Positions 1 to 64,000 of a DNA stretch of 64,000 nt are shown one piece after another. Source of the stretch: Deltaproteobacteria bacterium (lineage in GTDB: Bacteria; Desulfobacterota; GWC2-55-46); assembly GCA_016234935.1 (NCBI GenBank), contig JACRNL010000011.1, positions 1 through 64,000 on the forward strand, read 5' to 3'. Each line of letters begins with the position of its first letter. Within the stretch, counting starts at the first letter, position 1. Under the pieces are notes generated by a model. It had not been told where the DNA came from. It searched no databases and was given only the letters and a program-made list of their open reading frames with translations. The position numbers and the translations under genes are program-made.

Positions 1-1193
1 CAAGTATGCCGGAGGGCGGGGAGATTACCATAAACGGCTCCACCGGAGAGGTTTTCAGGGGGGGGATGAGCCTCATAAAGCCCGAACTGCCGGCCTCATA
101 CAATACCATCATGAAGTGGGCCGACGAGATACGCACCATGAAGGTGAGGACGAACGTAGACACCCCGTATGACGCCGAGAGGGCCGTAAGCCTCGGCGCG
201 GAGGGTATCGGCCTTTGCAGGACGGAGCATATGTTCTTCGACACCGACGAAAGGCGCATCGCCATTCAGAGGATGATAGTCGCGGACGACGAGGAGACAA
301 GACGCAAATCCCTCGACATACTCCTTCCTTTTCAGAGAAAAGATTTTATAGGCATATTCAGGGCAATGGAAGGCAAGCCCGTCACCATACGCCTTATCGA
401 TCCGCCCCTCCATGAATTCGTCCCGCACACTGAAAACGAACAGAAGCATCTGGCGCAGATGATAGGCCAGCCGTTCCACGTCATTAAGAGGAAAATAGAC
501 AGGCTGCACGAGGCAAATCCCATGCTCGGACACAGGGGATGCCGTCTGTGCATCACCTATCCTGAGATACTCGAGATGCAGGTCAGGGCCGTGATGGAAG
601 CGGCCTGCGAGTGCAGGAAAAAGGGTGTGCACGTATTTCCCGAGATAATGCATCCGCTGGTCATTGACTCAAGGGAGCTTGCCATCCTTACGGACAGGAC
701 GCGCGCGGTGGCCGACGCCGTCATGAAGGAACACGAGGTGAAGATAAAATATCTCGTCGGGTCTATGATAGAAGTCCCCAGGGCGGCCCTGCTTGCCGAC
801 AGGTTGGCGGGCGTGGCCGAGTTCTTCTCTTTCGGCACGAACGACCTTACCCAGATGACGCTTGGAATGTCAAGGGACGACGCCGGAAGGTTTTTGCCGG
901 ATTACGTCGACGATAAAAAGTCCGGCATCCTCAGAGACGACCCGTTCCAGTCTCTGGACCAGGACGGGGTGGGCCTCCTGATAAAGATTGCCATTGAAAA
1001 GGGCAGAAAGGCGCGCCCCGGCATCAAGATAGGCATCTGCGGGGAGCACGGCGGAGACCCTGCCACGGTGGTATTTTGCCATATAAACGCATTTGACTAC
1101 GTCTCCTGCTCCCCGTTCAGGGTTCCGATAGCCCGCCTTGCCGCCGCGCAGGCCGCGCTAAGATTCCCTAAAAAGAAAAAAGGCAGGAAATAA
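1..1193 (+). CDS. ppdK: Pyruvate, phosphate dikinase, C-terminal part (5' end outside window)
   Basis: This is the PEP/pyruvate-binding TIM-barrel domain of pyruvate phosphate dikinase, which interconverts pyruvate, ATP and Pi with PEP, AMP and PPi. Visible family motifs are GIGLCRTEHMFF near the start, SMIEVPRAALLAD, FFSFGTNDLTQMTLGMSRDD, and GICGEHGGDP, which holds the catalytic cysteine close to the end. The reading frame is open to the left edge, so the nucleotide-binding and phosphohistidine domains lie outside the window. The reading frame ends at a TAA and is followed by a rho-independent terminator, so this gene closes its transcription unit. The enzyme may serve gluconeogenesis or PPi-linked glycolysis; the sequence here does not say which. 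Confidence 0.95.
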   Translation, partial: SMPEGGEITINGSTGEVFRGGMSLIKPELPASYNTIMKWADEIRTMKVRTNVDTPYDAERAVSLGAEGIGLCRTEHMFFDTDERRIAIQRMIVADDEETRRKSLDILLPFQRKDFIGIFRAMEGKPVTIRLIDPPLHEFVPHTENEQKHLAQMIGQPFHVIKRKIDRLHEANPMLGHRGCRLCITYPEILEMQVRAVMEAACECRKKGVHVFPEIMHPLVIDSRELAILTDRTRAVADAVMKEHEVKIKYLVGSMIEVPRAALLADRLAGVAEFFSFGTNDLTQMTLGMSRDDAGRFLPDYVDDKKSGILRDDPFQSLDQDGVGLLIKIAIEKGRKARPGIKIGICGEHGGDPATVVFCHINAFDYVSCSPFRVPIARLAAAQAALRFPKKKKGRK

Positions 1194-1256
1194 GCCGCGC
1201 TAAAAAAATTTTCAAAGGTCATGCGGTTCATGGCAAGGTTTATAAAGACAGTTAAA

Positions 1257-1300
1257 AGAAACGCTCTCCCCTTCTAACGGGGGAGAGCGTTTCTTTGCAG
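1257..1300 (+). terminator. Rho-independent terminator after ppdK
   Basis: A 15-bp perfect stem (AGAAACGCTCTCCCC and its complement) with a 7-nt loop ends in TTTCTTT. It separates ppdK from smc. Confidence 0.85.
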
Positions 1301-1361
1301 GCTAACACAATATGTGGTATCTTCGGTAGTTTTTAACCCGCCATGTTGTAGTTTTTTGCGC

Positions 1362-1390
1362 TTTACAATGGAATAAAATTCTGCTAACAT
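1362..1390 (+). promoter_or_regulatory. Probable smc promoter
   Basis: TTTACA (1362-1367), a 17-bp spacer and TAACAT (1385-1390), the latter preceded by TGC (extended -10). The predicted start of transcription is about 75 nt before the smc ATG. Confidence 0.5.
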
Positions 1391-1472
1391 TTGCTCTCAA
1401 ATTAGTCGCCTCCACCAATCTTTTTGCAAATAAGATAATCTATAAATAACAAGAGAGCATACATTTCCCTGA

Positions 1473-4400
1473 ATGAAGATAAAAAGGATCACGATACACG
1501 GCTTCAAGTCCTTCGTTGACAAGGTCACGCTGAACTTTTCCGTTGGCACGTCCGGCATAATAGGCCCGAACGGCTGCGGCAAGTCCAATATCGTCGACGC
1601 CATCCGCTGGGTCATCGGTGAGCAGAACGCAAGGCACCTGCGCGGCAAGAACATGGAAGACGTCATCTTCAACGGCAGCGACGTGCGTAAACCAATGGGC
1701 ATGGCCGAGGTCGTCCTGACCTTTTCAAACGACGACGGAACGGCGCCGGCCAGGTTTGTTGATTTCGCCGAGATAGAAGTCGCCCGCAGACTCTACCGTT
1801 CCGGCGAGAGCGAATATTACCTGAATAAAGTCCAGTGCCGTCTGCGCGACATAGTGGAACTTTTCACTGACACCGGCATCGGCGGCAGGGCCTATTCCAT
1901 CGTCGAGCAGGGACAGGTGGGTTGGTTAGTGAACGCCAAGCCCGAAGAAAGGCGCGTCATCTTCGAAGAGGCCGCCGGCATCAATAAGTTCAAGCACAAG
2001 AAAGAGGCCGCGCTCCGCAGGCTTGAGGCCACGAGGGAAAACCTCACAAGGGTCTCGGACATCATAAGCGAGGTAAAAAGGCAGCTCAATTCCCTGAACC
2101 GGCAGGCGAAAAAGGCCGAGCGGTACAAGGCGTTGAGGGATGAGTTCAAGGACGTGGATTTAAAGATATCGTCAATGGAGTTCGCCCGCATGGAGCTTTC
2201 CTTAAGCGACATGACAAAGCGCCTTGAAGGCATAAAGGACAGCGAGATAGAGCTTAATGCCGGCATAACTGCCAAGGATGCCGCCTTTGGCGGGATAAAA
2301 TTAGATTACCTCAATGCCGAAAACGAATTCAAGAACGCGAGGGAGAAGGTATTCGGCCTTGAAAAGGCTGTCCAGTCCGAAGAGCACGCGTTCCAGCTGA
2401 CAAGCGCGCGCATAGAGGAGATTAACCGCGACGCCCAAAGGCTCTCCCGTGAGGTAGACGAACTTTTACGCGGCAAAGATGCGGCCGCTTCCGATATTGA
2501 AAGATTAAAAACCGCCATTGACGAGCATGCCCGTTTGACCGAGGACGGGACAAAGAAGGCCATTGAGAACGGTGAAAGGCTTGACGCGGTCTCGAGGACG
2601 CTCAGGGAAAAAGAGGCGCTTGAGAGGCAGGAGAATACTGAATCATTAAAGCTCAGCGCCAGGGCCGCCGACATCAGGCACGCCCTTCAGACCTGCTTGA
2701 AGGACGAGGATTACCACAGGGTGAAAGAGGCCAGGGCAAAGGCCGAGCTCGAAGATGTTTTAAAGGCCCTTGCGTCAAAGGAAGAGCCGCAACGCGGCCT
2801 CAGGGACGCGTTGCAGGCGGCGAAAGATAAAAAAAGCGCCGAGGAGGCCTCTGCCGCCGAGGTGAAGTCAAGGCTTGAACTCCTTGAAAAGGCCGCAGCC
2901 GCCAAAGAAGAGGATTTCCGCGCGTTAAAAGACAACCATGCAAGATCTTCGGCGCGTCTTTCGTCCCTTGAGGAGATGGAAAAAAGCCTTGAGAACATAG
3001 GCGCCGGCGCCAAGGCCATCCTCAGAAAGGAAGATAAGAACGGCGTCCTCGGCCTTCTTGCCGACGTTATAGAGACGAACCCGGGTTATGAAAAGGCCGT
3101 TGAGGCGGTCATGGGCGAGAGGCTTCAGTATGTCATCGTCGAGAGCCATCGCGAGGGCATGGAGGCGGTTGAGTACCTGAAGTCCACAGGCTCCGGCAGG
3201 GGATCGTTCGTGCCGGTTAAAGACGCCCGTCCCTTCGGCGCCCCCGTGCTTGAGGCTGCCGCGTTTTCGCATCGTTTTAGCGCTTTGGGCGCAAGGGAGC
3301 TGATTGGCGAGGTCAGGATAAAAGACGGCTACCACGGCATAGTAAACTTTCTCCTCGGCGACGCGGTTGTTGTGGATGAGCTTAAGACGGCGCTGGAGCT
3401 GTGGAATGAAAACAGCCTGCCCAGCAAGACCATCGCCACGCTGTCCGGCGAGGTCGTGGACGCGCAGGGCGTCATCACAGGCGGCGCGGCCACAGGCTTT
3501 CAGGGCATACTCCAGAAAAGGAGCGAGATAAAGAACACAAAGGCCGCGGTAACGGAACTTGGCGAAAGACTTCCGGCGCTTGAGGCCGAGTTGAGGGCCG
3601 CCGAGAGCGGGATTGCCGGGGCCAAAGCCCGGCTTGAGGAGTTCAGGGAGGGTTTTCACGCCATAGAGATAGAGCGGGTGGGCCTTGAGGCCGAGCTTAA
3701 AAGGCAGGAGGCCGATTCTTTAAGGCTCTCCGGCGCCAGGGACGCCCTTATGACCGAGGTCGAAGATGCCGCGTCAAAGATGACCGCCGTAGCCGCGAAA
3801 AAAGCGGAGCTTTCAGCCGAGCGGGACGCCGTTGAAAAGGATCTCGCCGCAAGGGGAGAGAAGATTTCCGAGATACGCAAAGAGCTTGCCGCGGTCGCCG
3901 TCCAAAAGGAAAAGATAAACGAAGAGCACACTGGGGTTCGTATCGCCCTTGCGCAGGCAAAGGAGCGGCTTGACGCGCTTAAAAAAGAGCTTGTCCGGCA
4001 GGAAAGAGCCGCGGCTGACATCCAGGCAAGGGGCGCCGTTAGGCGGGAGCAGATAGATGCCGGCAGAGCCGAGGCAGGGGAAAAGGCAAAGGCCGCCGAA
4101 GGCATTAAGGCCCGCGTCGAAGGGCTTTTGAAGGAGATAGACGGCGCGAAAAAGGGCGAGGTTGAAAGGAATGAAGAGCTCAGCGTCCTGACGGGCCGCA
4201 TGAACGCGATAGAGGCCGAGATAACGGGCTTGAAGGAAAGGCTTTCCGAATGCGCCGAGCTGAGGGGCGAGCTGACAATAGAGATAAGGGAAACGGAGCT
4301 TGGCCTCTCAAACCACGCGGAAAAGGTCACGGAGAAGTATGGGATAGACATAAGAAACGCCGCGCCGCCGGAAGAAGGCGCGGACAAGACGGCCCTTGGC

Positions 4401-5027
4401 GCGCTAAGGGATGAGCTGAGGGAAAAGATGCACGCGCTCGGAGAGGTGAGCCTGTCGGCCCTTGAAGAGTTCAACGACCTTGAAAGGAGGCACGATTTCC
4501 TTCTTGAACAGCAGGCCGACCTGACAAAGTCCGTTGACAGCCTCATGGGCGCGATAACGCGCATCAACCGCACCACGCGGGAGAGGTTCCAGACGGCATT
4601 TGACGAGATAAATAAGAAGTTCTCCGAGAACTTCCCGAGGTTCTTCAGCGGCGGGCGCGCCGAGCTGAGGCTCACCGAATCCGACGACGTGCTTGAGGCG
4701 GGAGTGGAGATAGCCGCGCAGCCTCCGGGCAAGAGGCTCCAGAACATCGCGCTTCTTTCCGGCGGCGAAAAGGCCCTGACGGCGACCTCTCTGATATTTT
4801 CCATCTTCCTCATAAAGCCGAGTCCGTTTTGCCTGCTCGACGAGGTTGACGCGCCGCTTGACGACGCCAACATAGACAGGTTCAACGTCTTCGTTAAGGA
4901 GATGTCCGCCATCACGCAGTTCCTTCTCATTACGCATAACAAAAGGACTATGGAAATGGCCGACGCTCTCTACGGCATCACCATGCAGGAGCCGGGCGTG
5001 TCGAAGATAGTCACCGTCAGGTTTTAA
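1473..5027 (+). CDS. smc: Chromosome segregation protein SMC
   Basis: Full-length SMC ATPase (1184 aa) that compacts and segregates the chromosome, normally with ScpA and ScpB. The N-terminal Walker A is GPNGCGKSNI near residue 30. Two long Glu/Lys/Ala-rich coiled-coil arms flank a hinge at about residues 510-670. The C-terminal ABC signature LLSGGEKALTA and Walker B region FCLLDEVDAPLDD follow. The length matches the family. The ATG has only a weak purine-rich ribosome site. No scpA or scpB is in the window. A long open frame on the opposite strand is a composition shadow of the coiled coil. Confidence 0.97.
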   Translation: MKIKRITIHGFKSFVDKVTLNFSVGTSGIIGPNGCGKSNIVDAIRWVIGEQNARHLRGKNMEDVIFNGSDVRKPMGMAEVVLTFSNDDGTAPARFVDFAEIEVARRLYRSGESEYYLNKVQCRLRDIVELFTDTGIGGRAYSIVEQGQVGWLVNAKPEERRVIFEEAAGINKFKHKKEAALRRLEATRENLTRVSDIISEVKRQLNSLNRQAKKAERYKALRDEFKDVDLKISSMEFARMELSLSDMTKRLEGIKDSEIELNAGITAKDAAFGGIKLDYLNAENEFKNAREKVFGLEKAVQSEEHAFQLTSARIEEINRDAQRLSREVDELLRGKDAAASDIERLKTAIDEHARLTEDGTKKAIENGERLDAVSRTLREKEALERQENTESLKLSARAADIRHALQTCLKDEDYHRVKEARAKAELEDVLKALASKEEPQRGLRDALQAAKDKKSAEEASAAEVKSRLELLEKAAAAKEEDFRALKDNHARSSARLSSLEEMEKSLENIGAGAKAILRKEDKNGVLGLLADVIETNPGYEKAVEAVMGERLQYVIVESHREGMEAVEYLKSTGSGRGSFVPVKDARPFGAPVLEAAAFSHRFSALGARELIGEVRIKDGYHGIVNFLLGDAVVVDELKTALELWNENSLPSKTIATLSGEVVDAQGVITGGAATGFQGILQKRSEIKNTKAAVTELGERLPALEAELRAAESGIAGAKARLEEFREGFHAIEIERVGLEAELKRQEADSLRLSGARDALMTEVEDAASKMTAVAAKKAELSAERDAVEKDLAARGEKISEIRKELAAVAVQKEKINEEHTGVRIALAQAKERLDALKKELVRQERAAADIQARGAVRREQIDAGRAEAGEKAKAAEGIKARVEGLLKEIDGAKKGEVERNEELSVLTGRMNAIEAEITGLKERLSECAELRGELTIEIRETELGLSNHAEKVTEKYGIDIRNAAPPEEGADKTALGALRDELREKMHALGEVSLSALEEFNDLERRHDFLLEQQADLTKSVDSLMGAITRINRTTRERFQTAFDEINKKFSENFPRFFSGGRAELRLTESDDVLEAGVEIAAQPPGKRLQNIALLSGGEKALTATSLIFSIFLIKPSPFCLLDEVDAPLDDANIDRFNVFVKEMSAITQFLLITHNKRTMEMADALYGITMQEPGVSKIVTVRF

Positions 5028-5139
5028 CGCTTAGAGGGGACATAATCGCCGTGCTAACACATTTTAACAGTTAGCAATTGACAACAGGGCCGCATGGAGA
5101 GAAAATAAGGCATTAAAGGCCGTTAACGGAGCATGGAAG

Positions 5140-5499
5140 ATGTCCTTTGACATTATCTTGAAAGAGCTGGCAACGACCGTCGGGGCCGAGGGCGCGATAA
5201 TGCTCGACTATGACGCCGAGATGGTCGCCGCCTTCTCGGAGTCAACCACGAGCGACATCGGCCTCATCGGCGCGCACCACGCGGTCATCTTCAACATAAT
5301 AAAGAACATCTCCTCTGAAAAGGGCGGCAAGGTAGAGGTAAAGTCCGTCGTCGTCACCACAGGGACGAACAAGCTTATCATCACCGCCATTAAGGACGGC
5401 TACTGCCTCGTGCTGGCAATGGACAAGGCAAAATCCACGGGACTGGCCCTCCTTGAGTCTGAAAAGGCAATAAAGAAACTGGAAGAGGAGATGGGCTGA
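5140..5499 (+). CDS. Roadblock/LC7 domain protein
   Basis: A 119-aa single-domain protein of the roadblock/LC7 (MglB-like) type. It has alternating helices and strands, starts MSFDIILKELATTVGAEGA and contains the typical strand GAIMLDYDAEMVAAF. Members of this family usually dimerise and regulate small Ras-like GTPases such as MglA or act in polarity and gliding. No MglA-type GTPase is in the window, so the partner is unknown. GGAG lies about 10 nt before the ATG. It follows smc by 112 bp and may be transcribed with it. Confidence 0.75.
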   Translation: MSFDIILKELATTVGAEGAIMLDYDAEMVAAFSESTTSDIGLIGAHHAVIFNIIKNISSEKGGKVEVKSVVVTTGTNKLIITAIKDGYCLVLAMDKAKSTGLALLESEKAIKKLEEEMG

Positions 5500-5534
5500 C
5501 CGCTAAAAAACATCGTTTCGTTAAATTATTTTTA

Positions 5535-5693
5535 GCAGGGCGCTGAAAAACTAATATACTCGCGCAGGCTGCCCAAAAAGCCTCAGATACAAGGCGTCGA
5601 GGAGCGAGGAATGAGGCGTATTTTTGGATACGCCGTTCGTTCCGAGCGACGAAGACAACACAGTAGATGAGGCTTTTTCAGCAGCCTGTTAGT
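5535..5693. repeat. Family R1 palindromic intergenic repeat, full copy
   Basis: About 160 bp bounded by GCTGAAAAACTAATA on the left and CTTTTTCAGCAGCCTG on the right. The core contains GTCGAGGAGCGAGGAATGAG and the small hairpin GGCGTATTTTTGGATACGCC. A reverse-oriented relative lies at 30641-30790, a core-less one at 36763-36813 and fragments near 10251 and 52033. It fills most of the 272-bp gap between the roadblock gene and the YkuK-like gene. No coding potential is seen. Confidence 0.8.
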
Positions 5694-5772
5694 AATATTC
5701 TTTTAGACGCAAGCAACTGCTCGGCAAGTTAAGCGCATTTCTGGGAATCTGCCGCAAAAGGATTTTTGGCTA

Positions 5773-6282
5773 ATGGACTGGCAAACACCGCCGGAGGAAA
5801 ACGGCTTGCACAGGGACTTCATAAGCCCGACGTTCGGACGCCTCACGCTCGATGAAATGTTCGGCCGGGCCGTCGAATACATCTATTCAGACCCATCCCG
5901 CAAGTATAATCTCATCATAGGAACAGACTCCTTCGTCAACACGGAAACCCTCTTCGTAAGCGCGGTCGTCATCCACAGGGTGGGCAACGGCGGGCGGTAT
6001 TTTTACAGCAGGAACCGCAGGAAGAAGACAGGCGGCATGCGTCACAGGCTGCTTTACGAGGCGACCATGTCCATCGAGCTTGCCACCATCATCAGGACGA
6101 AGCTCAATGAAAACGGCTTTAAGAAGCTCCCTGTTGAAATACATCTCGACGTGGGCGGCAACGGCGCCAGCAGGGAAATAATCCGCGAGGTCGTGGGCAT
6201 GGTCACCGGCTCCGGTTACGCGGCCAGGACCAAGCCAGACTCCTTCGGCGCGACAAAGGTCGCCGACCGCCACTCCAAGTAA
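5773..6282 (+). CDS. YkuK-family (DUF458) ribonuclease H-like protein
   Basis: A 169-aa protein matching the YkuK/DUF458 family. These are small RNase H-like-fold proteins of unclear biochemical role. Characteristic segments are FISPTFGRLTLDEMF near the N-terminus, IIGTDSFV (the acidic strand), a basic FYSRNRRKKTGGMRHRLLYE block and IHLDVGGNGASREIIREV, then KPDSFGATKVADRHSK at the end. It starts with ATG but has no convincing Shine-Dalgarno sequence. It stands alone, after an R1 repeat and before a flavin reductase gene. Confidence 0.8.
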   Translation: MDWQTPPEENGLHRDFISPTFGRLTLDEMFGRAVEYIYSDPSRKYNLIIGTDSFVNTETLFVSAVVIHRVGNGGRYFYSRNRRKKTGGMRHRLLYEATMSIELATIIRTKLNENGFKKLPVEIHLDVGGNGASREIIREVVGMVTGSGYAARTKPDSFGATKVADRHSK

Positions 6283-6431
6283 GCCTGGCAGGTAAAAAAC
6301 AGGCTGTTTTTGTTGGACGGATTGCGCGGAGCAATTCATGTCAATAGGGCGGGGAGGAATTGCGATGTTTCTGCGCGGGGACGCGCCTGAATATCCGGTA
6401 CTGTTTTTTTACAAAAGGAGACCGCTGCAAA

Positions 6432-6905
6432 ATGACTATCAAACCGGAACTGTCCCTCGCGCTTCGCAGGATAATCCACGGCGTCTACATCATAAGCACT
6501 AAAAATGAAGGGAAGGTCAATGCAATGACGGCCGCGTGGGTGGCGCGCGCCTCGTTCGAGCCGCCGCTCATCACCGTCGCCATAGGCAACACCCGCCACT
6601 CGCACGAGATGATAAAAAGCTCAGGCATCTTCGCCGTCAACGTCCTCAGCGTTGAAAATATCATGCTCGGCAAGCACTTCGGCCTTAAAACCGGCAAAAA
6701 GACCGACAAGTTCGCGGACATGGACTATGACGTGAAGGCTACAGGCTCGCCGATTCTCAAGGACTGCACCGCGTGGCTGGACTGCAAGGTGGTCTCAAGC
6801 ATCGAAGCCGGCGACCACACCATCTTCATCGGCGAATGTCTCGACGGCGGCGTCATGAGGGAGGCCGATACGCTTATTTATGATAAGGAGAAGTTTTACA
6901 GGTAG
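6432..6905 (+). CDS. Flavin reductase-like FMN-binding protein
   Basis: A 157-aa split-barrel protein of the flavin reductase domain family, likely binding FMN and reducing flavin or serving as an electron carrier. Typical features are RRIIHGVYIISTKNEGKVNAM at the N-terminus, SFEPPLITVAIGNTRHSHEMI, SGIFAVNVLS and a C-terminal FIGECLDGG strand. The start was set at 6432 because AAGGAG lies about 10 nt upstream; an in-frame ATG at 6360 lacks a ribosome site and adds nothing conserved. It converges with ligA. Confidence 0.85.
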   Translation: MTIKPELSLALRRIIHGVYIISTKNEGKVNAMTAAWVARASFEPPLITVAIGNTRHSHEMIKSSGIFAVNVLSVENIMLGKHFGLKTGKKTDKFADMDYDVKATGSPILKDCTAWLDCKVVSSIEAGDHTIFIGECLDGGVMREADTLIYDKEKFYR

Positions 6906-6978
6906 GAAGGATGGACTTATTTACATACTGCTCTCTTTTCCTGCTGATGTTCGATTAAGATGTCATATTCGGTCATGC

Positions 6979-9018
<2,040 letters not shown>

Positions 9019-9065
9019 TTAACATATGAAAGCAAGCAGGTCAAATCCGCCTTTCTCGAAAGAAA

Positions 9066-9098
9066 GGCGCTGCGCACGAGGCTAAAGCCTCGCGCTGC
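9066..9098. repeat. Family R2 hairpin overlapping the 3' end of the HDAC gene
   Basis: CGAGGCTAAAGCCTCG flanked by GCGCTGCG and GCGCTGC. The element supplies the last codons and the stop of the leftward deacetylase gene, so the repeat is partly coding. Confidence 0.7.
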
Positions 9099-10215
9099 TT
9101 TTTATCATCGGCAAGACCTCTTTCAGCAGGTAATCAATATCATTTTGTATAAGCGCAAGGGTCTCTTGTTTGAAAGGCAGGGGTTTTATCGGTTCATCCC
9201 TTAGGAACTTCGACCTGAAGATGTCGGAATTTTTTTGAAGAAAATCATCCGGTATGGTTTCAGGCGGTTCCATGTCGTTCATTATCGTCCAGGCGAGCGT
9301 CCATGCGCGCGCTACGTTTGAAAGGTCATAGCCGCCGCCGCCGAGGGCAACCCACGGGATGTTAAATGACTTAAAGCTCCTGACCATCCGTTCAAAGCCG
9401 TTCGTGGTCAGGCTGAGATGAGTAATGGGGTCGGTGTCAAAGGTGTCAACGCCGAGCTGGGTTACGAGGATGTCGGGCTTAAAGGCCTCAATAAAGGGCG
9501 GGACTATTCTGTTAAACGCATTCGTGAATACGGCGTCGCCGGTCTCAGGCGGCAGTGGCAGGTTCACAGAATAACCCCTGCCTTTGCCCGCGCCAATGTC
9601 GGTGGCAAAGCCTGTGCCGGGAAAGAGCCAGTTGCCGTTTTCGTGAATCGAGATTGTCAGAACTTTATCCGAATCGTAAAAGGCGTATTCCACGCCGTCG
9701 CCGTGGTGGGCGTCTATGTCAACGTATGCGACCCTCTTGCCGAGGCCGGCGAGGTATTTTATGGCAATGGCGGCGTCGTTTATGTAGCAAAAGCCGGACG
9801 CCCTTGAAGGCATGGCATGGTGCAGGCCTCCGGCGACGTTGAAGGCGATGTCAGCCTCGTCCGTTGCGACTGCCTCAGCCGCCTGAAGGGACGCGCCGGC
9901 GGAAAGGCAAGACCAGTCGTAGACGCCTTTGAACACGGGGTTGTCGCCCAGGCCAAGCCCGTGGGAGGGGCCGTCAATTGGAATGATGCCGGTGTTGGCC
10001 TCTTTAAGCGCCTTTATGTATTCAAGAGTATGAAAGAGGAGAAGCTCTTTTCTTGAGGCTTGGCGCGCTTCGATGATGTTTGATGAAGGCAGGGCGTCAA
10101 GGCCGAGCGCCTTGATAAGCTCAAATGTGAGTTTCAGCCTTACGGGCCTCATGGGATGGCCCGCGCTGTATGCGTATGAGCCGAAGTTGCCGGAGTAGAT
10201 GAAGGCGGTCTTCAT
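9082..10215 (-). CDS. Histone deacetylase-family (AcuC-like) protein
   Basis: A zinc-dependent class I/II HDAC-fold amidohydrolase, probably acting on acetyl-lysine or acetylated small molecules. Visible are GGLHHA, FCYINDAAIAIKYL, the metal-binding core VAYVDIDAHHGDGVEYAFY, ISIHENGNWLFPGTG, and LVTQLGVDTFDTDPITHL followed by ALGGGGYD. Start was set at the ATG giving MKTAFIYSGNFG, the usual family start; upstream in-frame sequence is repeat-derived. GGAGG lies about 19 nt upstream, which is long, so a CTG between them cannot be excluded. The C-terminus KSSARL is encoded by an R2 repeat. No acetyl-CoA synthetase or acuA gene is adjacent. Confidence 0.85.
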   Translation of the reverse strand: MKTAFIYSGNFGSYAYSAGHPMRPVRLKLTFELIKALGLDALPSSNIIEARQASRKELLLFHTLEYIKALKEANTGIIPIDGPSHGLGLGDNPVFKGVYDWSCLSAGASLQAAEAVATDEADIAFNVAGGLHHAMPSRASGFCYINDAAIAIKYLAGLGKRVAYVDIDAHHGDGVEYAFYDSDKVLTISIHENGNWLFPGTGFATDIGAGKGRGYSVNLPLPPETGDAVFTNAFNRIVPPFIEAFKPDILVTQLGVDTFDTDPITHLSLTTNGFERMVRSFKSFNIPWVALGGGGYDLSNVARAWTLAWTIMNDMEPPETIPDDFLQKNSDIFRSKFLRDEPIKPLPFKQETLALIQNDIDYLLKEVLPMIKSSARL

Positions 10216-10250
10216 ATGCTTTGGCAGGGCAAGACCTCCGAAAGCGGTTG

Positions 10251-10404
10251 GCAGGCTGTTCGAAAAAAACTCTCCGTTGCGAAGGCTGCGGCGCTCGGAA
10301 CGAACGGCGCACATAAAATTACGTCTCACACCATGCGGCATTTTGAAACGTAGTGCGAGGCTTTAGCCTCGCACTACGTTTTGATGGTTTTTCAGCAACC
10401 TGCC
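10251..10404. repeat. Diverged R1 repeat with an R2 hairpin nested inside
   Basis: Bounded by GCAGGCTGTTCGAAAA and TTTTTCAGCAACCTGCC, with the R1 core element GCTCGGAACGAACGGCG. Inside, at 10353-10380, is the perfect R2 hairpin GTAGTGCGAGGC / GCCTCGCACTAC. It lies between the MetV-like and HDAC genes. Confidence 0.7.
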
Positions 10405-10413
10405 AACGTCACC

Positions 10414-11100
10414 TTACTTTTTTTCCGGTTTTTTTACGATTTCCCGCTCGTAGGAGCGCAGGAACGTCTTCCTTGGCTTTACGTTGTTTGCGTGCGATTT
10501 GGGCGGGCGCACCTTTTTCATGAGATGCAGTCTGCCCTGCTCTTTGAGGCGGTTGTAGATTCTGACCCACGCGCACGGCTGGGCCGTGTCTACTTCGCAC
10601 ATGCCGTCCGCCACGCCGCCGCATGGGCCGTTCAAAAGGCCCTTGGGGCACTCGGTGTGCGGGCAGATGCCGCCCGTGTCGGCAAGCACGCATTCGCCGC
10701 ACATTGCGCAGCCTTCAAGGAAGCGGCCGAACCTTTCGACGGTGGCCAGATAGAGCGAATCAAGCGCGGGAATAACCGGCGTTGCCTCCGGCGCCACGTC
10801 CGCCACCGTGCGAACGCCCGCGCCGCAGGCGAGCACAAGCAGCGCATCCGCGGATGCTATCTCGCCGCGGCCCTTGAACTCTTTTACGATATACTGCCTG
10901 TAGCACGTGACCTCCGGCAGAGAAGACCCGGTAACCTTAATGCCGTTTTCCTCAAGCAGGGCCTTCATCTCGTCAAGTTCTTTTTTTCCGCCCGTTGAAC
11001 ACTGTTCGGCGCAGGTGTCGCAACCGAAGAGAAATACGCTTTTTGACCCTTTAAGCGCGTCAAGGATGTCTTTAGCTGCCTTTTTTTTTGTGATGATCAT
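10414..11100 (-). CDS. metV: MetV-like methylene-tetrahydrofolate reductase C-terminal domain protein
   Basis: A 228-aa cysteine-rich protein matching the methylene-THF reductase C-terminal (MetV) family. In acetogens MetV binds MetF and helps to reduce methylene-THF in the Wood-Ljungdahl methyl branch. The Cys clusters are FLFGCDTCAEQCSTGG near residue 25 and GCAMCGECVLADTGGICPHT followed by ECPKGLLNGPCGGVADGMCE toward the C-terminus, giving room for iron-sulfur or zinc sites. It lies 4 bp downstream of folD and is surely cotranscribed, placing it in C1-folate metabolism. MetF itself is not in the window. Confidence 0.82.
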   Translation of the reverse strand: MIITKKKAAKDILDALKGSKSVFLFGCDTCAEQCSTGGKKELDEMKALLEENGIKVTGSSLPEVTCYRQYIVKEFKGRGEIASADALLVLACGAGVRTVADVAPEATPVIPALDSLYLATVERFGRFLEGCAMCGECVLADTGGICPHTECPKGLLNGPCGGVADGMCEVDTAQPCAWVRIYNRLKEQGRLHLMKKVRPPKSHANNVKPRKTFLRSYEREIVKKPEKK

Positions 11101-11104
11101 GGTT

Positions 11105-11962
11105 TTAAACGGTTATTCCGGCCTGCAGTCTGGCCGCTGTAACGGTGTTTTGTAAAAGCATGGCGATGGTCATGGGGCCGACGCCGCCGGGGACAGGCGT
11201 TATGAAGGAGGCGCGCTTTGAGGCGCCGCCGAACTCCACGTCGCCGACGAGCCTGCCGTCATTCAGGCGGTTTATGCCGACGTCAATGACGACGGCCCCT
11301 TTCTTTATCCAATCGCCTTTTATGAATTCCGGCCTTCCAAGGGCGGCGATGACGATATCGGCGCCGGAGATCCTTTTGGCGATATCGGCCGTTTTCGAGT
11401 GGCAGATGGTCACGGTGGCGCTGCGCGCAAGGAGCATGAGGGCGATGGGCTTTCCGACGATGTTGCTCCTGCCGACGACGACGGCGTCCTTGCCGGAGAT
11501 GTCCGTGCCCGTGTGCTCGATGAGCCGCATGATACCCAAGGGAGTGCAGGGCTGGAGCGACGGCATGCCCGCCATGAGACGGCCCATGTTGCAGGGGTGG
11601 AAGCCGTCGGCGTCTTTGTCCGGGGAAATCGCCTCAAGAACGGCAGCCGAGTCTATTTGCGGCGGCAAAGGCATCTGCACGAGTATGCCGTGGACGTCCT
11701 TTGATTCGTTCAACTCCCTTACGAGGCCGAGGATATCCTCCTGGGCCGCTTTTTCGTGAAGGAGATGCTGGAAGGAGCGGATTCCTACCTCCGCGCAGGC
11801 CTTTGCCTTGTTGCGCACATAGACCTTGGATGCCGGGTTCTCTCCCACGAGCACTACGGCAAGCCCCGGGGTGAGACCGTGCGCCGCTTTAAGCGCGGCT
11901 ACCTCTTCTTTAAGCACACTGCGCACCGCGGCGGCGATTTCCTTGCCGTTTATCGTGACCAT
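11105..11962 (-). CDS. folD: Methylene-THF dehydrogenase / methenyl-THF cyclohydrolase FolD
   Basis: Bifunctional folate enzyme of 285 aa interconverting methylene-, methenyl- and formyl-THF. Signature segments are [14 protein letters not shown] with the catalytic lysine, [24 protein letters not shown], and the NADP-binding [15 protein letters not shown], ending [18 protein letters not shown]. It is the first gene of a two-gene leftward operon with the MetV-like gene and is divergent from the antiporter gene. Confidence 0.97.
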
Positions 11963-12131
11963 GATAGAGGGTTCCTCAGCCAGGCGATGAATAACTCTAA
12001 TAGAATATTATACTTTAACCGGGTTGATATTGCAAAGATTTTCAAGTCCGGCGTTGGCGGCGCCGGCCTTGACATGGCATCAGCGCGGCTATATCATCGT
12101 AGCAGGCTGCCGGAGAGCTGACGGAGGCTTC

Positions 12132-14129
12132 TTGGAAAACCTGCCGCTTCTCAAAGACATAGTGCTTCTCATGGCCGTAAGCGTGCCCATCAGCATCGTC
12201 CTTACCCGCGCCGGCCTTCCTACGATTATCGGCTTTCTGCTTACAGGCGTCATCATGGGGCCGTTCGGATTGGCCCTTGTGACCGGCATGGGAACCGTTG
12301 ACACCCTCGCGCAGGTTGGCATGGTGCTCCTTCTTTTTACCATCGGTCTCGAGTTTTCGCTCACCCGCATGCTCGACATAAGAAGGGAGGGCATACTCGG
12401 TGGCGGCCTTCAGGTCGCCGTCACCGTTGCCGTTGTCCTCGTCATCGGTCTTATCTTCAAACTGCCCCTGTCCGAGGCAGCGCTCATGGGCTTTATCATC
12501 GCCCCGTCGTCAACGGCCATTGTCTTAAAGCTCCTTATGGACAAGGGCGAGGTGAACTCCCCTCAGGGCAACCTTTCCATCGGCATCCTCCTTTTTCAGG
12601 ATATCTGCGTGGTCCTGATGGTCATGGTCGTGCAGACACTCGGAGCAAAGACGGACATGACGGCGTTTGACGTCGTCAGGGGCCTCGGTTTTTCGATCCT
12701 CGCCTTCGGCGTGATAGTCGCGGCGGTCGCCTTCTTCATCCCAAGGCTGTTCCACCGCGTCGTGAAGCTGAGGAACAGGGAGGTGTTCATCCTTTCAATC
12801 GTTCTCGTCTGTCTTGGGACCGCGTGGCTGGCCTCGCGGCTGGGATTGTCGCTGGCCATAGGGGCCTTTATCGCCGGCATTGCCATCTCTGAGTCCGAAT
12901 ACTCAAACCAGATAGTGGCCGAGGTCGTGCCGCTGAGGGACACCTTTGCAAGCCTCTTTTTTATTTCCATCGGGATGCTCCTTAATTTCGAGTATCTCGC
13001 CGGGCACCTGCCCGCTGTCGCCGGCATGGTCGCCGCTATTATCGTCCTAAAGACCGCGGTAATCGCCGGCGTGGTGCGTCTGCTCAAGTATCCGCCGCGC
13101 CTGTCCATCGCCGTCGGCCTGACGCTGTCGCAGATAGGCGAGTTCTCCTTTATCCTCATAAAGATGGGCGAGGGCTACGGCCTTCTTGGCGGCGGCCGGT
13201 ATCAGACCATGCTGGCCGCGTCCATCATAACAATGGCGGCCGCGCCGTTCATCTTCCAGGGCTCTTCAAAGGCCGCGTTCGCGGTGGGGCGCCGCCTCGG
13301 CGGCGCGGACATGTGGAATGAAAAGGAGACCGAGGCTAAAAACGCCGCCTTTTCCAACCACGTGATCATCATCGGGTACGGTCTTAACGGGAAAAATCTC
13401 GCGAAGGTATTGAAGGAGACCGGCGTTCGCTGCGTTATTGTCGACGTGAACATGGACAGGATACGCGAGGCAAAGGCCGGAGGCCACCAGGCGTACTTCG
13501 GCGACTCGAGCCATCCGGAGATACTTAAAAAGATGGGCGTCATGTCCGCGAAGATAGTCGTCGTGGCCATATCAGACCCCATAAGCGCGCGGCGCATAGT
13601 GAAGATATCGAGGGAAATGAACCCCGCCGTGTCCGTCCTCGTAAGGACGCGCTACATCAAAGAGGTCGAGGATCTCTATAAGCTCGGCGCAAACCAGGTG
13701 ATCCCAGAGGAGTTCGAGACGTCGGTGGAAATATTCGCGAGGGTCTTGAAGGATTACCGGATACCCGGCAACATCATCCAGAACCAGATAGACCTTGTCC
13801 GGAATGAGGGCTACGCGATGCTGAGAACCCCTTCCATGACCGGCGAGCGTCTGTCGAAACTGTCTAATCTTACGGGCATCCTCGAGGCAAGCCTCATGGA
13901 CACCTTCTATGTCGAAGGCTCCTGTCCGATAGCGGGCAAGACCATTAACGACGTGGGTTTAAGGAAAAAGACCGGCGCGACGATAATAGCCGTCGTTAGA
14001 AATGGAGAGGCAGAGACAAACCCGGGAGCGGATTTTCTTATAAAGCAGAGGGATGTTATGGTGATCCTTGGAAACCACGCCCAGCTGAACGCCGCCTTGG
14101 AGCTCCTTAACGACAGATGCCCGATATAA
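12132..14129 (+). CDS. Kef/CPA2-type cation:proton antiporter with TrkA domains
   Basis: A 665-aa integral membrane antiporter moving K+ or Na+ against H+. About 12 membrane segments span residues 5-390, with the CPA2 region GFIIAPSSTAIVLKLL and LGLSLAIGAFIAGIAIS. A TrkA-N (RCK) domain follows with the dinucleotide motif VIIIGYGLNGKNLAKVL, then a TrkA-C domain to the end. The start is the TTG at 12132: GGAGG lies 4-5 nt upstream and translation from it begins directly at the first membrane helix (LENLPLLKDIVLL). A longer frame from 12024 has no ribosome site and hydrophilic junk sequence. Confidence 0.92.
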   Translation: MENLPLLKDIVLLMAVSVPISIVLTRAGLPTIIGFLLTGVIMGPFGLALVTGMGTVDTLAQVGMVLLLFTIGLEFSLTRMLDIRREGILGGGLQVAVTVAVVLVIGLIFKLPLSEAALMGFIIAPSSTAIVLKLLMDKGEVNSPQGNLSIGILLFQDICVVLMVMVVQTLGAKTDMTAFDVVRGLGFSILAFGVIVAAVAFFIPRLFHRVVKLRNREVFILSIVLVCLGTAWLASRLGLSLAIGAFIAGIAISESEYSNQIVAEVVPLRDTFASLFFISIGMLLNFEYLAGHLPAVAGMVAAIIVLKTAVIAGVVRLLKYPPRLSIAVGLTLSQIGEFSFILIKMGEGYGLLGGGRYQTMLAASIITMAAAPFIFQGSSKAAFAVGRRLGGADMWNEKETEAKNAAFSNHVIIIGYGLNGKNLAKVLKETGVRCVIVDVNMDRIREAKAGGHQAYFGDSSHPEILKKMGVMSAKIVVVAISDPISARRIVKISREMNPAVSVLVRTRYIKEVEDLYKLGANQVIPEEFETSVEIFARVLKDYRIPGNIIQNQIDLVRNEGYAMLRTPSMTGERLSKLSNLTGILEASLMDTFYVEGSCPIAGKTINDVGLRKKTGATIIAVVRNGEAETNPGADFLIKQRDVMVILGNHAQLNAALELLNDRCPI

Positions 14130-14166
14130 AAAAACAGGGCAGGCCTTTTAAAAAAGGCCTGCCCTG
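14127..14166 (-). terminator. Terminator for the leftward zinc-ribbon gene
   Basis: A long stem (CAGGGCAGGCCTTTT and its complement) is followed, when read leftward, by seven T residues. On the forward strand no T-run follows, so it acts mainly on the leftward transcript, though it may slow antiporter transcription too. Confidence 0.7.
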
Positions 14167-14199
14167 CCGGGATCTTGAAAACTGTTTTCTGTCCGGCCG

Positions 14200-14490
14200 T
14201 TAGTTGTCTCCCGGCAGTTTGTACCCTTTTCCGGCGAACTGAACAGCGTCGGGGTCTTCGCTCCTTGGCGGGGAGACGGCGTGCACGCCTCCGCACTTGG
14301 GGCATTTGGAGACGAACGTCTTCATGACAAAATCGGCTCCGCACCCCCGGCATTTGGCGGGAAGTCCGCCGTTTGATATAGGCGCGTTCCTTACTCCGCT
14401 GCCGTGCGCGTTGTAAACGAACTCTACCAGTTCCAATCCTTCAGAAAACGGCCCGGCTCCCGCCGGCCCGCAGCTTCCGCAGTCACTCAT
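14200..14490 (-). CDS. Small zinc-ribbon protein
   Basis: A 96-aa protein with a Cys-rich N-terminus (MSDCGSCGPAG) and a central zinc ribbon made of CRGCGADF and CPKCGG. The C-terminal third (SPPRSEDPDAVQFAGKGYKL) is hydrophilic. No catalytic motif is seen and I do not recognise a named family. A ribosome site (AAGGAGG, about 8 nt) precedes the ATG, and a terminator follows, so it is a genuine single-gene unit. Confidence 0.7.
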   Translation of the reverse strand: MSDCGSCGPAGAGPFSEGLELVEFVYNAHGSGVRNAPISNGGLPAKCRGCGADFVMKTFVSKCPKCGGVHAVSPPRSEDPDAVQFAGKGYKLPGDN

Positions 14491-14561
14491 TGTAAAAGAC
14501 CTCCTTAAGAAAATTTACCTGTTATTATATCAGCAAAAGAATGGGAAAAGCAACAAAACTT

Positions 14562-14668
14562 ACCTTTCTTGAAAGAAAGGTGCTGCGCACGGCAAGAAAG
14601 GTTATCAGTTATCGGTTATCTGTTATCCGTCACTGATAACTGATAACTCGCAAGTGCTGCACACGGCT
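14562..14668. repeat. Mixed short repeats between zinc-ribbon gene and def
   Basis: The stretch contains CTTTCTTGAAAGAAAG, the motif GTGCTGCGCACGGC (also near 44691, 44729 and 47877), and iterated GTTATC hexamers at 14608-14650 that fold back on ACTGATAACTGATAAC. No gene is seen in this 196-bp gap. Confidence 0.6.
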
Positions 14669-14686
14669 AAAGCCAAGCGGGAAATA

Positions 14687-15205
14687 TCAGGATGAGGGGT
14701 TGCCGCTTGCCTGCCCTTTGGATTTTCTCTTAAAGAGATCCCTTTTCATGTTCGATATCCTGTCTATGAACAATATGCCGTTAAGGTGGTCAAGCTCGTG
14801 CTGAAATGCCACTGCTTCAAAGTCTGACGATTCTATTATAATCTCCTGCATGGAGGGGGTAAGCCCTTTCACGGTCACAGATTGTGCCCTGTGTATGTTC
14901 GCCGTATACTCCGGAATGGACAGACAGCCTTCTCTCCCTGTCCTTAAGCCGGTTGATGAGATAATCTCAGGGTTTATCATTACGGTAAGGCCCTGGCCGG
15001 GGTGTTTTGGCGTCACGTCGATTATGATGATATTCAAGAGCACGCCCGCCTGCGGGGCGGCAATGCCCACGGCTGCGGGAGAGGCACGCATGGTATCAAG
15101 GAGATCCCGTATGAACGAGGAGACCTCCGGACTCATTTCCCGCACCACGGAAGAGACCTTTTTAAGCAAAGGGTCGGGATATTTGAGGATATTCAGGACG
15201 GGCAT
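14687..15205 (-). CDS. def: Peptide deformylase
   Basis: A 172-aa metalloenzyme removing the formyl group from nascent proteins. All three family motifs are visible: GIAAPQAG, GREGCLSIPEY with the metal-ligand cysteine, and VAFQHELDHLNGILF with the HExxH-like HELDH. The start is set at MPVLNILKYPDPLL, the usual N-terminus; the frame extends 11 codons upstream without a ribosome site. It lies 10 bp after the ACT-domain gene and probably depends on its transcription. Confidence 0.96.
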   Translation of the reverse strand: MPVLNILKYPDPLLKKVSSVVREMSPEVSSFIRDLLDTMRASPAAVGIAAPQAGVLLNIIIIDVTPKHPGQGLTVMINPEIISSTGLRTGREGCLSIPEYTANIHRAQSVTVKGLTPSMQEIIIESSDFEAVAFQHELDHLNGILFIDRISNMKRDLFKRKSKGQASGNPSS

Positions 15206-15215
15206 GTATGGAAGT

Positions 15216-15761
15216 TCATAGCGGTTCGTACGCCTCAACAGGCTTTATCTTTATGGCGACGTCGAGCTTTTCGCCGAGGTTTTTCAGGCTGTCCTCTACC
15301 GTTTTAAATTGAATCTCTTTGGGAATAAAGACCTCAAGCACCATGATATACGCGGGCTGATCGCCTTTGCTTAATATCTTTGTCTCAAGATCGGTAATGT
15401 TTACCCCCATCCCGGCAAGAAGGGAGGTGGTCTTGTAGACAATGCCCGCCTTATCCGCGCCGTGGATGATTATGATGTGGCTGCTCTCCTCCTGGCCTAT
15501 GGTTGGGGTTGGGCGTTTTTCTATCTCCTTAACGTGGATGGCAAGCCCAAGCGAGCTTTCAACCTGCTTAAGGTCTTTTAAAAGCGGCTTGATGCCGGCC
15601 TTCTTGTCAATGGTCATTATGAGGATTATTGCGAATTCATCCTCAAGCCTTGTCATGCTGGAGTCTTCAATGTTCGCGCCGTGCTCATAAAGGGCCTTTG
15701 TAACCGCCGCGACAATCCCCGGCGTGTCCCTGCCTATGGCCGTAACCGCGTATCTTTTCAT
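15216..15761 (-). CDS. Two-ACT-domain regulatory protein (GcvR-like)
   Basis: A 181-aa protein made of two tandem ACT domains. The first starts MKRYAVTAIGRDTPGIVAAV, the second IIIHGADKAGIVYKTTSLLA. This resembles the glycine cleavage system transcriptional repressor GcvR family and related amino-acid sensors. No DNA-binding domain is present, so regulation would be through a partner protein or direct ligand sensing. No gcv genes are nearby. It heads the leftward pair with def. Confidence 0.85.
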   Translation of the reverse strand: MKRYAVTAIGRDTPGIVAAVTKALYEHGANIEDSSMTRLEDEFAIILIMTIDKKAGIKPLLKDLKQVESSLGLAIHVKEIEKRPTPTIGQEESSHIIIIHGADKAGIVYKTTSLLAGMGVNITDLETKILSKGDQPAYIMVLEVFIPKEIQFKTVEDSLKNLGEKLDVAIKIKPVEAYEPL

Positions 15762-15798
15762 AAAATCAAGCCCCCTCGGTTAAGGATATCATAGTTTT

Positions 15799-16959
15799 TT
15801 ATACCTTTTCATACGGGTCAAAGAGCTTTTTATACTCATCGAGGGCGAAGCGGTCGGTCATTCCGGCGATGTGGTCGCAGATTACGCGGTGTTTTTCGCG
15901 GCCTGAATGTTCGATGAGGGAGCACAGGCGCGGGGGCAGAAGGCGCGGGGCGCGCTTGTAGGCGTTGAAAAGCTCGGTCACTATCCGCTCGGCCTTGTCC
16001 GCCATGCGCTCCACGCGGTGGTGGCGGTAGAGGTTTTCGTAAAGAAACTTTTTCAGCTGCCTGTTCTTTTTTTCCATTGCCGGGCTGAAGCGGGCGATGG
16101 CTTTTTTCCCGGCCCTTACGTCTGCGAGGGATTTTATGCCCTTTTCTTCTATGGCCGCCCTTACGGTGTCAACAAGGTCCGTCACCTGCGCGTTTATGAT
16201 GCGGACAATGGTCTGGTACTTTAATATCTTGAAGTCAGCGTCAGGGTGGGCCGCCTTTATCTCGTTAAAATATCCGTTCCACAGCTCAACGCCCTTCAGG
16301 GCGTCAGGGTCTATCATCTCGGACAGGAGTCCGTCGTCTATGTCGTGGTTGTTGTAGGCTATCTCGTCGGCTATGTCGACTATCTGCGCCTCAAGGCAGG
16401 GCGGCCTGTCCTTTTCATAGTCGTCGTTCATGCCGGGCCTGTCGTGCTCGGAGTTGTGCTTTACGATGCCCTCGCGAACCTCCCATGTAAGGTTAAGCCC
16501 GTCAAAGGCCGGGTATCGTTTCTCAAGCTCCTGGACAATCCGCAGGCTGTGTCCGTTGTGCTCAAAGCCTCCGTGGTCTTTCATGAGACGGTCTAAGACC
16601 TTCTCTCCGGAGTGGCCGAACGGCGGGTGGCCGAGGTCGTGCGCAAGGGCGATGGCCTCGGACAGGTCTTCGTTCAATTCCAGCGCGCGGGCGATGGTGC
16701 GCGATATCTGGGCGACTTCTATGGTGTGGGTAAGCCGCGTCCGGTAGTGGTCGCCCTCGTGGTAGACAAAGACCTGCGTCTTGTACTCAAGCCTTCGGAA
16801 GGCGTTGGAGTGTATTATCCTGTCCCTGTCCCTCTGAAACGGCGTTCTGAAGGGATGCTCGGCTTCCCTGTGCCGCCTGCCCTTTGTCTCAAAGCTTTTA
16901 GAGGCATACGGCGCAAGGCGCATGGCCTCTAATTCAGCAAAGGAGATTTTTTTTGTCAT
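15799..16959 (-). CDS. dgt: Deoxyguanosinetriphosphate triphosphohydrolase-like protein
   Basis: A 386-aa HD-superfamily dNTP triphosphohydrolase, releasing triphosphate from dNTPs. HD metal motifs are visible: RTRLTHTIEVAQI, ALAHDLGHPPFGHSGE and QIVDIADEIAYNNHD. The N-terminal FRTPFQRDRDRIIHSNAFRRL block is typical of the Dgt-like subgroup. The start was placed at the ATG giving MTKKISFAEL; a TTG two codons earlier is possible. The 5' end overlaps the divergent slp promoter. Confidence 0.93.
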   Translation of the reverse strand: MTKKISFAELEAMRLAPYASKSFETKGRRHREAEHPFRTPFQRDRDRIIHSNAFRRLEYKTQVFVYHEGDHYRTRLTHTIEVAQISRTIARALELNEDLSEAIALAHDLGHPPFGHSGEKVLDRLMKDHGGFEHNGHSLRIVQELEKRYPAFDGLNLTWEVREGIVKHNSEHDRPGMNDDYEKDRPPCLEAQIVDIADEIAYNNHDIDDGLLSEMIDPDALKGVELWNGYFNEIKAAHPDADFKILKYQTIVRIINAQVTDLVDTVRAAIEEKGIKSLADVRAGKKAIARFSPAMEKKNRQLKKFLYENLYRHHRVERMADKAERIVTELFNAYKRAPRLLPPRLCSLIEHSGREKHRVICDHIAGMTDRFALDEYKKLFDPYEKV

Positions 16960-16986
16960 TGACAAGCCCCGCAGTGGTTGTACAAT
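16959..16986 (+). promoter_or_regulatory. Strong slp promoter, possibly leaderless
   Basis: TTGACA (16959-16964), a 16-bp spacer and TACAAT (16981-16986). The slp ATG is at 16994, only 7 nt after the -10 box, and no Shine-Dalgarno sequence exists in between. The -35 box touches the start codon of the divergent dgt gene. Confidence 0.7.
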
Positions 16987-16993
16987 TCATTTT

Positions 16994-17482
16994 ATGAGAT
17001 GGTCGGCGCTTTCATTGATGCTTCTTTCGATTTCCCTTTCAGGGTGCGGCTCGGTCATGTCCGAGGCTGTGCTGAAAAAGGTTGACAGGGGCCTGACGCT
17101 GGATATCGTCCGCGCAAAGCCTGATGCCTACGCAGGCCGCGGTGTGCTTTGGGGCGGAATAATACTTGCCTCGGAGAACATGGAGGACTCTACTGAAATA
17201 GAAGTCCTTGAGACGGAACTCTTTTCCGATGACACCCCTCAATCCGAAAGCCAGAGTCTTTCAAAAGGCCGCTTTATCATAAAGGCCGAAAAATTCCTCG
17301 ACACCGCCGTCTTCAAACCAGCCAAGAGGGTCACTGTCGCCGGCGTCGTAAAAGGCGCCCGGACAGGGAAGATAGGGAAGATGGATTACACCTACCCCGT
17401 TGTCACGCCCATGGAACTTAAGCTCTTTGACCCGCAGCCAAAGGTTTATATAGGCGTTACCCCGATGTTCGCGCCGTATTAA
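16994..17482 (+). CDS. Slp-family outer-membrane lipoprotein
   Basis: A 162-aa lipoprotein precursor. The signal peptide MRWSALSLMLLSISLSGCGS carries the lipobox LSGC, with lipidation expected at the cysteine. The mature part has the Slp-type beta domain: GRGVLWGGIILASENMEDSTEIEVLE and SKGRFIIKAEKFLD, ending in a proline-rich tail. Slp proteins are starvation- or acid-induced in enterobacteria; the role here is unknown. The ATG at 16994 begins the signal peptide, and upstream in-frame sequence overlaps the promoter and dgt. Confidence 0.87.
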   Translation: MRWSALSLMLLSISLSGCGSVMSEAVLKKVDRGLTLDIVRAKPDAYAGRGVLWGGIILASENMEDSTEIEVLETELFSDDTPQSESQSLSKGRFIIKAEKFLDTAVFKPAKRVTVAGVVKGARTGKIGKMDYTYPVVTPMELKLFDPQPKVYIGVTPMFAPY

Positions 17483-17503
17483 TACATGGGGGAACTTTTA
17501 TGT

Positions 17504-17632
17504 TGTCATTCCCGCAGTCTTTAAGCGGGTATCCAGTAGGGGCATCAGAGCATCCAGTGTTTCTTTATGTTTTCGCCTGCGTTGCAAAAGACGCTGGATG
17601 CCCGATTAAAACCTCGGGCATGACAGATTTTT
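17504..17632. repeat. Imperfect inverted intergenic repeat (TGTCATTCCCGC type)
   Basis: Begins TGTCATTCCCGCAGTCTTTA, ends CGGGCATGACA, with GGATACCC-type and CTGGATGCCC segments that pair across the element. This kind of repeat is widespread between genes in proteobacteria and relatives. Frames running through it are not genes. Confidence 0.75.
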
Positions 17633-17655
17633 TCAAAAAAGTTTCTCTCATGTAT

Positions 17656-17796
17656 TTAATCCTTCGGCGAACAGCCGTCCTTCATGCCTTTCAGGAAGTC
17701 CATATACTCATCGTAATATTCGTCCGTGAGGTCCATTATGTCTTTGTCTGCGGTGTCTATCTTTTTTTTGACCTGCAGGTATTGCAGAAATGTCAT
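17656..17796 (-). CDS. 46-aa acidic small protein downstream of an R3 repeat
   Basis: A short leftward gene: protein starts MTFLQYLQVKKKIDTADKD, has an acidic, tyrosine-rich middle (DLTDEYYDEYMDFLK) and ends GMKDGCSPKD. AAAGGTG lies 5 nt before the ATG, a good ribosome site. It begins 39 bp after the queC stop on the same strand, so it is likely cotranscribed with queC. It looks like one amphipathic helical hairpin with a single cysteine. I do not recognise a family. Confidence 0.6.
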   Translation of the reverse strand: MTFLQYLQVKKKIDTADKDIMDLTDEYYDEYMDFLKGMKDGCSPKD

Positions 17797-17807
17797 TTTT
17801 TCACCTT

Positions 17808-17834
17808 TCCCCGCTTAATGCCCGCGGGGACATG
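17808..17834. repeat. Family R3 hairpin
   Basis: CCCCGCTTAATGCCCGCGGGGACATG; its stem pairs CCCCGC with GCGGGG. It sits in the 39-bp gap between queC and the 46-aa gene. Other copies are at 36851, 44623, 50979 and 56502. Confidence 0.7.
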
Positions 17835-17835
17835 T

Positions 17836-18528
17836 TTATTTTTTATATTCAAGCGGGTCTGTGATGCCGGCCTCTTTGAAGCCGCGAAGCCTTAAAAGGC
17901 ATGAGTCGCAGTTTCCGCAGGCCATGTCGGAGTCCTTGTAGCAAGACCATGTCAGCTCCATCGGGGCGGCGAGTTCAACGCCTTTTTTGATTATTTCGGA
18001 TTTACGCATATGGATGAGCGGGGTGATTATGCTGATCCCCGCGCCGGGTTTCGTACCGAGCGCGACGGCCTTTTCAAAGGCGTCGAAGAATTCGCGTCTG
18101 CAGTCAGGGTAGCCGGAGGAGTCCTCCTCGACCGCGCCGATGAATACCGCCTTTGCGCCCAGCGCCTCCGCCCATGATATGGCTATGGACAGTAGATTGG
18201 CGTTCCTGAAGGGCACATATGTCGGCGGTATATCTTTTCTGCCGACGTCGCCTTTGGGCACGTCTATCTTCCTGTCGGTAAGGGCCGAGCCGCCTATGTC
18301 GCTCAAATACGCTATGTCGGCGATGAGCCGGTTTTTTATCTTATAGCGGCCCGTCAGGGCGTCAAAGGCAGCAAGCTCCCTTGCCTCTGTCCGCTGGCCG
18401 TAGTTCACGTGAAGGAAGGCCGGATGACCAAGCCGGGCGGCTATGGCGGCGGTGACGGCGCTGTCAAGGCCGCCGCTTACGAGCACGACAGAGTCGGCAA
18501 CGGGTTTTTCCTTTTCAGTCTTTGGCAT
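17836..18528 (-). CDS. queC: 7-cyano-7-deazaguanine synthase QueC
   Basis: A 230-aa ATP-dependent enzyme making preQ0 for queuosine. The PP-loop motif VVLVSGGLDSAVTAA is near the N-terminus, FLHVNYGQRTEARELAA follows, and four cysteines for zinc lie in CYKDSDMACGNCDSCLLR near the C-terminus. No queD, queE or queF gene is in the window, so the pathway must be completed elsewhere. Confidence 0.97.
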   Translation of the reverse strand: MPKTEKEKPVADSVVLVSGGLDSAVTAAIAARLGHPAFLHVNYGQRTEARELAAFDALTGRYKIKNRLIADIAYLSDIGGSALTDRKIDVPKGDVGRKDIPPTYVPFRNANLLSIAISWAEALGAKAVFIGAVEEDSSGYPDCRREFFDAFEKAVALGTKPGAGISIITPLIHMRKSEIIKKGVELAAPMELTWSCYKDSDMACGNCDSCLLRLRGFKEAGITDPLEYKK

Positions 18529-18567
18529 GGCCTGAATTTAACCATATTCCCATGTTTTTAACAAGTG

Positions 18568-20160
18568 TCAACTGAAGAGCCATTTTATCGCCAGAAGGCT
18601 GTTTTCATCCAAGGTTTTTTCGGCATTGCACGATAGTATCGGCCCTCCAATTGCTTCGAAAGACCTCTTTTGTTCCTGATAGACCTCCCATGTAATGTCC
18701 GAGACAGGCTCGCCCGGCGCAGGCGGCATGGCAAGCCTTTTTGTTATGCGGTCTTTTATGGTCTCGTCTCCTGCCCGGCATTCTATTATTTTAAAGCCGC
18801 CTTTGGCTGACAAGGCCGCCGCGCGCGCCTTTTCGATGAAGCTGTTTTTAGAGAATGTGGCGTCAAGTATGCAGGTGCGTCCCTGCCTGAGAAGGCCTGC
18901 CCCGCGTAAGACGAGTTCGTTGTATGTCTTTTCCGTGAACTCCGCGGAGTAGATGCCCTTTTGAAATCCCGCGCTAAGGCGCTCGTGAGGGGATACGCCG
19001 GCAAGCTCCTTCCTGACCGTATCGGAGGAGACGGCAGGGGCGTTTATGGTTTTGGCGAGCCGCATTGCCAGCGCGGTCTTCCCTGTGCCGGAAAGGCCGC
19101 CGAGGATTATCATCATGGGAATAAAGCCGCCGGAGGCGTAGACGGCGGAGAGGTGAAAATGGCGCAGGGCGCTTAAAAAGGCCTCGCTTTTTTCCGCGTC
19201 CGTCACTTCGGCCTCCATGAATTTCAGCCCGTCCACCTTGCCCCTGACGTAGGCGCGGTAGCATTTATAGAAGTTTAAGAGTTTGCCGCCGTCTGAGTCG
19301 TTCATGGCAGAGAGATATTCATCCTCAAGAAGGCGCGCCAGATCGTGCCTGTTGTGAAAGTCCAGGTCCATTGACAAAAAGGCGATGTCCGAGGCAGTGT
19401 CTGAGAAGCGGAAACGCTCGCTGAACTCTATGCAGTCGAATATCCTTACGCCGCCGTCTATCGAGATGTTCTCAAGATGTATGTCGCCGTGGCAATCCCT
19501 GATGAATCCGTCCTTGACGCGCCTTTGGAAAAGGGCTTCGTTGGATTTTAGAAATCCGACGGCATATCCGCGTATCGCGCCGAGGCGTTCCCTGGAGATG
19601 GACATGGACATGGCCGCCGCGCCCCCACCGCCGGTCTGGGAGAAGTTCTCCTCGCAGTTTTTTCTGATTGCATCGGCAGAGCCGAAGGCTGATATGCGCG
19701 CGTCCGTAGCCGCGGCCTTGTGGAAGCCGGCTATCACCTGCGCAACTTTCTTGATTATCTCAGGAGCCGCCTCGTCCTTTTTAACCATTTCCTCAAGGAT
19801 GGTTTCAGGCCTGAGCCGCGTCATCTTTACGGCATAATCAACAGGAGTCCCCGGCCCGCCAACGCGAACGCGGCCGCCCTCTTCGCACACGGGGACGACG
19901 CCGTAATACATGTCCGGGGCAAGCCGTTTATTGAGCCTGACCTCTTCGTTGCAGTAAAAGAGCCTTTTAGCCGGAGTGGAGAAGTCCAGAAAGCCGAAGT
20001 TCACCGGTTTTTTTATCTTATAGACGGCGTCCGGCGTGAAAAAGATGTAGGAGATGTGCGTCTGGCGAAGTTCAATTGACGCGGGACGCTCAGGGTAGGC
20101 TTCGGGGTCAAGCAGCGCCGTGATGTGCGCGGGCAGGGTCAAGGGCCTGTTCCTCGGCAA
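18568..20160 (-). CDS. Fused APH-type phosphotransferase and P-loop kinase
   Basis: A 530-aa two-domain protein. Residues 1-330 match the aminoglycoside-phosphotransferase-like family (COG2187 type), with catalytic DCHGDIHLEN and metal-binding IFDCIEFSE. Residues 350-530 form a P-loop kinase (COG0645 type) with ILGGLSGTGKTALAM and a second half resembling zeta-toxin or nucleotide kinases. This fusion occurs in many bacteria but its substrate is not established. It starts 3 bp after hpt and is cotranscribed. Drug resistance should not be assumed. Confidence 0.85.
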   Translation of the reverse strand: MPRNRPLTLPAHITALLDPEAYPERPASIELRQTHISYIFFTPDAVYKIKKPVNFGFLDFSTPAKRLFYCNEEVRLNKRLAPDMYYGVVPVCEEGGRVRVGGPGTPVDYAVKMTRLRPETILEEMVKKDEAAPEIIKKVAQVIAGFHKAAATDARISAFGSADAIRKNCEENFSQTGGGGAAAMSMSISRERLGAIRGYAVGFLKSNEALFQRRVKDGFIRDCHGDIHLENISIDGGVRIFDCIEFSERFRFSDTASDIAFLSMDLDFHNRHDLARLLEDEYLSAMNDSDGGKLLNFYKCYRAYVRGKVDGLKFMEAEVTDAEKSEAFLSALRHFHLSAVYASGGFIPMMIILGGLSGTGKTALAMRLAKTINAPAVSSDTVRKELAGVSPHERLSAGFQKGIYSAEFTEKTYNELVLRGAGLLRQGRTCILDATFSKNSFIEKARAAALSAKGGFKIIECRAGDETIKDRITKRLAMPPAPGEPVSDITWEVYQEQKRSFEAIGGPILSCNAEKTLDENSLLAIKWLFS

Positions 20161-20163
20161 TTA

Positions 20164-20694
20164 TTACTGCGCGGCGTCGAGCATGTAAAGACCCGGCAGG
20201 TGGCGGTAGCGCTCTTTGTAATCAAGCCCGTAACCCACGACAAAGCCGTCGCTGACGTGCGTGCCTACGAAGTCTATTTCGGGCAGGCTGGTGAAGGAGC
20301 GCCGGTTTCTTAAAAGCAAGGTGCAGACCCTTATGGAGGCAGGCCCTTTTTGCGCCAGATACCTGACAAGGGCGGATATGGTGACGCCGCGGTCTATCAT
20401 GGCCTCCACAACGATTATGTGCCGGTCTGCGAGGTCAAGGGAGGCGTCCATTGTCATCACCGGTTCTTTCGCAGGCATGGTTGATTTGCCGTAGCTCGAC
20501 ATCTGCACGAAGTCCACCTCCAGCGGGACCTTGACCGCGCGGATAAGGTCGGCGGTAAAGACCAGCGCGCCCTTCATGACGCTCACAAAGACCGGGTTTT
20601 TCGCGCCATATTCCGCCCGGATATCTTTTGCGAGACGGCTCACTATGATATGTATCTCTTCAGGCGGTATGATTAGTTTCAGGCTTCCGGTCAT
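20164..20694 (-). CDS. hpt: Hypoxanthine phosphoribosyltransferase
   Basis: A 176-aa type I phosphoribosyltransferase for purine salvage. Family features are FVSVMKGALVFTADLIRA, the flexible loop MSSYGKST, the PRPP motif region IIVVEAMIDRGVTISALV and the purine site FVGTHVSDGFVVGYGLDY. The PRPP motif usually reads with two adjacent acids (ED); here it is EA, while the catalytic aspartate of MIDRG is kept. First gene of the leftward pair with the APH-AAA gene. Confidence 0.92.
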   Translation of the reverse strand: MTGSLKLIIPPEEIHIIVSRLAKDIRAEYGAKNPVFVSVMKGALVFTADLIRAVKVPLEVDFVQMSSYGKSTMPAKEPVMTMDASLDLADRHIIVVEAMIDRGVTISALVRYLAQKGPASIRVCTLLLRNRRSFTSLPEIDFVGTHVSDGFVVGYGLDYKERYRHLPGLYMLDAAQ

Positions 20695-20760
20695 GTTGAC
20701 GTGAGTTTATATTTTTTTTAAGCATATAACCGCTTGAAAGCCGTGTCAAGCGTATAAAAA

Positions 20761-20832
20761 GCAGCGCGAGGTTTTTATCGAGCCGTTTTGCGCCAACCCT
20801 GACTGTTTCGGCGAGGCTAAGCCTCGCGCTGC
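20761..20832. repeat. Family R2 repeat with long spacer
   Basis: Left arm GCAGCGCGAGG and right arm CGAGGCTAAGCCTCGCGCTGC lie in the gap between hpt and kdsB. A second hairpin, TTACCTTTTTT / AAAAAAGGTAA, follows at 20867-20889. Confidence 0.6.
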
Positions 20833-20894
20833 GAGTAAGACATTAGATATAAAGTTTTTTGGTCTTACCTTTTTTTCAAAAAAGGTAAGCGGTA

Positions 20895-20924
20895 TTGACA
20901 TAAATCTCAGGTTTGATATATATT
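20895..20924 (+). promoter_or_regulatory. kdsB promoter, possibly leaderless
   Basis: TTGACA (20895-20900) and an AT-rich -10 region TATATATT (20917-20924), 16-18 bp apart. The kdsB ATG follows at 20932 with no ribosome site. Confidence 0.6.
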
Positions 20925-20931
20925 GATTGCA

Positions 20932-21696
20932 ATGAGAGCAGTGGTAGTTATTCCCGCCAGGTTCAGTTCCACGCGTCTGAATGGAAAACCCCTTGCAGAT
21001 ATCGGCGGCAAGCCGATGATCCAGCGGGTTCATGAGCGGGCGCTTTCCGCGAGCCTTGCCGGCGAAGTCATCGTCGCAACGGACGATGAAAGGATATTGA
21101 GGGCGGTGGAGGCGTTCGGCGGGCGCGCCGTGATGACGTCAGACCGTCATGCCTCCGGCACGGACAGGATAGCAGAGGCCGTGGAAAAGCTGAAAATAAA
21201 GGCCGGCATCATCGTAAACGTTCAGGGCGACGAGCCGCTTATAGAAGCGGCGGCCATTGACGATGCGATAAGGCCCATGCTCGAACGGCCGGAGCTCAAG
21301 GTCTGCACGTTAAAGACAAGGATAACCGATGAGCATGATTACCTTGACCCGAACGCGGTGAAGGTGGTCACGGACGAAGACGGCAACGCGCTTTATTTTT
21401 CAAGAAGCCCGATACCCAATTATAATACGTCATTTAAAGAAGCGGCCCCGCGCCTGTTCAAGCACATAGGGCTTTACGTGTATAGAAGGGATTTTCTGCT
21501 GGAGTTTTCAGGGATGCGCCGAGGCCCCCTTGAAAAGAGCGAGCGCCTTGAGCAGCTGAGAATACTTGAAAACGGGCACAGGATACGAGTGGTTGAAACC
21601 CCGTATAACCCCGTGTCCGTGGATACGCCCGAAGACCTTGAGAGGGTCAGGGAAATAGTGAGAAAATGGCCGTTTGTCAGCGCGGCGGGCGATTAA
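20932..21696 (+). CDS. kdsB: CMP-Kdo synthetase (3-deoxy-manno-octulosonate cytidylyltransferase)
   Basis: A 254-aa nucleotidyltransferase activating Kdo with CTP for lipid A-core assembly. Motifs are [21 protein letters not shown] at the N-terminus (CTP binding), [10 protein letters not shown] and [12 protein letters not shown]. The start [11 protein letters not shown] is typical; a TTG three codons upstream is in frame. First gene of kdsB-pyrG-kdsA; its stop overlaps the pyrG start by 1 nt (TAATG). Confidence 0.96.
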
Positions 21697-23381
21697 TGAC
21701 GGAACATAAGAAGAACATAAAGACGAAGTTCATATTCGTCACCGGCGGGGTGGTGTCGTCCCTCGGCAAGGGGCTTGCCAGCGCGTCCATAGGCGCGCTC
21801 CTTGAGGCAAGGGGGCTGACCATCACGCTTCAAAAGCTCGACCCTTACATTAACGTGGACCCGGGCACCATGAGCCCATTTCAGCACGGCGAGGTATTCG
21901 TGACCGACGACGGCGCCGAGACAGACCTTGACCTCGGCCACTACGAGCGGTTCACCAACGCGAAGCTGACTAAAAGGAACAACTTCACCACCGGTCAGGT
22001 CTATGATTCCATCATCACAAAAGAAAGACGGGGCGATTATCTGGGCTACACGGTCCAGGTCGTGCCGCACGTCACCGACGAGATAAAGGGCAGGATATTA
22101 GGCATCGCCGACAACGCCGACGTGGCCATTATCGAGATAGGCGGAACCGTGGGCGACATCGAGAGCCTGCCGTTCCTTGAGGCCATAAGGCAGCTGCGCT
22201 TTGACCTTGGCAAGGAAAACGTCCTTTACGTGCATCTTACGCTCCTTCCCTATATCGCGACCGCGCATGAGATAAAGACCAAGCCCACACAGCACAGCGT
22301 CAATAAGCTCCGCGAGATAGGCATACAGGCCGACATCCTCCTTTGCAGGTCTGACAGGCCCCTTACGCCGGAAATGAAAGGCAAGATCGCCCTGTTCTGC
22401 AACGTCGACAGGGACGCGGTCATATCGGCGGAGGATGTTAAAAACATCTACGAAGTGCCGCTGGTCTTCCACCGCGAGGGGCTTGACGACAAGATAGTAA
22501 AGCTCCTTAACATCTGGACGCGCTCGCCCAAGCTCGAGGCATGGGAAGAGATGGCAAGGAAGGCCGATGACCCCAGGCGCGAGGTTGCGATCGGCATCGT
22601 CGGCAAATATATCAACACGCAGGATTCATACAAAAGTCTTCATGAGTCGCTCACCCACGGCGGGCTTGCCAATAATTGCAGGGTGACGCTCCATTACGTC
22701 GACTCGGAGGACGTCGAGAAAAAAGGCGCGCCGGCGCTCCTTAAAAACGTAGACGGCATCCTCATACCGGGCGGCTTTGGCAGCAGAGGCATAGAAGGCA
22801 AGATAGCCGCCGTAAGATACGCGAGGGAAAGCGGCATACCGTTTTTCGGCATCTGCCTCGGAATGCAGGTGGCGATTATCGAAATAGCGAGGAGCCTTTG
22901 CGGAATCAAAGACGCGAACTCATCGGAATTCGACCCGAACGGGGAAAACTCCGTGGTAGATATAATGGAAGGGCAGAAGGCCGTCAATGCCAAGGGCGGC
23001 ACCATGAGGCTCGGCGCCTATCCGTGCGTTATAAAAAAAGGCACAAAGGCCTATCAGGTCTACGGCGCATCGGAGATAAGCGAGAGGCACCGCCACCGCT
23101 TCGAGGTGAACAACAGATACAGGGACGCGCTTGCGAAGGCAGGGGTGGAGTTCAGCGGCCTTTCTCCGGATGAGTCGCTCGTGGAGATAATGGAATACAG
23201 GCACCACCCGTGGTTTGTAGCCTGCCAGTTCCATCCTGAATTCAAGAGCAAGCCCATGCAGCCGCATCCCCTTTTCCGCGGCTTCGTGAAGGCCGTGCTT
23301 ACCGCCAAGGCTGAGACAGGCAAGGGGCGCAGGACGGCAAGAGCGGTTAAAAAGGCAAAAACGGTTCCCGCAGAGGCATAG
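21696..23381 (+). CDS. pyrG: CTP synthase
   Basis: A 561-aa enzyme making CTP from UTP, ATP and glutamine. The synthetase domain begins [20 protein letters not shown]; the C-terminal class I amidotransferase has FFGICLGMQ with the catalytic cysteine and a final CQFHPEFKS. The start is the ATG overlapping the kdsB stop. It supplies CTP directly to KdsB, explaining its place in the Kdo operon. The tail after residue 540 is Lys/Arg/Ala-rich. Confidence 0.98.
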
Positions 23382-24206
23382 ATGAAGAAGATTAAAATCA
23401 ATGATTTTTACATAGGCGGCGATGAACCGCTTTTTTTTATAATGGGCCCCTGCGTCATAGAGAGCGAGCGGATGACGCTTGCCGCGCTCGAAGCGCTTAA
23501 GAGGATAACCTCCGATGCAGGGGTTAATTTTATCTTTAAATCATCCTATGACAAGGCCAACAGGACTTCTGTCAAATCCTTCCGCGGCCCGGGCATTAAA
23601 AAGGGCTTGCGGATACTCAAAAAGGCGAAAAAAGAGTTCGACGTTCCCATCCTCACGGATGTTCACTGCACTGAGGAAATAAAAGAAGCGGCGGCTGTCG
23701 CCGACATAATCCAGATACCGGCCTTTCTTTGCAGGCAAACCGACATGCTTGTCGAGGCGGGAAGGTCAGGGCGCGTCGTGAACATAAAAAAGGGCCAGTT
23801 CATGGCCCCTCACGACATGCGCCACTCCATCGCCAAGGTGGAAAGCGCGGGCAGCGACAAGATAACCGTCACCGAGCGCGGGTCGAGCTTCGGCTACAAT
23901 AACCTTGTGGTCGACTTCAGGGGCCTGCCCCGGATGCGCGAATTCGGCTTCCCTGTTGTCTTTGACGCCACGCACAGCGTGCAGACCCCGGCTGGCCAGG
24001 GTTCGTGCTCAGGCGGAGACAGGGGCATGGCGCGCTATCTTGCCAAGGCCGCCGTTGCCGTGGGCGTGGACGGCCTGTTCATGGAAGTCCACGCCGACCC
24101 GGACAAGGCCCTTTGCGACGGCCCGAACTCCATAGCGCTTAAAGACGTAAAGGTCATCATAGACGAATTAATAGAGATAGACGTCCGCGTTAAGGCGTCT
24201 TTGTAG
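23382..24206 (+). CDS. kdsA: 3-deoxy-8-phosphooctulonate synthase
   Basis: A 274-aa TIM-barrel enzyme condensing PEP and arabinose-5-phosphate to Kdo-8-phosphate. Family motifs are FFIMGPCVIESE, FKSSYDKANRTS, DVHCTEEIKEAA and FDATHSVQTPAGQGSCSGG. It begins on the base after the pyrG stop, so the genes are translationally coupled. Confidence 0.97.
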   Translation: MKKIKINDFYIGGDEPLFFIMGPCVIESERMTLAALEALKRITSDAGVNFIFKSSYDKANRTSVKSFRGPGIKKGLRILKKAKKEFDVPILTDVHCTEEIKEAAAVADIIQIPAFLCRQTDMLVEAGRSGRVVNIKKGQFMAPHDMRHSIAKVESAGSDKITVTERGSSFGYNNLVVDFRGLPRMREFGFPVVFDATHSVQTPAGQGSCSGGDRGMARYLAKAAVAVGVDGLFMEVHADPDKALCDGPNSIALKDVKVIIDELIEIDVRVKASL

Positions 24207-24227
24207 GCTTTAGTCAGGGCATGGTTC

Positions 24228-24313
24228 GTAGTGCGAGGCTTCAGCCCCGCTTGCCGTATCCGGTAAGAGCGCCGTAAAACCGCAAAACAGCGAGGCTGAA
24301 GCCTCGCACTACG
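24228..24313. repeat. Family R2 repeat inside the kds gene cluster
   Basis: Outer arms GTAGTGCGAGGCTTCAGCC and GGCTGAAGCCTCGCACTAC are nearly perfect complements around a 45-nt middle. It occupies most of the kdsA-kdsD gap. Confidence 0.8.
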
Positions 24314-24342
24314 TTTATAATTAAAGGTACGGACAGGCCATC

Positions 24343-25329
24343 ATGACAATAAGACACAAAAATAAAGATGACGCGGCTCTAACGGCGGCCTTTCGCGTGC
24401 TTGAGATAGAGGCCGACGCTGTCAGAGACCTTGCCAAAAGGCTTGACGGCAACTTCACCAGGGCAGTTGATATGATGATATCCACCACCGGCAAGGTCGT
24501 GGTCAGCGGCATGGGCAAAAGCGGCATCATCTGCCAGAAGATAGCCTCCACCCTTGCTTCCACGGGCACGTCCGCTTTCTTCATGCATCCGGCCGAGGGC
24601 GTGCACGGGGACCTTGGCGTGCTTATGAAAAACGACATCCTCATCGCCGTGTCGAACTCCGGCGAGACAGACGAGCTGATAAAAATAATACCCGTTGTAA
24701 AGCGTCTGGGCCTGCCGATGGTAGCCATGACGGGCAGCATGAAGTCAACCCTCGCCAAAGAGGCCGACTGCGTGCTTGACGTGGGCGTGAAGCGGGAGGC
24801 CTGCCCCCTTGGGCTTGCCCCGACCGCATCCACCACCGCGTGCCTTGCCATGGGAGACGCCCTTGCCGTGGCCCTTTTAGACAGGAAGGGTTTTAAGGCC
24901 AGAGACTTCGCCGAGCTTCACCCTGCAGGGAGCCTCGGCAGGAGGTTTAAGCGCGTCGAGGAGCTGATGCACACGGGAGAGCGCGTGCCGCGCGTGGCGG
25001 CAGGCACGCTTTTAAAGGACGCCGTTATCGAAATGTCCGGCAAGCGCCTCGGCATAACCGGAGTTTTCAAAGGCAGCAGGCTCGTGGGCGCAATAACCGA
25101 CGGCGACCTGAGAAGGGCGCTTTCCGCGGGCGTTGACCTTACCGGCAAGACCGTTGACGAGGTCATGACGCGAAACCCCAAGGCCGTCGCAAAGCACGAG
25201 CTTGCGGAGGCGGCCCTGCGCATTATGGAGGAGCACACCATCACCGTCCTTTTCGTATGCGACTCAGGCACGCGCAACGTGGCCGGCGTCGTGCACATGC
25301 ACGACATCGTAAAGGCAGGGGTGATATAA
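24343..25329 (+). CDS. kdsD: Arabinose-5-phosphate isomerase
   Basis: A 328-aa KdsD/KpsF enzyme converting ribulose-5-phosphate to arabinose-5-phosphate, the KdsA substrate. An N-terminal SIS domain carries VVVSGMGKSGIICQKIAST and FFMHPAEGVHGDLGVL; two CBS domains follow (from about residue 205), ending VVHMHDIVKAGVI. The usual next genes kdsC and lptC/lptA do not follow; the porin does. Confidence 0.96.
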   Translation: MTIRHKNKDDAALTAAFRVLEIEADAVRDLAKRLDGNFTRAVDMMISTTGKVVVSGMGKSGIICQKIASTLASTGTSAFFMHPAEGVHGDLGVLMKNDILIAVSNSGETDELIKIIPVVKRLGLPMVAMTGSMKSTLAKEADCVLDVGVKREACPLGLAPTASTTACLAMGDALAVALLDRKGFKARDFAELHPAGSLGRRFKRVEELMHTGERVPRVAAGTLLKDAVIEMSGKRLGITGVFKGSRLVGAITDGDLRRALSAGVDLTGKTVDEVMTRNPKAVAKHELAEAALRIMEEHTITVLFVCDSGTRNVAGVVHMHDIVKAGVI

Positions 25330-25424
25330 CCGGTTTTAACGCGTGTTTCATTTAAATACATTTAACCGCGGAAAGGCGCGATATTTTACGTTCAAAGAAA
25401 AAATTGCATAATCAGCTAAAGTGC

Positions 25425-25453
25425 TTGACAGCGTTGGCAAGGTTGTGTATAAG
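25425..25453 (+). promoter_or_regulatory. Strong porin promoter
   Basis: TTGACA (25425-25430), a 17-bp spacer and TATAAG (25448-25453) preceded by TG. It lies about 280 nt before the porin ATG. Confidence 0.75.
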
Positions 25454-25459
25454 TATAAC

Positions 25460-25733
25460 AACTTTTAAAAGAGCCAGCCATGACGCAAGTTGCGCTTCCG
25501 GTGTTGCTGGAAGGATTTTTGGCGTAGCTTTATGCTGACGCCGCCGGAATCGAGGCCAGCCGCACATGGCGTAAATCTACACTGGCGTAGATAAACATGA
25601 ACCTTTGCATCAACAGCTCCTGAGTCCGTATATGCGTTGGCTGGAACGAGAGTGAACGGCGCGGGCCTGAGTTTACCCGGCGCTTTAATTCAACATGGAA
25701 GCTTTTTATACCCAAACCAAGGAGGATGGAAGG
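25460..25733 (+). promoter_or_regulatory. Long structured 5' leader of the porin mRNA
   Basis: About 270 nt with several possible stems: CCAGC with GCTGG, GGCGT (loop) ACGCC enclosed by CCGG/CCGG, and ATCTAC with GTAGAT at 25574-25592. A 15-codon reading frame MTQVALPVLLEGFLA (25480-25527) could be a leader peptide, but its ribosome site is poor. I recognise no known riboswitch. The end carries the porin ribosome site AAGGAGG. Confidence 0.4.
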
Positions 25734-27125
25734 ATGAAAAGATTACTATTGTCGGTATTCGCAGTGGCCGTCACCGCTGCATGGGCTATGCCCTCTAACG
25801 CGGCGGAAGTGGCGTTTTCAGGACAGTACAGGTTAAGGGGCGAGCAGTGGAACAACGTTGACTTTAATAAGAAAGCAAACGACCACGTCGACTTCTGGGG
25901 CCAGAGGGTAAGACTTACGGCCAACGCAAAGGCAACGGATGACACCTCCGTGAAGATCACCCTTCAGGATACAAGGGCGTGGGGCGCCGCAGTCAACGCT
26001 AACGGCGGGCCGCAGCTTACGGACAATGGAAATGGGTTCACCTCAGCGGGAGCTACGACGGCTGCGTCTAACAACTCGGTCGACCTTCATGAGTCATATG
26101 TGAATATGGACAAGCTTTTCGGCGCGCCGGTCACGTTGAAGGCAGGCCGTCAGGAACTCGCATACGGCGATGAGAGGCTTGTGGGTTCATTCGGCTGGTC
26201 GAACAACGGCAGGAGCTTTGACGCCCTGAAGTTCATCGTCAACACCGAGCCGGCCACGATAGACGTCTTCACCTCGAAGATCAAAGAGAACAATACGACG
26301 GCAAGCGACCAAAACTTCAACGGCATCTATGCCACAACCAAGGTTGTGCCGAATAACACCGTTGACGTATACATCCTTTCACTTAAGGATCAAACCCAGA
26401 GCACTGGAAGCCCGTTCGGCTTCGGCGCCTCCCTCGGCAACACCGCCATTAGCGGCCTAACCACCAAGACGCAGACCCTCTACACCTACGGCTTCAGGGT
26501 AAAGGGCGCGGTTGAAGGCCTTGACTATACGCTTGAAGTGCCTTTCCAGACCGGCGAGGTTGAGACGACCACGCCGAAGACCTACAAGTTCTCCGGCATG
26601 GCCTATGCTTTGAAGGCAGGCTACACCGTCCCGAGTCCGCAAAAGATCAGGGTAGGCTTGGAGTATGACTTCGCTTCAGGCGACAAGGACGGCACGGATG
26701 AGAAGGTAAAGACCTTCTTCAACCTCTTCCCCACCAACCACGGCAAGTTCGGCATTGCCGACCAGCAGGGCTGGAGGAACGCAAAGGTATGGAACCTGAA
26801 TGTCAAGGCAGACCCTATCGACAAGCTCACCGTGACTGCGGCATATTACAGCTTCAGCCTTGCCCAGAAGCAGGACGCATGGTACAGCGCGGCACAATGG
26901 AACAGCGTCCCGACCGGTATCCGCGCGGCTAATGCGAACAATACCTCAAGCAAGGTCGGAAGCGAGATAGACCTCGTTGCGGCATATAAGTACAACAGCG
27001 CCGTCGCGATGGAGCTTGGCTACGGACGTTTCAGCCCGGGCAAGTTCATAACGAATCAGCTCACATCCGCGCAGAGCAAGGCGTCACAGGACTTCGCGTA
27101 TCTGCAGCTGACCGCGAACTTCTAA
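25734..27125 (+). CDS. Outer-membrane beta-barrel porin (alginate-export/OprD-like)
   Basis: A 463-aa secreted protein. The signal peptide MKRLLLSVFAVAVTAAWAMP ends near SNA-AE. The mature chain shows alternating hydrophobic strands and loops, for example VAFSGQYRLRGEQWNN, QRVRLTANAKATDDTSVKIT and KAGRQELAYGDERLVGSFGW, a pattern seen in alginate-export-like porins, and ends in an aromatic strand YLQLTANF typical of barrel insertion. AAGGAGG lies 8 nt upstream. Substrate unknown. It is followed by its own terminator. Confidence 0.82.
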   Translation: MKRLLLSVFAVAVTAAWAMPSNAAEVAFSGQYRLRGEQWNNVDFNKKANDHVDFWGQRVRLTANAKATDDTSVKITLQDTRAWGAAVNANGGPQLTDNGNGFTSAGATTAASNNSVDLHESYVNMDKLFGAPVTLKAGRQELAYGDERLVGSFGWSNNGRSFDALKFIVNTEPATIDVFTSKIKENNTTASDQNFNGIYATTKVVPNNTVDVYILSLKDQTQSTGSPFGFGASLGNTAISGLTTKTQTLYTYGFRVKGAVEGLDYTLEVPFQTGEVETTTPKTYKFSGMAYALKAGYTVPSPQKIRVGLEYDFASGDKDGTDEKVKTFFNLFPTNHGKFGIADQQGWRNAKVWNLNVKADPIDKLTVTAAYYSFSLAQKQDAWYSAAQWNSVPTGIRAANANNTSSKVGSEIDLVAAYKYNSAVAMELGYGRFSPGKFITNQLTSAQSKASQDFAYLQLTANF

Positions 27126-27172
27126 GCCGCATGTCGTAAGCAGGGTTTGAAATCTTGCGCATAGAACAACCC

Positions 27173-27215
27173 AAAACCGGCAGGCCATTTAACATGGCCT
27201 GCCGGTTTTATTTTT
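27173..27215 (+). terminator. Terminator after the porin gene
   Basis: AAAACCGGCAGGCCAT, a TTAAC loop and the exact complement, followed by ATTTTT. Confidence 0.9.
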
Positions 27216-27297
27216 GGGGCTGATAAAGAAACGGATTCCCGATGAAAAACCCCCTCTCCCCGTTGGGGAGGGGGGCCTGATATGGGAACGATGAAAA

Positions 27298-27377
27298 GTA
27301 GTGCGAGGCTTCAGCCTCGCTGTCTTTGCGCCGCCCTTGCCTAATTGCATCAAGCGAGGCTGAAGCCTCGCACTACG
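27298..27377. repeat. Family R2 repeat upstream of the respiratory operon
   Basis: GTAGTGCGAGGCTTCAGCCTCGC and GCGAGGCTGAAGCC with TCGCACTAC, pairing around a 35-nt middle. The rest of the 27216-27589 gap holds a CCCCTCTCC/GGGGAGGGGG hairpin at 27250 and AT-rich DNA before the first small oxidase gene; I see no further gene. Confidence 0.8.
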
Positions 27378-27589
27378 AGCATCGCATTAACGAACTTTGC
27401 ACTGCCTGTCTACTTGACGTGCCGGAAAACAGGGCTATGATTTAAGGAAAAAATGATAAAAGTCATTTACCCGGAACGCCGTTCTGATTATAGTTAGCCT
27501 GTAAAATTGACAGGTTTTGAAAACAGCGGCATGGCTGTCAGCGGCGCTGTTCGGCTTTAAAGGCTTTTTAAAAAAAGGAGGGAAGGGTT

Positions 27590-27751
27590 ATGGCTGAAAA
27601 CAATATAAGCGCTCCTATACCGAGCGGGCAGGCCTGGTATGACAATATTTTTCTGCTTCTGGTGGTGGGAATTGTTGTGCCTACGATCATCTACACGGTG
27701 TGGGGGCTTATCGAGGTAATGAACGTGCCCCCGCTGCCTCTGGCGCCTTAA
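27590..27751 (+). CDS. 53-aa single-helix membrane protein at the head of the heme-copper operon
   Basis: A short protein with a polar N-terminus (MAENNISAPIPSGQAWYDN), one membrane helix (FLLLVVGIVVPTIIYTVWGL) and a proline-rich end (VPPLPLAP). AAGGAGGGAAGGGTT precedes the ATG. Position and shape suggest a small accessory subunit of the terminal reductase, like the short subunit IIa of ba3 oxidases, though similarity by eye is only structural. Confidence 0.7.
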   Translation: MAENNISAPIPSGQAWYDNIFLLLVVGIVVPTIIYTVWGLIEVMNVPPLPLAP

Positions 27752-27814
27752 CAGGACAGCGGGCTTGCCGCAGGTGTGAGGAAGAATTTTTTTAATCTTT
27801 CTTTCTCCTCTCCC

Positions 27815-27935
27815 TTCCCCCGCTGAAGACACACGAGGGCAGGCGCGGGAGAGGGTAGGGTGAGGGGGAAGGGGAAGGCGTTCACCCCCCCCGCTTCAGA
27901 CATGCGGGGGCAGGCTCTACCCCGTCAAGGGGGAG
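27815..27935. repeat. Two family R4 elements in a purine/pyrimidine-rich spacer
   Basis: CCCCCGCTGAAGACACACGA with GGGCAGGCG (27817-27846) and CCCCCGCTTCAGACATGCGG with GGGCAGGC (27887-27914). The 321-bp gap between the 53-aa gene and subunit II holds these repeats and no convincing gene. Confidence 0.65.
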
Positions 27936-28072
27936 GAGACAAAGGCAATTTAATCACCGTCCATCAGCGGTCATTATTTCAGATGTATGGCGATGCAGGG
28001 CGGCGGGGGGAGTGGTATTACGGCCCCTTGCGGGATGGCGTCAAGCCGCAGAATAAAGGAGGAAATAAAGAG

Positions 28073-28597
28073 ATGGCAATACATGAGCCGGAAAGGGTTT
28101 GGTGGAAGCCTTTAAGCAAGGATGAAAGGATATGGGTTGCCGTTGCGCTCGTATGGATGCTAATTACCTTTATCTATATGCCGGTATATCACTTCATAGG
28201 CGCGCAGAACCCGCCTGCCGAGACATACGCGGTCAAGCCCGACCAGTTTGACAAACTCGTTGAGGCAATGGTGGCAAAGCACAAGATTGGCGAGGAAAAG
28301 GGCGTTCCGATAGTTCAGGCCTTTCCGGACGAACCCGTCTTCATAAGGGCGAAGATGTGGGAGTGGTACCCGATAGTCCAGCTCGAGAAGGGCAAGACCT
28401 ACCGGTTGCACATCTCGTCAATGGACGTTGACCACGGCTTTTCCATACAGCCTGTCAATATGAACTTCATGGTGCTGCCGAAATACGACTACGTGCTCAC
28501 GCTTACGCCCACGCAGTCAGGCGAGTTCCACGTCATATGCAACGAGTTCTGCGGACTGGGCCATCACGCGATGGTCGGCAAGATGTACGTGAAGTAA
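28073..28597 (+). CDS. Heme-copper oxidase/reductase subunit II with CuA site
   Basis: A 174-aa membrane-anchored cupredoxin. One N-terminal helix (WVAVALVWMLITFIYMPVYH) holds it in the membrane with the domain outside. The CuA ligands are present: the histidine in MDVDHGFS and the cluster CNEFCGLGHHAM (C-x3-C-x3-H-x2-M with the glutamate between the cysteines). Electrons from a c-type cytochrome or copper protein would enter here. Start 28073 follows AAAGGAGGAAATAAAGAG; the frame before it is repeat DNA. Confidence 0.9.
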   Translation: MAIHEPERVWWKPLSKDERIWVAVALVWMLITFIYMPVYHFIGAQNPPAETYAVKPDQFDKLVEAMVAKHKIGEEKGVPIVQAFPDEPVFIRAKMWEWYPIVQLEKGKTYRLHISSMDVDHGFSIQPVNMNFMVLPKYDYVLTLTPTQSGEFHVICNEFCGLGHHAMVGKMYVK

Positions 28598-28651
28598 GGC
28601 GCGCAAGGGGCTGAAGCCCCTTCAAGCAGTATCCGAAAAAAGGAGGAAACA

Positions 28652-28786
28652 ATGTCAGACGACAGAGAGTCTAAAGAAATGCACGCCCCGGGAGTTTTCG
28701 TGCTCTCGTTCATTTTCCTGGCGGTCTTTATCATAATCTGGTGGGCGCACTATAAATGGCTCGCAGAGGTCTGGGGCGTTCAATAA
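28652..28786 (+). CDS. 44-aa single-helix membrane protein in the heme-copper operon
   Basis: MSDDRESKEMHAPGVFVLSF begins a charged N-terminus followed by one helix (LSFIFLAVFIIIWWAHYKWL) and a short tail. AAAGGAGGAAACA precedes the ATG. It lies between subunits II and I and is probably a small structural subunit. No family recognised. Confidence 0.7.
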   Translation: MSDDRESKEMHAPGVFVLSFIFLAVFIIIWWAHYKWLAEVWGVQ

Positions 28787-29036
28787 GGGATGCAGCGGCG
28801 AAGGCAATCCTTGAAGACCCTTTGTGAAATTTATTCTGAGCGAAGCTGTTAGATTGTCAGTTTCGCTTGTAATAACATAGGCGAATGGCTCAGGGTAAAT
28901 GCGATAATCACGTTTGATTCATTATTTTGGCGCATTAACTTTTTTACGTCTTGCGCCCCCGGTATCCGGACGCAGGAAACGTCAGCCGCCGCGGCGCAGG
29001 CTGTAAAAAAACAGAGAAATGGAGGAATTGGAAAAA

Positions 29037-30548
29037 ATGGCGGACTTTAAATACAGAACCTGCACCTTATCAGGGATGAAGATAGAACAGGGCAGCGCGA
29101 ACCTTATAAAATGGAACGTGATAGCCGCCCTGGCCACCCTCGCTGTGGGCGGACTCATGGCCTTTTTAGTGGCCCTTACAAGGTGGCCGAGCATTCACTT
29201 TCTGTCGCTCACTAACTACTACCGCTTTCTCACGCTCCACGGTGTTGACGCGCTGCTGGCATGGATCATCTTCTTCGAGATGGCCCTGGTGTATTTCGCG
29301 TCGTCGGTGCTCCTTGGCACGAGGGTGCGGGCGGCGTGGATAAGCTGGATATCGTTCGCCCTCATGCTCATAGGCGGCGCGCTTATCAACACGATAGTTC
29401 TCATGGGCAGGGCCGACGTGCTCTTTACCTCTTACGTGCCGCTTAAGGGCGACCCGCTGTATTACCTCGGCATCATCCTCTTCGCGGTGGGCGCGCTTAT
29501 CGGCTTCATCATGTTCTTCGTCAACATCTACTACGCGAAAAAGGAAGGCGCTTACAAGAGGACGCTTCCTCTCGGGGCCTTCGGCATCGCCGCCGCGAGC
29601 ATCATCGGCGTCTTTACGCTCCTCCACGGCGCGGGCATCTTCATCCCGACCTTCCTCTGGTCGGCGGACATCATCAGCTACGTCGACCCGTCGGCCTACA
29701 GGCTTGTCTTCTGGGGGCTCGGCCATGCCTCGCAGCAGATAAACGTCTGCGCCATGGTGGCGGTCTGGTACATGACGTCGGCCTTTGTCGTGGGCGGCAA
29801 GCCCGTGAACGAGAAGCTTTCAAGGACGGCGTTCATACTCTACATCCTTTTCATCAACCTTGCCTCGGAGCATCATCTTCTTGTAGACCCCGTGCTTTCC
29901 ACGTGGCACAAGATCGTCAACACCAGCTACATGATGCATCTGGCGGTCCTAGCGAGCATGATCCACGCGTTCGCCATACCGGCCTCCATGGAAGTGGCGC
30001 TCAGGAAGCAGGGGCACACCAGAGGGCTTTTTGAATGGCTCAAGAGGGCGCCGTGGGGCAACCCGGCCTTCTCGGCCGCCGCCATCTCGATACTCCTGTT
30101 CGGCTTCCTCGGCGGCATTACCGGCGTCATCTTCGGGACCGAGCAGTTCTCCATCATCCGCCACAACACCTTCGCCATCACGGGCCATTTCCACGGCACG
30201 GTCGTTGCGGGCACGACGGTAGCGTTCATGGGCTTTACGTACCTGATACTTAAATACATATTCGCCAGGGAGCTGATATGGAAGGGTTTCGCGTCGATCC
30301 AGCCGTATCTCTACGGCGCGGGCGTGGCGATGCTTTCCATCGGCATGATGAGCGCCGGGACGTTCGGCGTTCCGAGGAGGCACTACGACATAAGCTTCTC
30401 CGGGGCCCTGTTCAACCACACCTTTGACCCTATGGTCGACATCTTTCTCGGCATGATGGGCATAGGCGCCATTCTCTCCGTAACGGGCGGAATTCTTTTC
30501 ATAGCCATCGGCTTTGGTTCCATGATATGGGGCAAAAAGATCGAATAG
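29037..30548 (+). CDS. Heme-copper oxidoreductase subunit I, B-type, lacking the active-site tyrosine
   Basis: A 503-aa, roughly 12-13-helix catalytic subunit. Metal ligands appear where expected: low-spin heme His68 (FLTLHGVDALL), CuB His230 (WGLGHASQQ), CuB His279-His280 (ASEHHLLVDP), and His384/His386 (ITGHFHG) for the two hemes. The spacing closely matches ba3 oxidases. The residue four after His230, normally the cross-linked tyrosine, is Gln234, and Glu278 directly precedes the His pair. Both resemble nitric oxide reductases that evolved from oxygen reductases, so NO reduction is as likely as O2 reduction. Start at 29037 is set by GGAGGAATTGG upstream; 29019 is an alternative. Confidence 0.88.
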   Translation: MADFKYRTCTLSGMKIEQGSANLIKWNVIAALATLAVGGLMAFLVALTRWPSIHFLSLTNYYRFLTLHGVDALLAWIIFFEMALVYFASSVLLGTRVRAAWISWISFALMLIGGALINTIVLMGRADVLFTSYVPLKGDPLYYLGIILFAVGALIGFIMFFVNIYYAKKEGAYKRTLPLGAFGIAAASIIGVFTLLHGAGIFIPTFLWSADIISYVDPSAYRLVFWGLGHASQQINVCAMVAVWYMTSAFVVGGKPVNEKLSRTAFILYILFINLASEHHLLVDPVLSTWHKIVNTSYMMHLAVLASMIHAFAIPASMEVALRKQGHTRGLFEWLKRAPWGNPAFSAAAISILLFGFLGGITGVIFGTEQFSIIRHNTFAITGHFHGTVVAGTTVAFMGFTYLILKYIFARELIWKGFASIQPYLYGAGVAMLSIGMMSAGTFGVPRRHYDISFSGALFNHTFDPMVDIFLGMMGIGAILSVTGGILFIAIGFGSMIWGKKIE

Positions 30549-30593
30549 GCCGCCGCGTAAGGCGGGACGCATCAGGGCGGGAAAGGCAGGGAC

Positions 30594-30637
30594 AAAAGGC
30601 GGGGCCGAGCGGTGTTACGCGGCCCCGCCTTTTTTTC
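30594..30637 (+). terminator. Terminator after subunit I
   Basis: AGGCGGGGCCG and CGGCCCCGCCT form an 11-bp GC stem followed by TTTTTTT. It may reduce expression of SCO and the cytochrome b fusion relative to the reductase subunits. Confidence 0.85.
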
Positions 30638-30640
30638 CGC

Positions 30641-30790
30641 GGCAGGCTGCTGAAAAAGCCTCATCTACCGCGTTGTCTTCGTCGCTCGTCACTGCGGCGT
30701 GCCCAAAAGCACGCCTCATTCCTCGCTCCTCGCCGCCTTCGGGGCACCCATGCGGAGCATGGGTCGGGGGCTTTTTGAGCAGCCTGATAG
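30641..30790. repeat. Family R1 repeat, reverse orientation
   Basis: GGCAGGCTGCTGAAAAAGCC starts and CTTTTTGAGCAGCCTG ends the element. The core has CGTGCCCAAAAGCACGCC and CATTCCTCGCTCCTCG, matching the reverse complement of the copy at 5535. Confidence 0.8.
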
Positions 30791-30883
30791 AATGTCGTGA
30801 CGGATGATAAAAATCATACAACCGCGCATGTTATACTGTTAAAATCAATCTTGATAAAATCCGTAAGGTATTTGAAATTGCTG

Positions 30884-31747
30884 ATGTGGAAGATAAAAAA
30901 GAAGCCGGTTTTAACGGCGCTATGCGCGGCGCTCGCGTGCGCGCTCTTTTTGTTTGCGCGTCCAGTTGCCGCGTCCGAGCTTGACGCCGCCGCCATGAGA
31001 GACGCGGTGGACGCCGCCGCAAGGGCCGAAGGCACTGCCCCCGGTGATTTTGAGCTTACAGACCAGGACGGCATAAAGTTTCATCTCAGCGATTACTTTA
31101 AAGGGGACAGGCGCCGGCCCCTTGTCGTCAGCTTTATCTACGCGAGCTGTCCGCATGTATGCCCGGCTGTTACCGCCGAGGTTAAAAAGGCCGCGGTTGA
31201 CGCCAGAGCGAAGTTAGGGGTCAAGCCCCCTCAGGGGGACAGGTTCAACGTCCTTTCCATCAGTATAGATCCGCAGCGCGACACGCCCAAAAGGCTCAAG
31301 GAGTACGGCCTGCGCTTTACGCGCGACTTCGGCCAGATGAGGTTTGCGGCGCCGGCGCAAAAGGACGTAAATGCGCTGACCGGCAAGTTCGGCTTTTTTT
31401 TCGCCGCGAAAGACGACGGCAGCTTCGACCATATAGACATGGCCTCAGTCATGAAGTCTGACGGGACTATCTACAAGCAGGTATACAGCATAAGGACTGA
31501 CGGAAGCGGCATAAGACAGAGGCTCGAGGAACTGATAACGGGCAAGCCCGCGGTTTCGTCGTCGTCTCTCGTGGACAAGATAAAATTTTTCTGCTACAAG
31601 TACGACCCCTACTCGAACAGGTATGTCATTGATTATCCGATACTCGTCAGCATTTTTCTGCAGACGGCCGTCTTTGCCGTGATAATCGGCCTCGTCTGGG
31701 GGAAGAAGATAAAGGGTTTTTTCAGGCGTAATTTCAGGGGAAAATAG
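30884..31747 (+). CDS. SCO1/SenC-type copper chaperone with C-terminal membrane helix
   Basis: A 287-aa thioredoxin-fold protein. A signal anchor (PVLTALCAALACALFLFARP) is followed by the SCO domain with the copper motif YASCPHVCPAV (CxxxC) and the distal histidine in FDHIDMAS. A second membrane helix lies near the C-terminus (YPILVSIFLQTAVFAVIIGL). SCO proteins deliver copper to CuA, fitting subunit II upstream. Residues LGVKPPQGD are encoded by a short palindrome. Start 30884 begins the signal sequence; AAGGT is about 14 nt upstream. Confidence 0.88.
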   Translation: MWKIKKKPVLTALCAALACALFLFARPVAASELDAAAMRDAVDAAARAEGTAPGDFELTDQDGIKFHLSDYFKGDRRRPLVVSFIYASCPHVCPAVTAEVKKAAVDARAKLGVKPPQGDRFNVLSISIDPQRDTPKRLKEYGLRFTRDFGQMRFAAPAQKDVNALTGKFGFFFAAKDDGSFDHIDMASVMKSDGTIYKQVYSIRTDGSGIRQRLEELITGKPAVSSSSLVDKIKFFCYKYDPYSNRYVIDYPILVSIFLQTAVFAVIIGLVWGKKIKGFFRRNFRGK

Positions 31748-31825
31748 CAAAAAAAGCGGTTCAAAAAAATATGCGCGGCAATGGCAAGAGGCCGCCAAGA
31801 GGCCTATAGGAGGCAGGTGGAAAAA

Positions 31826-33379
31826 ATGGAAGACACACAGCGCTATTTCAAGCAGGCAGGCCCGGCTGAAAGGCTCTGGTTATGGCTTGAAAAGGCCGTC
31901 AACGACGCCGCGCCGAGCGCGTATAATCCCTTTTATTACCTCGGGGCGGTCTGTATTTTTTTCATATGGATCATCCTTGTCTCCGGCCTTTATCTTTTCC
32001 TCTTCTACAGTATTTCCGCAAAAGAGGCATACCCGTCGGTCGAGGCGCTCACGCACGGCCAGTGGTATCTGGGCGGCGTAATGAGGAGCCTGCACAGGTA
32101 CGCCTCCGACGGCCTTGTGATAGCCGCCATACTGCATACGCTCCGCTGCTACGTGCTTGACAGGTACAGGCACTGGCGGAAGGTCGCGTGGGTCTCCGGC
32201 GTCATTATCGCGTGGATAATCATCATCGGCGGCATCATCGGCTACTGGATGGTTTGGGACAAGAGGGCGCAGCTTATCGCGCTTTTGTCCTCGCGTCTGA
32301 TAGAGGCGGTGCCGATCTTCGGCCTGCCGCTTTCCCTCAGCTTTTCAAGGCTCGAAACCCTTACTAATAACTTTTTCTATATCATCCTGTTCATACATTT
32401 CACGACGCTGTTCGTCATCTTTCTCCTGATAATGGTTCATATCAGCAGGATAACCAAGTCCATAATCAACCCGCCGAAGGCGGTCTCCTACGGGATAGTC
32501 CTTGTGCTTCTCGCGCTTGCATTCCTGAAGCCCGCCGTGAGCGCCCCTGCGGCTGATATTAAAACATTGCCTCTGGACGTGCCGTTTGACTGGTTTTTCA
32601 TGTTTATTTTCCCGCTCTTGAAGTATTTTTCCGAGCATCAGGTATGGTTTTTCACGGCCGGGCTTACTCTGGCCTTTGCCGCTGTCCCGTGGCTGGCATG
32701 GGGTAAGGCCGTGAGGAACCCTGCGGCCAAGGTGACGCTCTCAAACTGCACCGGCTGTGAGCTGTGCGTGGAGGACTGCCCCTATCAGGCCATCCAGATG
32801 ATAAAAAGGACGGACGGGCAGACGTATGACCTTGAGGCGGTGGTGATGTCCAACCGGTGCGCAAGCTGCGGCATATGCGCCGGCGCGTGCGACTATAACG
32901 CGATAAACCTTCCGAATATAAGCGAAGATATGGTAAAGGACGCGATAACGAGACATTGCAGGGAGCTTGACGGCAAGGCCGATAAGAAGGTCATTGCTTT
33001 TTTCTGCGCCAAGGGCGCAGGCATAGAAGGTGCGTCCGGCGGAAGGATACAGGACGCCGAGTGGGTGCGCGCGGTTCATCTGCCATGCATAGGCATGCTC
33101 CAGCCTTCGATGATAGCCCTTGCGCTTGACGAAGGGGCGGACGGCGTGTTCGTTGCCGGATGCAGGCAGGGAGATTGCAGTTACAGGACGGGCAATGCCT
33201 GGTTTGCCGGAAGGCTTGCCGGACTCCGCCCGCCGGTGGTCAGAAAGTCCGTTGACCGCAGCCGGATAAGGGCGGTGTGGCTCTCTGCCGTTGAAAATGA
33301 GGCCCTCATGGGCGAGCTCCGGTCATTTTACGCCGGCCTTAAAAAGAAGGGGGTTGAACCCCCTCAGGGGGTAAGTTGA
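31826..33379 (+). CDS. Cytochrome b / 2[4Fe-4S] ferredoxin / MvhD-like fusion protein
   Basis: A 517-aa fusion. Residues 20-220 are a cytochrome b6-type four-helix bundle with both heme pairs as H-x13-H (SLHRYASDGLVIAAILH and IHFTTLFVIFLLIMVH). Two or three further helices follow, with PFDWFF resembling the quinol-site PEWY of subunit IV. From Cys308 come two ferredoxin motifs (CTGCELCVEDCP, CASCGICAGACD). Residues about 375-495 resemble MvhD, the iron-sulfur subunit linking hydrogenase to heterodisulfide reductase, with FFCAKGAG and VAGCRQGDCSYRTGN. No Rieske protein is encoded. The start follows AGGTGG at 5 nt. The last codons come from a palindromic insert. Confidence 0.87.
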   Translation: MEDTQRYFKQAGPAERLWLWLEKAVNDAAPSAYNPFYYLGAVCIFFIWIILVSGLYLFLFYSISAKEAYPSVEALTHGQWYLGGVMRSLHRYASDGLVIAAILHTLRCYVLDRYRHWRKVAWVSGVIIAWIIIIGGIIGYWMVWDKRAQLIALLSSRLIEAVPIFGLPLSLSFSRLETLTNNFFYIILFIHFTTLFVIFLLIMVHISRITKSIINPPKAVSYGIVLVLLALAFLKPAVSAPAADIKTLPLDVPFDWFFMFIFPLLKYFSEHQVWFFTAGLTLAFAAVPWLAWGKAVRNPAAKVTLSNCTGCELCVEDCPYQAIQMIKRTDGQTYDLEAVVMSNRCASCGICAGACDYNAINLPNISEDMVKDAITRHCRELDGKADKKVIAFFCAKGAGIEGASGGRIQDAEWVRAVHLPCIGMLQPSMIALALDEGADGVFVAGCRQGDCSYRTGNAWFAGRLAGLRPPVVRKSVDRSRIRAVWLSAVENEALMGELRSFYAGLKKKGVEPPQGVS

Positions 33380-33463
33380 GATGACAAACACTTTTCAAAT
33401 GGCCAACCTGCGGCTTCGACAAGAGCCCTTAAAAAGAAGGGGGTAAGTTGAGATGACAAACAC
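33338..33463 (+). repeat. Direct duplication of a gene junction
   Basis: CTTAAAAAGAAGGGGG ... TAAGTTGAGATGACAAACAC occurs at 33338-33391 and again at 33428-33463. The first copy holds an extra 18-bp palindromic insert and a decayed start of the following gene (MTNTF... ending after 21 codons). Confidence 0.9.
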
Positions 33464-34121
33464 CCTTATAAAAGAGGTTATCGCATTTGCGGCGCTTATT
33501 GCCGCGGCTTGGTTTGTTTCCGCCCTTGGCAGGAAAAAACAGGTTTTAACAGCCGGCGCCGGCGCTCGGGCAGAGACCGGCTGGCCGGGCAGTGTTGTTT
33601 TCGCGCTGAAGGCCGCCTTGATTCTGGGCATATTCATGGTACCGGTCTATTTCCAATCTGATCCGCCGTATTCGTTTTATACGAATAAGGACGCGTCCGT
33701 CAAGGTGGCCTTCAAGCATATCGGCAAAAAGGTCGTAAACTGCGATGAGGCGGAGGTAATCAAGAGCGAAGGCGAGCGGTACAGAAAGGCATTAAAGAAG
33801 ACCTCGCGCGTGCAGATGAACATGGCGCGGCTGGCCGGCTGCCCGCGGGAAAGGTTCCCTGTGCATGTATCGCTGTCCATTGACGGCAGGGAAGTCCTTG
33901 ACAGGTCATACGCTCCGACCGGGCTTAAGAAGGACATGGCGTCGTATGTCTACGATGAGTTCATCATAGCGCCAGGCCGGCATAAATTGAACGCGCGTCT
34001 CGGCGACAGCGGCAGGAAAGACGCCCCTGATTATACCTTCGAGGAGACGGTTGATATAAAACCGGCTCAGGTAAGGCTCATCATGTTCGACGATACGCTG
34101 GGTAAGCTTGTTCTGGAATAA
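33453..34121 (+). CDS. Unknown membrane-anchored extracytoplasmic protein at the end of the heme-copper operon
   Basis: A 222-aa protein with two N-terminal membrane helices (EVIAFAALIAAAWFVSAL and VVFALKAALILGIFMVPVYF) and a C-terminal domain of about 150 residues likely outside. It has two cysteines (VVNCDEAE and LAGCPRE) that could form a disulfide or bind metal, and a beta-rich end (HVSLSIDGREVLDRSYAP). No family recognised. It follows the cytochrome b fusion and may assist assembly of the operon's complex. Start 33453 is the second copy of a duplicated start region. Confidence 0.75.
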   Translation: MTNTLIKEVIAFAALIAAAWFVSALGRKKQVLTAGAGARAETGWPGSVVFALKAALILGIFMVPVYFQSDPPYSFYTNKDASVKVAFKHIGKKVVNCDEAEVIKSEGERYRKALKKTSRVQMNMARLAGCPRERFPVHVSLSIDGREVLDRSYAPTGLKKDMASYVYDEFIIAPGRHKLNARLGDSGRKDAPDYTFEETVDIKPAQVRLIMFDDTLGKLVLE

Positions 34122-34180
34122 TCGCCTGCCGGACGCCGCGGGCCCGCGTCTCTCAGAGAAACATATCTTTCAGAAAAATG

Positions 34181-34207
34181 TTGTAAAAACAGCCCCCTTG
34201 CTATAAT
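34181..34207 (+). promoter_or_regulatory. Promoter of a possible small RNA
   Basis: TTGTAA (34181-34186), a short 15-bp spacer and TATAAT (34202-34207) with an extended -10 TGC. Confidence 0.55.
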
Positions 34208-34213
34208 ATCAAA

Positions 34214-34336
34214 CATCCATCCGGCACATTTCCTTAATTCTGTCAGTCTCCTGCGTTGGCGCGTTTGAGGCCGGTGCCGTGAAAGCGGCGTCCGGGCATG
34301 ATTTTTTACCGCCTGTTTTGCGGCAGGTATTTTTTG
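34214..34336 (+). ncRNA. Candidate small RNA of about 120 nt
   Basis: The stretch lies between a promoter and a terminator and holds no reading frame. A stem is possible between GCCGGTGCCG and CGGCGTCCGG, followed by the terminal TACC-GCC / GGC-A-GGTA stem with TTTTTT. I recognise no known RNA family (not SRP or 6S by eye). Confidence 0.4.
34307..34336 (+). terminator. Terminator before tRNA-Leu
   Basis: TACCGCC and GGC-A-GGTA pair with one bulge, then TTTTTT follows. Confidence 0.65.
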
Positions 34337-34365
34337 TTGCAAGGGGCATTTGAAACAAATATAAT
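34337..34365 (+). promoter_or_regulatory. tRNA-Leu promoter
   Basis: TTGCAA (34337-34342), exactly 17 bp, then TATAAT (34360-34365). Confidence 0.75.
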
Positions 34366-34437
34366 GTGTATCGGGTTTGGAGCGGCCGGATTTACCTCTG
34401 GACTGTCCAGGTTTTTAGAGAAATGACGGGCAAATCC

Positions 34438-34520
34438 GCGAGGGTGGCGGAACAGGCAGACGCGCCAGACTTAGGATCTGGTGGGCAACCATGGGGGTTC
34501 GATTCCCCCCTCTCGCACCA
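34438..34520 (+). tRNA. tRNA-Leu (UAG)
   Basis: Acceptor GCGAGGG pairs with CTCTCGC with one G-U. The anticodon stem-loop is CCAGA-CTTAGGA-TCTGG, anticodon TAG. There is a long variable arm, a GTTCGATTC T-loop, and an encoded CCA end. Confidence 0.95.
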
Positions 34521-34615
34521 CTTACTTTCTTTTTCGGGAAAAAGAAAGTAAGCAAAGAAAAAGCGATTCACAAAAATATTTCCTTTCTTTTTCTGGAAAA
34601 AGAAGGTAAGCAATG
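34521..34615. repeat. Paired CTTTCTTTTT hairpins after tRNA-Leu
   Basis: CTTACTTTCTTTTTC / GAAAAAGAAAGTAAG and a second imperfect copy (34579-34613). The first may terminate the tRNA transcript. Confidence 0.6.
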
Positions 34616-34698
34616 AGGGATTAAGGTTCGTATGCGCCTCTTTTTTTCAGGGCGTGTCTGGAAAAAGGCAGTAAAAATATAAAGGGAAGAACGGAAAA

Positions 34699-35997
34699 AT
34701 GCACGACACAAAACATCACATCAAGATTGAAGTAGAGGACTTAGGGCCGGTAAAAAAGAGGCTCAGCATCACGATACCAAGTGAAAGCGTCGATGAAGGG
34801 TTAAAGGCCGCGTATAAAGACGCAAGGGCCACCGCCGTTATCGCAGGCTTCAGGAAGGGGGCCGTTCCGCTGAGTATCATAAAGGCAAGGTTCGGCGAAA
34901 GCGTCCGCTACGACCTTGCCACGAAGATGGTCGAGCAGTCGTATATCCACGCCATTCAGGACGAGCGTCTCGTTCCTGCCGACAGGCCCAGTGTGGACGT
35001 GAAGCCCGAAACCCTTCAGGAGGGCAAGGCATTTTCCTACTTAGTCACGGTTGAAGTGACGCCGGAGATAACCGTAGACGGCTATCTGGGCATGGAGCTG
35101 AAAAAAGAGGCCGTGGAGGTCACGGACAAAGACGTGGAAGAGGGACTTAAAGGCGTTCAGGATTCAAGGGCTGAGTTCAAAGAGGCGGACAGGCCGGCCA
35201 GGGCCGGCGACATCGTCACGGTGGACTTCGATGCAAGCGTCGCAGGGACGCCGATAGAAGGTTCAAAGGCGGCGGATTACCAGGTGGTGATAGGCGAAAG
35301 GACGCCCGTGCCGGGCTTTGACGACGCTATTGTGGGCCTGTCAAAGGGCGCGGTAAAGGAGTTCACGCTCAAATTCCCCGAGAAACACTCAAGGGAAGAG
35401 ATAGCAGGCAAGGATGGTCTTTTCAAGGTAAGCGTGAAGTCAGTGAAGGAGAAGGTCATACCTGCGCTTGACGATGAGTTCGCCAAAGACCTCGACTGTG
35501 AAAACCTGGAGAAGCTCAAGGAAAAGGTCAGGGAAGAGGTCGTGAAGGTGAAGGAGGCGAGCGACAAGGAGAGGCTTAAAAACGAGATACTCGATAAACT
35601 CATAGAAAAGCACCCGTTTGAAGTTCCTGAGGTCACGGTCAACAGGTATCTTGGCGTGATACTCGGCAATCTCGTTGATAATCTGCGCCATGGGATAGTC
35701 ACCCCGGGCATAGCCGAGCTTAATTCCGAGGAGCTTAAGGCCAAGTACCGCGACGTCGCGGTCAGAAGGGTGAAAGAGGACATGGTGCTTGACGCCATAG
35801 CGGCAAAGGAAAAGGTCGAGGTAACGGGCGAGGAGTTCGAGTCCGCCATCAGGCATCTGGCCGCTTCAAGGAATGTCCCGTTTGAGTCGCTTCTTGCAAG
35901 GATCGAAAGGGAAGGGTCGGTGGATATCGTCAGGGACGGCCTTAAGCACGAGAAGGTCTTTGACAAGATCATAAGCGAAAGCAGGAAAGCGGCATAA
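34699..35997 (+). CDS. tig: Trigger factor
   Basis: A 432-aa ribosome-bound chaperone and prolyl isomerase. The ribosome-binding signature [11 protein letters not shown] is at about residue 52. An FKBP-type domain lies at about 165-250 ([36 protein letters not shown]), then a helical C-terminal chaperone domain. It heads the tig-clpP-clpX-lon series, a common arrangement for nascent-chain quality control. Confidence 0.96.
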
Positions 35998-36085
35998 ACG
36001 CAGGCAGCCGCCTTTTTTGCGGTTCCATGAAGAAGCGGCGGGCTTAAGCAAGGGCGTCCGGTCTTTAAAAAGGGAGGTATTATTG

Positions 36086-36697
36086 ATGTTAGTCCCGATG
36101 GTGGTTGAACAGACAGGGCGGGGGGAAAGGGCCTACGACATATATTCAAGGCTCCTTAAAGACAGGATAATTTTTCTGGGCACTCAGGTTGACGACAACA
36201 TCGCAAACCTAATCATAGCGCAGATATTATTCCTTGAATCAGAAGACCCTGAAAAGGACATACACCTTTACATCAACTCCCCCGGCGGGCTCGTGAGCGC
36301 GGGGCTTGCGATATACGACACAATGCAGTATGTCAGGCCGTCCATTTCGACCATCTGCATGGGGCAGGCCGCGAGCATGGGTGCTCTCCTCCTTTGCGGC
36401 GGAGACAAGGGCAAAAGGTTCGCCCTTCCTAATTCAAGGATACTTATCCATCAGCCCCTTGGCGGCGCGCAGGGGCAGGCCACAGACATTGATATTCAGG
36501 CAAGGGAAATATTAAGGGTCAGAGAGGCGTTGACCATGATCATGGTCAAGCACACCGGCCAGTCCGTTGAGAAGGTCTACAAGGACACGGAAAGGGACTT
36601 CTTTATGACCGGGCAGCAGGCCAAGGAATATGGTATAATAGACAGTGTAATAGAGAGAAGACCTCTATCGGAGGTACCCAAGACCCCTGGAAAATAG
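36086..36697 (+). CDS. clpP: ClpP protease subunit
   Basis: A 203-aa serine protease subunit. Catalytic serine in [14 protein letters not shown], histidine in [17 protein letters not shown], aspartate in [16 protein letters not shown] lies 8 nt before the ATG giving [20 protein letters not shown], the usual start; the frame extends upstream without support. Confidence 0.97.
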
Positions 36698-36762
36698 TGG
36701 TCTTGTGAAAAGTGCGGCAAAATCAAGATGGTGGCTTTGCGAAGGCGGCTGGTTGTTTTAAC

Positions 36763-36813
36763 AGGGTGCTGAAAAACTAATATAATCGCGCAGGCTTTTT
36801 CAGCAGCCTGCTA
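36763..36813. repeat. Core-less family R1 element
   Basis: GGGTGCTGAAAAACTAATAT followed by AATCGCGCAGGCTTTTTCAG and CAGCCTG: the two ends of the 5535 copy joined with the whole core missing. Confidence 0.75.
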
Positions 36814-36850
36814 AATAATCCGAGCGGCAACAACGGGGATTCATAAACAT

Positions 36851-36876
36851 ATGTCCCCGCAGGTTTGAAGCGGGGA
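36851..36876. repeat. Family R3 hairpin just upstream of clpX
   Basis: ATGTCCCCGCAGGTTTGAAG followed by CGGGGA. It ends about 5 bp before the clpX ribosome site region CCGGAGG. Confidence 0.7.
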
Positions 36877-36894
36877 AGGGCCGGAGGAACGCAA

Positions 36895-38145
36895 ATGACG
36901 ATAAATAAAAAAGGAAGCGGTTATCTTACCTGTTCCTTCTGTTCAAAGGGTCAGGACGAGGTCAGAAAACTCGTCGCAGGGCCGATGGTTTATATATGCG
37001 ACGAGTGCATAGAGCTTTGTAACGACATAGTCGCCGAGGAATACGAAAAGGAAGAGTTCAAGCGCCGTGAACACCATATCCCCAAGCCCATGGAGATGAA
37101 ACGGGTTCTGGACGAATATGTCATAGGGCAGGAGTTTGCCAAGAAAGTCCTGTCCGTCGCGGTGCACAACCACTATAAGAGGATCGAGAGCAAGGCATCC
37201 ATCGGAAGCGTCGAGATACAAAAGAGCAATATCCTCCTTGTCGGCCCCACGGGTTCGGGCAAGACGCTTCTTGCGCAGACCCTTGCCAAGATACTCAACG
37301 TCCCCTTCACCATAGCGGACGCTACCACCTTGACGGAAGCCGGGTATGTCGGCGAGGACGTTGAGAATATCATTTTAAGCCTCTTGCAGAACGCCGAATA
37401 CGACATCGAGAGATGCCAGAGGGGCATAGTCTACATAGACGAGATAGACAAGATATCCAGAAAGGGCGACGGCCCGTCCATTACGCGCGACGTCTCAGGG
37501 GAGGGCGTTCAGCAGGCCCTTTTGAAGATAATCGAAGGGACTGTCGCCAACGTTCCGCCAAAGGGCGGCAGAAAGCATCCCCAGCAGGAGTTCCTGCAGG
37601 TGGATACGTCTAACATCCTGTTCATCTGCGGCGGAGCGTTCACAGGGATGGACAATATCATCGCGCAGAGGGTCGGCAAGCGCATGGTCGGCTTTGGAGG
37701 CGAAGGCAAAAGGGCGGCGGAGACAGGTCCGTCGAAGATATTGCCGCAGGTGGAGCCGGAGGACTTTCTGAGCTACGGCCTTATACCGGAGTTCATGGGA
37801 AGGCTGCCCGTCATCGCGACGCTTAGCGAGCTTAACGAGAAGGACCTCATCAAAATACTCGTTGAGCCGAAGAACGCCATCGTAAAGCAGTACCAGAAGC
37901 TCTTTGAGCTTGAGAGCGTGAAGCTCAAATTCACCGAGGGCGCCCTTGCCGCCGTGGCCAGGGAGAGCCTTCGCAGAAAGGCCGGGGCCAGGGGGCTTCG
38001 CGCCATACTTGAGAACGTAATGCTCGACACCATGTATGAACTGCCGTCGCAGACCAATATAAAGGAATGCATCATAAACGAGGACGTTATCTCGGACAGG
38101 GCAAGGCCCATCATAGTCTACGGCAACAGGGCCGAGACGGCGTAA
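36895..38145 (+). CDS. clpX: ClpX ATPase
   Basis: A 416-aa AAA+ unfoldase that feeds ClpP. The N-terminal zinc site is CSFCSKG and [10 protein letters not shown]; Walker [16 protein letters not shown], Walker [12 protein letters not shown], sensor region [12 protein letters not shown]. Start at 36895 is set by CCGGAGGAACGCAA. An R3 repeat lies directly upstream, so the clpP-clpX gap (197 bp) is largely repeat DNA. Confidence 0.98.
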
Positions 38146-38229
38146 CACCGCCGCGGTCAACGATTACCCCGGAATAAAGGACGCGGCAGCCTGTCCTTTA
38201 TCCGGCTGCGCGGCCTTTTAGGAGGGCAT

Positions 38230-40659
<2,430 letters not shown>

Positions 40660-40725
40660 AAGGGGCGGAGATAAAGTTATATCCCTCTCCCATCGTGGGA
40701 GAGGGTAGCGTGAGGAGGCATAGTC

Positions 40726-40969
40726 ATGAGTGATGTCAGAGAAAAAATAGAGTTAGTGGAGAAAGAAGGGTTTAAATATGTCTTTGGTAGGGATATATTT
40801 TGCAGACCATCTGACAGGAAATGTTTCAGTTTGGAATATATAGACTTATGAAAGAAAAGACAAATGGTCTTGTTTCCCCTCTGAAGAATTGGCCGAAAGA
40901 ATTCTCTCAATATCTAAAGAAATATCGCGAATAAGACCTTATTTTTTAATCTTCCGGCATTCTCCTTGA
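40726..40969 (+). pseudogene. Small AT-rich gene broken by a frameshift
   Basis: GAGGAGG precedes an ATG encoding MSDVREKIELVEKEGFKYVF and 21 more residues, then a stop at 40849-40851. A +1 shift just before the stop continues sensibly as TYERKDKWSCFPSEELAERI, then LSISKEISRIRPYF. The AT-rich base composition differs from the neighbours. It may be a decayed gene, or the shift may be a sequencing error. No family recognised. Confidence 0.4.
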
Positions 40970-41012
40970 CTTTGCCGGTGAAAGCTGATAAAAAATTAGA
41001 GCGGCAGATTTT

Positions 41013-41044
41013 AAGAATCCCCGTCCTTTGGCGGGGATTCTTTT
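41013..41044 (+). terminator. Terminator-like hairpin before tRNA-Val
   Basis: AAGAATCCCCG and CGGGGATTCTT around TCCTTTGG, followed by TT. Confidence 0.65.
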
Positions 41045-41090
41045 ACTGGGGACAATTTACGGCGGCAGTCGCCTGAAAGGCCGCGATGAC

Positions 41091-41166
41091 GGGCGGATAG
41101 CTCAGTTGGTAGAGCGCAGCCCTTACAAGGCTGATGTCACAGGTTCGATCCCTGTTCCGCCTACCA
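41091..41166 (+). tRNA. tRNA-Val (UAC)
   Basis: Acceptor GGGCGGA / TCCGCCT, D arm GCTCAGTTGGTAGAGC, anticodon loop CTTACAA (TAC), T arm ACAGGTTCGATCCCTGT, encoded CCA. Confidence 0.97.
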
Positions 41167-41211
41167 AAACTTCTGCATGTTTTTTTCACCGCCGTATGTT
41201 TCGTGATGAAT

Positions 41212-41288
41212 GGGGCCGTAGTTAAGTCGGTTATAACGCTGGCCTGTCAAGCCAGAGGGCGCGGGTTCGAGTCCCGTCGGCCCCGCCA
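41212..41288 (+). tRNA. tRNA-Asp (GUC)
   Basis: Acceptor GGGGCCG / CGGCCCC, anticodon loop CTGTCAA (GTC), T loop GGTTCGAGTCC, encoded CCA. It is 45 bp after tRNA-Val and probably cotranscribed. Confidence 0.97.
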
Positions 41289-41656
41289 TTCTTTTTTTTA
41301 AGTATTTCCCGCAGCAGCCGCACCTTCCATGCCGCTAAAAATTCCGTCAGGCACGGCGGGCATCTTGATGCCGGGCCAGGTGAATGAGCCTTGCGCAGGC
41401 GGTATTTTCCTGCCCGTGAGAGCCTTTTAATCATGAACGTCGCAGCCTCAAGACAGGCGTCAGCCGCCTTTAAACCCTTGACTAAAAATCAGCGGCTTGG
41501 GATAATTTACCAGGCGTGTTGCCTGGCTGCTTAAAGGGCCGCTCCACCCCTCGCCCTGCCCTCCCCTTGAAGGGGCTGAGCCCCCTCAGGGGGTTCAACC
41601 CCCGTGAAGGGGGAGGATAAAAGGAAGGGGTCATCATCAATACTACCGGTTAAAAG
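41289..41656. other. Gap between tRNA-Asp and ftsE: promoter plus palindromes
   Basis: No gene seen. TTGACT-17-GATAAT at 41478-41506 is a likely ftsE promoter. CCAGGCGTGTTGCCTGG (41511-41527) is a small hairpin. At 41572-41603 GGGGCTGAGCCCCCTCAGGG and GGTTCAACCCCC match the R6 palindrome found within SCO and cytochrome b genes. Confidence 0.55.
41478..41506 (+). promoter_or_regulatory. ftsE promoter
   Basis: TTGACT (41478-41483), 17-bp spacer, GATAAT (41501-41506). Confidence 0.6.
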
Positions 41657-42307
41657 ATGATCCAGCTTTTTAACGTAACGAAGAGCTACGACTCATCCGC
41701 CCCCGCGCTTAAGGACATTACCCTCAAGGTCTCAAGGGGTGAATTCCTGTTCATCACGGGGCCCAGCGGCGCCGGGAAATCCACGCTCCTCAAGATAATG
41801 TTCGGCTCCGAGAGCCCCACCGAAGGCCAGATAATAATCGAAGGAAGAAATTACTTCAAGATACCTCCGCGCGAGATACCGCGCCTGAGGAGAAGGATCG
41901 GCTTCGTCTTCCAGGAGTTCAAGCTCCTGCCGCACAGGTCCGTCTACGACAATGTCGCCCTTGCGCTGCGCGTAATGGGCGTGGATCCGGTCGAGGAAAA
42001 AAAGCGCGTCGTCAAGATGCTGATGTACCTTAAAATCCTGCACAGGGCTAATTTTAAGACCGAGAGCCTTTCCGGCGGCGAACAGCAGAGGGTCGCCATA
42101 GCGCGCGCCCTTGTAAAGGCCCCTGCCATAATCCTCGCCGACGAGCCTACCGGCAACCTCGACCCTGAGCTGTCGCTTGAGACCATGGAGCTTTTCAAGG
42201 AGGTTAGCGGCAAGGGTACGACCGTCGTCGTGGCCACTCACGACAAGGGGCTGATTGACAGATACGGCAAAAGGATAGTGCATCTGGAAGCCGGGAGGAT
42301 GGCGTGA
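41657..42307 (+). CDS. ftsE: Cell-division ATP-binding protein FtsE
   Basis: A 216-aa ABC ATPase driving FtsX at the septum. Walker [17 protein letters not shown]-loop [12 protein letters not shown], signature [15 protein letters not shown], Walker [16 protein letters not shown]-loop [10 protein letters not shown]. The stop overlaps the GTG start of ftsX. Confidence 0.97.
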
Positions 42308-43203
42308 TACGGGGCGCGGCGGCCAACGCAAGATACTTTTTTTCAGAGGCGTTTCGTTCGATAAGGGAAAACCTCGCCACTACCGTTTTTACGTCCATCA
42401 CGCTGGGCCTTACGCTCGCGATATTCACGCTGTTCCTGTTTGTCTTCATAAACATCGATAAGTCCGTGACGGCGCAGGGCGACAAGGTGCATATCCTCGT
42501 CTATATCAGAGACGCAGCCCTGTCATCCGGAGAGAAAACCTTTCGCGGCGACGCGCTCGGCGTGCGGGGCGTTAAAGACGCGGCATTCGTCTCGAAGGAA
42601 AAGGCGCTGGGCATCCTCAGGCAGGCCATGAAGGGGCACGAGGCGGCGCTCGAGGGCATTGACGCGGGCGTGCTTCCGGCTTCTATCGAGATAAGGGTGG
42701 CTGACGCCTATCTTGAGCCTGCGATGTTCATGACCGTAGTCGAAGGGCTTAAAAGGCTCTCATGGGCCGAAGACGTGCAATGGGGCAGGGAGTGGCTTAA
42801 AAAATTCTCAGCCCTCTTGAGGTTCATAGAGATAGGCGCTTTGTTTATCGGCGTATTCCTGGCGGCCTCGACCATCTTCATCATAACGAACACCATAAGG
42901 CTTGCCGTCTACGCGCGGCAAAGCGACATAGAGGTCATGCGCCTTATCGGCGCATCCAGGGCGTTTATCATCCTTCCGTTTTTCATCGAGGGCGCGATCT
43001 TCGGCGCCGCCGGAGGCGCGCTGTCTCTTGGCATGCTTGAACTGGCGCGGGGCGTCCTTGCCGCCAACGTGCCTGCGTACTTCAGCTTCATGCTTGACAT
43101 GCCGCTGACGCCGGCCGCCGTTGCCGCGATACTCGTCTTCACCGGCGTATTCATGGGGGCCTTGGGCAGTTTTATCTCGACGGAGAGGTTTTTAAAGTCA
43201 TGA
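42304..43203 (+). CDS. ftsX: Cell-division protein FtsX
   Basis: A 299-aa membrane partner of FtsE. An N-terminal helix (TLGLTLAIFTLFLFVFI), a periplasmic domain of about 120 residues, then three helices of the FtsX/permease type around YARQSDIEVMRLIGASRAFI. GTG start overlapping ftsE by 4 nt. It transmits ATPase action to the hydrolase activator EnvC, which follows. Confidence 0.95.
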   Translation: MIRGAAANARYFFSEAFRSIRENLATTVFTSITLGLTLAIFTLFLFVFINIDKSVTAQGDKVHILVYIRDAALSSGEKTFRGDALGVRGVKDAAFVSKEKALGILRQAMKGHEAALEGIDAGVLPASIEIRVADAYLEPAMFMTVVEGLKRLSWAEDVQWGREWLKKFSALLRFIEIGALFIGVFLAASTIFIITNTIRLAVYARQSDIEVMRLIGASRAFIILPFFIEGAIFGAAGGALSLGMLELARGVLAANVPAYFSFMLDMPLTPAAVAAILVFTGVFMGALGSFISTERFLKS

Positions 43204-43275
43204 AGATGTGTCTTCTCGGTTTGCATGGGTCTTTTAAAGTCATGAAGACGCGCACGTTCAGTCTGCAAGGGTCTT
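43190..43275 (+). repeat. 42-bp degenerate tandem repeat across the ftsX-envC junction
   Basis: TTTTAAAGTCATGAAGA recurs at a 42-bp period (ATG at 43200 and 43242), with a third partial unit TTTTGAAGTCATTAAGG. It encodes repeated 14-residue units MKMCLLGLHGSFKV and MKTRTFSLQGSFEV. Confidence 0.85.
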
Positions 43276-44462
43276 TTGAAGTCATTAAGGGATTTTTACT
43301 GGCCGTTATGATCCTTGTGCTCTTTTCAATGCCTGCTACAGGGGCTGAAAAGCGTCACGATTCAACGGGAGAGCTTCTCAGAAAGGAAAAGAGCCTTGAA
43401 GATGTAAAACGCCGAATAAGGCAGGAGAAGCGGGCGGTAAGGAAGATAACGCAAAAGGAGGTGTCCATCCTCACGGAACTTGAGAGGATAAACATCGCCC
43501 TTGCAGGCAAAAAGGAAGTTCTGCGCAGGGCATCGCTGGAGCTTGAAACCGCTCAAATAAACCTCCTTGCGGCCTCTGCGGAAATAGAGCGCCTTGAAAA
43601 CGGGAAAAAGGCCCTTAACGGGCGTTTGAGGCTTCGGCTTCGCGCCATTTACAAGACGCGCGGCTACGAGGCTGTGAACATCCTCCTGCCCATGCCCATT
43701 GACGCAGGGGACTCCCTTGGTCCCGGCAGGATGCAGAGGTACATGGCCGCCGTGACGGATTCGGACAGGGCGCTTATCGGCAGATGTGAAGAGACCATCG
43801 CAAGGCTCACGGCTGAGAGGGAAAGGCAGCGCGAGCTTACGGGCGCGCTCGAAGGCGCAAGGAAGGAGATGCTCGCTAAAAAAGGCGAGGCCGAGGCAAC
43901 GCAGGCCGAAAAGACCGCCCTCCTTAACGCGGCGCGGCGCGAGAAGGAAAAAGGCGTCGGGGTTGTAAAGGAGCTCGAAGAGGCAGCCGCCGGGCTTGCC
44001 GATCTGGTGAAAAAACTCCGCGCGGACGAGCGGCCGCGTTCTCAAAATGCGAAAGGCTTTGCCGCCATGAAGGGCCGGCTTCCAATGCCAGTCGCGGGGA
44101 TTGTCGTGTCGGGCTACGGAAAGGTCAGGCACCCGAAGTTCGGGACGCTTACGTTCAATAACGGGATATTGATAGAGGCCCCTGAGGGGAGGGCCGTCAA
44201 AAGCATATACGACGGCACGGCCGTCTACACGGGGTGGCTGAAGGGCTACGGCAACATCATCATCCTTGACCACGGCGACGGCTATTACACCCTTTTCGCG
44301 CATCTGCTTAAGACCATGAAGGAAAAGGGAGACGGCGTCGCAAGAGGCGACGTCGTCGGTCTTGTCGGCTCTACAGGGCTTGAATCAAGCCCGGGGCTAT
44401 ATTTCGAGATACGCGAAAGAGGCGTTTCGAGAGACCCTTTTGCATGGCTGGCGGCAAGGTAA
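43200..44462 (+). CDS. envC: EnvC-like murein hydrolase activator
   Basis: A 420-aa periplasmic protein activating amidases under FtsEX control. After duplicated leader units comes the signal helix GFLLAVMILVLFSMPATG, then a coiled coil (residues 55-290) and a LytM domain. The LytM domain is degenerate as in E. coli EnvC: the first His/Asp are missing and LYFEIRERG replaces LHFEIR, so it should activate rather than cut. Start is either 43200 (ATGA overlap with ftsX) or 43242, 14 codons later. Confidence 0.88.
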   Translation: MKMCLLGLHGSFKVMKTRTFSLQGSFEVIKGFLLAVMILVLFSMPATGAEKRHDSTGELLRKEKSLEDVKRRIRQEKRAVRKITQKEVSILTELERINIALAGKKEVLRRASLELETAQINLLAASAEIERLENGKKALNGRLRLRLRAIYKTRGYEAVNILLPMPIDAGDSLGPGRMQRYMAAVTDSDRALIGRCEETIARLTAERERQRELTGALEGARKEMLAKKGEAEATQAEKTALLNAARREKEKGVGVVKELEEAAAGLADLVKKLRADERPRSQNAKGFAAMKGRLPMPVAGIVVSGYGKVRHPKFGTLTFNNGILIEAPEGRAVKSIYDGTAVYTGWLKGYGNIIILDHGDGYYTLFAHLLKTMKEKGDGVARGDVVGLVGSTGLESSPGLYFEIRERGVSRDPFAWLAAR

Positions 44463-44774
44463 AACGGTCGCGGAAATATTTTAGATTCGTCCCCGAATGT
44501 TTCTATCGGGGGACACGCGAGGGCAGGCGGGAATGACAATGAGGCATTTGAAACGCTTTTTGAGCTGCGCAAGAACCTGCGTTAGCAGGAATTGAAGTTT
44601 TTCGGGCATCTGCGGTGAGCAAATCCCCGCTTAAAACCTGCGGGGACATGGCTAAAAGGTTGTATTTTGACTTTAGCCGTGCGCAGCACCTGCGGTGAGC
44701 AAAGCTGAATAGTTGCACTTAGGCTTTGCCGTGCGCAGCATCTTTTTTTAAAAAAAGGCGAGTTTTTTGCAATA
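44463..44774. repeat. Repeat-filled gap between envC and ctpA
   Basis: Contains an R4 fragment (GGGGGACACGCGAGGGCAGG at 44507-44527), an R3 hairpin (44623-44650, CCCCGCTTAAAACCTGCGGG) and two copies of the CCGTGCGCAGCA motif (about 44689 and 44727), each close to GGTGAGCAAA. No gene is seen. Confidence 0.7.
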
Positions 44775-44804
44775 TTGGCAAAAAACCTGATTTTTTGATA
44801 TACT
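44775..44804 (+). promoter_or_regulatory. ctpA promoter
   Basis: TTGGCA (44775-44780), 18-bp spacer, TATACT (44799-44804). Confidence 0.65.
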
Positions 44805-44841
44805 GTGTAATCAGCATTTGAAAGGGAGGAAAAAACATAAA

Positions 44842-46194
44842 ATGTTCAAAAGACTTGGCAGGCATAGAGCAATGGCAGGGTTAACGATAGTTGCCGTTGC
44901 CATGACCTTTGTTCTCTGGGGCATGTCGAAAAAGGTCACGGCAGTCACCAATAACACTTATGAAAGCCTGAAGGTATTTACCGACGTATTAAGCATAGTC
45001 CAGAGCGACTATGCTGAAAACGTTGATTCCAAGAAGCTTGTATACAGCGCGGTAAAGGGGATGGTCAAAGACCTTGACCCTCATTCGAGCTTCATGACGC
45101 CGGAGGAATACAGCGAGATGCAGGTGGACACAAAAGGCGTCTTCGGCGGCATAGGCATCGAGATAGGCATGAAGGAAGGAATGCTGACGGTAATCGCCCC
45201 TATTGACGACACCCCTGCCTCGCGCGCGGGCCTTTTAGCCGGCGATAAAATAGTCAAGATAGGCGACAAATACACGAAAGAGATGACCATAACAGAGGCC
45301 GTAGGCCTCATGCGCGGCCCGGTGGGCACGAGCGTTACCATCAGCATCATGAGGGAAGCCTTCGATGCCCCCAAGTCCTTCACCTTTGCCAGGGCCACCA
45401 TCAAGGTGAAGAGCGTGAAGTATAAGAGCCTTTCAGACGGTCTGGGTTATGTGAAGATAACCCAGTTCCAGGAAAATACGTCGTCGGAGCTTGATAAGGC
45501 GCTCAAAGAGATTAGGCCCAAAGAGGGCGAATTGAGGGGTCTTGTGCTCGACCTCAGGAACAATCCCGGCGGGCTTTTGCAGGAGGCGGTAGGCGTATCA
45601 AGGCTCTTTGTTCATTCCGGTCTCATCGTCTACACCAAGGGCAGGGGCGGCAGCCAGGACATGACCTTCAAGGCCGAGGGCAGCAGGGTCCAGCCTGATT
45701 ACCCGATTATAGTGCTTGTCAACGGCGGCAGCGCCAGCGCATCTGAAATCGTCGCTGGAGCGCTTCAGGACCACAAACGGGCAGTCATCCTCGGAACGCT
45801 TACGTTTGGCAAGGGCTCTGTTCAGACCATCGTCCCGCTCTCTGACGGCAGCGCCGTGCGCCTTACGACGTCGAAGTACTACACGCCTTCCGGCAGGTCT
45901 ATCCAGGCAAAAGGCATAGAGCCGGACATAGTAGTGGGAGAGACCCCCAAGGGGTACCTGAAGGAAAAAGACCTTGCCGGACACCTTGTCGCCGATGGAG
46001 CGCGTGAAGATGTTAAGGTAAAGAAAGACGCCAAAGATGACGAGGTAAAAAAGGCGCATGAAAATAACGACAAGGTGAAGAAAGCCGAGGAAGGCGCAAA
46101 AGGCGAGGATGGCGAGGATATACAGCTGAACAGGGCCGTTGATTATCTCAAGAGCTGGTATATCTTCAAAGAAAGGATGCCCAAGGCCAGCTGA
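44842..46194 (+). CDS. ctpA: Carboxy-terminal processing protease (S41)
   Basis: A 450-aa periplasmic serine protease anchored by an N-terminal helix (AGLTIVAVAMTFVLWGMS). A PDZ domain at about 90-180 (GGIGIEIGMKEGMLTVIAPI) and the S41 domain with Ser/Lys dyad in SASASEIVAGAL and FGKGSVQT. The last 70 residues are Lys/Glu/Asp-rich. The start was set at 44842 with AAGGGAGGAAAAAACATAA upstream; a TTG at 44818 would place the ribosome site inside the gene. Confidence 0.95.
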   Translation: MFKRLGRHRAMAGLTIVAVAMTFVLWGMSKKVTAVTNNTYESLKVFTDVLSIVQSDYAENVDSKKLVYSAVKGMVKDLDPHSSFMTPEEYSEMQVDTKGVFGGIGIEIGMKEGMLTVIAPIDDTPASRAGLLAGDKIVKIGDKYTKEMTITEAVGLMRGPVGTSVTISIMREAFDAPKSFTFARATIKVKSVKYKSLSDGLGYVKITQFQENTSSELDKALKEIRPKEGELRGLVLDLRNNPGGLLQEAVGVSRLFVHSGLIVYTKGRGGSQDMTFKAEGSRVQPDYPIIVLVNGGSASASEIVAGALQDHKRAVILGTLTFGKGSVQTIVPLSDGSAVRLTTSKYYTPSGRSIQAKGIEPDIVVGETPKGYLKEKDLAGHLVADGAREDVKVKKDAKDDEVKKAHENNDKVKKAEEGAKGEDGEDIQLNRAVDYLKSWYIFKERMPKAS

Positions 46195-46262
46195 TCCGTT
46201 CAGGAAGAACAGCCGCGTGGCCGGTTTTCACCTAAAAGATGAGCCGCAGATCTCCCTTAATC

Positions 46263-46295
46263 GGGGCCTGCCCTCGCGTGTCTGAAGCGGGGGAT
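46263..46295. repeat. Family R4 element
   Basis: GGGGCCTGCCCTCGCGTGTC then TGAAGCGGGGG, the reverse complement of the copy at 27887. It lies between ctpA and the YibQ-like gene. Confidence 0.65.
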
Positions 46296-46330
46296 GAAGA
46301 AAAAATTCTTCCGGAAAAGGCGTATTGGCA

Positions 46331-47203
46331 ATGGCGAAAACAGGCCGTAAGGATAAAGGCCCTTTCAGACCGGGTCTTTTTGTAATAGGGGTCGTCGCCG
46401 GTATTATTGCCGGCGCTTTCCTGATTAAATTCAGCGGCCCTCCAACGGAGATTGAGCGGCCGGTCGTGAAGGCGGCGGCGCCGTTAACAGGCGTGCAGCC
46501 GGAAAAAACGGTAATTCCAAAACCCGTTTTCAAGGTCGCGATAGTGATAGACGACATGGGTTCGGACCTCAAGAAGCTCAATGAGCTTTTTGAGGTGGAT
46601 GCCCCGTTGACGGTCGCGGTGCTGCCTTTTCAGAGGCATTCAAAGGCCGTCGCGACGAAGATACATCTTAGAAAGGGCTGGGAGGTGATATTGCACCTGC
46701 CCATGGAGCCCAAAGGCCTGAGCTTGGGCGACTCGGACAAAAATCCCGGCAAAGGCGCGCTCTTAACGAGCATGTCCGCGAGGGAGGTCATAAGGCAGAC
46801 GCTTGCCGGCATAAACGATGTGCCGTATGCCGGCGGCGTGAATAACCACATGGGGTCAAAGTTCACGGAAGACGCCGTTTTGATGTGGGCGGCGCTGAAC
46901 GTGATGAGGCAAAACAAACTTTATTTCCTCGATTCGCGCACGTCGGCGAGCTCGATAGCCGGCAAGATCGCCAGGGAGATGGGCGTCAGAAACGCCGACA
47001 GAAATGTCTTCCTCGACAACACGCGCGAAGAAAAATACATTAAGGGCCAGCTCGATGAACTCGTGACCATGGCACGCAGAAAGGGTAAGGCCATTGCCAT
47101 CGGCCACCCCTACCCGGAGACCATCGCCGCGCTCAAGCGCAACATTTCCTTTCTGAAGGAGCAGGGCGTGGAGGTGGTAAAACTTTCCGACTTGGTGGAC
47201 TGA
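46331..47203 (+). CDS. Divergent polysaccharide deacetylase (YibQ/COG2861)
   Basis: A 290-aa protein with one N-terminal helix (GLFVIGVVAGIIAGAFLIKF) and a periplasmic divergent NodB-fold domain: KVAIVIDDMGSDLKKLNELF, LTVAVLPFQRHSK, VILHLPMEPKG, GVNNHMGSKFTED and IAIGHPYPETI. In E. coli the homologue sits beside EnvC, and the same order envC-ctpA-yibQ is kept here. Deacetylase activity in this group is not firmly established. Start 46331; a TTG two codons earlier is possible. Confidence 0.88.
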   Translation: MAKTGRKDKGPFRPGLFVIGVVAGIIAGAFLIKFSGPPTEIERPVVKAAAPLTGVQPEKTVIPKPVFKVAIVIDDMGSDLKKLNELFEVDAPLTVAVLPFQRHSKAVATKIHLRKGWEVILHLPMEPKGLSLGDSDKNPGKGALLTSMSAREVIRQTLAGINDVPYAGGVNNHMGSKFTEDAVLMWAALNVMRQNKLYFLDSRTSASSIAGKIAREMGVRNADRNVFLDNTREEKYIKGQLDELVTMARRKGKAIAIGHPYPETIAALKRNISFLKEQGVEVVKLSDLVD

Positions 47204-47241
47204 GCCTGTCATCCGCTTTTAGCGCGCCGTTTAAAAAATCC

Positions 47242-47270
47242 TTGACACATTTTTCTGAACTTGTTAGGAT
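47242..47270 (+). promoter_or_regulatory. Promoter of the csp leader
   Basis: TTGACA (47242-47247), 17-bp spacer, TAGGAT (47265-47270), with TG upstream of the -10. Confidence 0.6.
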
Positions 47271-47335
47271 ACGTCCATATTCTACAATGAGGGTAATAGT
47301 CTTGTGTTTTACGGGTAACCGGTGATATAAAAAGA

Positions 47336-47372
47336 GGCTGTGGGGGAAATCTTCTCCCACGGCTTTTTATTT
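47336..47372 (+). terminator. Terminator-like hairpin inside the csp leader
   Basis: GCTGTGGGGGAA and TTCTCCCACGGC form a 12-bp stem with two G-U pairs, followed by TTTTTATTT. It lies 63 bp before the csp ATG and about 90 nt after the predicted start of transcription. Confidence 0.7.
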
Positions 47373-47434
47373 GTTGACTGGTTTTCTACCTTCAGCGCAC
47401 TCTGCGTGAAAGTCATGAAAAAGGAGGCACAGCG

Positions 47435-47635
47435 ATGGCAATAGGAAAAGTAAAATGGTTTAACGACACAAAGGGTTTTGGTTTCATCCAGCAGGAATCG
47501 GGAGAGGATGTGTTCGTTCACTACACGGCGATTACCGGCGAGGGATACAAGTCCTTGAAGGAGGGTCAGGAGGTTGAGTTTGAGATCACTCAGGGACCTA
47601 AAGGGCCTCAGGCATCAAACGTCCGTAAAGTCTAA
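47435..47635 (+). CDS. Cold-shock domain protein
   Basis: A 66-aa CspA-family single-stranded nucleic acid-binding protein. RNP1 KGFGFIQQ and RNP2 VFVHYTAI are intact, starting [26 protein letters not shown] precedes the ATG. A terminator-like hairpin in its leader suggests control by antitermination. A strong terminator lies at 47755. Confidence 0.96.
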
Positions 47636-47754
47636 GGGCGTCAGCGAGGCTTCGGCTTGACACGGAGTATGGATTAAGGGGTAATGTTTTTAAGCATCAG
47701 CCCTTTATGAAAGGTAAGTTGTTTGTCTGAAAAAGGCCGTATTGCGAAAAAATC

Positions 47755-47797
47755 AGACCCCTTTTGCCGGTATGCGGCAAAAGGGGTCTTTATTTTT
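47755..47797 (+). terminator. Strong terminator downstream of csp
   Basis: AGACCCCTTTTGCCG, GTATG loop, exact complement, TTTATTTTT. The rest of 47636-48031 holds the GCCGTGCGCAGCAC motif at 47877 and an AT-rich block (47890-47945) that may carry the ispA promoter; no gene seen. Confidence 0.9.
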
Positions 47798-48031
47798 CAG
47801 CATCTAACCGCCGCGTGGAAGAAGAATAATGCCGCGCCGGCAGTCCCGTATGACGCCGGAGTTCCACGGCAAATTGCCGTGCGCAGCACATTTACCTTTG
47901 TTTTTTATATGCTGTTTTGATATTATTTAGTTTTAAGTAAAATCAAGGGTATGGTTGTATTTTACCGGGATGGAAGGCGTTAATTTCCTTATGGCGCCGG
48001 TCGGTATATAGCTCAATGTTCGCGGCGCGGC

Positions 48032-48925
48032 ATGGAGGACGGTTTGGATTTAGAAAGATATCTCCTTGAAAAAAACGGGATCATAAACAAAAGGCTCGAA
48101 GAGCTGCTGGCAAAGAAGGACGAATATCCGCAGAGCCTTCATGCGGCGATGCACTACAGCCTCTTTGCCGGCGGGAAAAGGCTCCGTCCGGTTCTGACGC
48201 TTGCCGCCAATGAGGCTGTGGGCGGCAACATGGAAGACGCCCTTGACATGGCCTGCGCCATTGAATGCGTGCATACATATTCGCTGATACACGACGACCT
48301 GCCGGCCCTTGACGACGACGACCTCAGGAGGGGAAGGCCCACCTGCCATAAGGCCTTCGGCGAGGCCATTGCCATACTGGCCGGCGACGCTCTGCTTACC
48401 GCCGCTTTTGAAATGGCGGCAAATTCGCGAGGCGCCCGGAAGGACGCGGTTTTAAAGGCCGTCGGCGAGCTTGCGCGAGCCGCGGGGTCGACCGGCATGA
48501 TAGGCGGACAGGTCATAGACCTTGAGTCCGAGGGCAAGGAGACAGCTTTTCCGGTGCTTGAATATATCCACATCCATAAGACGGGTGAGTTGATACTCGC
48601 ATCAATAAGATGCGGCGCCGTGCTGGGCAATGCTAAAGAGGACGAACTCGCGGCCCTTACGCGCTACGGCAGGAGCGCTGGGCTTGCCTTCCAGATAGCC
48701 GACGATATCCTCGACGTCAAGGGATCTTCAGCTGAGACGGGCAAACCCACGGGCGGAGACAAGAAAAAGGGCAAGGCCACATATCCGGCGTTCGTCGGTG
48801 TGGCCGAGTCCGGGAAAAGGGCCAAAGAGCTGGCGGACATGGCAATAGACGCGCTGAAAGGTTTTGATAAAAATGCCGACCCCCTCAGGGAGATAGCGCG
48901 CTACATAGTGGCGAGGAAGAAGTAG
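48032..48925 (+). CDS. ispA: Farnesyl/geranyl diphosphate synthase (polyprenyl synthetase)
   Basis: A 297-aa short-chain isoprenyl diphosphate synthase. First Asp-rich motif LIHDDLPALDDDDLRRGRP, second FQIADDILDVKG, and FAGGKRLRPVLTLAANEAVG for binding isopentenyl diphosphate. The ribosome site at the ATG is poor. It pairs with dxs downstream, linking precursor and chain synthesis; the usual upstream xseA/xseB are absent. Confidence 0.94.
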   Translation: MEDGLDLERYLLEKNGIINKRLEELLAKKDEYPQSLHAAMHYSLFAGGKRLRPVLTLAANEAVGGNMEDALDMACAIECVHTYSLIHDDLPALDDDDLRRGRPTCHKAFGEAIAILAGDALLTAAFEMAANSRGARKDAVLKAVGELARAAGSTGMIGGQVIDLESEGKETAFPVLEYIHIHKTGELILASIRCGAVLGNAKEDELAALTRYGRSAGLAFQIADDILDVKGSSAETGKPTGGDKKKGKATYPAFVGVAESGKRAKELADMAIDALKGFDKNADPLREIARYIVARKK

Positions 48926-49039
48926 ATTTTCATGGCCGGGCTTGAATCGTCCGGAATTACGATTGGATTGAATAATCGGCAGGGTGAAACCCGGTGTAGC
49001 TTGACCAATTTAAAAATGCAGAGTTAAACAAAACAGAAC

Positions 49040-50938
49040 ATGACCAGACTGCTTGACGACATAGACTTTCCCGCGGACCTTAAAAAGCTGCCGCAGTCCA
49101 TGCTGCCGGAGCTTAGCCGCGAGATACGGGAGTTTATCATCTCCATCGTTTCCGAGACCGGCGGGCATCTGGCGTCGAGCCTTGGCGCGGTGGAATTAGC
49201 CGTTGCCCTGCACTACGTCTTTGACGCGCCGGAGGACAAGATCGTCTGGGACGTGGGACATCAGGCGTACGCGCATAAGATACTCACCGGACGCAAGGGC
49301 AGATTCCACACTCTGCGTCAGTGGGGCGGCATAAGCGGTTTTCCGCGGCCCGCGGAGAGCGTTTACGACGCCTTCGGCGCGGGCCATTCCTCCACCTCTA
49401 TTTCCGCGGCCCTCGGCATGGCTGCCGCAAGGGACCTTGCCGGAAAGAGTTACAGGGTCGCGGCCGTCATAGGCGACGGCTCCATGACGGCCGGGCTTGC
49501 CTTCGAGGGGCTTAACAGCGCGGGGCATCTGAAAAAAGACATTATCGTTATCCTTAACGACAACGAGATGAGCATCTCAAAGAACGTAGGCGCGCTGTCT
49601 ACTTTTTTAAGCAGGAAGCTGACGGGAAGGCTTGCGCTTAAATTAAAAATAGAGGCCGAGACGTTCATCAAATCACTGCCGGTCGTCGGCGACAGGCTCC
49701 TTGGAATAGCAAAAAGGGCCGAGGACTCGCTTATAACGCTTTTTACCCCTGGGATGCTCTTTGAGGGGCTCGGCTTCAACTACGTAGGCCCCATAGACGG
49801 CCATGACACGGACGCACTCATCATGACGCTCGGCGGCATCGGTGAAGTAAAAGGGCCGGTGCTTTTGCATGTGCTTACGAAAAAAGGCAAGGGCTACCGC
49901 CCTGCCGAGGAAGCCCCGGCGTCTTTTCACGGAGTCGGGCCTTTCGACGTCAAGACAGGCAAGGGCAAAAAAGCGCCTGAACCGTCATACACGAATGTCT
50001 TCAGCAGCGCCCTCGTCGAGATAGCGGAGCAGGACAGCCGCGTTGTCGCCATAACCGCGGCCATGCCCGAAGGCACGGGACTTGACTACTTTGCCCGGAT
50101 GTTTCCGGCGCGGTTTTTCGACGTCGGCATAGCCGAGCAGCACGCGCTGACCTTTGCGGCAGGGCTTGCCAAGGAAGGGTTCCTGCCGATAACGGCCATT
50201 TATTCGACATTTCTGCAAAGGGCCTATGATCAGGTCTTTCATGACGTATGTTTGCAGGATCTGCCGATGGTCATCGCCATGGACAGGGCAGGCATCGTCG
50301 GGCAGGACGGCGCGACGCATCACGGCCTTTTTGACATTTCCTACCTCAGGCATCTGCCCAATCTCATATTAGCCGCGCCCAAGGACGACGTGGAGCTCAG
50401 GGACCTGCTTTATTCGGCAACCAAGTACGGCCACGCGACGGCTATCCGTTATCCACGCGGCGCGTGCCGGAGCGTTGACGTCAAAGGCCGGTTGAAGGAG
50501 ATACCGGCCGGCACGGCGGAGGTCTTGAAGGAAGGCGCGGACGTTGCGATAATCGCCTTCGGCACGATGGTCTATCCAGCGCTGGAAGCGGCCGGAAGGC
50601 TTGAGCAGGCGGGCATAAGAGCCGCCGTCATAAACGCCAGGTTTGTGAAGCCGCTTGATGAGGGGACCATCCTCGGAGCCGCGTCCGCCGCGCGTTTTGG
50701 CGTGGTGACGGCCGAGGAGAACGCGGTCATGGGCGGTTTCGGGAGCGCCGTGGCGGAGCTATTGTGCGAGCGTGGGATGCCCTGCCCGATGAAGATGATC
50801 GGCGTGCCGGATGAGTTCATCGAGCACGGCGGACAGGATGAATTAAGAAAGAGGCTCGGCCTTGACGCGGACGGCATTGAGCGGGTAGTGGCGGAGTTTG
50901 TTCTGGCCGGCAGGAAGGCCGTGGGTGCCGCGTCCTAG
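49040..50938 (+). CDS. dxs: 1-deoxy-D-xylulose-5-phosphate synthase
   Basis: A 632-aa thiamine diphosphate enzyme starting the MEP isoprenoid pathway from pyruvate and glyceraldehyde-3-phosphate. Motifs include [38 protein letters not shown], the ThDP motif [19 protein letters not shown] ... [10 protein letters not shown], and [15 protein letters not shown] in the pyrimidine domain. Confidence 0.98.
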
Positions 50939-50978
50939 GGCATATTGATCAGGTTGCCTCAAGCGCCCCATCTACTGC

Positions 50979-51005
50979 TCCCCGTTTCAAGCCTGCGGGG
51001 ATATG
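50979..51005. repeat. Family R3 hairpin at the 5' edge of the AT-rich nuclease gene
   Basis: CCCCGTTTCAAGCCTGCGGG followed by GATATGGCTGG. The ATG at 51003 is part of the repeat consensus. Confidence 0.7.
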
Positions 51006-51941
51006 GCTGGCATCAAAGATCGTCACTGGCCTCACAAATTTGGAGAAATAGGAAAACTTAATATGTACGTTTTCAGGATTCATATTAGACCTCAAGGTGG
51101 CTTAGCTAATTCTGAATTGTCAGTCAGGTATTGTCTGAAAAATAAGCTATTGGGTGTTGGTTGGCAGATACCTAAGCAAGAAGATGAACTGATTGACTGG
51201 GATACTTATGAGAAGCGGGCAGTAGAAGAGTATGAAGGCAATATTCCCGTTGTGCGTTACATAAAAAAGTGGGTTTCAAAAGGTGATTTAGTTTGGACGA
51301 GAGATACAAAAGGTCAATATTATATTGGGCAAGTGTTGTCTCCATGGGAGTATTTTGATAATGCTGAAGCGCGGGATGCTGATATTGTCAATGTCTTCAG
51401 AGTCAAATTCATGAAGGTAGGGTCAATAGATGAAGTGCCTGGGAAAATCATTGCTTGTTTCAGGGCCTCAAGGACTATTCAGGAGATAGCTGATGAAACA
51501 GCATTTGTTTATACGAAAAAACTGTGGAACGAATTAAGCGGGAAGACGGAATATGAAATTGACAAAATTGATTCGATATGGAATTTACTTTCTGATGAAC
51601 AAGTGGAAGATTTAATTTTTCTCTACTTGCAAGTTAATAATTGGTACGTTATTCCGAATTCTCGCAAAAAAGATACTATGGCCTACGAATTTTATTTGAT
51701 TAATAAAACAAGTTTTAAGAGAGCAATACTTCAAGCAAAGACTGGTAACTCAGACATAAATCTTGATGATTATCGTGACAACAAAGAAATCATTTTTTTA
51801 TTTCAGCCTAATAACTGTTTTTTAGGAAATAAAGAAGACAATATGAATGTTATTAGGAAAGAAGAAATTGAATCATTTATAGAACAAAATAAGAAAATTA
51901 TTCCAGCAAATATTCTCAAATGGTTTACGGAGATACAGTAA
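51003..51941 (+). CDS. AT-rich candidate PD-(D/E)XK (Mrr-like) nuclease with a PUA-like N-terminal domain
   Basis: A 312-aa protein, low in GC unlike its neighbours. Residues 90-160 (VSKGDLVWTRDTKGQYYIGQ ...) look like a small beta-barrel reader domain of the PUA/EVE kind. Residues 205-275 resemble a PD-(D/E)XK core: NNWYVIPNS, YEFYLI with Glu229, and AILQAKTG with Gln244-x-Lys246, the QxK form seen in Mrr-type restriction nucleases. This is inference from motif shape. The first codons fall in an R3 repeat; an ATG at 51063 (MYVFRIHIRP) with AGGA upstream may be the true start. It splits the dxs-tlyA pair. Confidence 0.6.
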   Translation: MAGIKDRHWPHKFGEIGKLNMYVFRIHIRPQGGLANSELSVRYCLKNKLLGVGWQIPKQEDELIDWDTYEKRAVEEYEGNIPVVRYIKKWVSKGDLVWTRDTKGQYYIGQVLSPWEYFDNAEARDADIVNVFRVKFMKVGSIDEVPGKIIACFRASRTIQEIADETAFVYTKKLWNELSGKTEYEIDKIDSIWNLLSDEQVEDLIFLYLQVNNWYVIPNSRKKDTMAYEFYLINKTSFKRAILQAKTGNSDINLDDYRDNKEIIFLFQPNNCFLGNKEDNMNVIRKEEIESFIEQNKKIIPANILKWFTEIQ

Positions 51942-52032
51942 ATTTGTGGGGCCAATTCTGAAAGACTTTGAAGAAGTCGAAACTGCGCACAACAACCGGG
52001 GTTGCGACGTTCCAATGTCCATATCCGATGTC

Positions 52033-52060
52033 ATTGAGGCGTACCCAAAAGTACGCCTTG
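52033..52060. repeat. R1 core fragment upstream of tlyA
   Basis: GAGGCGTACCCAAAAGTACG plus CCTT resembles the R1 core hairpin at 30700. Confidence 0.5.
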
Positions 52061-52090
52061 TATGTGAGTTTTTCAGATATAGGGCGCATA

Positions 52091-52894
52091 TTGAACAGAA
52101 CTAAAAAACCTCAAAAGGTGAAAGACACTATTACAAAATCCCCCTTAGCCCCCTTTTGCAAAGGGGGGAAAAAAGACAGGCTTGATAATATCCTTGTCCA
52201 AAGGGGTCTTGCGCCGAATATCGAAAAGGCGCGGGCGCTTATTATGGCAGGCAGCGTTATGGTTGACGGCGATAGTAACGCCAAGGCCGGAGCCGCGGTA
52301 AGCGTTGAATCCGTCATAGAGTTGAAATACTCCCTCCCCTACGTGGGCAGGGGCGGGCTGAAGCTCGCAGGCGCGCTGGATGTTTTTAATTTTTCCCCTG
52401 AAGGGCTTGTTGCGGTTGACGTAGGCTCATCCACCGGCGGGTTTACGGACTGCCTCCTCCAGCGCGGGGCAAGGCGCGTCTATGCGGTTGACGTGGGCAA
52501 AGGCGTGATGGACTTCAAGCTGAGGAGCGACGAGAGGGTAGTCCTTCTTGAGGAGCGCAACATAAGGCGCCTTGACCCAGCGGAGATACCTGAAAAGGCC
52601 GACATCGCCGTGATAGACGTATCCTTCATCTCGCTTGAAAAGGTACTGCCGAAGGTCAGGGAGCTTTTAAAGAAAGGCTCCCGCGTGCTCGCCCTTGTGA
52701 AGCCGCAGTTCGAGGCCGCCAGGGGAGAGGTCGGCAAAGGCGGCATCCTAAAAGACCCGGAAAAGCAAAGAGAGGCAGTGGAGCGTATCAGGGCATTTGC
52801 CCAAGGTCTGGGTTTTGAATTTATAGGCGAAACCGAGTCGCCGATAACCGGCGCTAAGGGAAACAGGGAGTTCTGGCTTTTCCTCGGCCTGTGA
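52091..52894 (+). CDS. tlyA: TlyA-family rRNA methyltransferase/hemolysin
   Basis: An S4-domain plus FtsJ-like SAM methyltransferase. S4 region RLDNILVQRGLAPNIEKARA, then YVGRGGLKLAGALD, SAM-binding VAVDVGSSTGGFTDCLLQRG, and ALVKPQFEAARGEVGKGGI. Homologues 2'-O-methylate rRNA. The 5' end is uncertain: the sequence before the S4 domain is repeat DNA (coding KSPLAPFCKGG). The TTG at 52091 with AGGG 6 nt upstream is my choice; GTG 52118 and TTG 51968 are in frame. None gives the usual MAKxRLD start. Confidence 0.85.
   Translation: MNRTKKPQKVKDTITKSPLAPFCKGGKKDRLDNILVQRGLAPNIEKARALIMAGSVMVDGDSNAKAGAAVSVESVIELKYSLPYVGRGGLKLAGALDVFNFSPEGLVAVDVGSSTGGFTDCLLQRGARRVYAVDVGKGVMDFKLRSDERVVLLEERNIRRLDPAEIPEKADIAVIDVSFISLEKVLPKVRELLKKGSRVLALVKPQFEAARGEVGKGGILKDPEKQREAVERIRAFAQGLGFEFIGETESPITGAKGNREFWLFLGL
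52134..52171. repeat. CCCCCTTAGCCCCC / GGGGGG repeat encoding the TlyA N-terminus
   Basis: AAATCCCCCTTAGCCCCCTT then TTGCAAAGGGGGGA. This hairpin type is common between genes in Desulfobacterota and Nitrospirota; here it lies inside the open frame. Confidence 0.75.
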
Positions 52895-52944
52895 AGGGTT
52901 TTAAAGGGAGTTCTGGCTTTCCCTTGGTATGTGAAGGGTTTTAA
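52865..52944 (+). repeat. 40-bp tandem duplication across the tlyA stop
   Basis: AGGGAGTTCTGGCTTT ... GTGAAGGGTTTTAA occurs twice in direct succession (52865-52904 and 52905-52944) with a few mismatches. The second copy is untranslated. Confidence 0.9.
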
Positions 52945-53000
52945 TATGCCGTCGAAACATCTTGAATTCAACCGTCCTTTTACAAGGGAGGTGCGTCTTA

Positions 53001-53858
53001 ATGTATGAGATAACGGAAAAACAGGAGCTGGCGCACACGGTTTATCTTTACAAGATAAAAGCGCCTCTTATCGCAAAGAAGAGAAGGGCCGGGCAGTTCG
53101 TCGTCCTGCGCATGAACGAGCACGGGGAAAGGATACCGCTGACCATCGTGGATTCCGATGAAAAGGCCGGCACCATCACGATAATCGTCCAGGAGGTCGG
53201 TAAATCCACGGCCATCCTCGGCGACATGGGCGCGGGCGATTCCATTCTCGACGTGGTCGGCCCTCTGGGCAAACCCACGCACATTGAAAACTTCGGCGTC
53301 GCGGTCTGCGTGGGAGGCGGCATAGGCACGGCGCCGGTGCTGCCCATCGCAAAGGCATTGAAGGCCGCAGGCAATAAGGTCATATCAATCATCGGCGCGA
53401 GGACAAAGGGGCTTTTGATACTTGAAAAGGAGATGAAAGAGGCCAGCGACGAGCTGTGGGTAACTACCGACGACGGAAGCTGCGGACACCACGGCTTCGT
53501 CACGCAGGTGCTGCAAAACTTCATCAACGAGGGGATGAAGATTGGCTGCGTAGTCGGCATAGGCCCGGTTCCCATGATGAGGGCAGTTGCCAATACCACG
53601 CGCCCGTATAAGCTGTTAACCGTCGTGAGCCTTAATCCGATAATGGTCGACGGCACGGGGATGTGCGGTTCATGCAGGGTGACGATAGGCCGAAAAAATC
53701 AGTTCGTGTGCGTGGACGGTCCGGAGTTCAACGGCCATGAGGTGGACTTTGACGAGCTTATAATGAGGAACAGAAGCTACATTAAGGAAGAAAAGTCCGC
53801 CATGGAGGAGTTCACGTACCACGAGGGCGACAAATGCTACGAGAGGTGCGACAAATGA
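53001..53858 (+). CDS. SudB/NfnA-like FAD/NAD-binding oxidoreductase subunit
   Basis: A 285-aa ferredoxin-NADP reductase-type protein (dihydroorotate dehydrogenase electron-transfer fold). FAD-binding GQFVVLRMNEHGERIPLT, NAD-binding GGGIGTAPVLPIAKALK, C-terminal cysteine cluster GTGMCGSCRVTIG ... FVCVDG for a [2Fe-2S] centre. GGGAGGTGCGTCTTA precedes the ATG. It overlaps gltA by 4 nt, the usual SudBA or NfnAB arrangement, used for sulfide dehydrogenase or electron-bifurcating NADH/ferredoxin:NADP transhydrogenase. Confidence 0.9.
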   Translation: MYEITEKQELAHTVYLYKIKAPLIAKKRRAGQFVVLRMNEHGERIPLTIVDSDEKAGTITIIVQEVGKSTAILGDMGAGDSILDVVGPLGKPTHIENFGVAVCVGGGIGTAPVLPIAKALKAAGNKVISIIGARTKGLLILEKEMKEASDELWVTTDDGSCGHHGFVTQVLQNFINEGMKIGCVVGIGPVPMMRAVANTTRPYKLLTVVSLNPIMVDGTGMCGSCRVTIGRKNQFVCVDGPEFNGHEVDFDELIMRNRSYIKEEKSAMEEFTYHEGDKCYERCDK

Positions 53859-55273
53859 GCGGGCCAAAAGACGCCAAACCTAAACAAGGCGGCAGGCAGT
53901 CCATGGCGGAACAGCCCCCGCTTGAGCGGATAAGGAATTTTTTCGAAGTCCCTCTCGGCTATACGCCGGAGCAGGCCATGCTTGAGGCCTCAAGGTGCAT
54001 CCAGTGCAAAAAGCCGCTGTGCGTCGGCGGCTGTCCGGTTAATATAAACATCCCTTGGTTCGTCAGGCTCATCGCCGAGGGGAAGTTCTCCGAGGCCGCA
54101 AGGAAGATAAAGGAGACCAACGGCCTGCCTGCTGTTTGCGGAAGGGTCTGCCCGCAGGAAGACCAGTGCGAAAAGGTATGCATAATCGGCAAAAAAGGAG
54201 ATCCCGTGTCCATCGGCAGGCTTGAGAGGTTTGCCGCGGACTATGAAAGGGAGCACGGCGAGGCGGAGTTGCCGGAGATACCGAAGTGGACGGGGAAAAG
54301 GGCGGCTGTGGTCGGAGCCGGCCCCGCGGGACTTACGGTCGCTTCAGACCTCGTCAAGAAAGGCCATAAGGTCACGGTCTTCGAGGCCCTGCACACTGCC
54401 GGAGGCGTCCTTATGTACGGCATACCGGAGTTCAGGCTTCCGAAGAAGATAGTCCAGTCCGAGGTTGAATTTTTAAAGCGCATGGGCGTTGAGATAGTTT
54501 TAAACGCGGTAGTCGGAAAGCTTGAGACGATAGACGAACTCCTCGCGGACGGCTACGGCGCCGTGTTCGTCGGTTCGGGCGCGGGACTGCCGAACTTCAT
54601 GAATCTGTCCGGAGAAAATCTCATCGGCGTTTACTCCGCCAACGAGTATCTGACGAGGGTCAACCTGATGAAGGCCTATCTGTTCCCTGAGTTCGACACG
54701 CCGGTCATACGCGGACGCAAGGTAACGGTCTTCGGCGGCGGCAACACCGCGATGGACTCGGCGCGCACGGCCCTGAGGCTCTGTCCTGAAGAGGTGACGA
54801 TAGTTTACAGGCGTTCAAGGGAGGAGCTGCCCGTGCGCGTTGAAGAGGTGCATCACGGAGAGGAAGAGGGACTCAGGTTCCAGTTTCTCACCGCGCCCAA
54901 GAGGTTCACAGGCGACAGGGACGGGCGCCTCATTGCCGTTGAATGCGTTAAGATGGTTCTCGGAGAGCCTGATGAGTCCGGCAGGAGAAGGCCGTCAGAG
55001 GTCAAGGGTTCCGAGTTTCAGATAGAGACGGACGTGGCCATAGTCGCCATAGGCAACGGCGCCAATCCGCTCATCCCGCAGACCACGCCGGATATAAAGG
55101 TGAATAAATGGGGCAACATCACGGTTGACCAGGATACGGGAAGGACGAGCAAAAAAGGCGTATTCTCCGGAGGTGACATCGTCAGGGGCGGGGCCACCGT
55201 CATCCTCGCGATGGGCGACGGCAGAAGGGCCGCGGACTCGATGCACGAATATCTGATGACCGGGGCATGGTAG
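53855..55273 (+). CDS. gltA: GltA/NfnB-like NADPH-dependent glutamate synthase-type subunit
   Basis: A 472-aa flavoprotein of the glutamate synthase small subunit family. N-terminal iron-sulfur cysteines RCIQCKKPLCVGGCPVNINI and CGRVCPQEDQCEKVC, FAD motif VVGAGPAGLTVASDL, NAD(P) motif VTVFGGGNTAMDSARTAL. With the overlapping upstream subunit it forms an NfnAB/SudBA-like complex. No glutamate synthase large subunit is nearby, so transhydrogenation is more likely than glutamate synthesis. Confidence 0.9.
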   Translation: MSGPKDAKPKQGGRQSMAEQPPLERIRNFFEVPLGYTPEQAMLEASRCIQCKKPLCVGGCPVNINIPWFVRLIAEGKFSEAARKIKETNGLPAVCGRVCPQEDQCEKVCIIGKKGDPVSIGRLERFAADYEREHGEAELPEIPKWTGKRAAVVGAGPAGLTVASDLVKKGHKVTVFEALHTAGGVLMYGIPEFRLPKKIVQSEVEFLKRMGVEIVLNAVVGKLETIDELLADGYGAVFVGSGAGLPNFMNLSGENLIGVYSANEYLTRVNLMKAYLFPEFDTPVIRGRKVTVFGGGNTAMDSARTALRLCPEEVTIVYRRSREELPVRVEEVHHGEEEGLRFQFLTAPKRFTGDRDGRLIAVECVKMVLGEPDESGRRRPSEVKGSEFQIETDVAIVAIGNGANPLIPQTTPDIKVNKWGNITVDQDTGRTSKKGVFSGGDIVRGGATVILAMGDGRRAADSMHEYLMTGAW

Positions 55274-55351
55274 GATAGGCTGACGCTTTTTGTAAGGCCG
55301 GGCTTTTTTCAGGCATTGCCCAAATAACGCATTTTATGCTAAATAGAACAT

Positions 55352-55762
55352 ATGGCTGCGCCTAAAAAGATACTTTTCATCTGCGTGGGGAATACCTGCC
55401 GGAGCCAGATGGCCGAGGGTTTTGCGCGGCGCTATGGAAACGGCCTCGTTGACGTGAAAAGCGCGGGGACAGCCGCCACGGGCTATGTGAACGAAGAGAC
55501 CATAGAGGCCATGCGTGAGGAAGGCATTGACATATCGGCGCAGAGTTCCAGGCAGGTGACCAATGAGCTTATCAAATGGGCCGAGATGGTCGTTACCCTC
55601 GGCGGGCAGAGCGCCGACAGCATCTGCCCCGCGGACTACATGGGCGGCAAGATAGACTGGCCCATAAAAGACCCGCTCGGCAGGCCGCGCGAGTTAATGG
55701 AGATGGTAAAGGACGATATTCACGGGCGTGTAAAGGATTTGATAGAGGGTCTGGCAAAATGA
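55352..55762 (+). CDS. Low-molecular-weight phosphatase / arsenate reductase-like protein
   Basis: A 136-aa protein with the LMW-PTP/ArsC signature ILFICVGNTCRSQMAEG near the N-terminus and the acid loop DPLGRP. Such proteins act as arsenate reductases or tyrosine phosphatases. The stop overlaps the phoB start (ATGA), so it is the first gene of the phoBR unit. No arsR or arsenite pump is present. Confidence 0.85.
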   Translation: MAAPKKILFICVGNTCRSQMAEGFARRYGNGLVDVKSAGTAATGYVNEETIEAMREEGIDISAQSSRQVTNELIKWAEMVVTLGGQSADSICPADYMGGKIDWPIKDPLGRPRELMEMVKDDIHGRVKDLIEGLAK

Positions 55763-56442
55763 AGCGGATACTCGTCGTGGACGACGAAGCCGACATATTG
55801 AATCTGCTCAGTTACAACCTCAGGAAGGCGGGGTTCGAGGTGCTTCTCGCAAAGGACGGCCCTGAGGCCATAGGACTGGCGCGCTCAAAGCGGCCGGACC
55901 TCGTTATCCTCGACATAATGCTGCCGGACATGGACGGAACGGAGGTCTTGAAAAGACTGAAGTCCTCAAGCGAGACCGGCGTCATTCCGGTGATAATGCT
56001 CACGGCAAAGGGCGAGGAGATAGACAGGATCATCGGCTTTGAGCTTGGCGCGGAGGATTACATCACCAAGCCCTTCAGTCCGCGTGAACTGCTTTTAAGG
56101 GTGAGGGCCGTGCTTAAAAGGGCTGCCGGAACCGGGGGAAAGGCCGTGGAAGGCGTCGTGAGTTTTAACGAGCTTACGGTTGACGCGCCAAGGCGCAAGG
56201 TGATGGTGAAGGGGGCCCAGATTACCCTTTCCTCAACCGAGTTCAAGCTCCTTGGCGAGCTTCTAAACTCAAAGGGCAGGGTCAGGTCGAGGGATTCGCT
56301 TCTTGACGATGTCTGGGGACACGGATGCTACGTCGGCTCAAGGACGGTTGACACGCATATCAGGCGGCTGCGCGTAAAGCTCAAAGGCTGCGGCAAATAC
56401 ATAGAGACGGTGCGCGGGGCTGGCTACAGGTTCAGGGAATAG
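55759..56442 (+). CDS. phoB: PhoB-type response regulator
   Basis: A 227-aa OmpR-family regulator. The receiver starts KRILVVDDEADILNLLSYNL with the phospho-Asp in LVILDIMLPDMDG and Lys in DYITKPFSPREL; the winged-helix domain ends WGHGCYVGSRTVDTHIRRLR. Closest pattern is PhoB, with phoR downstream. Start overlaps the upstream stop. Confidence 0.92.
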   Translation: MKRILVVDDEADILNLLSYNLRKAGFEVLLAKDGPEAIGLARSKRPDLVILDIMLPDMDGTEVLKRLKSSSETGVIPVIMLTAKGEEIDRIIGFELGAEDYITKPFSPRELLLRVRAVLKRAAGTGGKAVEGVVSFNELTVDAPRRKVMVKGAQITLSSTEFKLLGELLNSKGRVRSRDSLLDDVWGHGCYVGSRTVDTHIRRLRVKLKGCGKYIETVRGAGYRFRE

Positions 56443-56443
56443 G

Positions 56444-56550
56444 TGTAGTGCGAGACTTTAGTCTCGCCTCGCCGCAATCAGGCAAGGGCGGCGCAAAACC
56501 ATGTCCCCGCAGGCTTTAAGCGGGGAAGCGAGGTTGAAGCCTCGCGCCGC
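56444..56550. repeat. R2 repeat with an R3 hairpin nested inside, between phoB and phoR
   Basis: GTAGTGCGAGACTTTAGTCT opens and AGCGAGGTTGAAGCCTCGC closes the element; inside at 56502-56527 is ATGTCCCCGCAGGCTTTAAG followed by CGGGGA. It fills the 137-bp phoB-phoR gap. Confidence 0.75.
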
Positions 56551-56579
56551 TTTTCAAAGGCAGCGGAATAAAAGGCGCA

Positions 56580-57599
56580 ATGCGAAAAAATATCATACTC
56601 GAAGCCGCGGTAAGGGAGATGCAAACGGGCGTTCTCGCGCTCGGCAGGGGAGGCAGCGTCTTTTATGCCAACCCCTTTTTTTTGAACTCATTTCCTGTAA
56701 AGGGCGGCGTCGAGGGCAGGCCGATTTCTGAAATAATCGCCAACACCGCCTTTTTAAAGACCGTCGAAGAGTTCGGCAGGACCATGCCGCCCGCATCCGG
56801 CATCATCGAGATAAGCGAACACGGGAGGTTTTTCAAGGTAAGGTGCGTCCCTCTTGACGGCGACCGCGGTCTCCTCGTTTTTCTTCAGGACATCACCGAG
56901 GAAAAGAGGGTGGAGACCATAAAGAAGGATTTTGTCGCCAACGTCTCGCATGAACTGCGCACTCCGCTTGCCAGCATAAAGGGATACTCGGAAACGCTTC
57001 TTGACGGCGGCATGGATGACGAGGACACGCTGACGGAATTTTTGCGGATAATAGACCGGCATGCGACGCGCATGGCCCGGCTTATCGACGACCTGTTGAT
57101 ACTCTCAAAGCTCGAATCCCATCAGATGACCATGGAAATCGCCCCGGTTGACATCAGGGAGGTGATTATCCCGACCGTGAAGAGCTTTGAAAAGCAGGCA
57201 AGGGACAAGCGGATAACGATATCATCGCGCATTCCCGAAGGGCTGCCCAAGGTGATGGGCGACCGCGACAGGCTGGAGCAGGTCGTGGTGAACCTCGTGG
57301 ACAACGCCATAAAATACACTCATTCGGGCGGGAGCGTGAACATAAGCGTGTCAAGGATCGAGGGCAGCGTCCGTGTGGACGTGGCTGACACCGGCATCGG
57401 CATCCCCGCTGAGGACATACCGCGGATATTCGAGAGGTTTTACAGGGTGGACAAGGCAAGGAGCAGGGAGCTTGGCGGAACGGGCCTTGGCCTTGCCATC
57501 GTCAAGCACATCATACAGGGACACGGCGGCAGGATGCACGTGGAAAGCAGGCCGGGGAAGGGATCCGCTTTCAGTTTTTTCTTAAATGCGGTCTTGTGA
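56580..57599 (+). CDS. phoR: PhoR-like histidine kinase without membrane helices
   Basis: A 339-aa kinase: a PAS-like domain (residues 12-105), HisKA with FVANVSHELRTPLASIKGYS, and HATPase with VNLVDNAIKYTHSGG and GTGLGLAIVKHIIQGHGG. PhoR proteins normally start with one or two membrane helices; none is found here or in frame upstream, where only repeat DNA occurs. It is either a soluble sensor or an N-terminally shortened one. It converges with the GGDEF gene. Confidence 0.88.
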   Translation: MRKNIILEAAVREMQTGVLALGRGGSVFYANPFFLNSFPVKGGVEGRPISEIIANTAFLKTVEEFGRTMPPASGIIEISEHGRFFKVRCVPLDGDRGLLVFLQDITEEKRVETIKKDFVANVSHELRTPLASIKGYSETLLDGGMDDEDTLTEFLRIIDRHATRMARLIDDLLILSKLESHQMTMEIAPVDIREVIIPTVKSFEKQARDKRITISSRIPEGLPKVMGDRDRLEQVVVNLVDNAIKYTHSGGSVNISVSRIEGSVRVDVADTGIGIPAEDIPRIFERFYRVDKARSRELGGTGLGLAIVKHIIQGHGGRMHVESRPGKGSAFSFFLNAVL

Positions 57600-57601
57600 T
57601 T

Positions 57602-59002
57602 TTACTCCCCGGCTCCCTCAGGCACGGGCGCGAGGTAGACCGTATTCCTTGAGATGTCCTTTGCATGGTACATCGCCTTGTCCGCCATCTTCAAAAGCTC
57701 TTTTTTGTCCCTCGTGTGTATTGGGAAGGTAGCCAGGCCGATGGACGCGGTGACCTTCACGTCAAGCCCTTCATCCTTCAGGAAGTTGTGGCTGGCTATG
57801 GCCAGCCTTATCCTTTCCGCCACGCGCATGCCCATGTCGTGGCCGGCGTCAACGAGCAGTATCACGTATTCATCGCCGCCGTATCTGACGACGGTGTCCA
57901 CATCCCTCACATTTTGGAGAAGTATTTTCGCTATCTCGACGAGCACTTTGCTGCCCACGAGGTGGTCGTTCCTGTCGTTTATCATCTTGAAGTTATCAAG
58001 GTCTAAAAACAGCGCCGTGACCGGCATCATGAGGCGCATGGCCCTTTTGAGTTCCCTGTCGAGGGCTATTTCCAGGTATTTGCCGTTGTAGAGGTTGGTG
58101 AGGCTGTCTATGTAGGCCATTTCCTTGGCGTCGGCGAACTTCCGTGCGTGTTCAAAGGACTGTGAGGCGTGCTCCGCGATGAACATGGCGTTTTTGATCT
58201 CCTTGACGCCGTAAACTTCCCCGCCCGGCTTGCTTAAAAGCATGAAAAACCCGATAGCATCCGTGCCCTTGACGACAGGCGCAAGGAGTATGCTGCCGTA
58301 TGCCTTCAACTCCTCCATGTGCCGCCATTTTGCCTCGTTTTTAGATATCACTATGACGCTGGAAAGGTTTTTGAGTTCAATGCCGCACTCTTGACCGAAC
58401 GCCTGCACTAATTTCTCCGCGCCGCTTAAAGCTATGTGCCGTTCGGCCTTTATATCGAGTCTTGTCATATCCTGCTCGTAAAAGGCGAGTATGCCCGCCT
58501 CCGCCGGCACTATCTGGAGCATGGCGTCAAGCGAGAGCGAATAGAGCCGGTTAAGTTCCAGGGTCGAAGCGAGGTTTCTGCTGACCTCGTAGAGCTTCAA
58601 GAAATGCTTTATCTCGAAGTTTTCCTCAATGAGGGCCTTTTTCTCCAGGCAGTTCTTGACCGCGAGGATAAGCTCGTCCGCGTTCAGGGGTTTTCTTATG
58701 TAGTCAAAGGCGCCTTTTTTAAGGGCGGCAACGGCGGTGTCTATGGAGCTGTGGCCGGTGACGACGATAACGTCAAGAAGGGCGTTTATCTGTTTGGCCT
58801 TTTCAAGGACTTCAAGGCCGCTTATGTCCGGCATTACAAGGTCCGTCACCACGACGTCGAATTCGTTGTGCTCAATGAGGTTTATCGCCTCTATGCCGGA
58901 CGGCGCGGTCTGAACGTGAAAGCCTGCGCCAGTCAGTATATCGGAAGAGGCTATTCTGAAAAAAGCGTCGTCGTCTACCACAAGCACCCTGCCGTTTCCC
59001 AT
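57602..59002 (-). CDS. REC-GAF-GGDEF response regulator (diguanylate cyclase)
   Basis: A 466-aa protein: receiver domain (VLVVDDDAFFRIAS, phosphorylation Asp in VVVTDLVMPDISG), GAF-like middle (145-290), and a GGDEF domain with VVRYGGDEYVILL. The active-site sequence is GGDEY, and an inhibitory RxxD site (RDVD) lies five residues before it, so it is probably an active, feedback-controlled c-di-GMP synthase. Start at 59002 (MGNGRVLVVDDD); an ATG six codons earlier is also possible. Confidence 0.9.
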   Translation of the reverse strand: MGNGRVLVVDDDAFFRIASSDILTGAGFHVQTAPSGIEAINLIEHNEFDVVVTDLVMPDISGLEVLEKAKQINALLDVIVVTGHSSIDTAVAALKKGAFDYIRKPLNADELILAVKNCLEKKALIEENFEIKHFLKLYEVSRNLASTLELNRLYSLSLDAMLQIVPAEAGILAFYEQDMTRLDIKAERHIALSGAEKLVQAFGQECGIELKNLSSVIVISKNEAKWRHMEELKAYGSILLAPVVKGTDAIGFFMLLSKPGGEVYGVKEIKNAMFIAEHASQSFEHARKFADAKEMAYIDSLTNLYNGKYLEIALDRELKRAMRLMMPVTALFLDLDNFKMINDRNDHLVGSKVLVEIAKILLQNVRDVDTVVRYGGDEYVILLVDAGHDMGMRVAERIRLAIASHNFLKDEGLDVKVTASIGLATFPIHTRDKKELLKMADKAMYHAKDISRNTVYLAPVPEGAGE

Positions 59003-59134
59003 AAAACCCCGGTCAAGCATGATTTAAATCACAATATAAATTACCAGAATAGCGCGGCTTATGTCAATCAAACCCTGCGGCAAACCCTGTGACCAAGGCT
59101 TAATGTTTTTGTCGCCGGGCGCATCGAAAAGTGA

Positions 59135-59140
59135 TATAAT
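59135..59140 (+). promoter_or_regulatory. TATAAT box 8 nt before the YprB-like start codon
   Basis: TGATATAAT, then 8 nt, then ATG at 59149. No clear -35 and no ribosome site, consistent with a leaderless transcript. Confidence 0.5.
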
Positions 59141-59148
59141 TTCAAATT

Positions 59149-60015
59149 ATGCTGAAGAATACATTTTGCCACCTGCCTGGTTTCGGCACAAAGCTGGAGT
59201 CCTACCTATGGAAAAACGGCATACTCTCATGGGATGAGATTATCGACGGCGACGCGCTGCCTTTAAAAAAGAAGGCGCATTCCCTGAAGGAAGGCATAAG
59301 GGAATCCTTCAGGCATCTGGGCGAGCAAGACTCAGCTTATTTTGCCCGGCTCCTTCCCGTAGGCGCGCACTGGCGCATCTTCCGCGAGTTCAGGGAACAG
59401 TGCGCCTATCTGGACATCGAAACGAACGGGATAATGGGCGACAGGGGCTACATAACGACCATAGCGCTCTTTGACGGCCGCTCGGTATCCTACTATTTAA
59501 AAGACCGCAATCTGAAGGACTTCAAGAACGACATAAAAAAATACAAGCTCCTTGTGACCTACAACGGCAAGTCCTTTGACCTGCCGATTATCGAAAGCCA
59601 GTTCAAGATCAAATTAAAGCACGCGCATATAGACCTGAGGCATCTCCTTAACGGGCTGGGTTTTTCGGGAGGGTTGAAGAAGTGTGAAAAGACGCTGGGC
59701 ATAGACAGGCAGGAGCTTAGCGGCCTTGACGGCTACTTTGCCGTGCTGCTGTGGAACGATTTTCTCAGGAACAGGAATTACAAGGCCGTGGAGACGCTCC
59801 TTGCCTATAACATACAGGACGCGGTGAATCTTGAGCACCTTATGGTGGCGGCGTATAATCTGAAGCTCCGTGAGACGCCGTTTTCAAGCACGCACGAGCT
59901 TGCCCTTCCCTCCCCGCCGGAGCTTCCTTTTAAGGCCGACACGCCGACCATCAAGCGCGTGCTTTCTAAAAACTACTGGTATTCCTCTAAACTCAAAGAT
60001 TACGTCAGGACTTAA
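59149..60015 (+). CDS. YprB-type ribonuclease H-like exonuclease domain protein
   Basis: A 288-aa protein with a DEDD exonuclease-like fold. The acidic motif AYLDIETNG, LVTYNGKSFDLPIIE, and YNIQDAVNLEHL are placed as in the YprB ribonuclease H-like family. The N-terminal 80 residues resemble a helical adaptor (FCHLPGFGTKLESYLWKNGI). Substrate unknown. It precedes the TatD gene by 9 bp and is likely cotranscribed. Confidence 0.85.
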   Translation: MLKNTFCHLPGFGTKLESYLWKNGILSWDEIIDGDALPLKKKAHSLKEGIRESFRHLGEQDSAYFARLLPVGAHWRIFREFREQCAYLDIETNGIMGDRGYITTIALFDGRSVSYYLKDRNLKDFKNDIKKYKLLVTYNGKSFDLPIIESQFKIKLKHAHIDLRHLLNGLGFSGGLKKCEKTLGIDRQELSGLDGYFAVLLWNDFLRNRNYKAVETLLAYNIQDAVNLEHLMVAAYNLKLRETPFSSTHELALPSPPELPFKADTPTIKRVLSKNYWYSSKLKDYVRT

Positions 60016-60024
60016 ATCAAGGCG

Positions 60025-61446
60025 ATGACAAAAGATATTTCGTTCGTAGACACCCACGCGCATCTCGACGACGCGCGTTTTGACGTTGACAGAAAAGAGG
60101 CCGTCCGAAGGGCGGGCGAGGCCGGCCTTAAAAATATCATCAGCGTCGGATGCTGGGACAGGAAAAAAGGGTTCGGCCCGCTGGCCGGAGTCCTGAAAGA
60201 GCATGCATTTATCTATGCGGCCCTTGGCGTGCACCCGCACGATGCAAAGGACGCTGCCGGCGACGAACCGTTCGACCTCATAAAAAAATGCGCCCTCGAA
60301 TGGAAGGACGGCGGCGGCAGGGGCAGGGTGGTCGCCATAGGCGAGGCAGGCCTTGATTACCACTACGACAAATCCCCTCGCGCCGTTCAAAGCGCGGTCT
60401 TCATAAGGCAGATACGCCTTGCAAGGGAGCTTAATCTGCCTCTTATCGTCCATTCGCGCGAGGCGGACAAAGATACCATCGAAATATTAAAGGCCGAGGG
60501 CGCTCAAGCGACAGGCGGCGTGTTCCATTGCTTTTCGGGCACAGGGGAGACCGCCGAAGAGGTTCTGAAACTCGGTTTTTTCATCTCCTTCACGGGCGTC
60601 ATCACCTTCCCGAACGCGGCCCAGGCGCGCGATATCGTCAAAAAAGTCCCCATGGAAAAACTGCTCATCGAGACCGACTGCCCTTACCTCGCGCCGGCGC
60701 CCCACCGCGGCAAGAGGAACGAGCCTGCCTTCGTAGTGGACACAGCAAGGCAGATAGCCGCGATAAAGGGCCTGTCCATCGAAGACGTGGCGCGCATAAC
60801 GACGAATAACGCCGAAGACCTCTTCGCGTTAAGGAAGGATAAGGAAGACAAGATAAAGATAGCCTATAAGATACGAAATTCCCTTTATCTGAACGTCACC
60901 AACAGGTGCTCCAACTACTGCACCTTCTGCGCGAAGTTCAAATCCTACACCGTGAAGGGCCATTACCTGCGCCTCGGCGAGGAGCCCGACTTCAAGAAGG
61001 TCATTGACGCCGTAGGCCCCGACCCTTTGCAGTATGACGAGATAGTCTTTTGCGGCTTCGGAGAGTCCCTTATAAGGCTTGACCTCGTAAAGGAGGTCGG
61101 CATGTATTTAAAAAGGATGGGCTGCAGGATACGGGTGGACACCGACGGACTGGCCAACCTGGTGCACAAGAGGAACGTCCTTTCAGAGCTGAAGTTCGTT
61201 GACGTCATCTCCGTCAGCCTGAACGCGCCGGATTCAGCCACCTACCAGAAGCTCGTAAAAACGCCCTTCGGAGACGCCGCATACCCCGCGATACTCTTTT
61301 TCCTGAAAGAGGCCAAAAAGCACATCTCAAAGGTCATCGCCAGCATAGTAGCCGTCCCCGGCCTCGACGTCGAAGCCTGCCGAAAGGTGGCCGAAGATGA
61401 GATAGGCGTGGCCTTCAGGGTGCGGGAGTATGACAATGTGGGGTAA
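60025..61446 (+). CDS. TatD nuclease fused to a radical SAM domain
   Basis: A 473-aa fusion. Residues 1-262 are TatD: FVDTHAHLDDARFD, AIGEAGLDYHYDKSP, PLIVHSREAD, GVFHCFSGTGETAEE and ETDCPYLAPAPHRGKRN. Residues 280-473 are a radical SAM domain with VTNRCSNYCTFC (CxxxCxxC) and IVFCGFGESLIRLD. Such fusions are known mainly in Nitrospirota and Desulfobacterota, but the radical SAM product is unknown. The radical SAM part is short. Confidence 0.9.
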   Translation: MTKDISFVDTHAHLDDARFDVDRKEAVRRAGEAGLKNIISVGCWDRKKGFGPLAGVLKEHAFIYAALGVHPHDAKDAAGDEPFDLIKKCALEWKDGGGRGRVVAIGEAGLDYHYDKSPRAVQSAVFIRQIRLARELNLPLIVHSREADKDTIEILKAEGAQATGGVFHCFSGTGETAEEVLKLGFFISFTGVITFPNAAQARDIVKKVPMEKLLIETDCPYLAPAPHRGKRNEPAFVVDTARQIAAIKGLSIEDVARITTNNAEDLFALRKDKEDKIKIAYKIRNSLYLNVTNRCSNYCTFCAKFKSYTVKGHYLRLGEEPDFKKVIDAVGPDPLQYDEIVFCGFGESLIRLDLVKEVGMYLKRMGCRIRVDTDGLANLVHKRNVLSELKFVDVISVSLNAPDSATYQKLVKTPFGDAAYPAILFFLKEAKKHISKVIASIVAVPGLDVEACRKVAEDEIGVAFRVREYDNVG

Positions 61447-61460
61447 GGGTTTCACATTTT

Positions 61461-61482
61461 TATAATGTAAAACTGTTTACAT
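61461..61482 (+). promoter_or_regulatory. -10 box overlapping a perfect inverted repeat upstream of the HEPN gene
   Basis: TATAAT (61461-61466) runs into ATGTAAA-ACTG-TTTACAT (61465-61482), a 7-bp perfect inverted repeat covering the expected start of transcription. It looks like an operator. Confidence 0.55.
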
Positions 61483-61494
61483 GGCGAATATTTT

Positions 61495-62721
61495 ATGATC
61501 CATCCTAAAGCATTAGACAAAATGAAAAAGAGCTTAAAATTGACATTGGAGAATTGTAAGGTAGAAAATACTTGGCCAGTATTTAATTCCTATTATGATA
61601 ATTTAAAAAAGTTTGCATCCGAAGTAATAAAACATCGCAAGGATTGGATTGACTTCAGTAGTGTTCTGAGCATATTTTCTAATCGAGTATGGCAAGCATT
61701 ATCTGAAAAATTTCCAAATAATCGTACTGCAACAGGCGGTTTGAAAGAATTACTGGGTAATGAAATAACAGAGCAACTGTTTGACTCAGTCATCAAATAC
61801 ATTGAAAGCATACCGAGAAAATATCAGTTTTGTTTTCCTTGTCCGAGTATTGAGGGATTTGGAGAAGGAATCGTTGATTTATCAAAAGATTTTTTGATTA
61901 AAAATAATCATGATACGGCTCCCCGCGGTAGTTTATTAGTTAATGCTCTACGTGGATCAAACTCAGGATTTTTAGAAGCAAGAAAGACATATATTTGTAT
62001 TGAGGAAGATGGCTACACAGAAGGTTCTGCAGATGACCCCGCGTTTATAAATGCATTTTCAAAATTTAAACAGTTTATACATTTAGGTATTATAAACAAA
62101 TTATTCATTGAAGCATTAAGAGCTCCTATTATACTGGGCTCTTCATTTTCAAAGGGGTTACGTACAGTTGTTTTTGATAAGGCTGAACCAGACAGTGCAT
62201 CTTGTCATGTTTCGATTCCAGAACATACAGCCAAGTATTTAGAAAAGATATCCTTTAGTGCGGATTTTATCGCAGAAATGAAAACAAAAGAAGGAGTAGA
62301 ATATAACCAACACAAATTGGAGCCTACAATCAATTTGATAACGGCCCCAGCTGATAATGAAGATGCTAATGCGATCAAAAGCGCGGTTGAATGGGCTTTT
62401 GAAGCATCAATAAATTCTGATGAGACAGTAGCATTCCTTCAGATATGTATCGGCATCGAAGCTATTTTAGGTGATATAGATAACGAAAAAGAACCGCTGA
62501 CAACAAGATTAGCCGATAGATGTGCCTACATCCTTGGGAAAAACATGGTAGATAGGAAAGAAATAAGAGATATGTTTGAAAAGTTATATAAAGTGCGTTC
62601 CAAACTTGTTCATGGCAGGCGTGTAAGATTAAAGAAGGACGATGAGCGTTATCTTTTTTGGGGTCGGAGAATTCTTGATAGGCTTATTCGAAAGGAGATG
62701 AATTTTTTAAAAATTGATTAA
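61495..62721 (+). CDS. AT-rich Apea-like HEPN domain protein
   Basis: A 408-aa protein of much lower GC than its surroundings. The C-terminal 110 residues are a HEPN domain of the ApeA-like type: FLQICIGIEAILGD, LTTRLADRCAYILGK and VRSKLVHGRRV with the RNase motif R368-x4-H373. ApeA-type HEPN proteins are anti-phage RNases or abortive-infection effectors. The N-terminal 290 residues I do not recognise; they would be the sensor. It stands alone with its own promoter, behind the TatD fusion, and is followed by palindromes. Confidence 0.7.
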   Translation: MIHPKALDKMKKSLKLTLENCKVENTWPVFNSYYDNLKKFASEVIKHRKDWIDFSSVLSIFSNRVWQALSEKFPNNRTATGGLKELLGNEITEQLFDSVIKYIESIPRKYQFCFPCPSIEGFGEGIVDLSKDFLIKNNHDTAPRGSLLVNALRGSNSGFLEARKTYICIEEDGYTEGSADDPAFINAFSKFKQFIHLGIINKLFIEALRAPIILGSSFSKGLRTVVFDKAEPDSASCHVSIPEHTAKYLEKISFSADFIAEMKTKEGVEYNQHKLEPTINLITAPADNEDANAIKSAVEWAFEASINSDETVAFLQICIGIEAILGDIDNEKEPLTTRLADRCAYILGKNMVDRKEIRDMFEKLYKVRSKLVHGRRVRLKKDDERYLFWGRRILDRLIRKEMNFLKID

Positions 62722-63042
62722 ATGTAAGAGCTTGTAGCTATTTTGGGGGGCTGTGCCCACCCTACGGAACTGCAAAACAGCAACAGGACGCTGAAGCGTC
62801 CGGGGCCGCGTTCCCACGCCGGGGCGTGGGAACGATAATAAAGGCATTCCGGTGGAGTGAAGGGGTGGGTATGGCATGGCCGCGGCGCGCGCCGCGGCCA
62901 TGCCGGAGGAAGTTTTTTTAAAAACGGGATTTGCGGCAGGTTGATTATGTTATTTCCTTCCCCCTGATGGGGGATGATTCGCAATGCTCTCTTGTTATAA
63001 ATGTAGGTATGCGGTTTGCCTTTGTCAAGCGGAACCGGGAAT
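62722..63042. repeat. Palindrome-rich gap after the HEPN gene
   Basis: Contains CGTTCCCACGCC / GGCGTGGGAACG (62808-62833), a perfect 32-bp GC palindrome (62873-62904, half-site GGCATGGCCGCGGCGC) followed by T7, and CCCCCTGATGGGGG near 62965. Likely a bidirectional terminator region for the HEPN gene and ald. No gene seen. Confidence 0.7.
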
Positions 63043-64000
63043 TTACAGGACGGCAAGGGGACGCCAGTCATTGTCGGTGGCAATGGCTGCGGCGCGGTGG
63101 GTGACCATGCCCTGATGGACGTTGATGCCTTTTTTGAGGGCAGGGTCGCTGTTTGCGGCGTCTTTAAGGCCGAGGGTTGCTATTTTAAGCAGATAGGGAA
63201 GCGTGACGTTCGTAAGGGCAAAGGTGGATGTCCTAGGGACTGCGCCGGGCATGTTGGCCACGCCGTAATGAAGAACGCCGCCAACTTCATAGACGGGGTC
63301 TGAATGGGTGGTCGGTTTGATGGTCTCCACGCACCCGCCCTGATCAACGGATACGTCAACGATGACCGAGCCTTTTTTCATGGAGGCGACCATCTCCCGC
63401 GTGACGAGTTTGGGCGTCCTTGCGCCGGGGACGTGGGCGGCGCCGATAAGAAGGTCTGCGGCCTTTACCGCCTGTCCGATATTGTATGAATTGGAATAAA
63501 GGCTCTTTATCCGCGCTCCGAACATGCCTTCCAGACGCCTGAAGCGGCCGGCATCGGCGTCAAGGACCGTCACTTCCGCGCCGAGGCCGACGGCTATGCG
63601 CGCGGCGTTTGTGCCGACCATGCCCGCGCCGAGTATCGTCACGACGCCGCATGGAACTCCGGGCACGCCGCTTAAAAGCAGGCCCTGTCCGCCGTTTGAT
63701 TTTAAAAGATAGTTCGCGCCGATTTGAACGGAAAGCCTTCCTGCCACTTCGCTCATGGGCGCGAGGATGGGCGTCATCCGGTCATCTGTTTCTATTGTTT
63801 CATAGGCAATGGCCGTCACGTTGCCTTTTACGAGCGCGCTTGTAAGCGCAGGCTCCGCCGCAAGGTGCAAAAAGGTGAATATGACGAGGCCGTCACGGAG
63901 ATATTTGTATTCCTCCGGCCTCGGCTCCTTGACCTTTACGATAAGCTCCGCGGCTTTCCACACTTCTTCCGCTGAGGATATCTCGGCGCCCGCCTTGCGG
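63043..64000 (-). CDS. ald: Alanine dehydrogenase (N-terminal end outside window)
   Basis: Leftward NAD-dependent enzyme converting alanine to pyruvate and ammonia. The frame is open to the right edge ([18 protein letters not shown]), so about the first 60 residues are missing. Motifs: [34 protein letters not shown]-binding [20 protein letters not shown] and [20 protein letters not shown]. The end [19 protein letters not shown] is typical. Confidence 0.96.

Follow-up and report, generated by a model that had tools for sequence, protein, structure and literature searches.

The residue at the position of the active-site tyrosine differs between the described families of heme-copper enzymes: it is tyrosine in the oxygen reductases, glutamate in cNOR and qNOR, asparagine in sNOR and CuANOR, and aspartate in gNOR (PMC8756737). 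The eNOR family is defined by a glutamine at this position (Schwartz et al. 2022, PMC8756737, Table A4 and section 2.7.1), and its bearers include Thermus, Anaerolineales, and Deltaproteobacteria (PMC8756737). This glutamine-type NO reductase is traced to Hemp and Gennis (2008), as cited in PMC8756737, and the biochemical characterization of an eNOR is cited in PMC11388526. The assignment has also been applied to environmental genomes (PMC8114936, PMC10734462), and in Ardenticatena, the eNOR is reported to be in one operon with NirK (PMC4653789). Two other kinds of NO reductase, bNOR (CuANOR) and sNOR, are related to the B-type enzymes and have a cupredoxin subunit (PMC8756737, PMC11388526).

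We analyzed a 64,000-nucleotide stretch of deltaproteobacterial DNA (the window). One of its loci very probably encodes an eNOR, that is, a B-type-derived heme-copper NO reductase with a CuA subunit. Judging by its sequence, the enzyme is a member of an already described family, and its glutamine (Gln234) is not peculiar to it. What we add is a derived branch of this family with three linked changes, a conserved gene cassette, and, in relatives, a link to cd1 nitrite reductase.

Subunit I and its active-site residues

The product of 29037-30548 is, by alignment, a heme-copper subunit I of the B type in which all of the copper and heme histidines are present. COX1 is its only match in Pfam. Its ATG is preceded by GGAGGA, and homology with relatives starts at the same ATG. 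The closest solved structures by sequence are the ba3 oxidases of Thermus (E about 2e-38). In the alignment to the ba3 oxidase of T. thermophilus (E = 2e-38), H230 corresponds to H233, Q234 to Y237, H279/H280 to H282/H283, and H384/H386 to H384/H386, so the ligands of CuB (three histidines) and of the hemes are intact. A preliminary description of this DNA, made by eye, had listed the motifs H230-A-S-Q-Q234, E278-H279-H280, and H384-F-H386, had placed a glutamine at the position of the active-site tyrosine, and had remarked that the ligand numbers nearly coincide with those of ba3. The motifs agree exactly with the translation and with the codons in the DNA (CAT at 29724 for H230, CAG at 29736 for Q234, and GAG at 29868 for E278), and the alignment bears out the other two statements.

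An AF2 model of subunit I, made from the window protein and 29 relatives (pLDDT 82.6, pTM 0.87), matches ba3-type chains over their full length (7deg, Z = 37.0; 1ehk, Z = 36.5). We recognized no eNOR entry among the solved-structure matches, whose top entries are ba3-type, which proves nothing about absence. The model is cofactor-free, and around the ligands it has low to moderate confidence (block means of about 45-70), so we claim no geometry for Gln234 or Glu278 relative to the site.

Table 1. Features of the eNOR locus in the window, and cd1 proteins beside the eNOR operons of two Nitrospinota loci (L024 and L040, in coordinates of those loci)
Feature	Position	Strand	Basis or remark
53-aa single-helix protein, probably subunit-IIa-like (name inferred)	27590..27751	+	immediately precedes subunit II in different phyla
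Subunit II (174 aa), a cupredoxin whose CuA ligand set (H, CxExC, H, M) is complete	28073..28597	+	COX2/CoxB matches
44-aa single-helix protein, split-off C-terminal helix of subunit I	28652..28786	+	homologous to the C-terminal helix that other eNORs carry fused
eNOR-type heme-copper subunit I (predicted), 503 aa	29037..30548	+	COX1 match (E = 1e-57), alignment of ligands and Gln234 to ba3, eNOR clade
H230-A-S-Q233-Q234, first CuB His and Gln replacing the active-site Tyr	29724..29738	+	H, Q, and Q invariant in 54 distinct sequences
Glu278 beside CuB ligands His279-His280	29868..29876	+	His invariant; Glu confined to the split-helix branch
His291	29907..29909	+	always accompanied by Glu278; most other eNORs have Trp
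Heme ligands His384 (high-spin) and His386 (low-spin)	30186..30194	+	aligned to ba3 H384/H386
SCO-family copper chaperone for CuA	30797..31747	+	SCO1-SenC (E = 1e-17); conserved in cassette
Cytochrome b6-like/2[4Fe-4S]/FlpD fusion	31781..33379	+	Cytochrome_B, Fer4, and FlpD matches; conserved in cassette
222-aa protein, last cassette gene	33453..34121	+	in many relatives, located after the cytochrome b gene
cd1 protein of L024	5195-6799	minus	operon from about 7259
cd1 protein of L040	3443-5128	minus	two small ORFs between; operon from about 6770

Placement among the eNORs

We compared the window protein with relatives from 39 loci in a species-level genome collection, from whole genomes of its kin, and from named plasmid records. 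The nearest relatives, from the genomes of kin, are 77-84% identical to it. Across 54 distinct sequences, H230, Q233, Q234, N236, Y245, Y269, H279, H280, S307, H310, and H384 are invariant. In the alignment, Q234 is common to sequences from Deltaproteobacteria, Nitrospinota, Nitrospirota, Gemmatimonadota, Verrucomicrobiota, Gammaproteobacteria, Anaerolineales, Defluviimonas, Thermomicrobium, and Thermus, and tyrosine is kept at this position in the B-type sequences from haloarchaea, Burkholderia, Methylobacterium, Deinococcus, and Geobacillus. Because Q233 and Q234 are present in 54 of 54 distinct sequences, which come from independent assemblies, we ruled out that the glutamine is due to chance or to an assembly error.

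In our trees, which were built without the biochemically characterized eNOR sequence from R. marinus, the glutamine clade (including the members from Thermus and Anaerolineales) is separate from the B-type oxygen reductases, with support of 100/100. The published glutamine diagnostic, together with this grouping with eNOR-bearing lineages, supports the reading of the window protein as an NO reductase, and we infer strongly that this is its function. The preliminary description had likewise inferred an NO reductase of the eNOR, gNOR, or sNOR group, or a variant of that group, and had proposed alignments and a tree as the check; these placed the protein in the glutamine clade and not among the oxygen reductases.

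We also looked, as the preliminary description had suggested, for a tyrosine from another helix. In cbb3 oxidases, the tyrosine is on helix VII, six residues before the first histidine of the HH pair; the matching position here is Ile273. Tyr269 is invariant in the glutamine clade and is phenylalanine in the aligned B-type sequences. By helix geometry, Tyr269, ten residues before the HH pair, would lie about one helix turn further from CuB than the cbb3 position, and more likely it is part of a K-channel-like path with Y245, S307, and H310. This bears on whether the protein could be an oxygen reductase after all, with O2 as its main substrate and with Gln234 or Tyr269 replacing the usual tyrosine. 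The fold, the ligands, and the CuA subunit are as in the B-type oxygen reductases, and the invariance of Tyr269 would fit. However, position 234, four residues after the first CuB histidine, is that of the cross-linked tyrosine that A-type and B-type enzymes need for O-O cleavage, and this tyrosine has been lost across the clade; Tyr269 is not at the cbb3 position; the host already has an A-family oxidase; and nirS adjoins the operon in relatives (see below). We consider an oxygen reductase to be quite improbable.

Some relatives have unusual subunits. In two plasmid-borne eNORs from Thermus thermophilus (L076 and L077), the low-spin heme histidine (His386 here) is a lysine, with GHFK in place of GHFH. 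Two contigs (G033:C301 and G031:C67) carry two tandem genes for eNOR subunit I, whose products both have about 68-70% identity with that of the window. And in one deltaproteobacterial MAG, the gene for subunit I is broken by stops or frameshifts (L041:8001-9456; G027:C23:77511-78966) and the neighboring cassette genes are still present.

A derived branch with Glu278, His291, and a split helix

Glu278 and His291 are found in 30 of the 30 complete subunits that end without an extra helix and in 0 of the 23 others. The fused-helix subunits have Ala278 and Trp291 (21 sequences) or Met278 and Val291 (2 sequences), which rules out Glu278 as a hallmark of eNORs. The glutamate beside the CuB histidines, which the preliminary description had emphasized, is thus a real residue, but it is not family-wide and instead marks one derived sub-branch. 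In a tree that was built with columns 278 and 291 and the C-terminal extension masked, the Glu278/His291 sequences form one clade inside the eNORs (support of 99/93; 98% of bootstrap trees), with members from Deltaproteobacteria, Nitrospinota, and Nitrospirota. Since these sequences form one clade even with the features masked, the three changes arose once, and they are not independent tests of each other. The helix that is fused in the classical eNORs has a gene of its own, which in the window's family lies upstream of the gene for subunit I and in Nitrospinota, L017, and L021 comes immediately downstream of it.

These comparisons indicate a derived sub-branch of the eNORs that is defined by Glu278, His291, and the split helix. 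It is a modest structural variant of the known enzyme, with the fission of the last helix as its clean marker. The same three features set the branch apart and could be taken to mean a separate and undescribed family of NO reductases that resembles eNOR only by convergence on glutamine. But the branch is nested in the glutamine clade, where A278/W291/fused-helix members flank it on both sides in the tree, and Q233, N236, S307, H310, and the gene cassette are common to the branch and the other eNORs. A separate family is very unlikely.

Within this eNOR sub-branch, Glu278 and His291 probably adjust CuB on its periplasmic side. The model puts them close to where helix VII ends and helix VIII begins, which makes a contact plausible. 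A more specific idea, which we offer tentatively and think rather unlikely, is that the two form a pair of charges on the periplasmic face of CuB, which was gained once, along with the helix fission, and which supplies protons or tunes CuB for NO reduction; the branch would then have converged in part on the cNOR and qNOR glutamates and would have a distinct mechanism. The branch could also have drifted in function. It allows two naturally occurring versions of the active site, Ala/Trp and Glu/His, to be compared.

A conserved gene cassette

The cassette in the window runs, in order, from the 53-aa helix through subunit II, the 44-aa helix, subunit I, the SCO protein, and the cytochrome b/Fe-S/FlpD fusion to the 222-aa protein, and homologs of most of these genes are in the same neighborhood in several phyla. 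The CuA ligand set is complete in all 30 aligned sequences of subunit II. The fusion protein possibly serves as the electron partner of the eNOR. The 222-aa protein had no match in Pfam. In the Defluviimonas record, consecutive genes encode subunit I, heme o synthase, SCO, cytochrome b, a hypothetical protein, and hemerythrin, and among 103 flanking ORFs of 16 relatives, we found heme o synthase 6 times and hemerythrin twice.

The fusion (31781-33379) joins a cytochrome b6-like part, two 4Fe-4S motifs, and an FlpD domain of the hydrogenase/heterodisulfide reductase type, and it adjoins the eNOR across phyla. The host genome also encodes a homolog of heme-copper subunit I that is about 31% identical (L003:1432-2859, contig C12 at about 39377-40804). 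In this homolog (also in L094, L096, L097, and L098), the first CuB histidine (GGHxLQFAN) and the HxH pair of the hemes remain, but the HH pair of CuB is gone. It is present in 6 of the 6 Glu278-branch genomes that we examined, including the host's own, and in one Verrucomicrobium; it was not found in the genomes that we examined from Anaerolineales, Gemmatimonadetes, or Gammaproteobacteria. In L022, L043, and some Verrucomicrobiota, a paralog adjoins the eNOR genes. A literature search on CuB-less heme-copper proteins found nothing relevant. Near this homolog and a heme o synthase gene on contig C12 is a gene for a 140-aa protein (L142:10218-10640) with a weak match to COX1 (27 bits, below the cut-off).

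Nitric oxide in relatives and in the host

In two Nitrospinota loci of the Glu278 branch (L024 and L040), a cytochrome c-cytochrome d1 protein (PF02239, E = 3e-123 and 2e-120) is encoded divergently upstream of the eNOR operon. Because cd1 nitrite reductase produces NO, this nirS neighborhood is the best contextual evidence as to the substrate. Both regions (L024:3383-6799 and L040:1634-5128) encode two successive d1-domain proteins; in L024, the second of them has an additional cytochrome c domain at its C terminus. The relatives from Thermus adjoin genes of the Rrf2 and DUF542 families, which are often linked to NO or Fe-S stress.

The host genome (2.15 Mb in 15 contigs, estimated to be 100% complete) encodes a NarG-like molybdoenzyme of 1,240 amino acids, an alternative-complex-III-like molybdo-subunit beside a multiheme cytochrome (identified by eye), and its own A-family oxidase. 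Searching it by family for denitrification genes gave no match to cd1 (nirS), NirK, or NrfA and none over the cut-off to NosZ, where absence means no match at that threshold. Given a NarG-like nitrate reductase and no match for nirS, nirK, nosZ, or nrfA, the likeliest role of the eNOR in this host would be NO detoxification or partial denitrification, and the NO likely has an extracellular origin or arises in side reactions of nitrite. That no known NO-producing nitrite reductase was detected would also suit a non-respiratory protein, such as a slow NO scavenger or a sensor that is not a turnover enzyme. Against this, the redox centers for turnover (CuA, two hemes, and CuB) are all conserved, and the cassette includes SCO and a cytochrome b partner, so a non-respiratory role seems extremely improbable.

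If the eNOR assignment is correct, a tyrosine-less NO reductase is present in largely uncultivated lineages (Nitrospinota, and Deltaproteobacteria that are labelled Myxococcota). Standard libraries match the protein only as cytochrome c oxidase, so potential producers of N2O may be misread as users of oxygen.

Proposed mechanism

Electrons, supplied by a periplasmic carrier or by the neighboring cytochrome b/Fe-S protein, would enter at the CuA of subunit II and would pass through the low-spin heme (H68/H386) to the site formed by the high-spin heme (H384) and CuB (H230, H279, H280). There, with NO as the presumed substrate, 2 NO and 2 protons would yield N2O and water. NO reduction needs no tyrosyl radical, so the tyrosine that cleaves the O-O bond could give way to Gln234. 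The protons would probably arrive by a K-channel-like path through Y245, S307, and H310; these invariant residues align near Y248, S309, and T312 of ba3, which are K-channel positions. In the host, the enzyme would remove NO or carry out one step of partial denitrification.

Comparison with known systems

The cNOR and qNOR enzymes presumably catalyze the same reaction and also have an acidic residue near the metal site, but they are C-family kin with glutamate at the tyrosine position, whereas the window protein has glutamine there and its glutamate precedes the HH pair. In the published table, gNOR has aspartate at the tyrosine position and bNOR (CuANOR) and sNOR have asparagine, in contrast to Gln234. 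The B-type ba3 oxidase of Thermus thermophilus shares the full-length fold, the heme and CuB ligands, and a CuA subunit II with the window's enzyme, which differs in having Gln234 for Tyr237, in belonging to a separate clade, and in its altered K-channel positions (His310 at about Thr312). The closest match is to the eNORs: glutamine for tyrosine, the three CuB histidines, an upstream CuA-type cupredoxin subunit II, a clade with the sequences from Thermus and Anaerolineales, and the gene cassette are all shared. The window's branch differs from most eNORs in having Glu278 and His291 in place of alanine and tryptophan and in encoding the C-terminal helix as a gene of its own.
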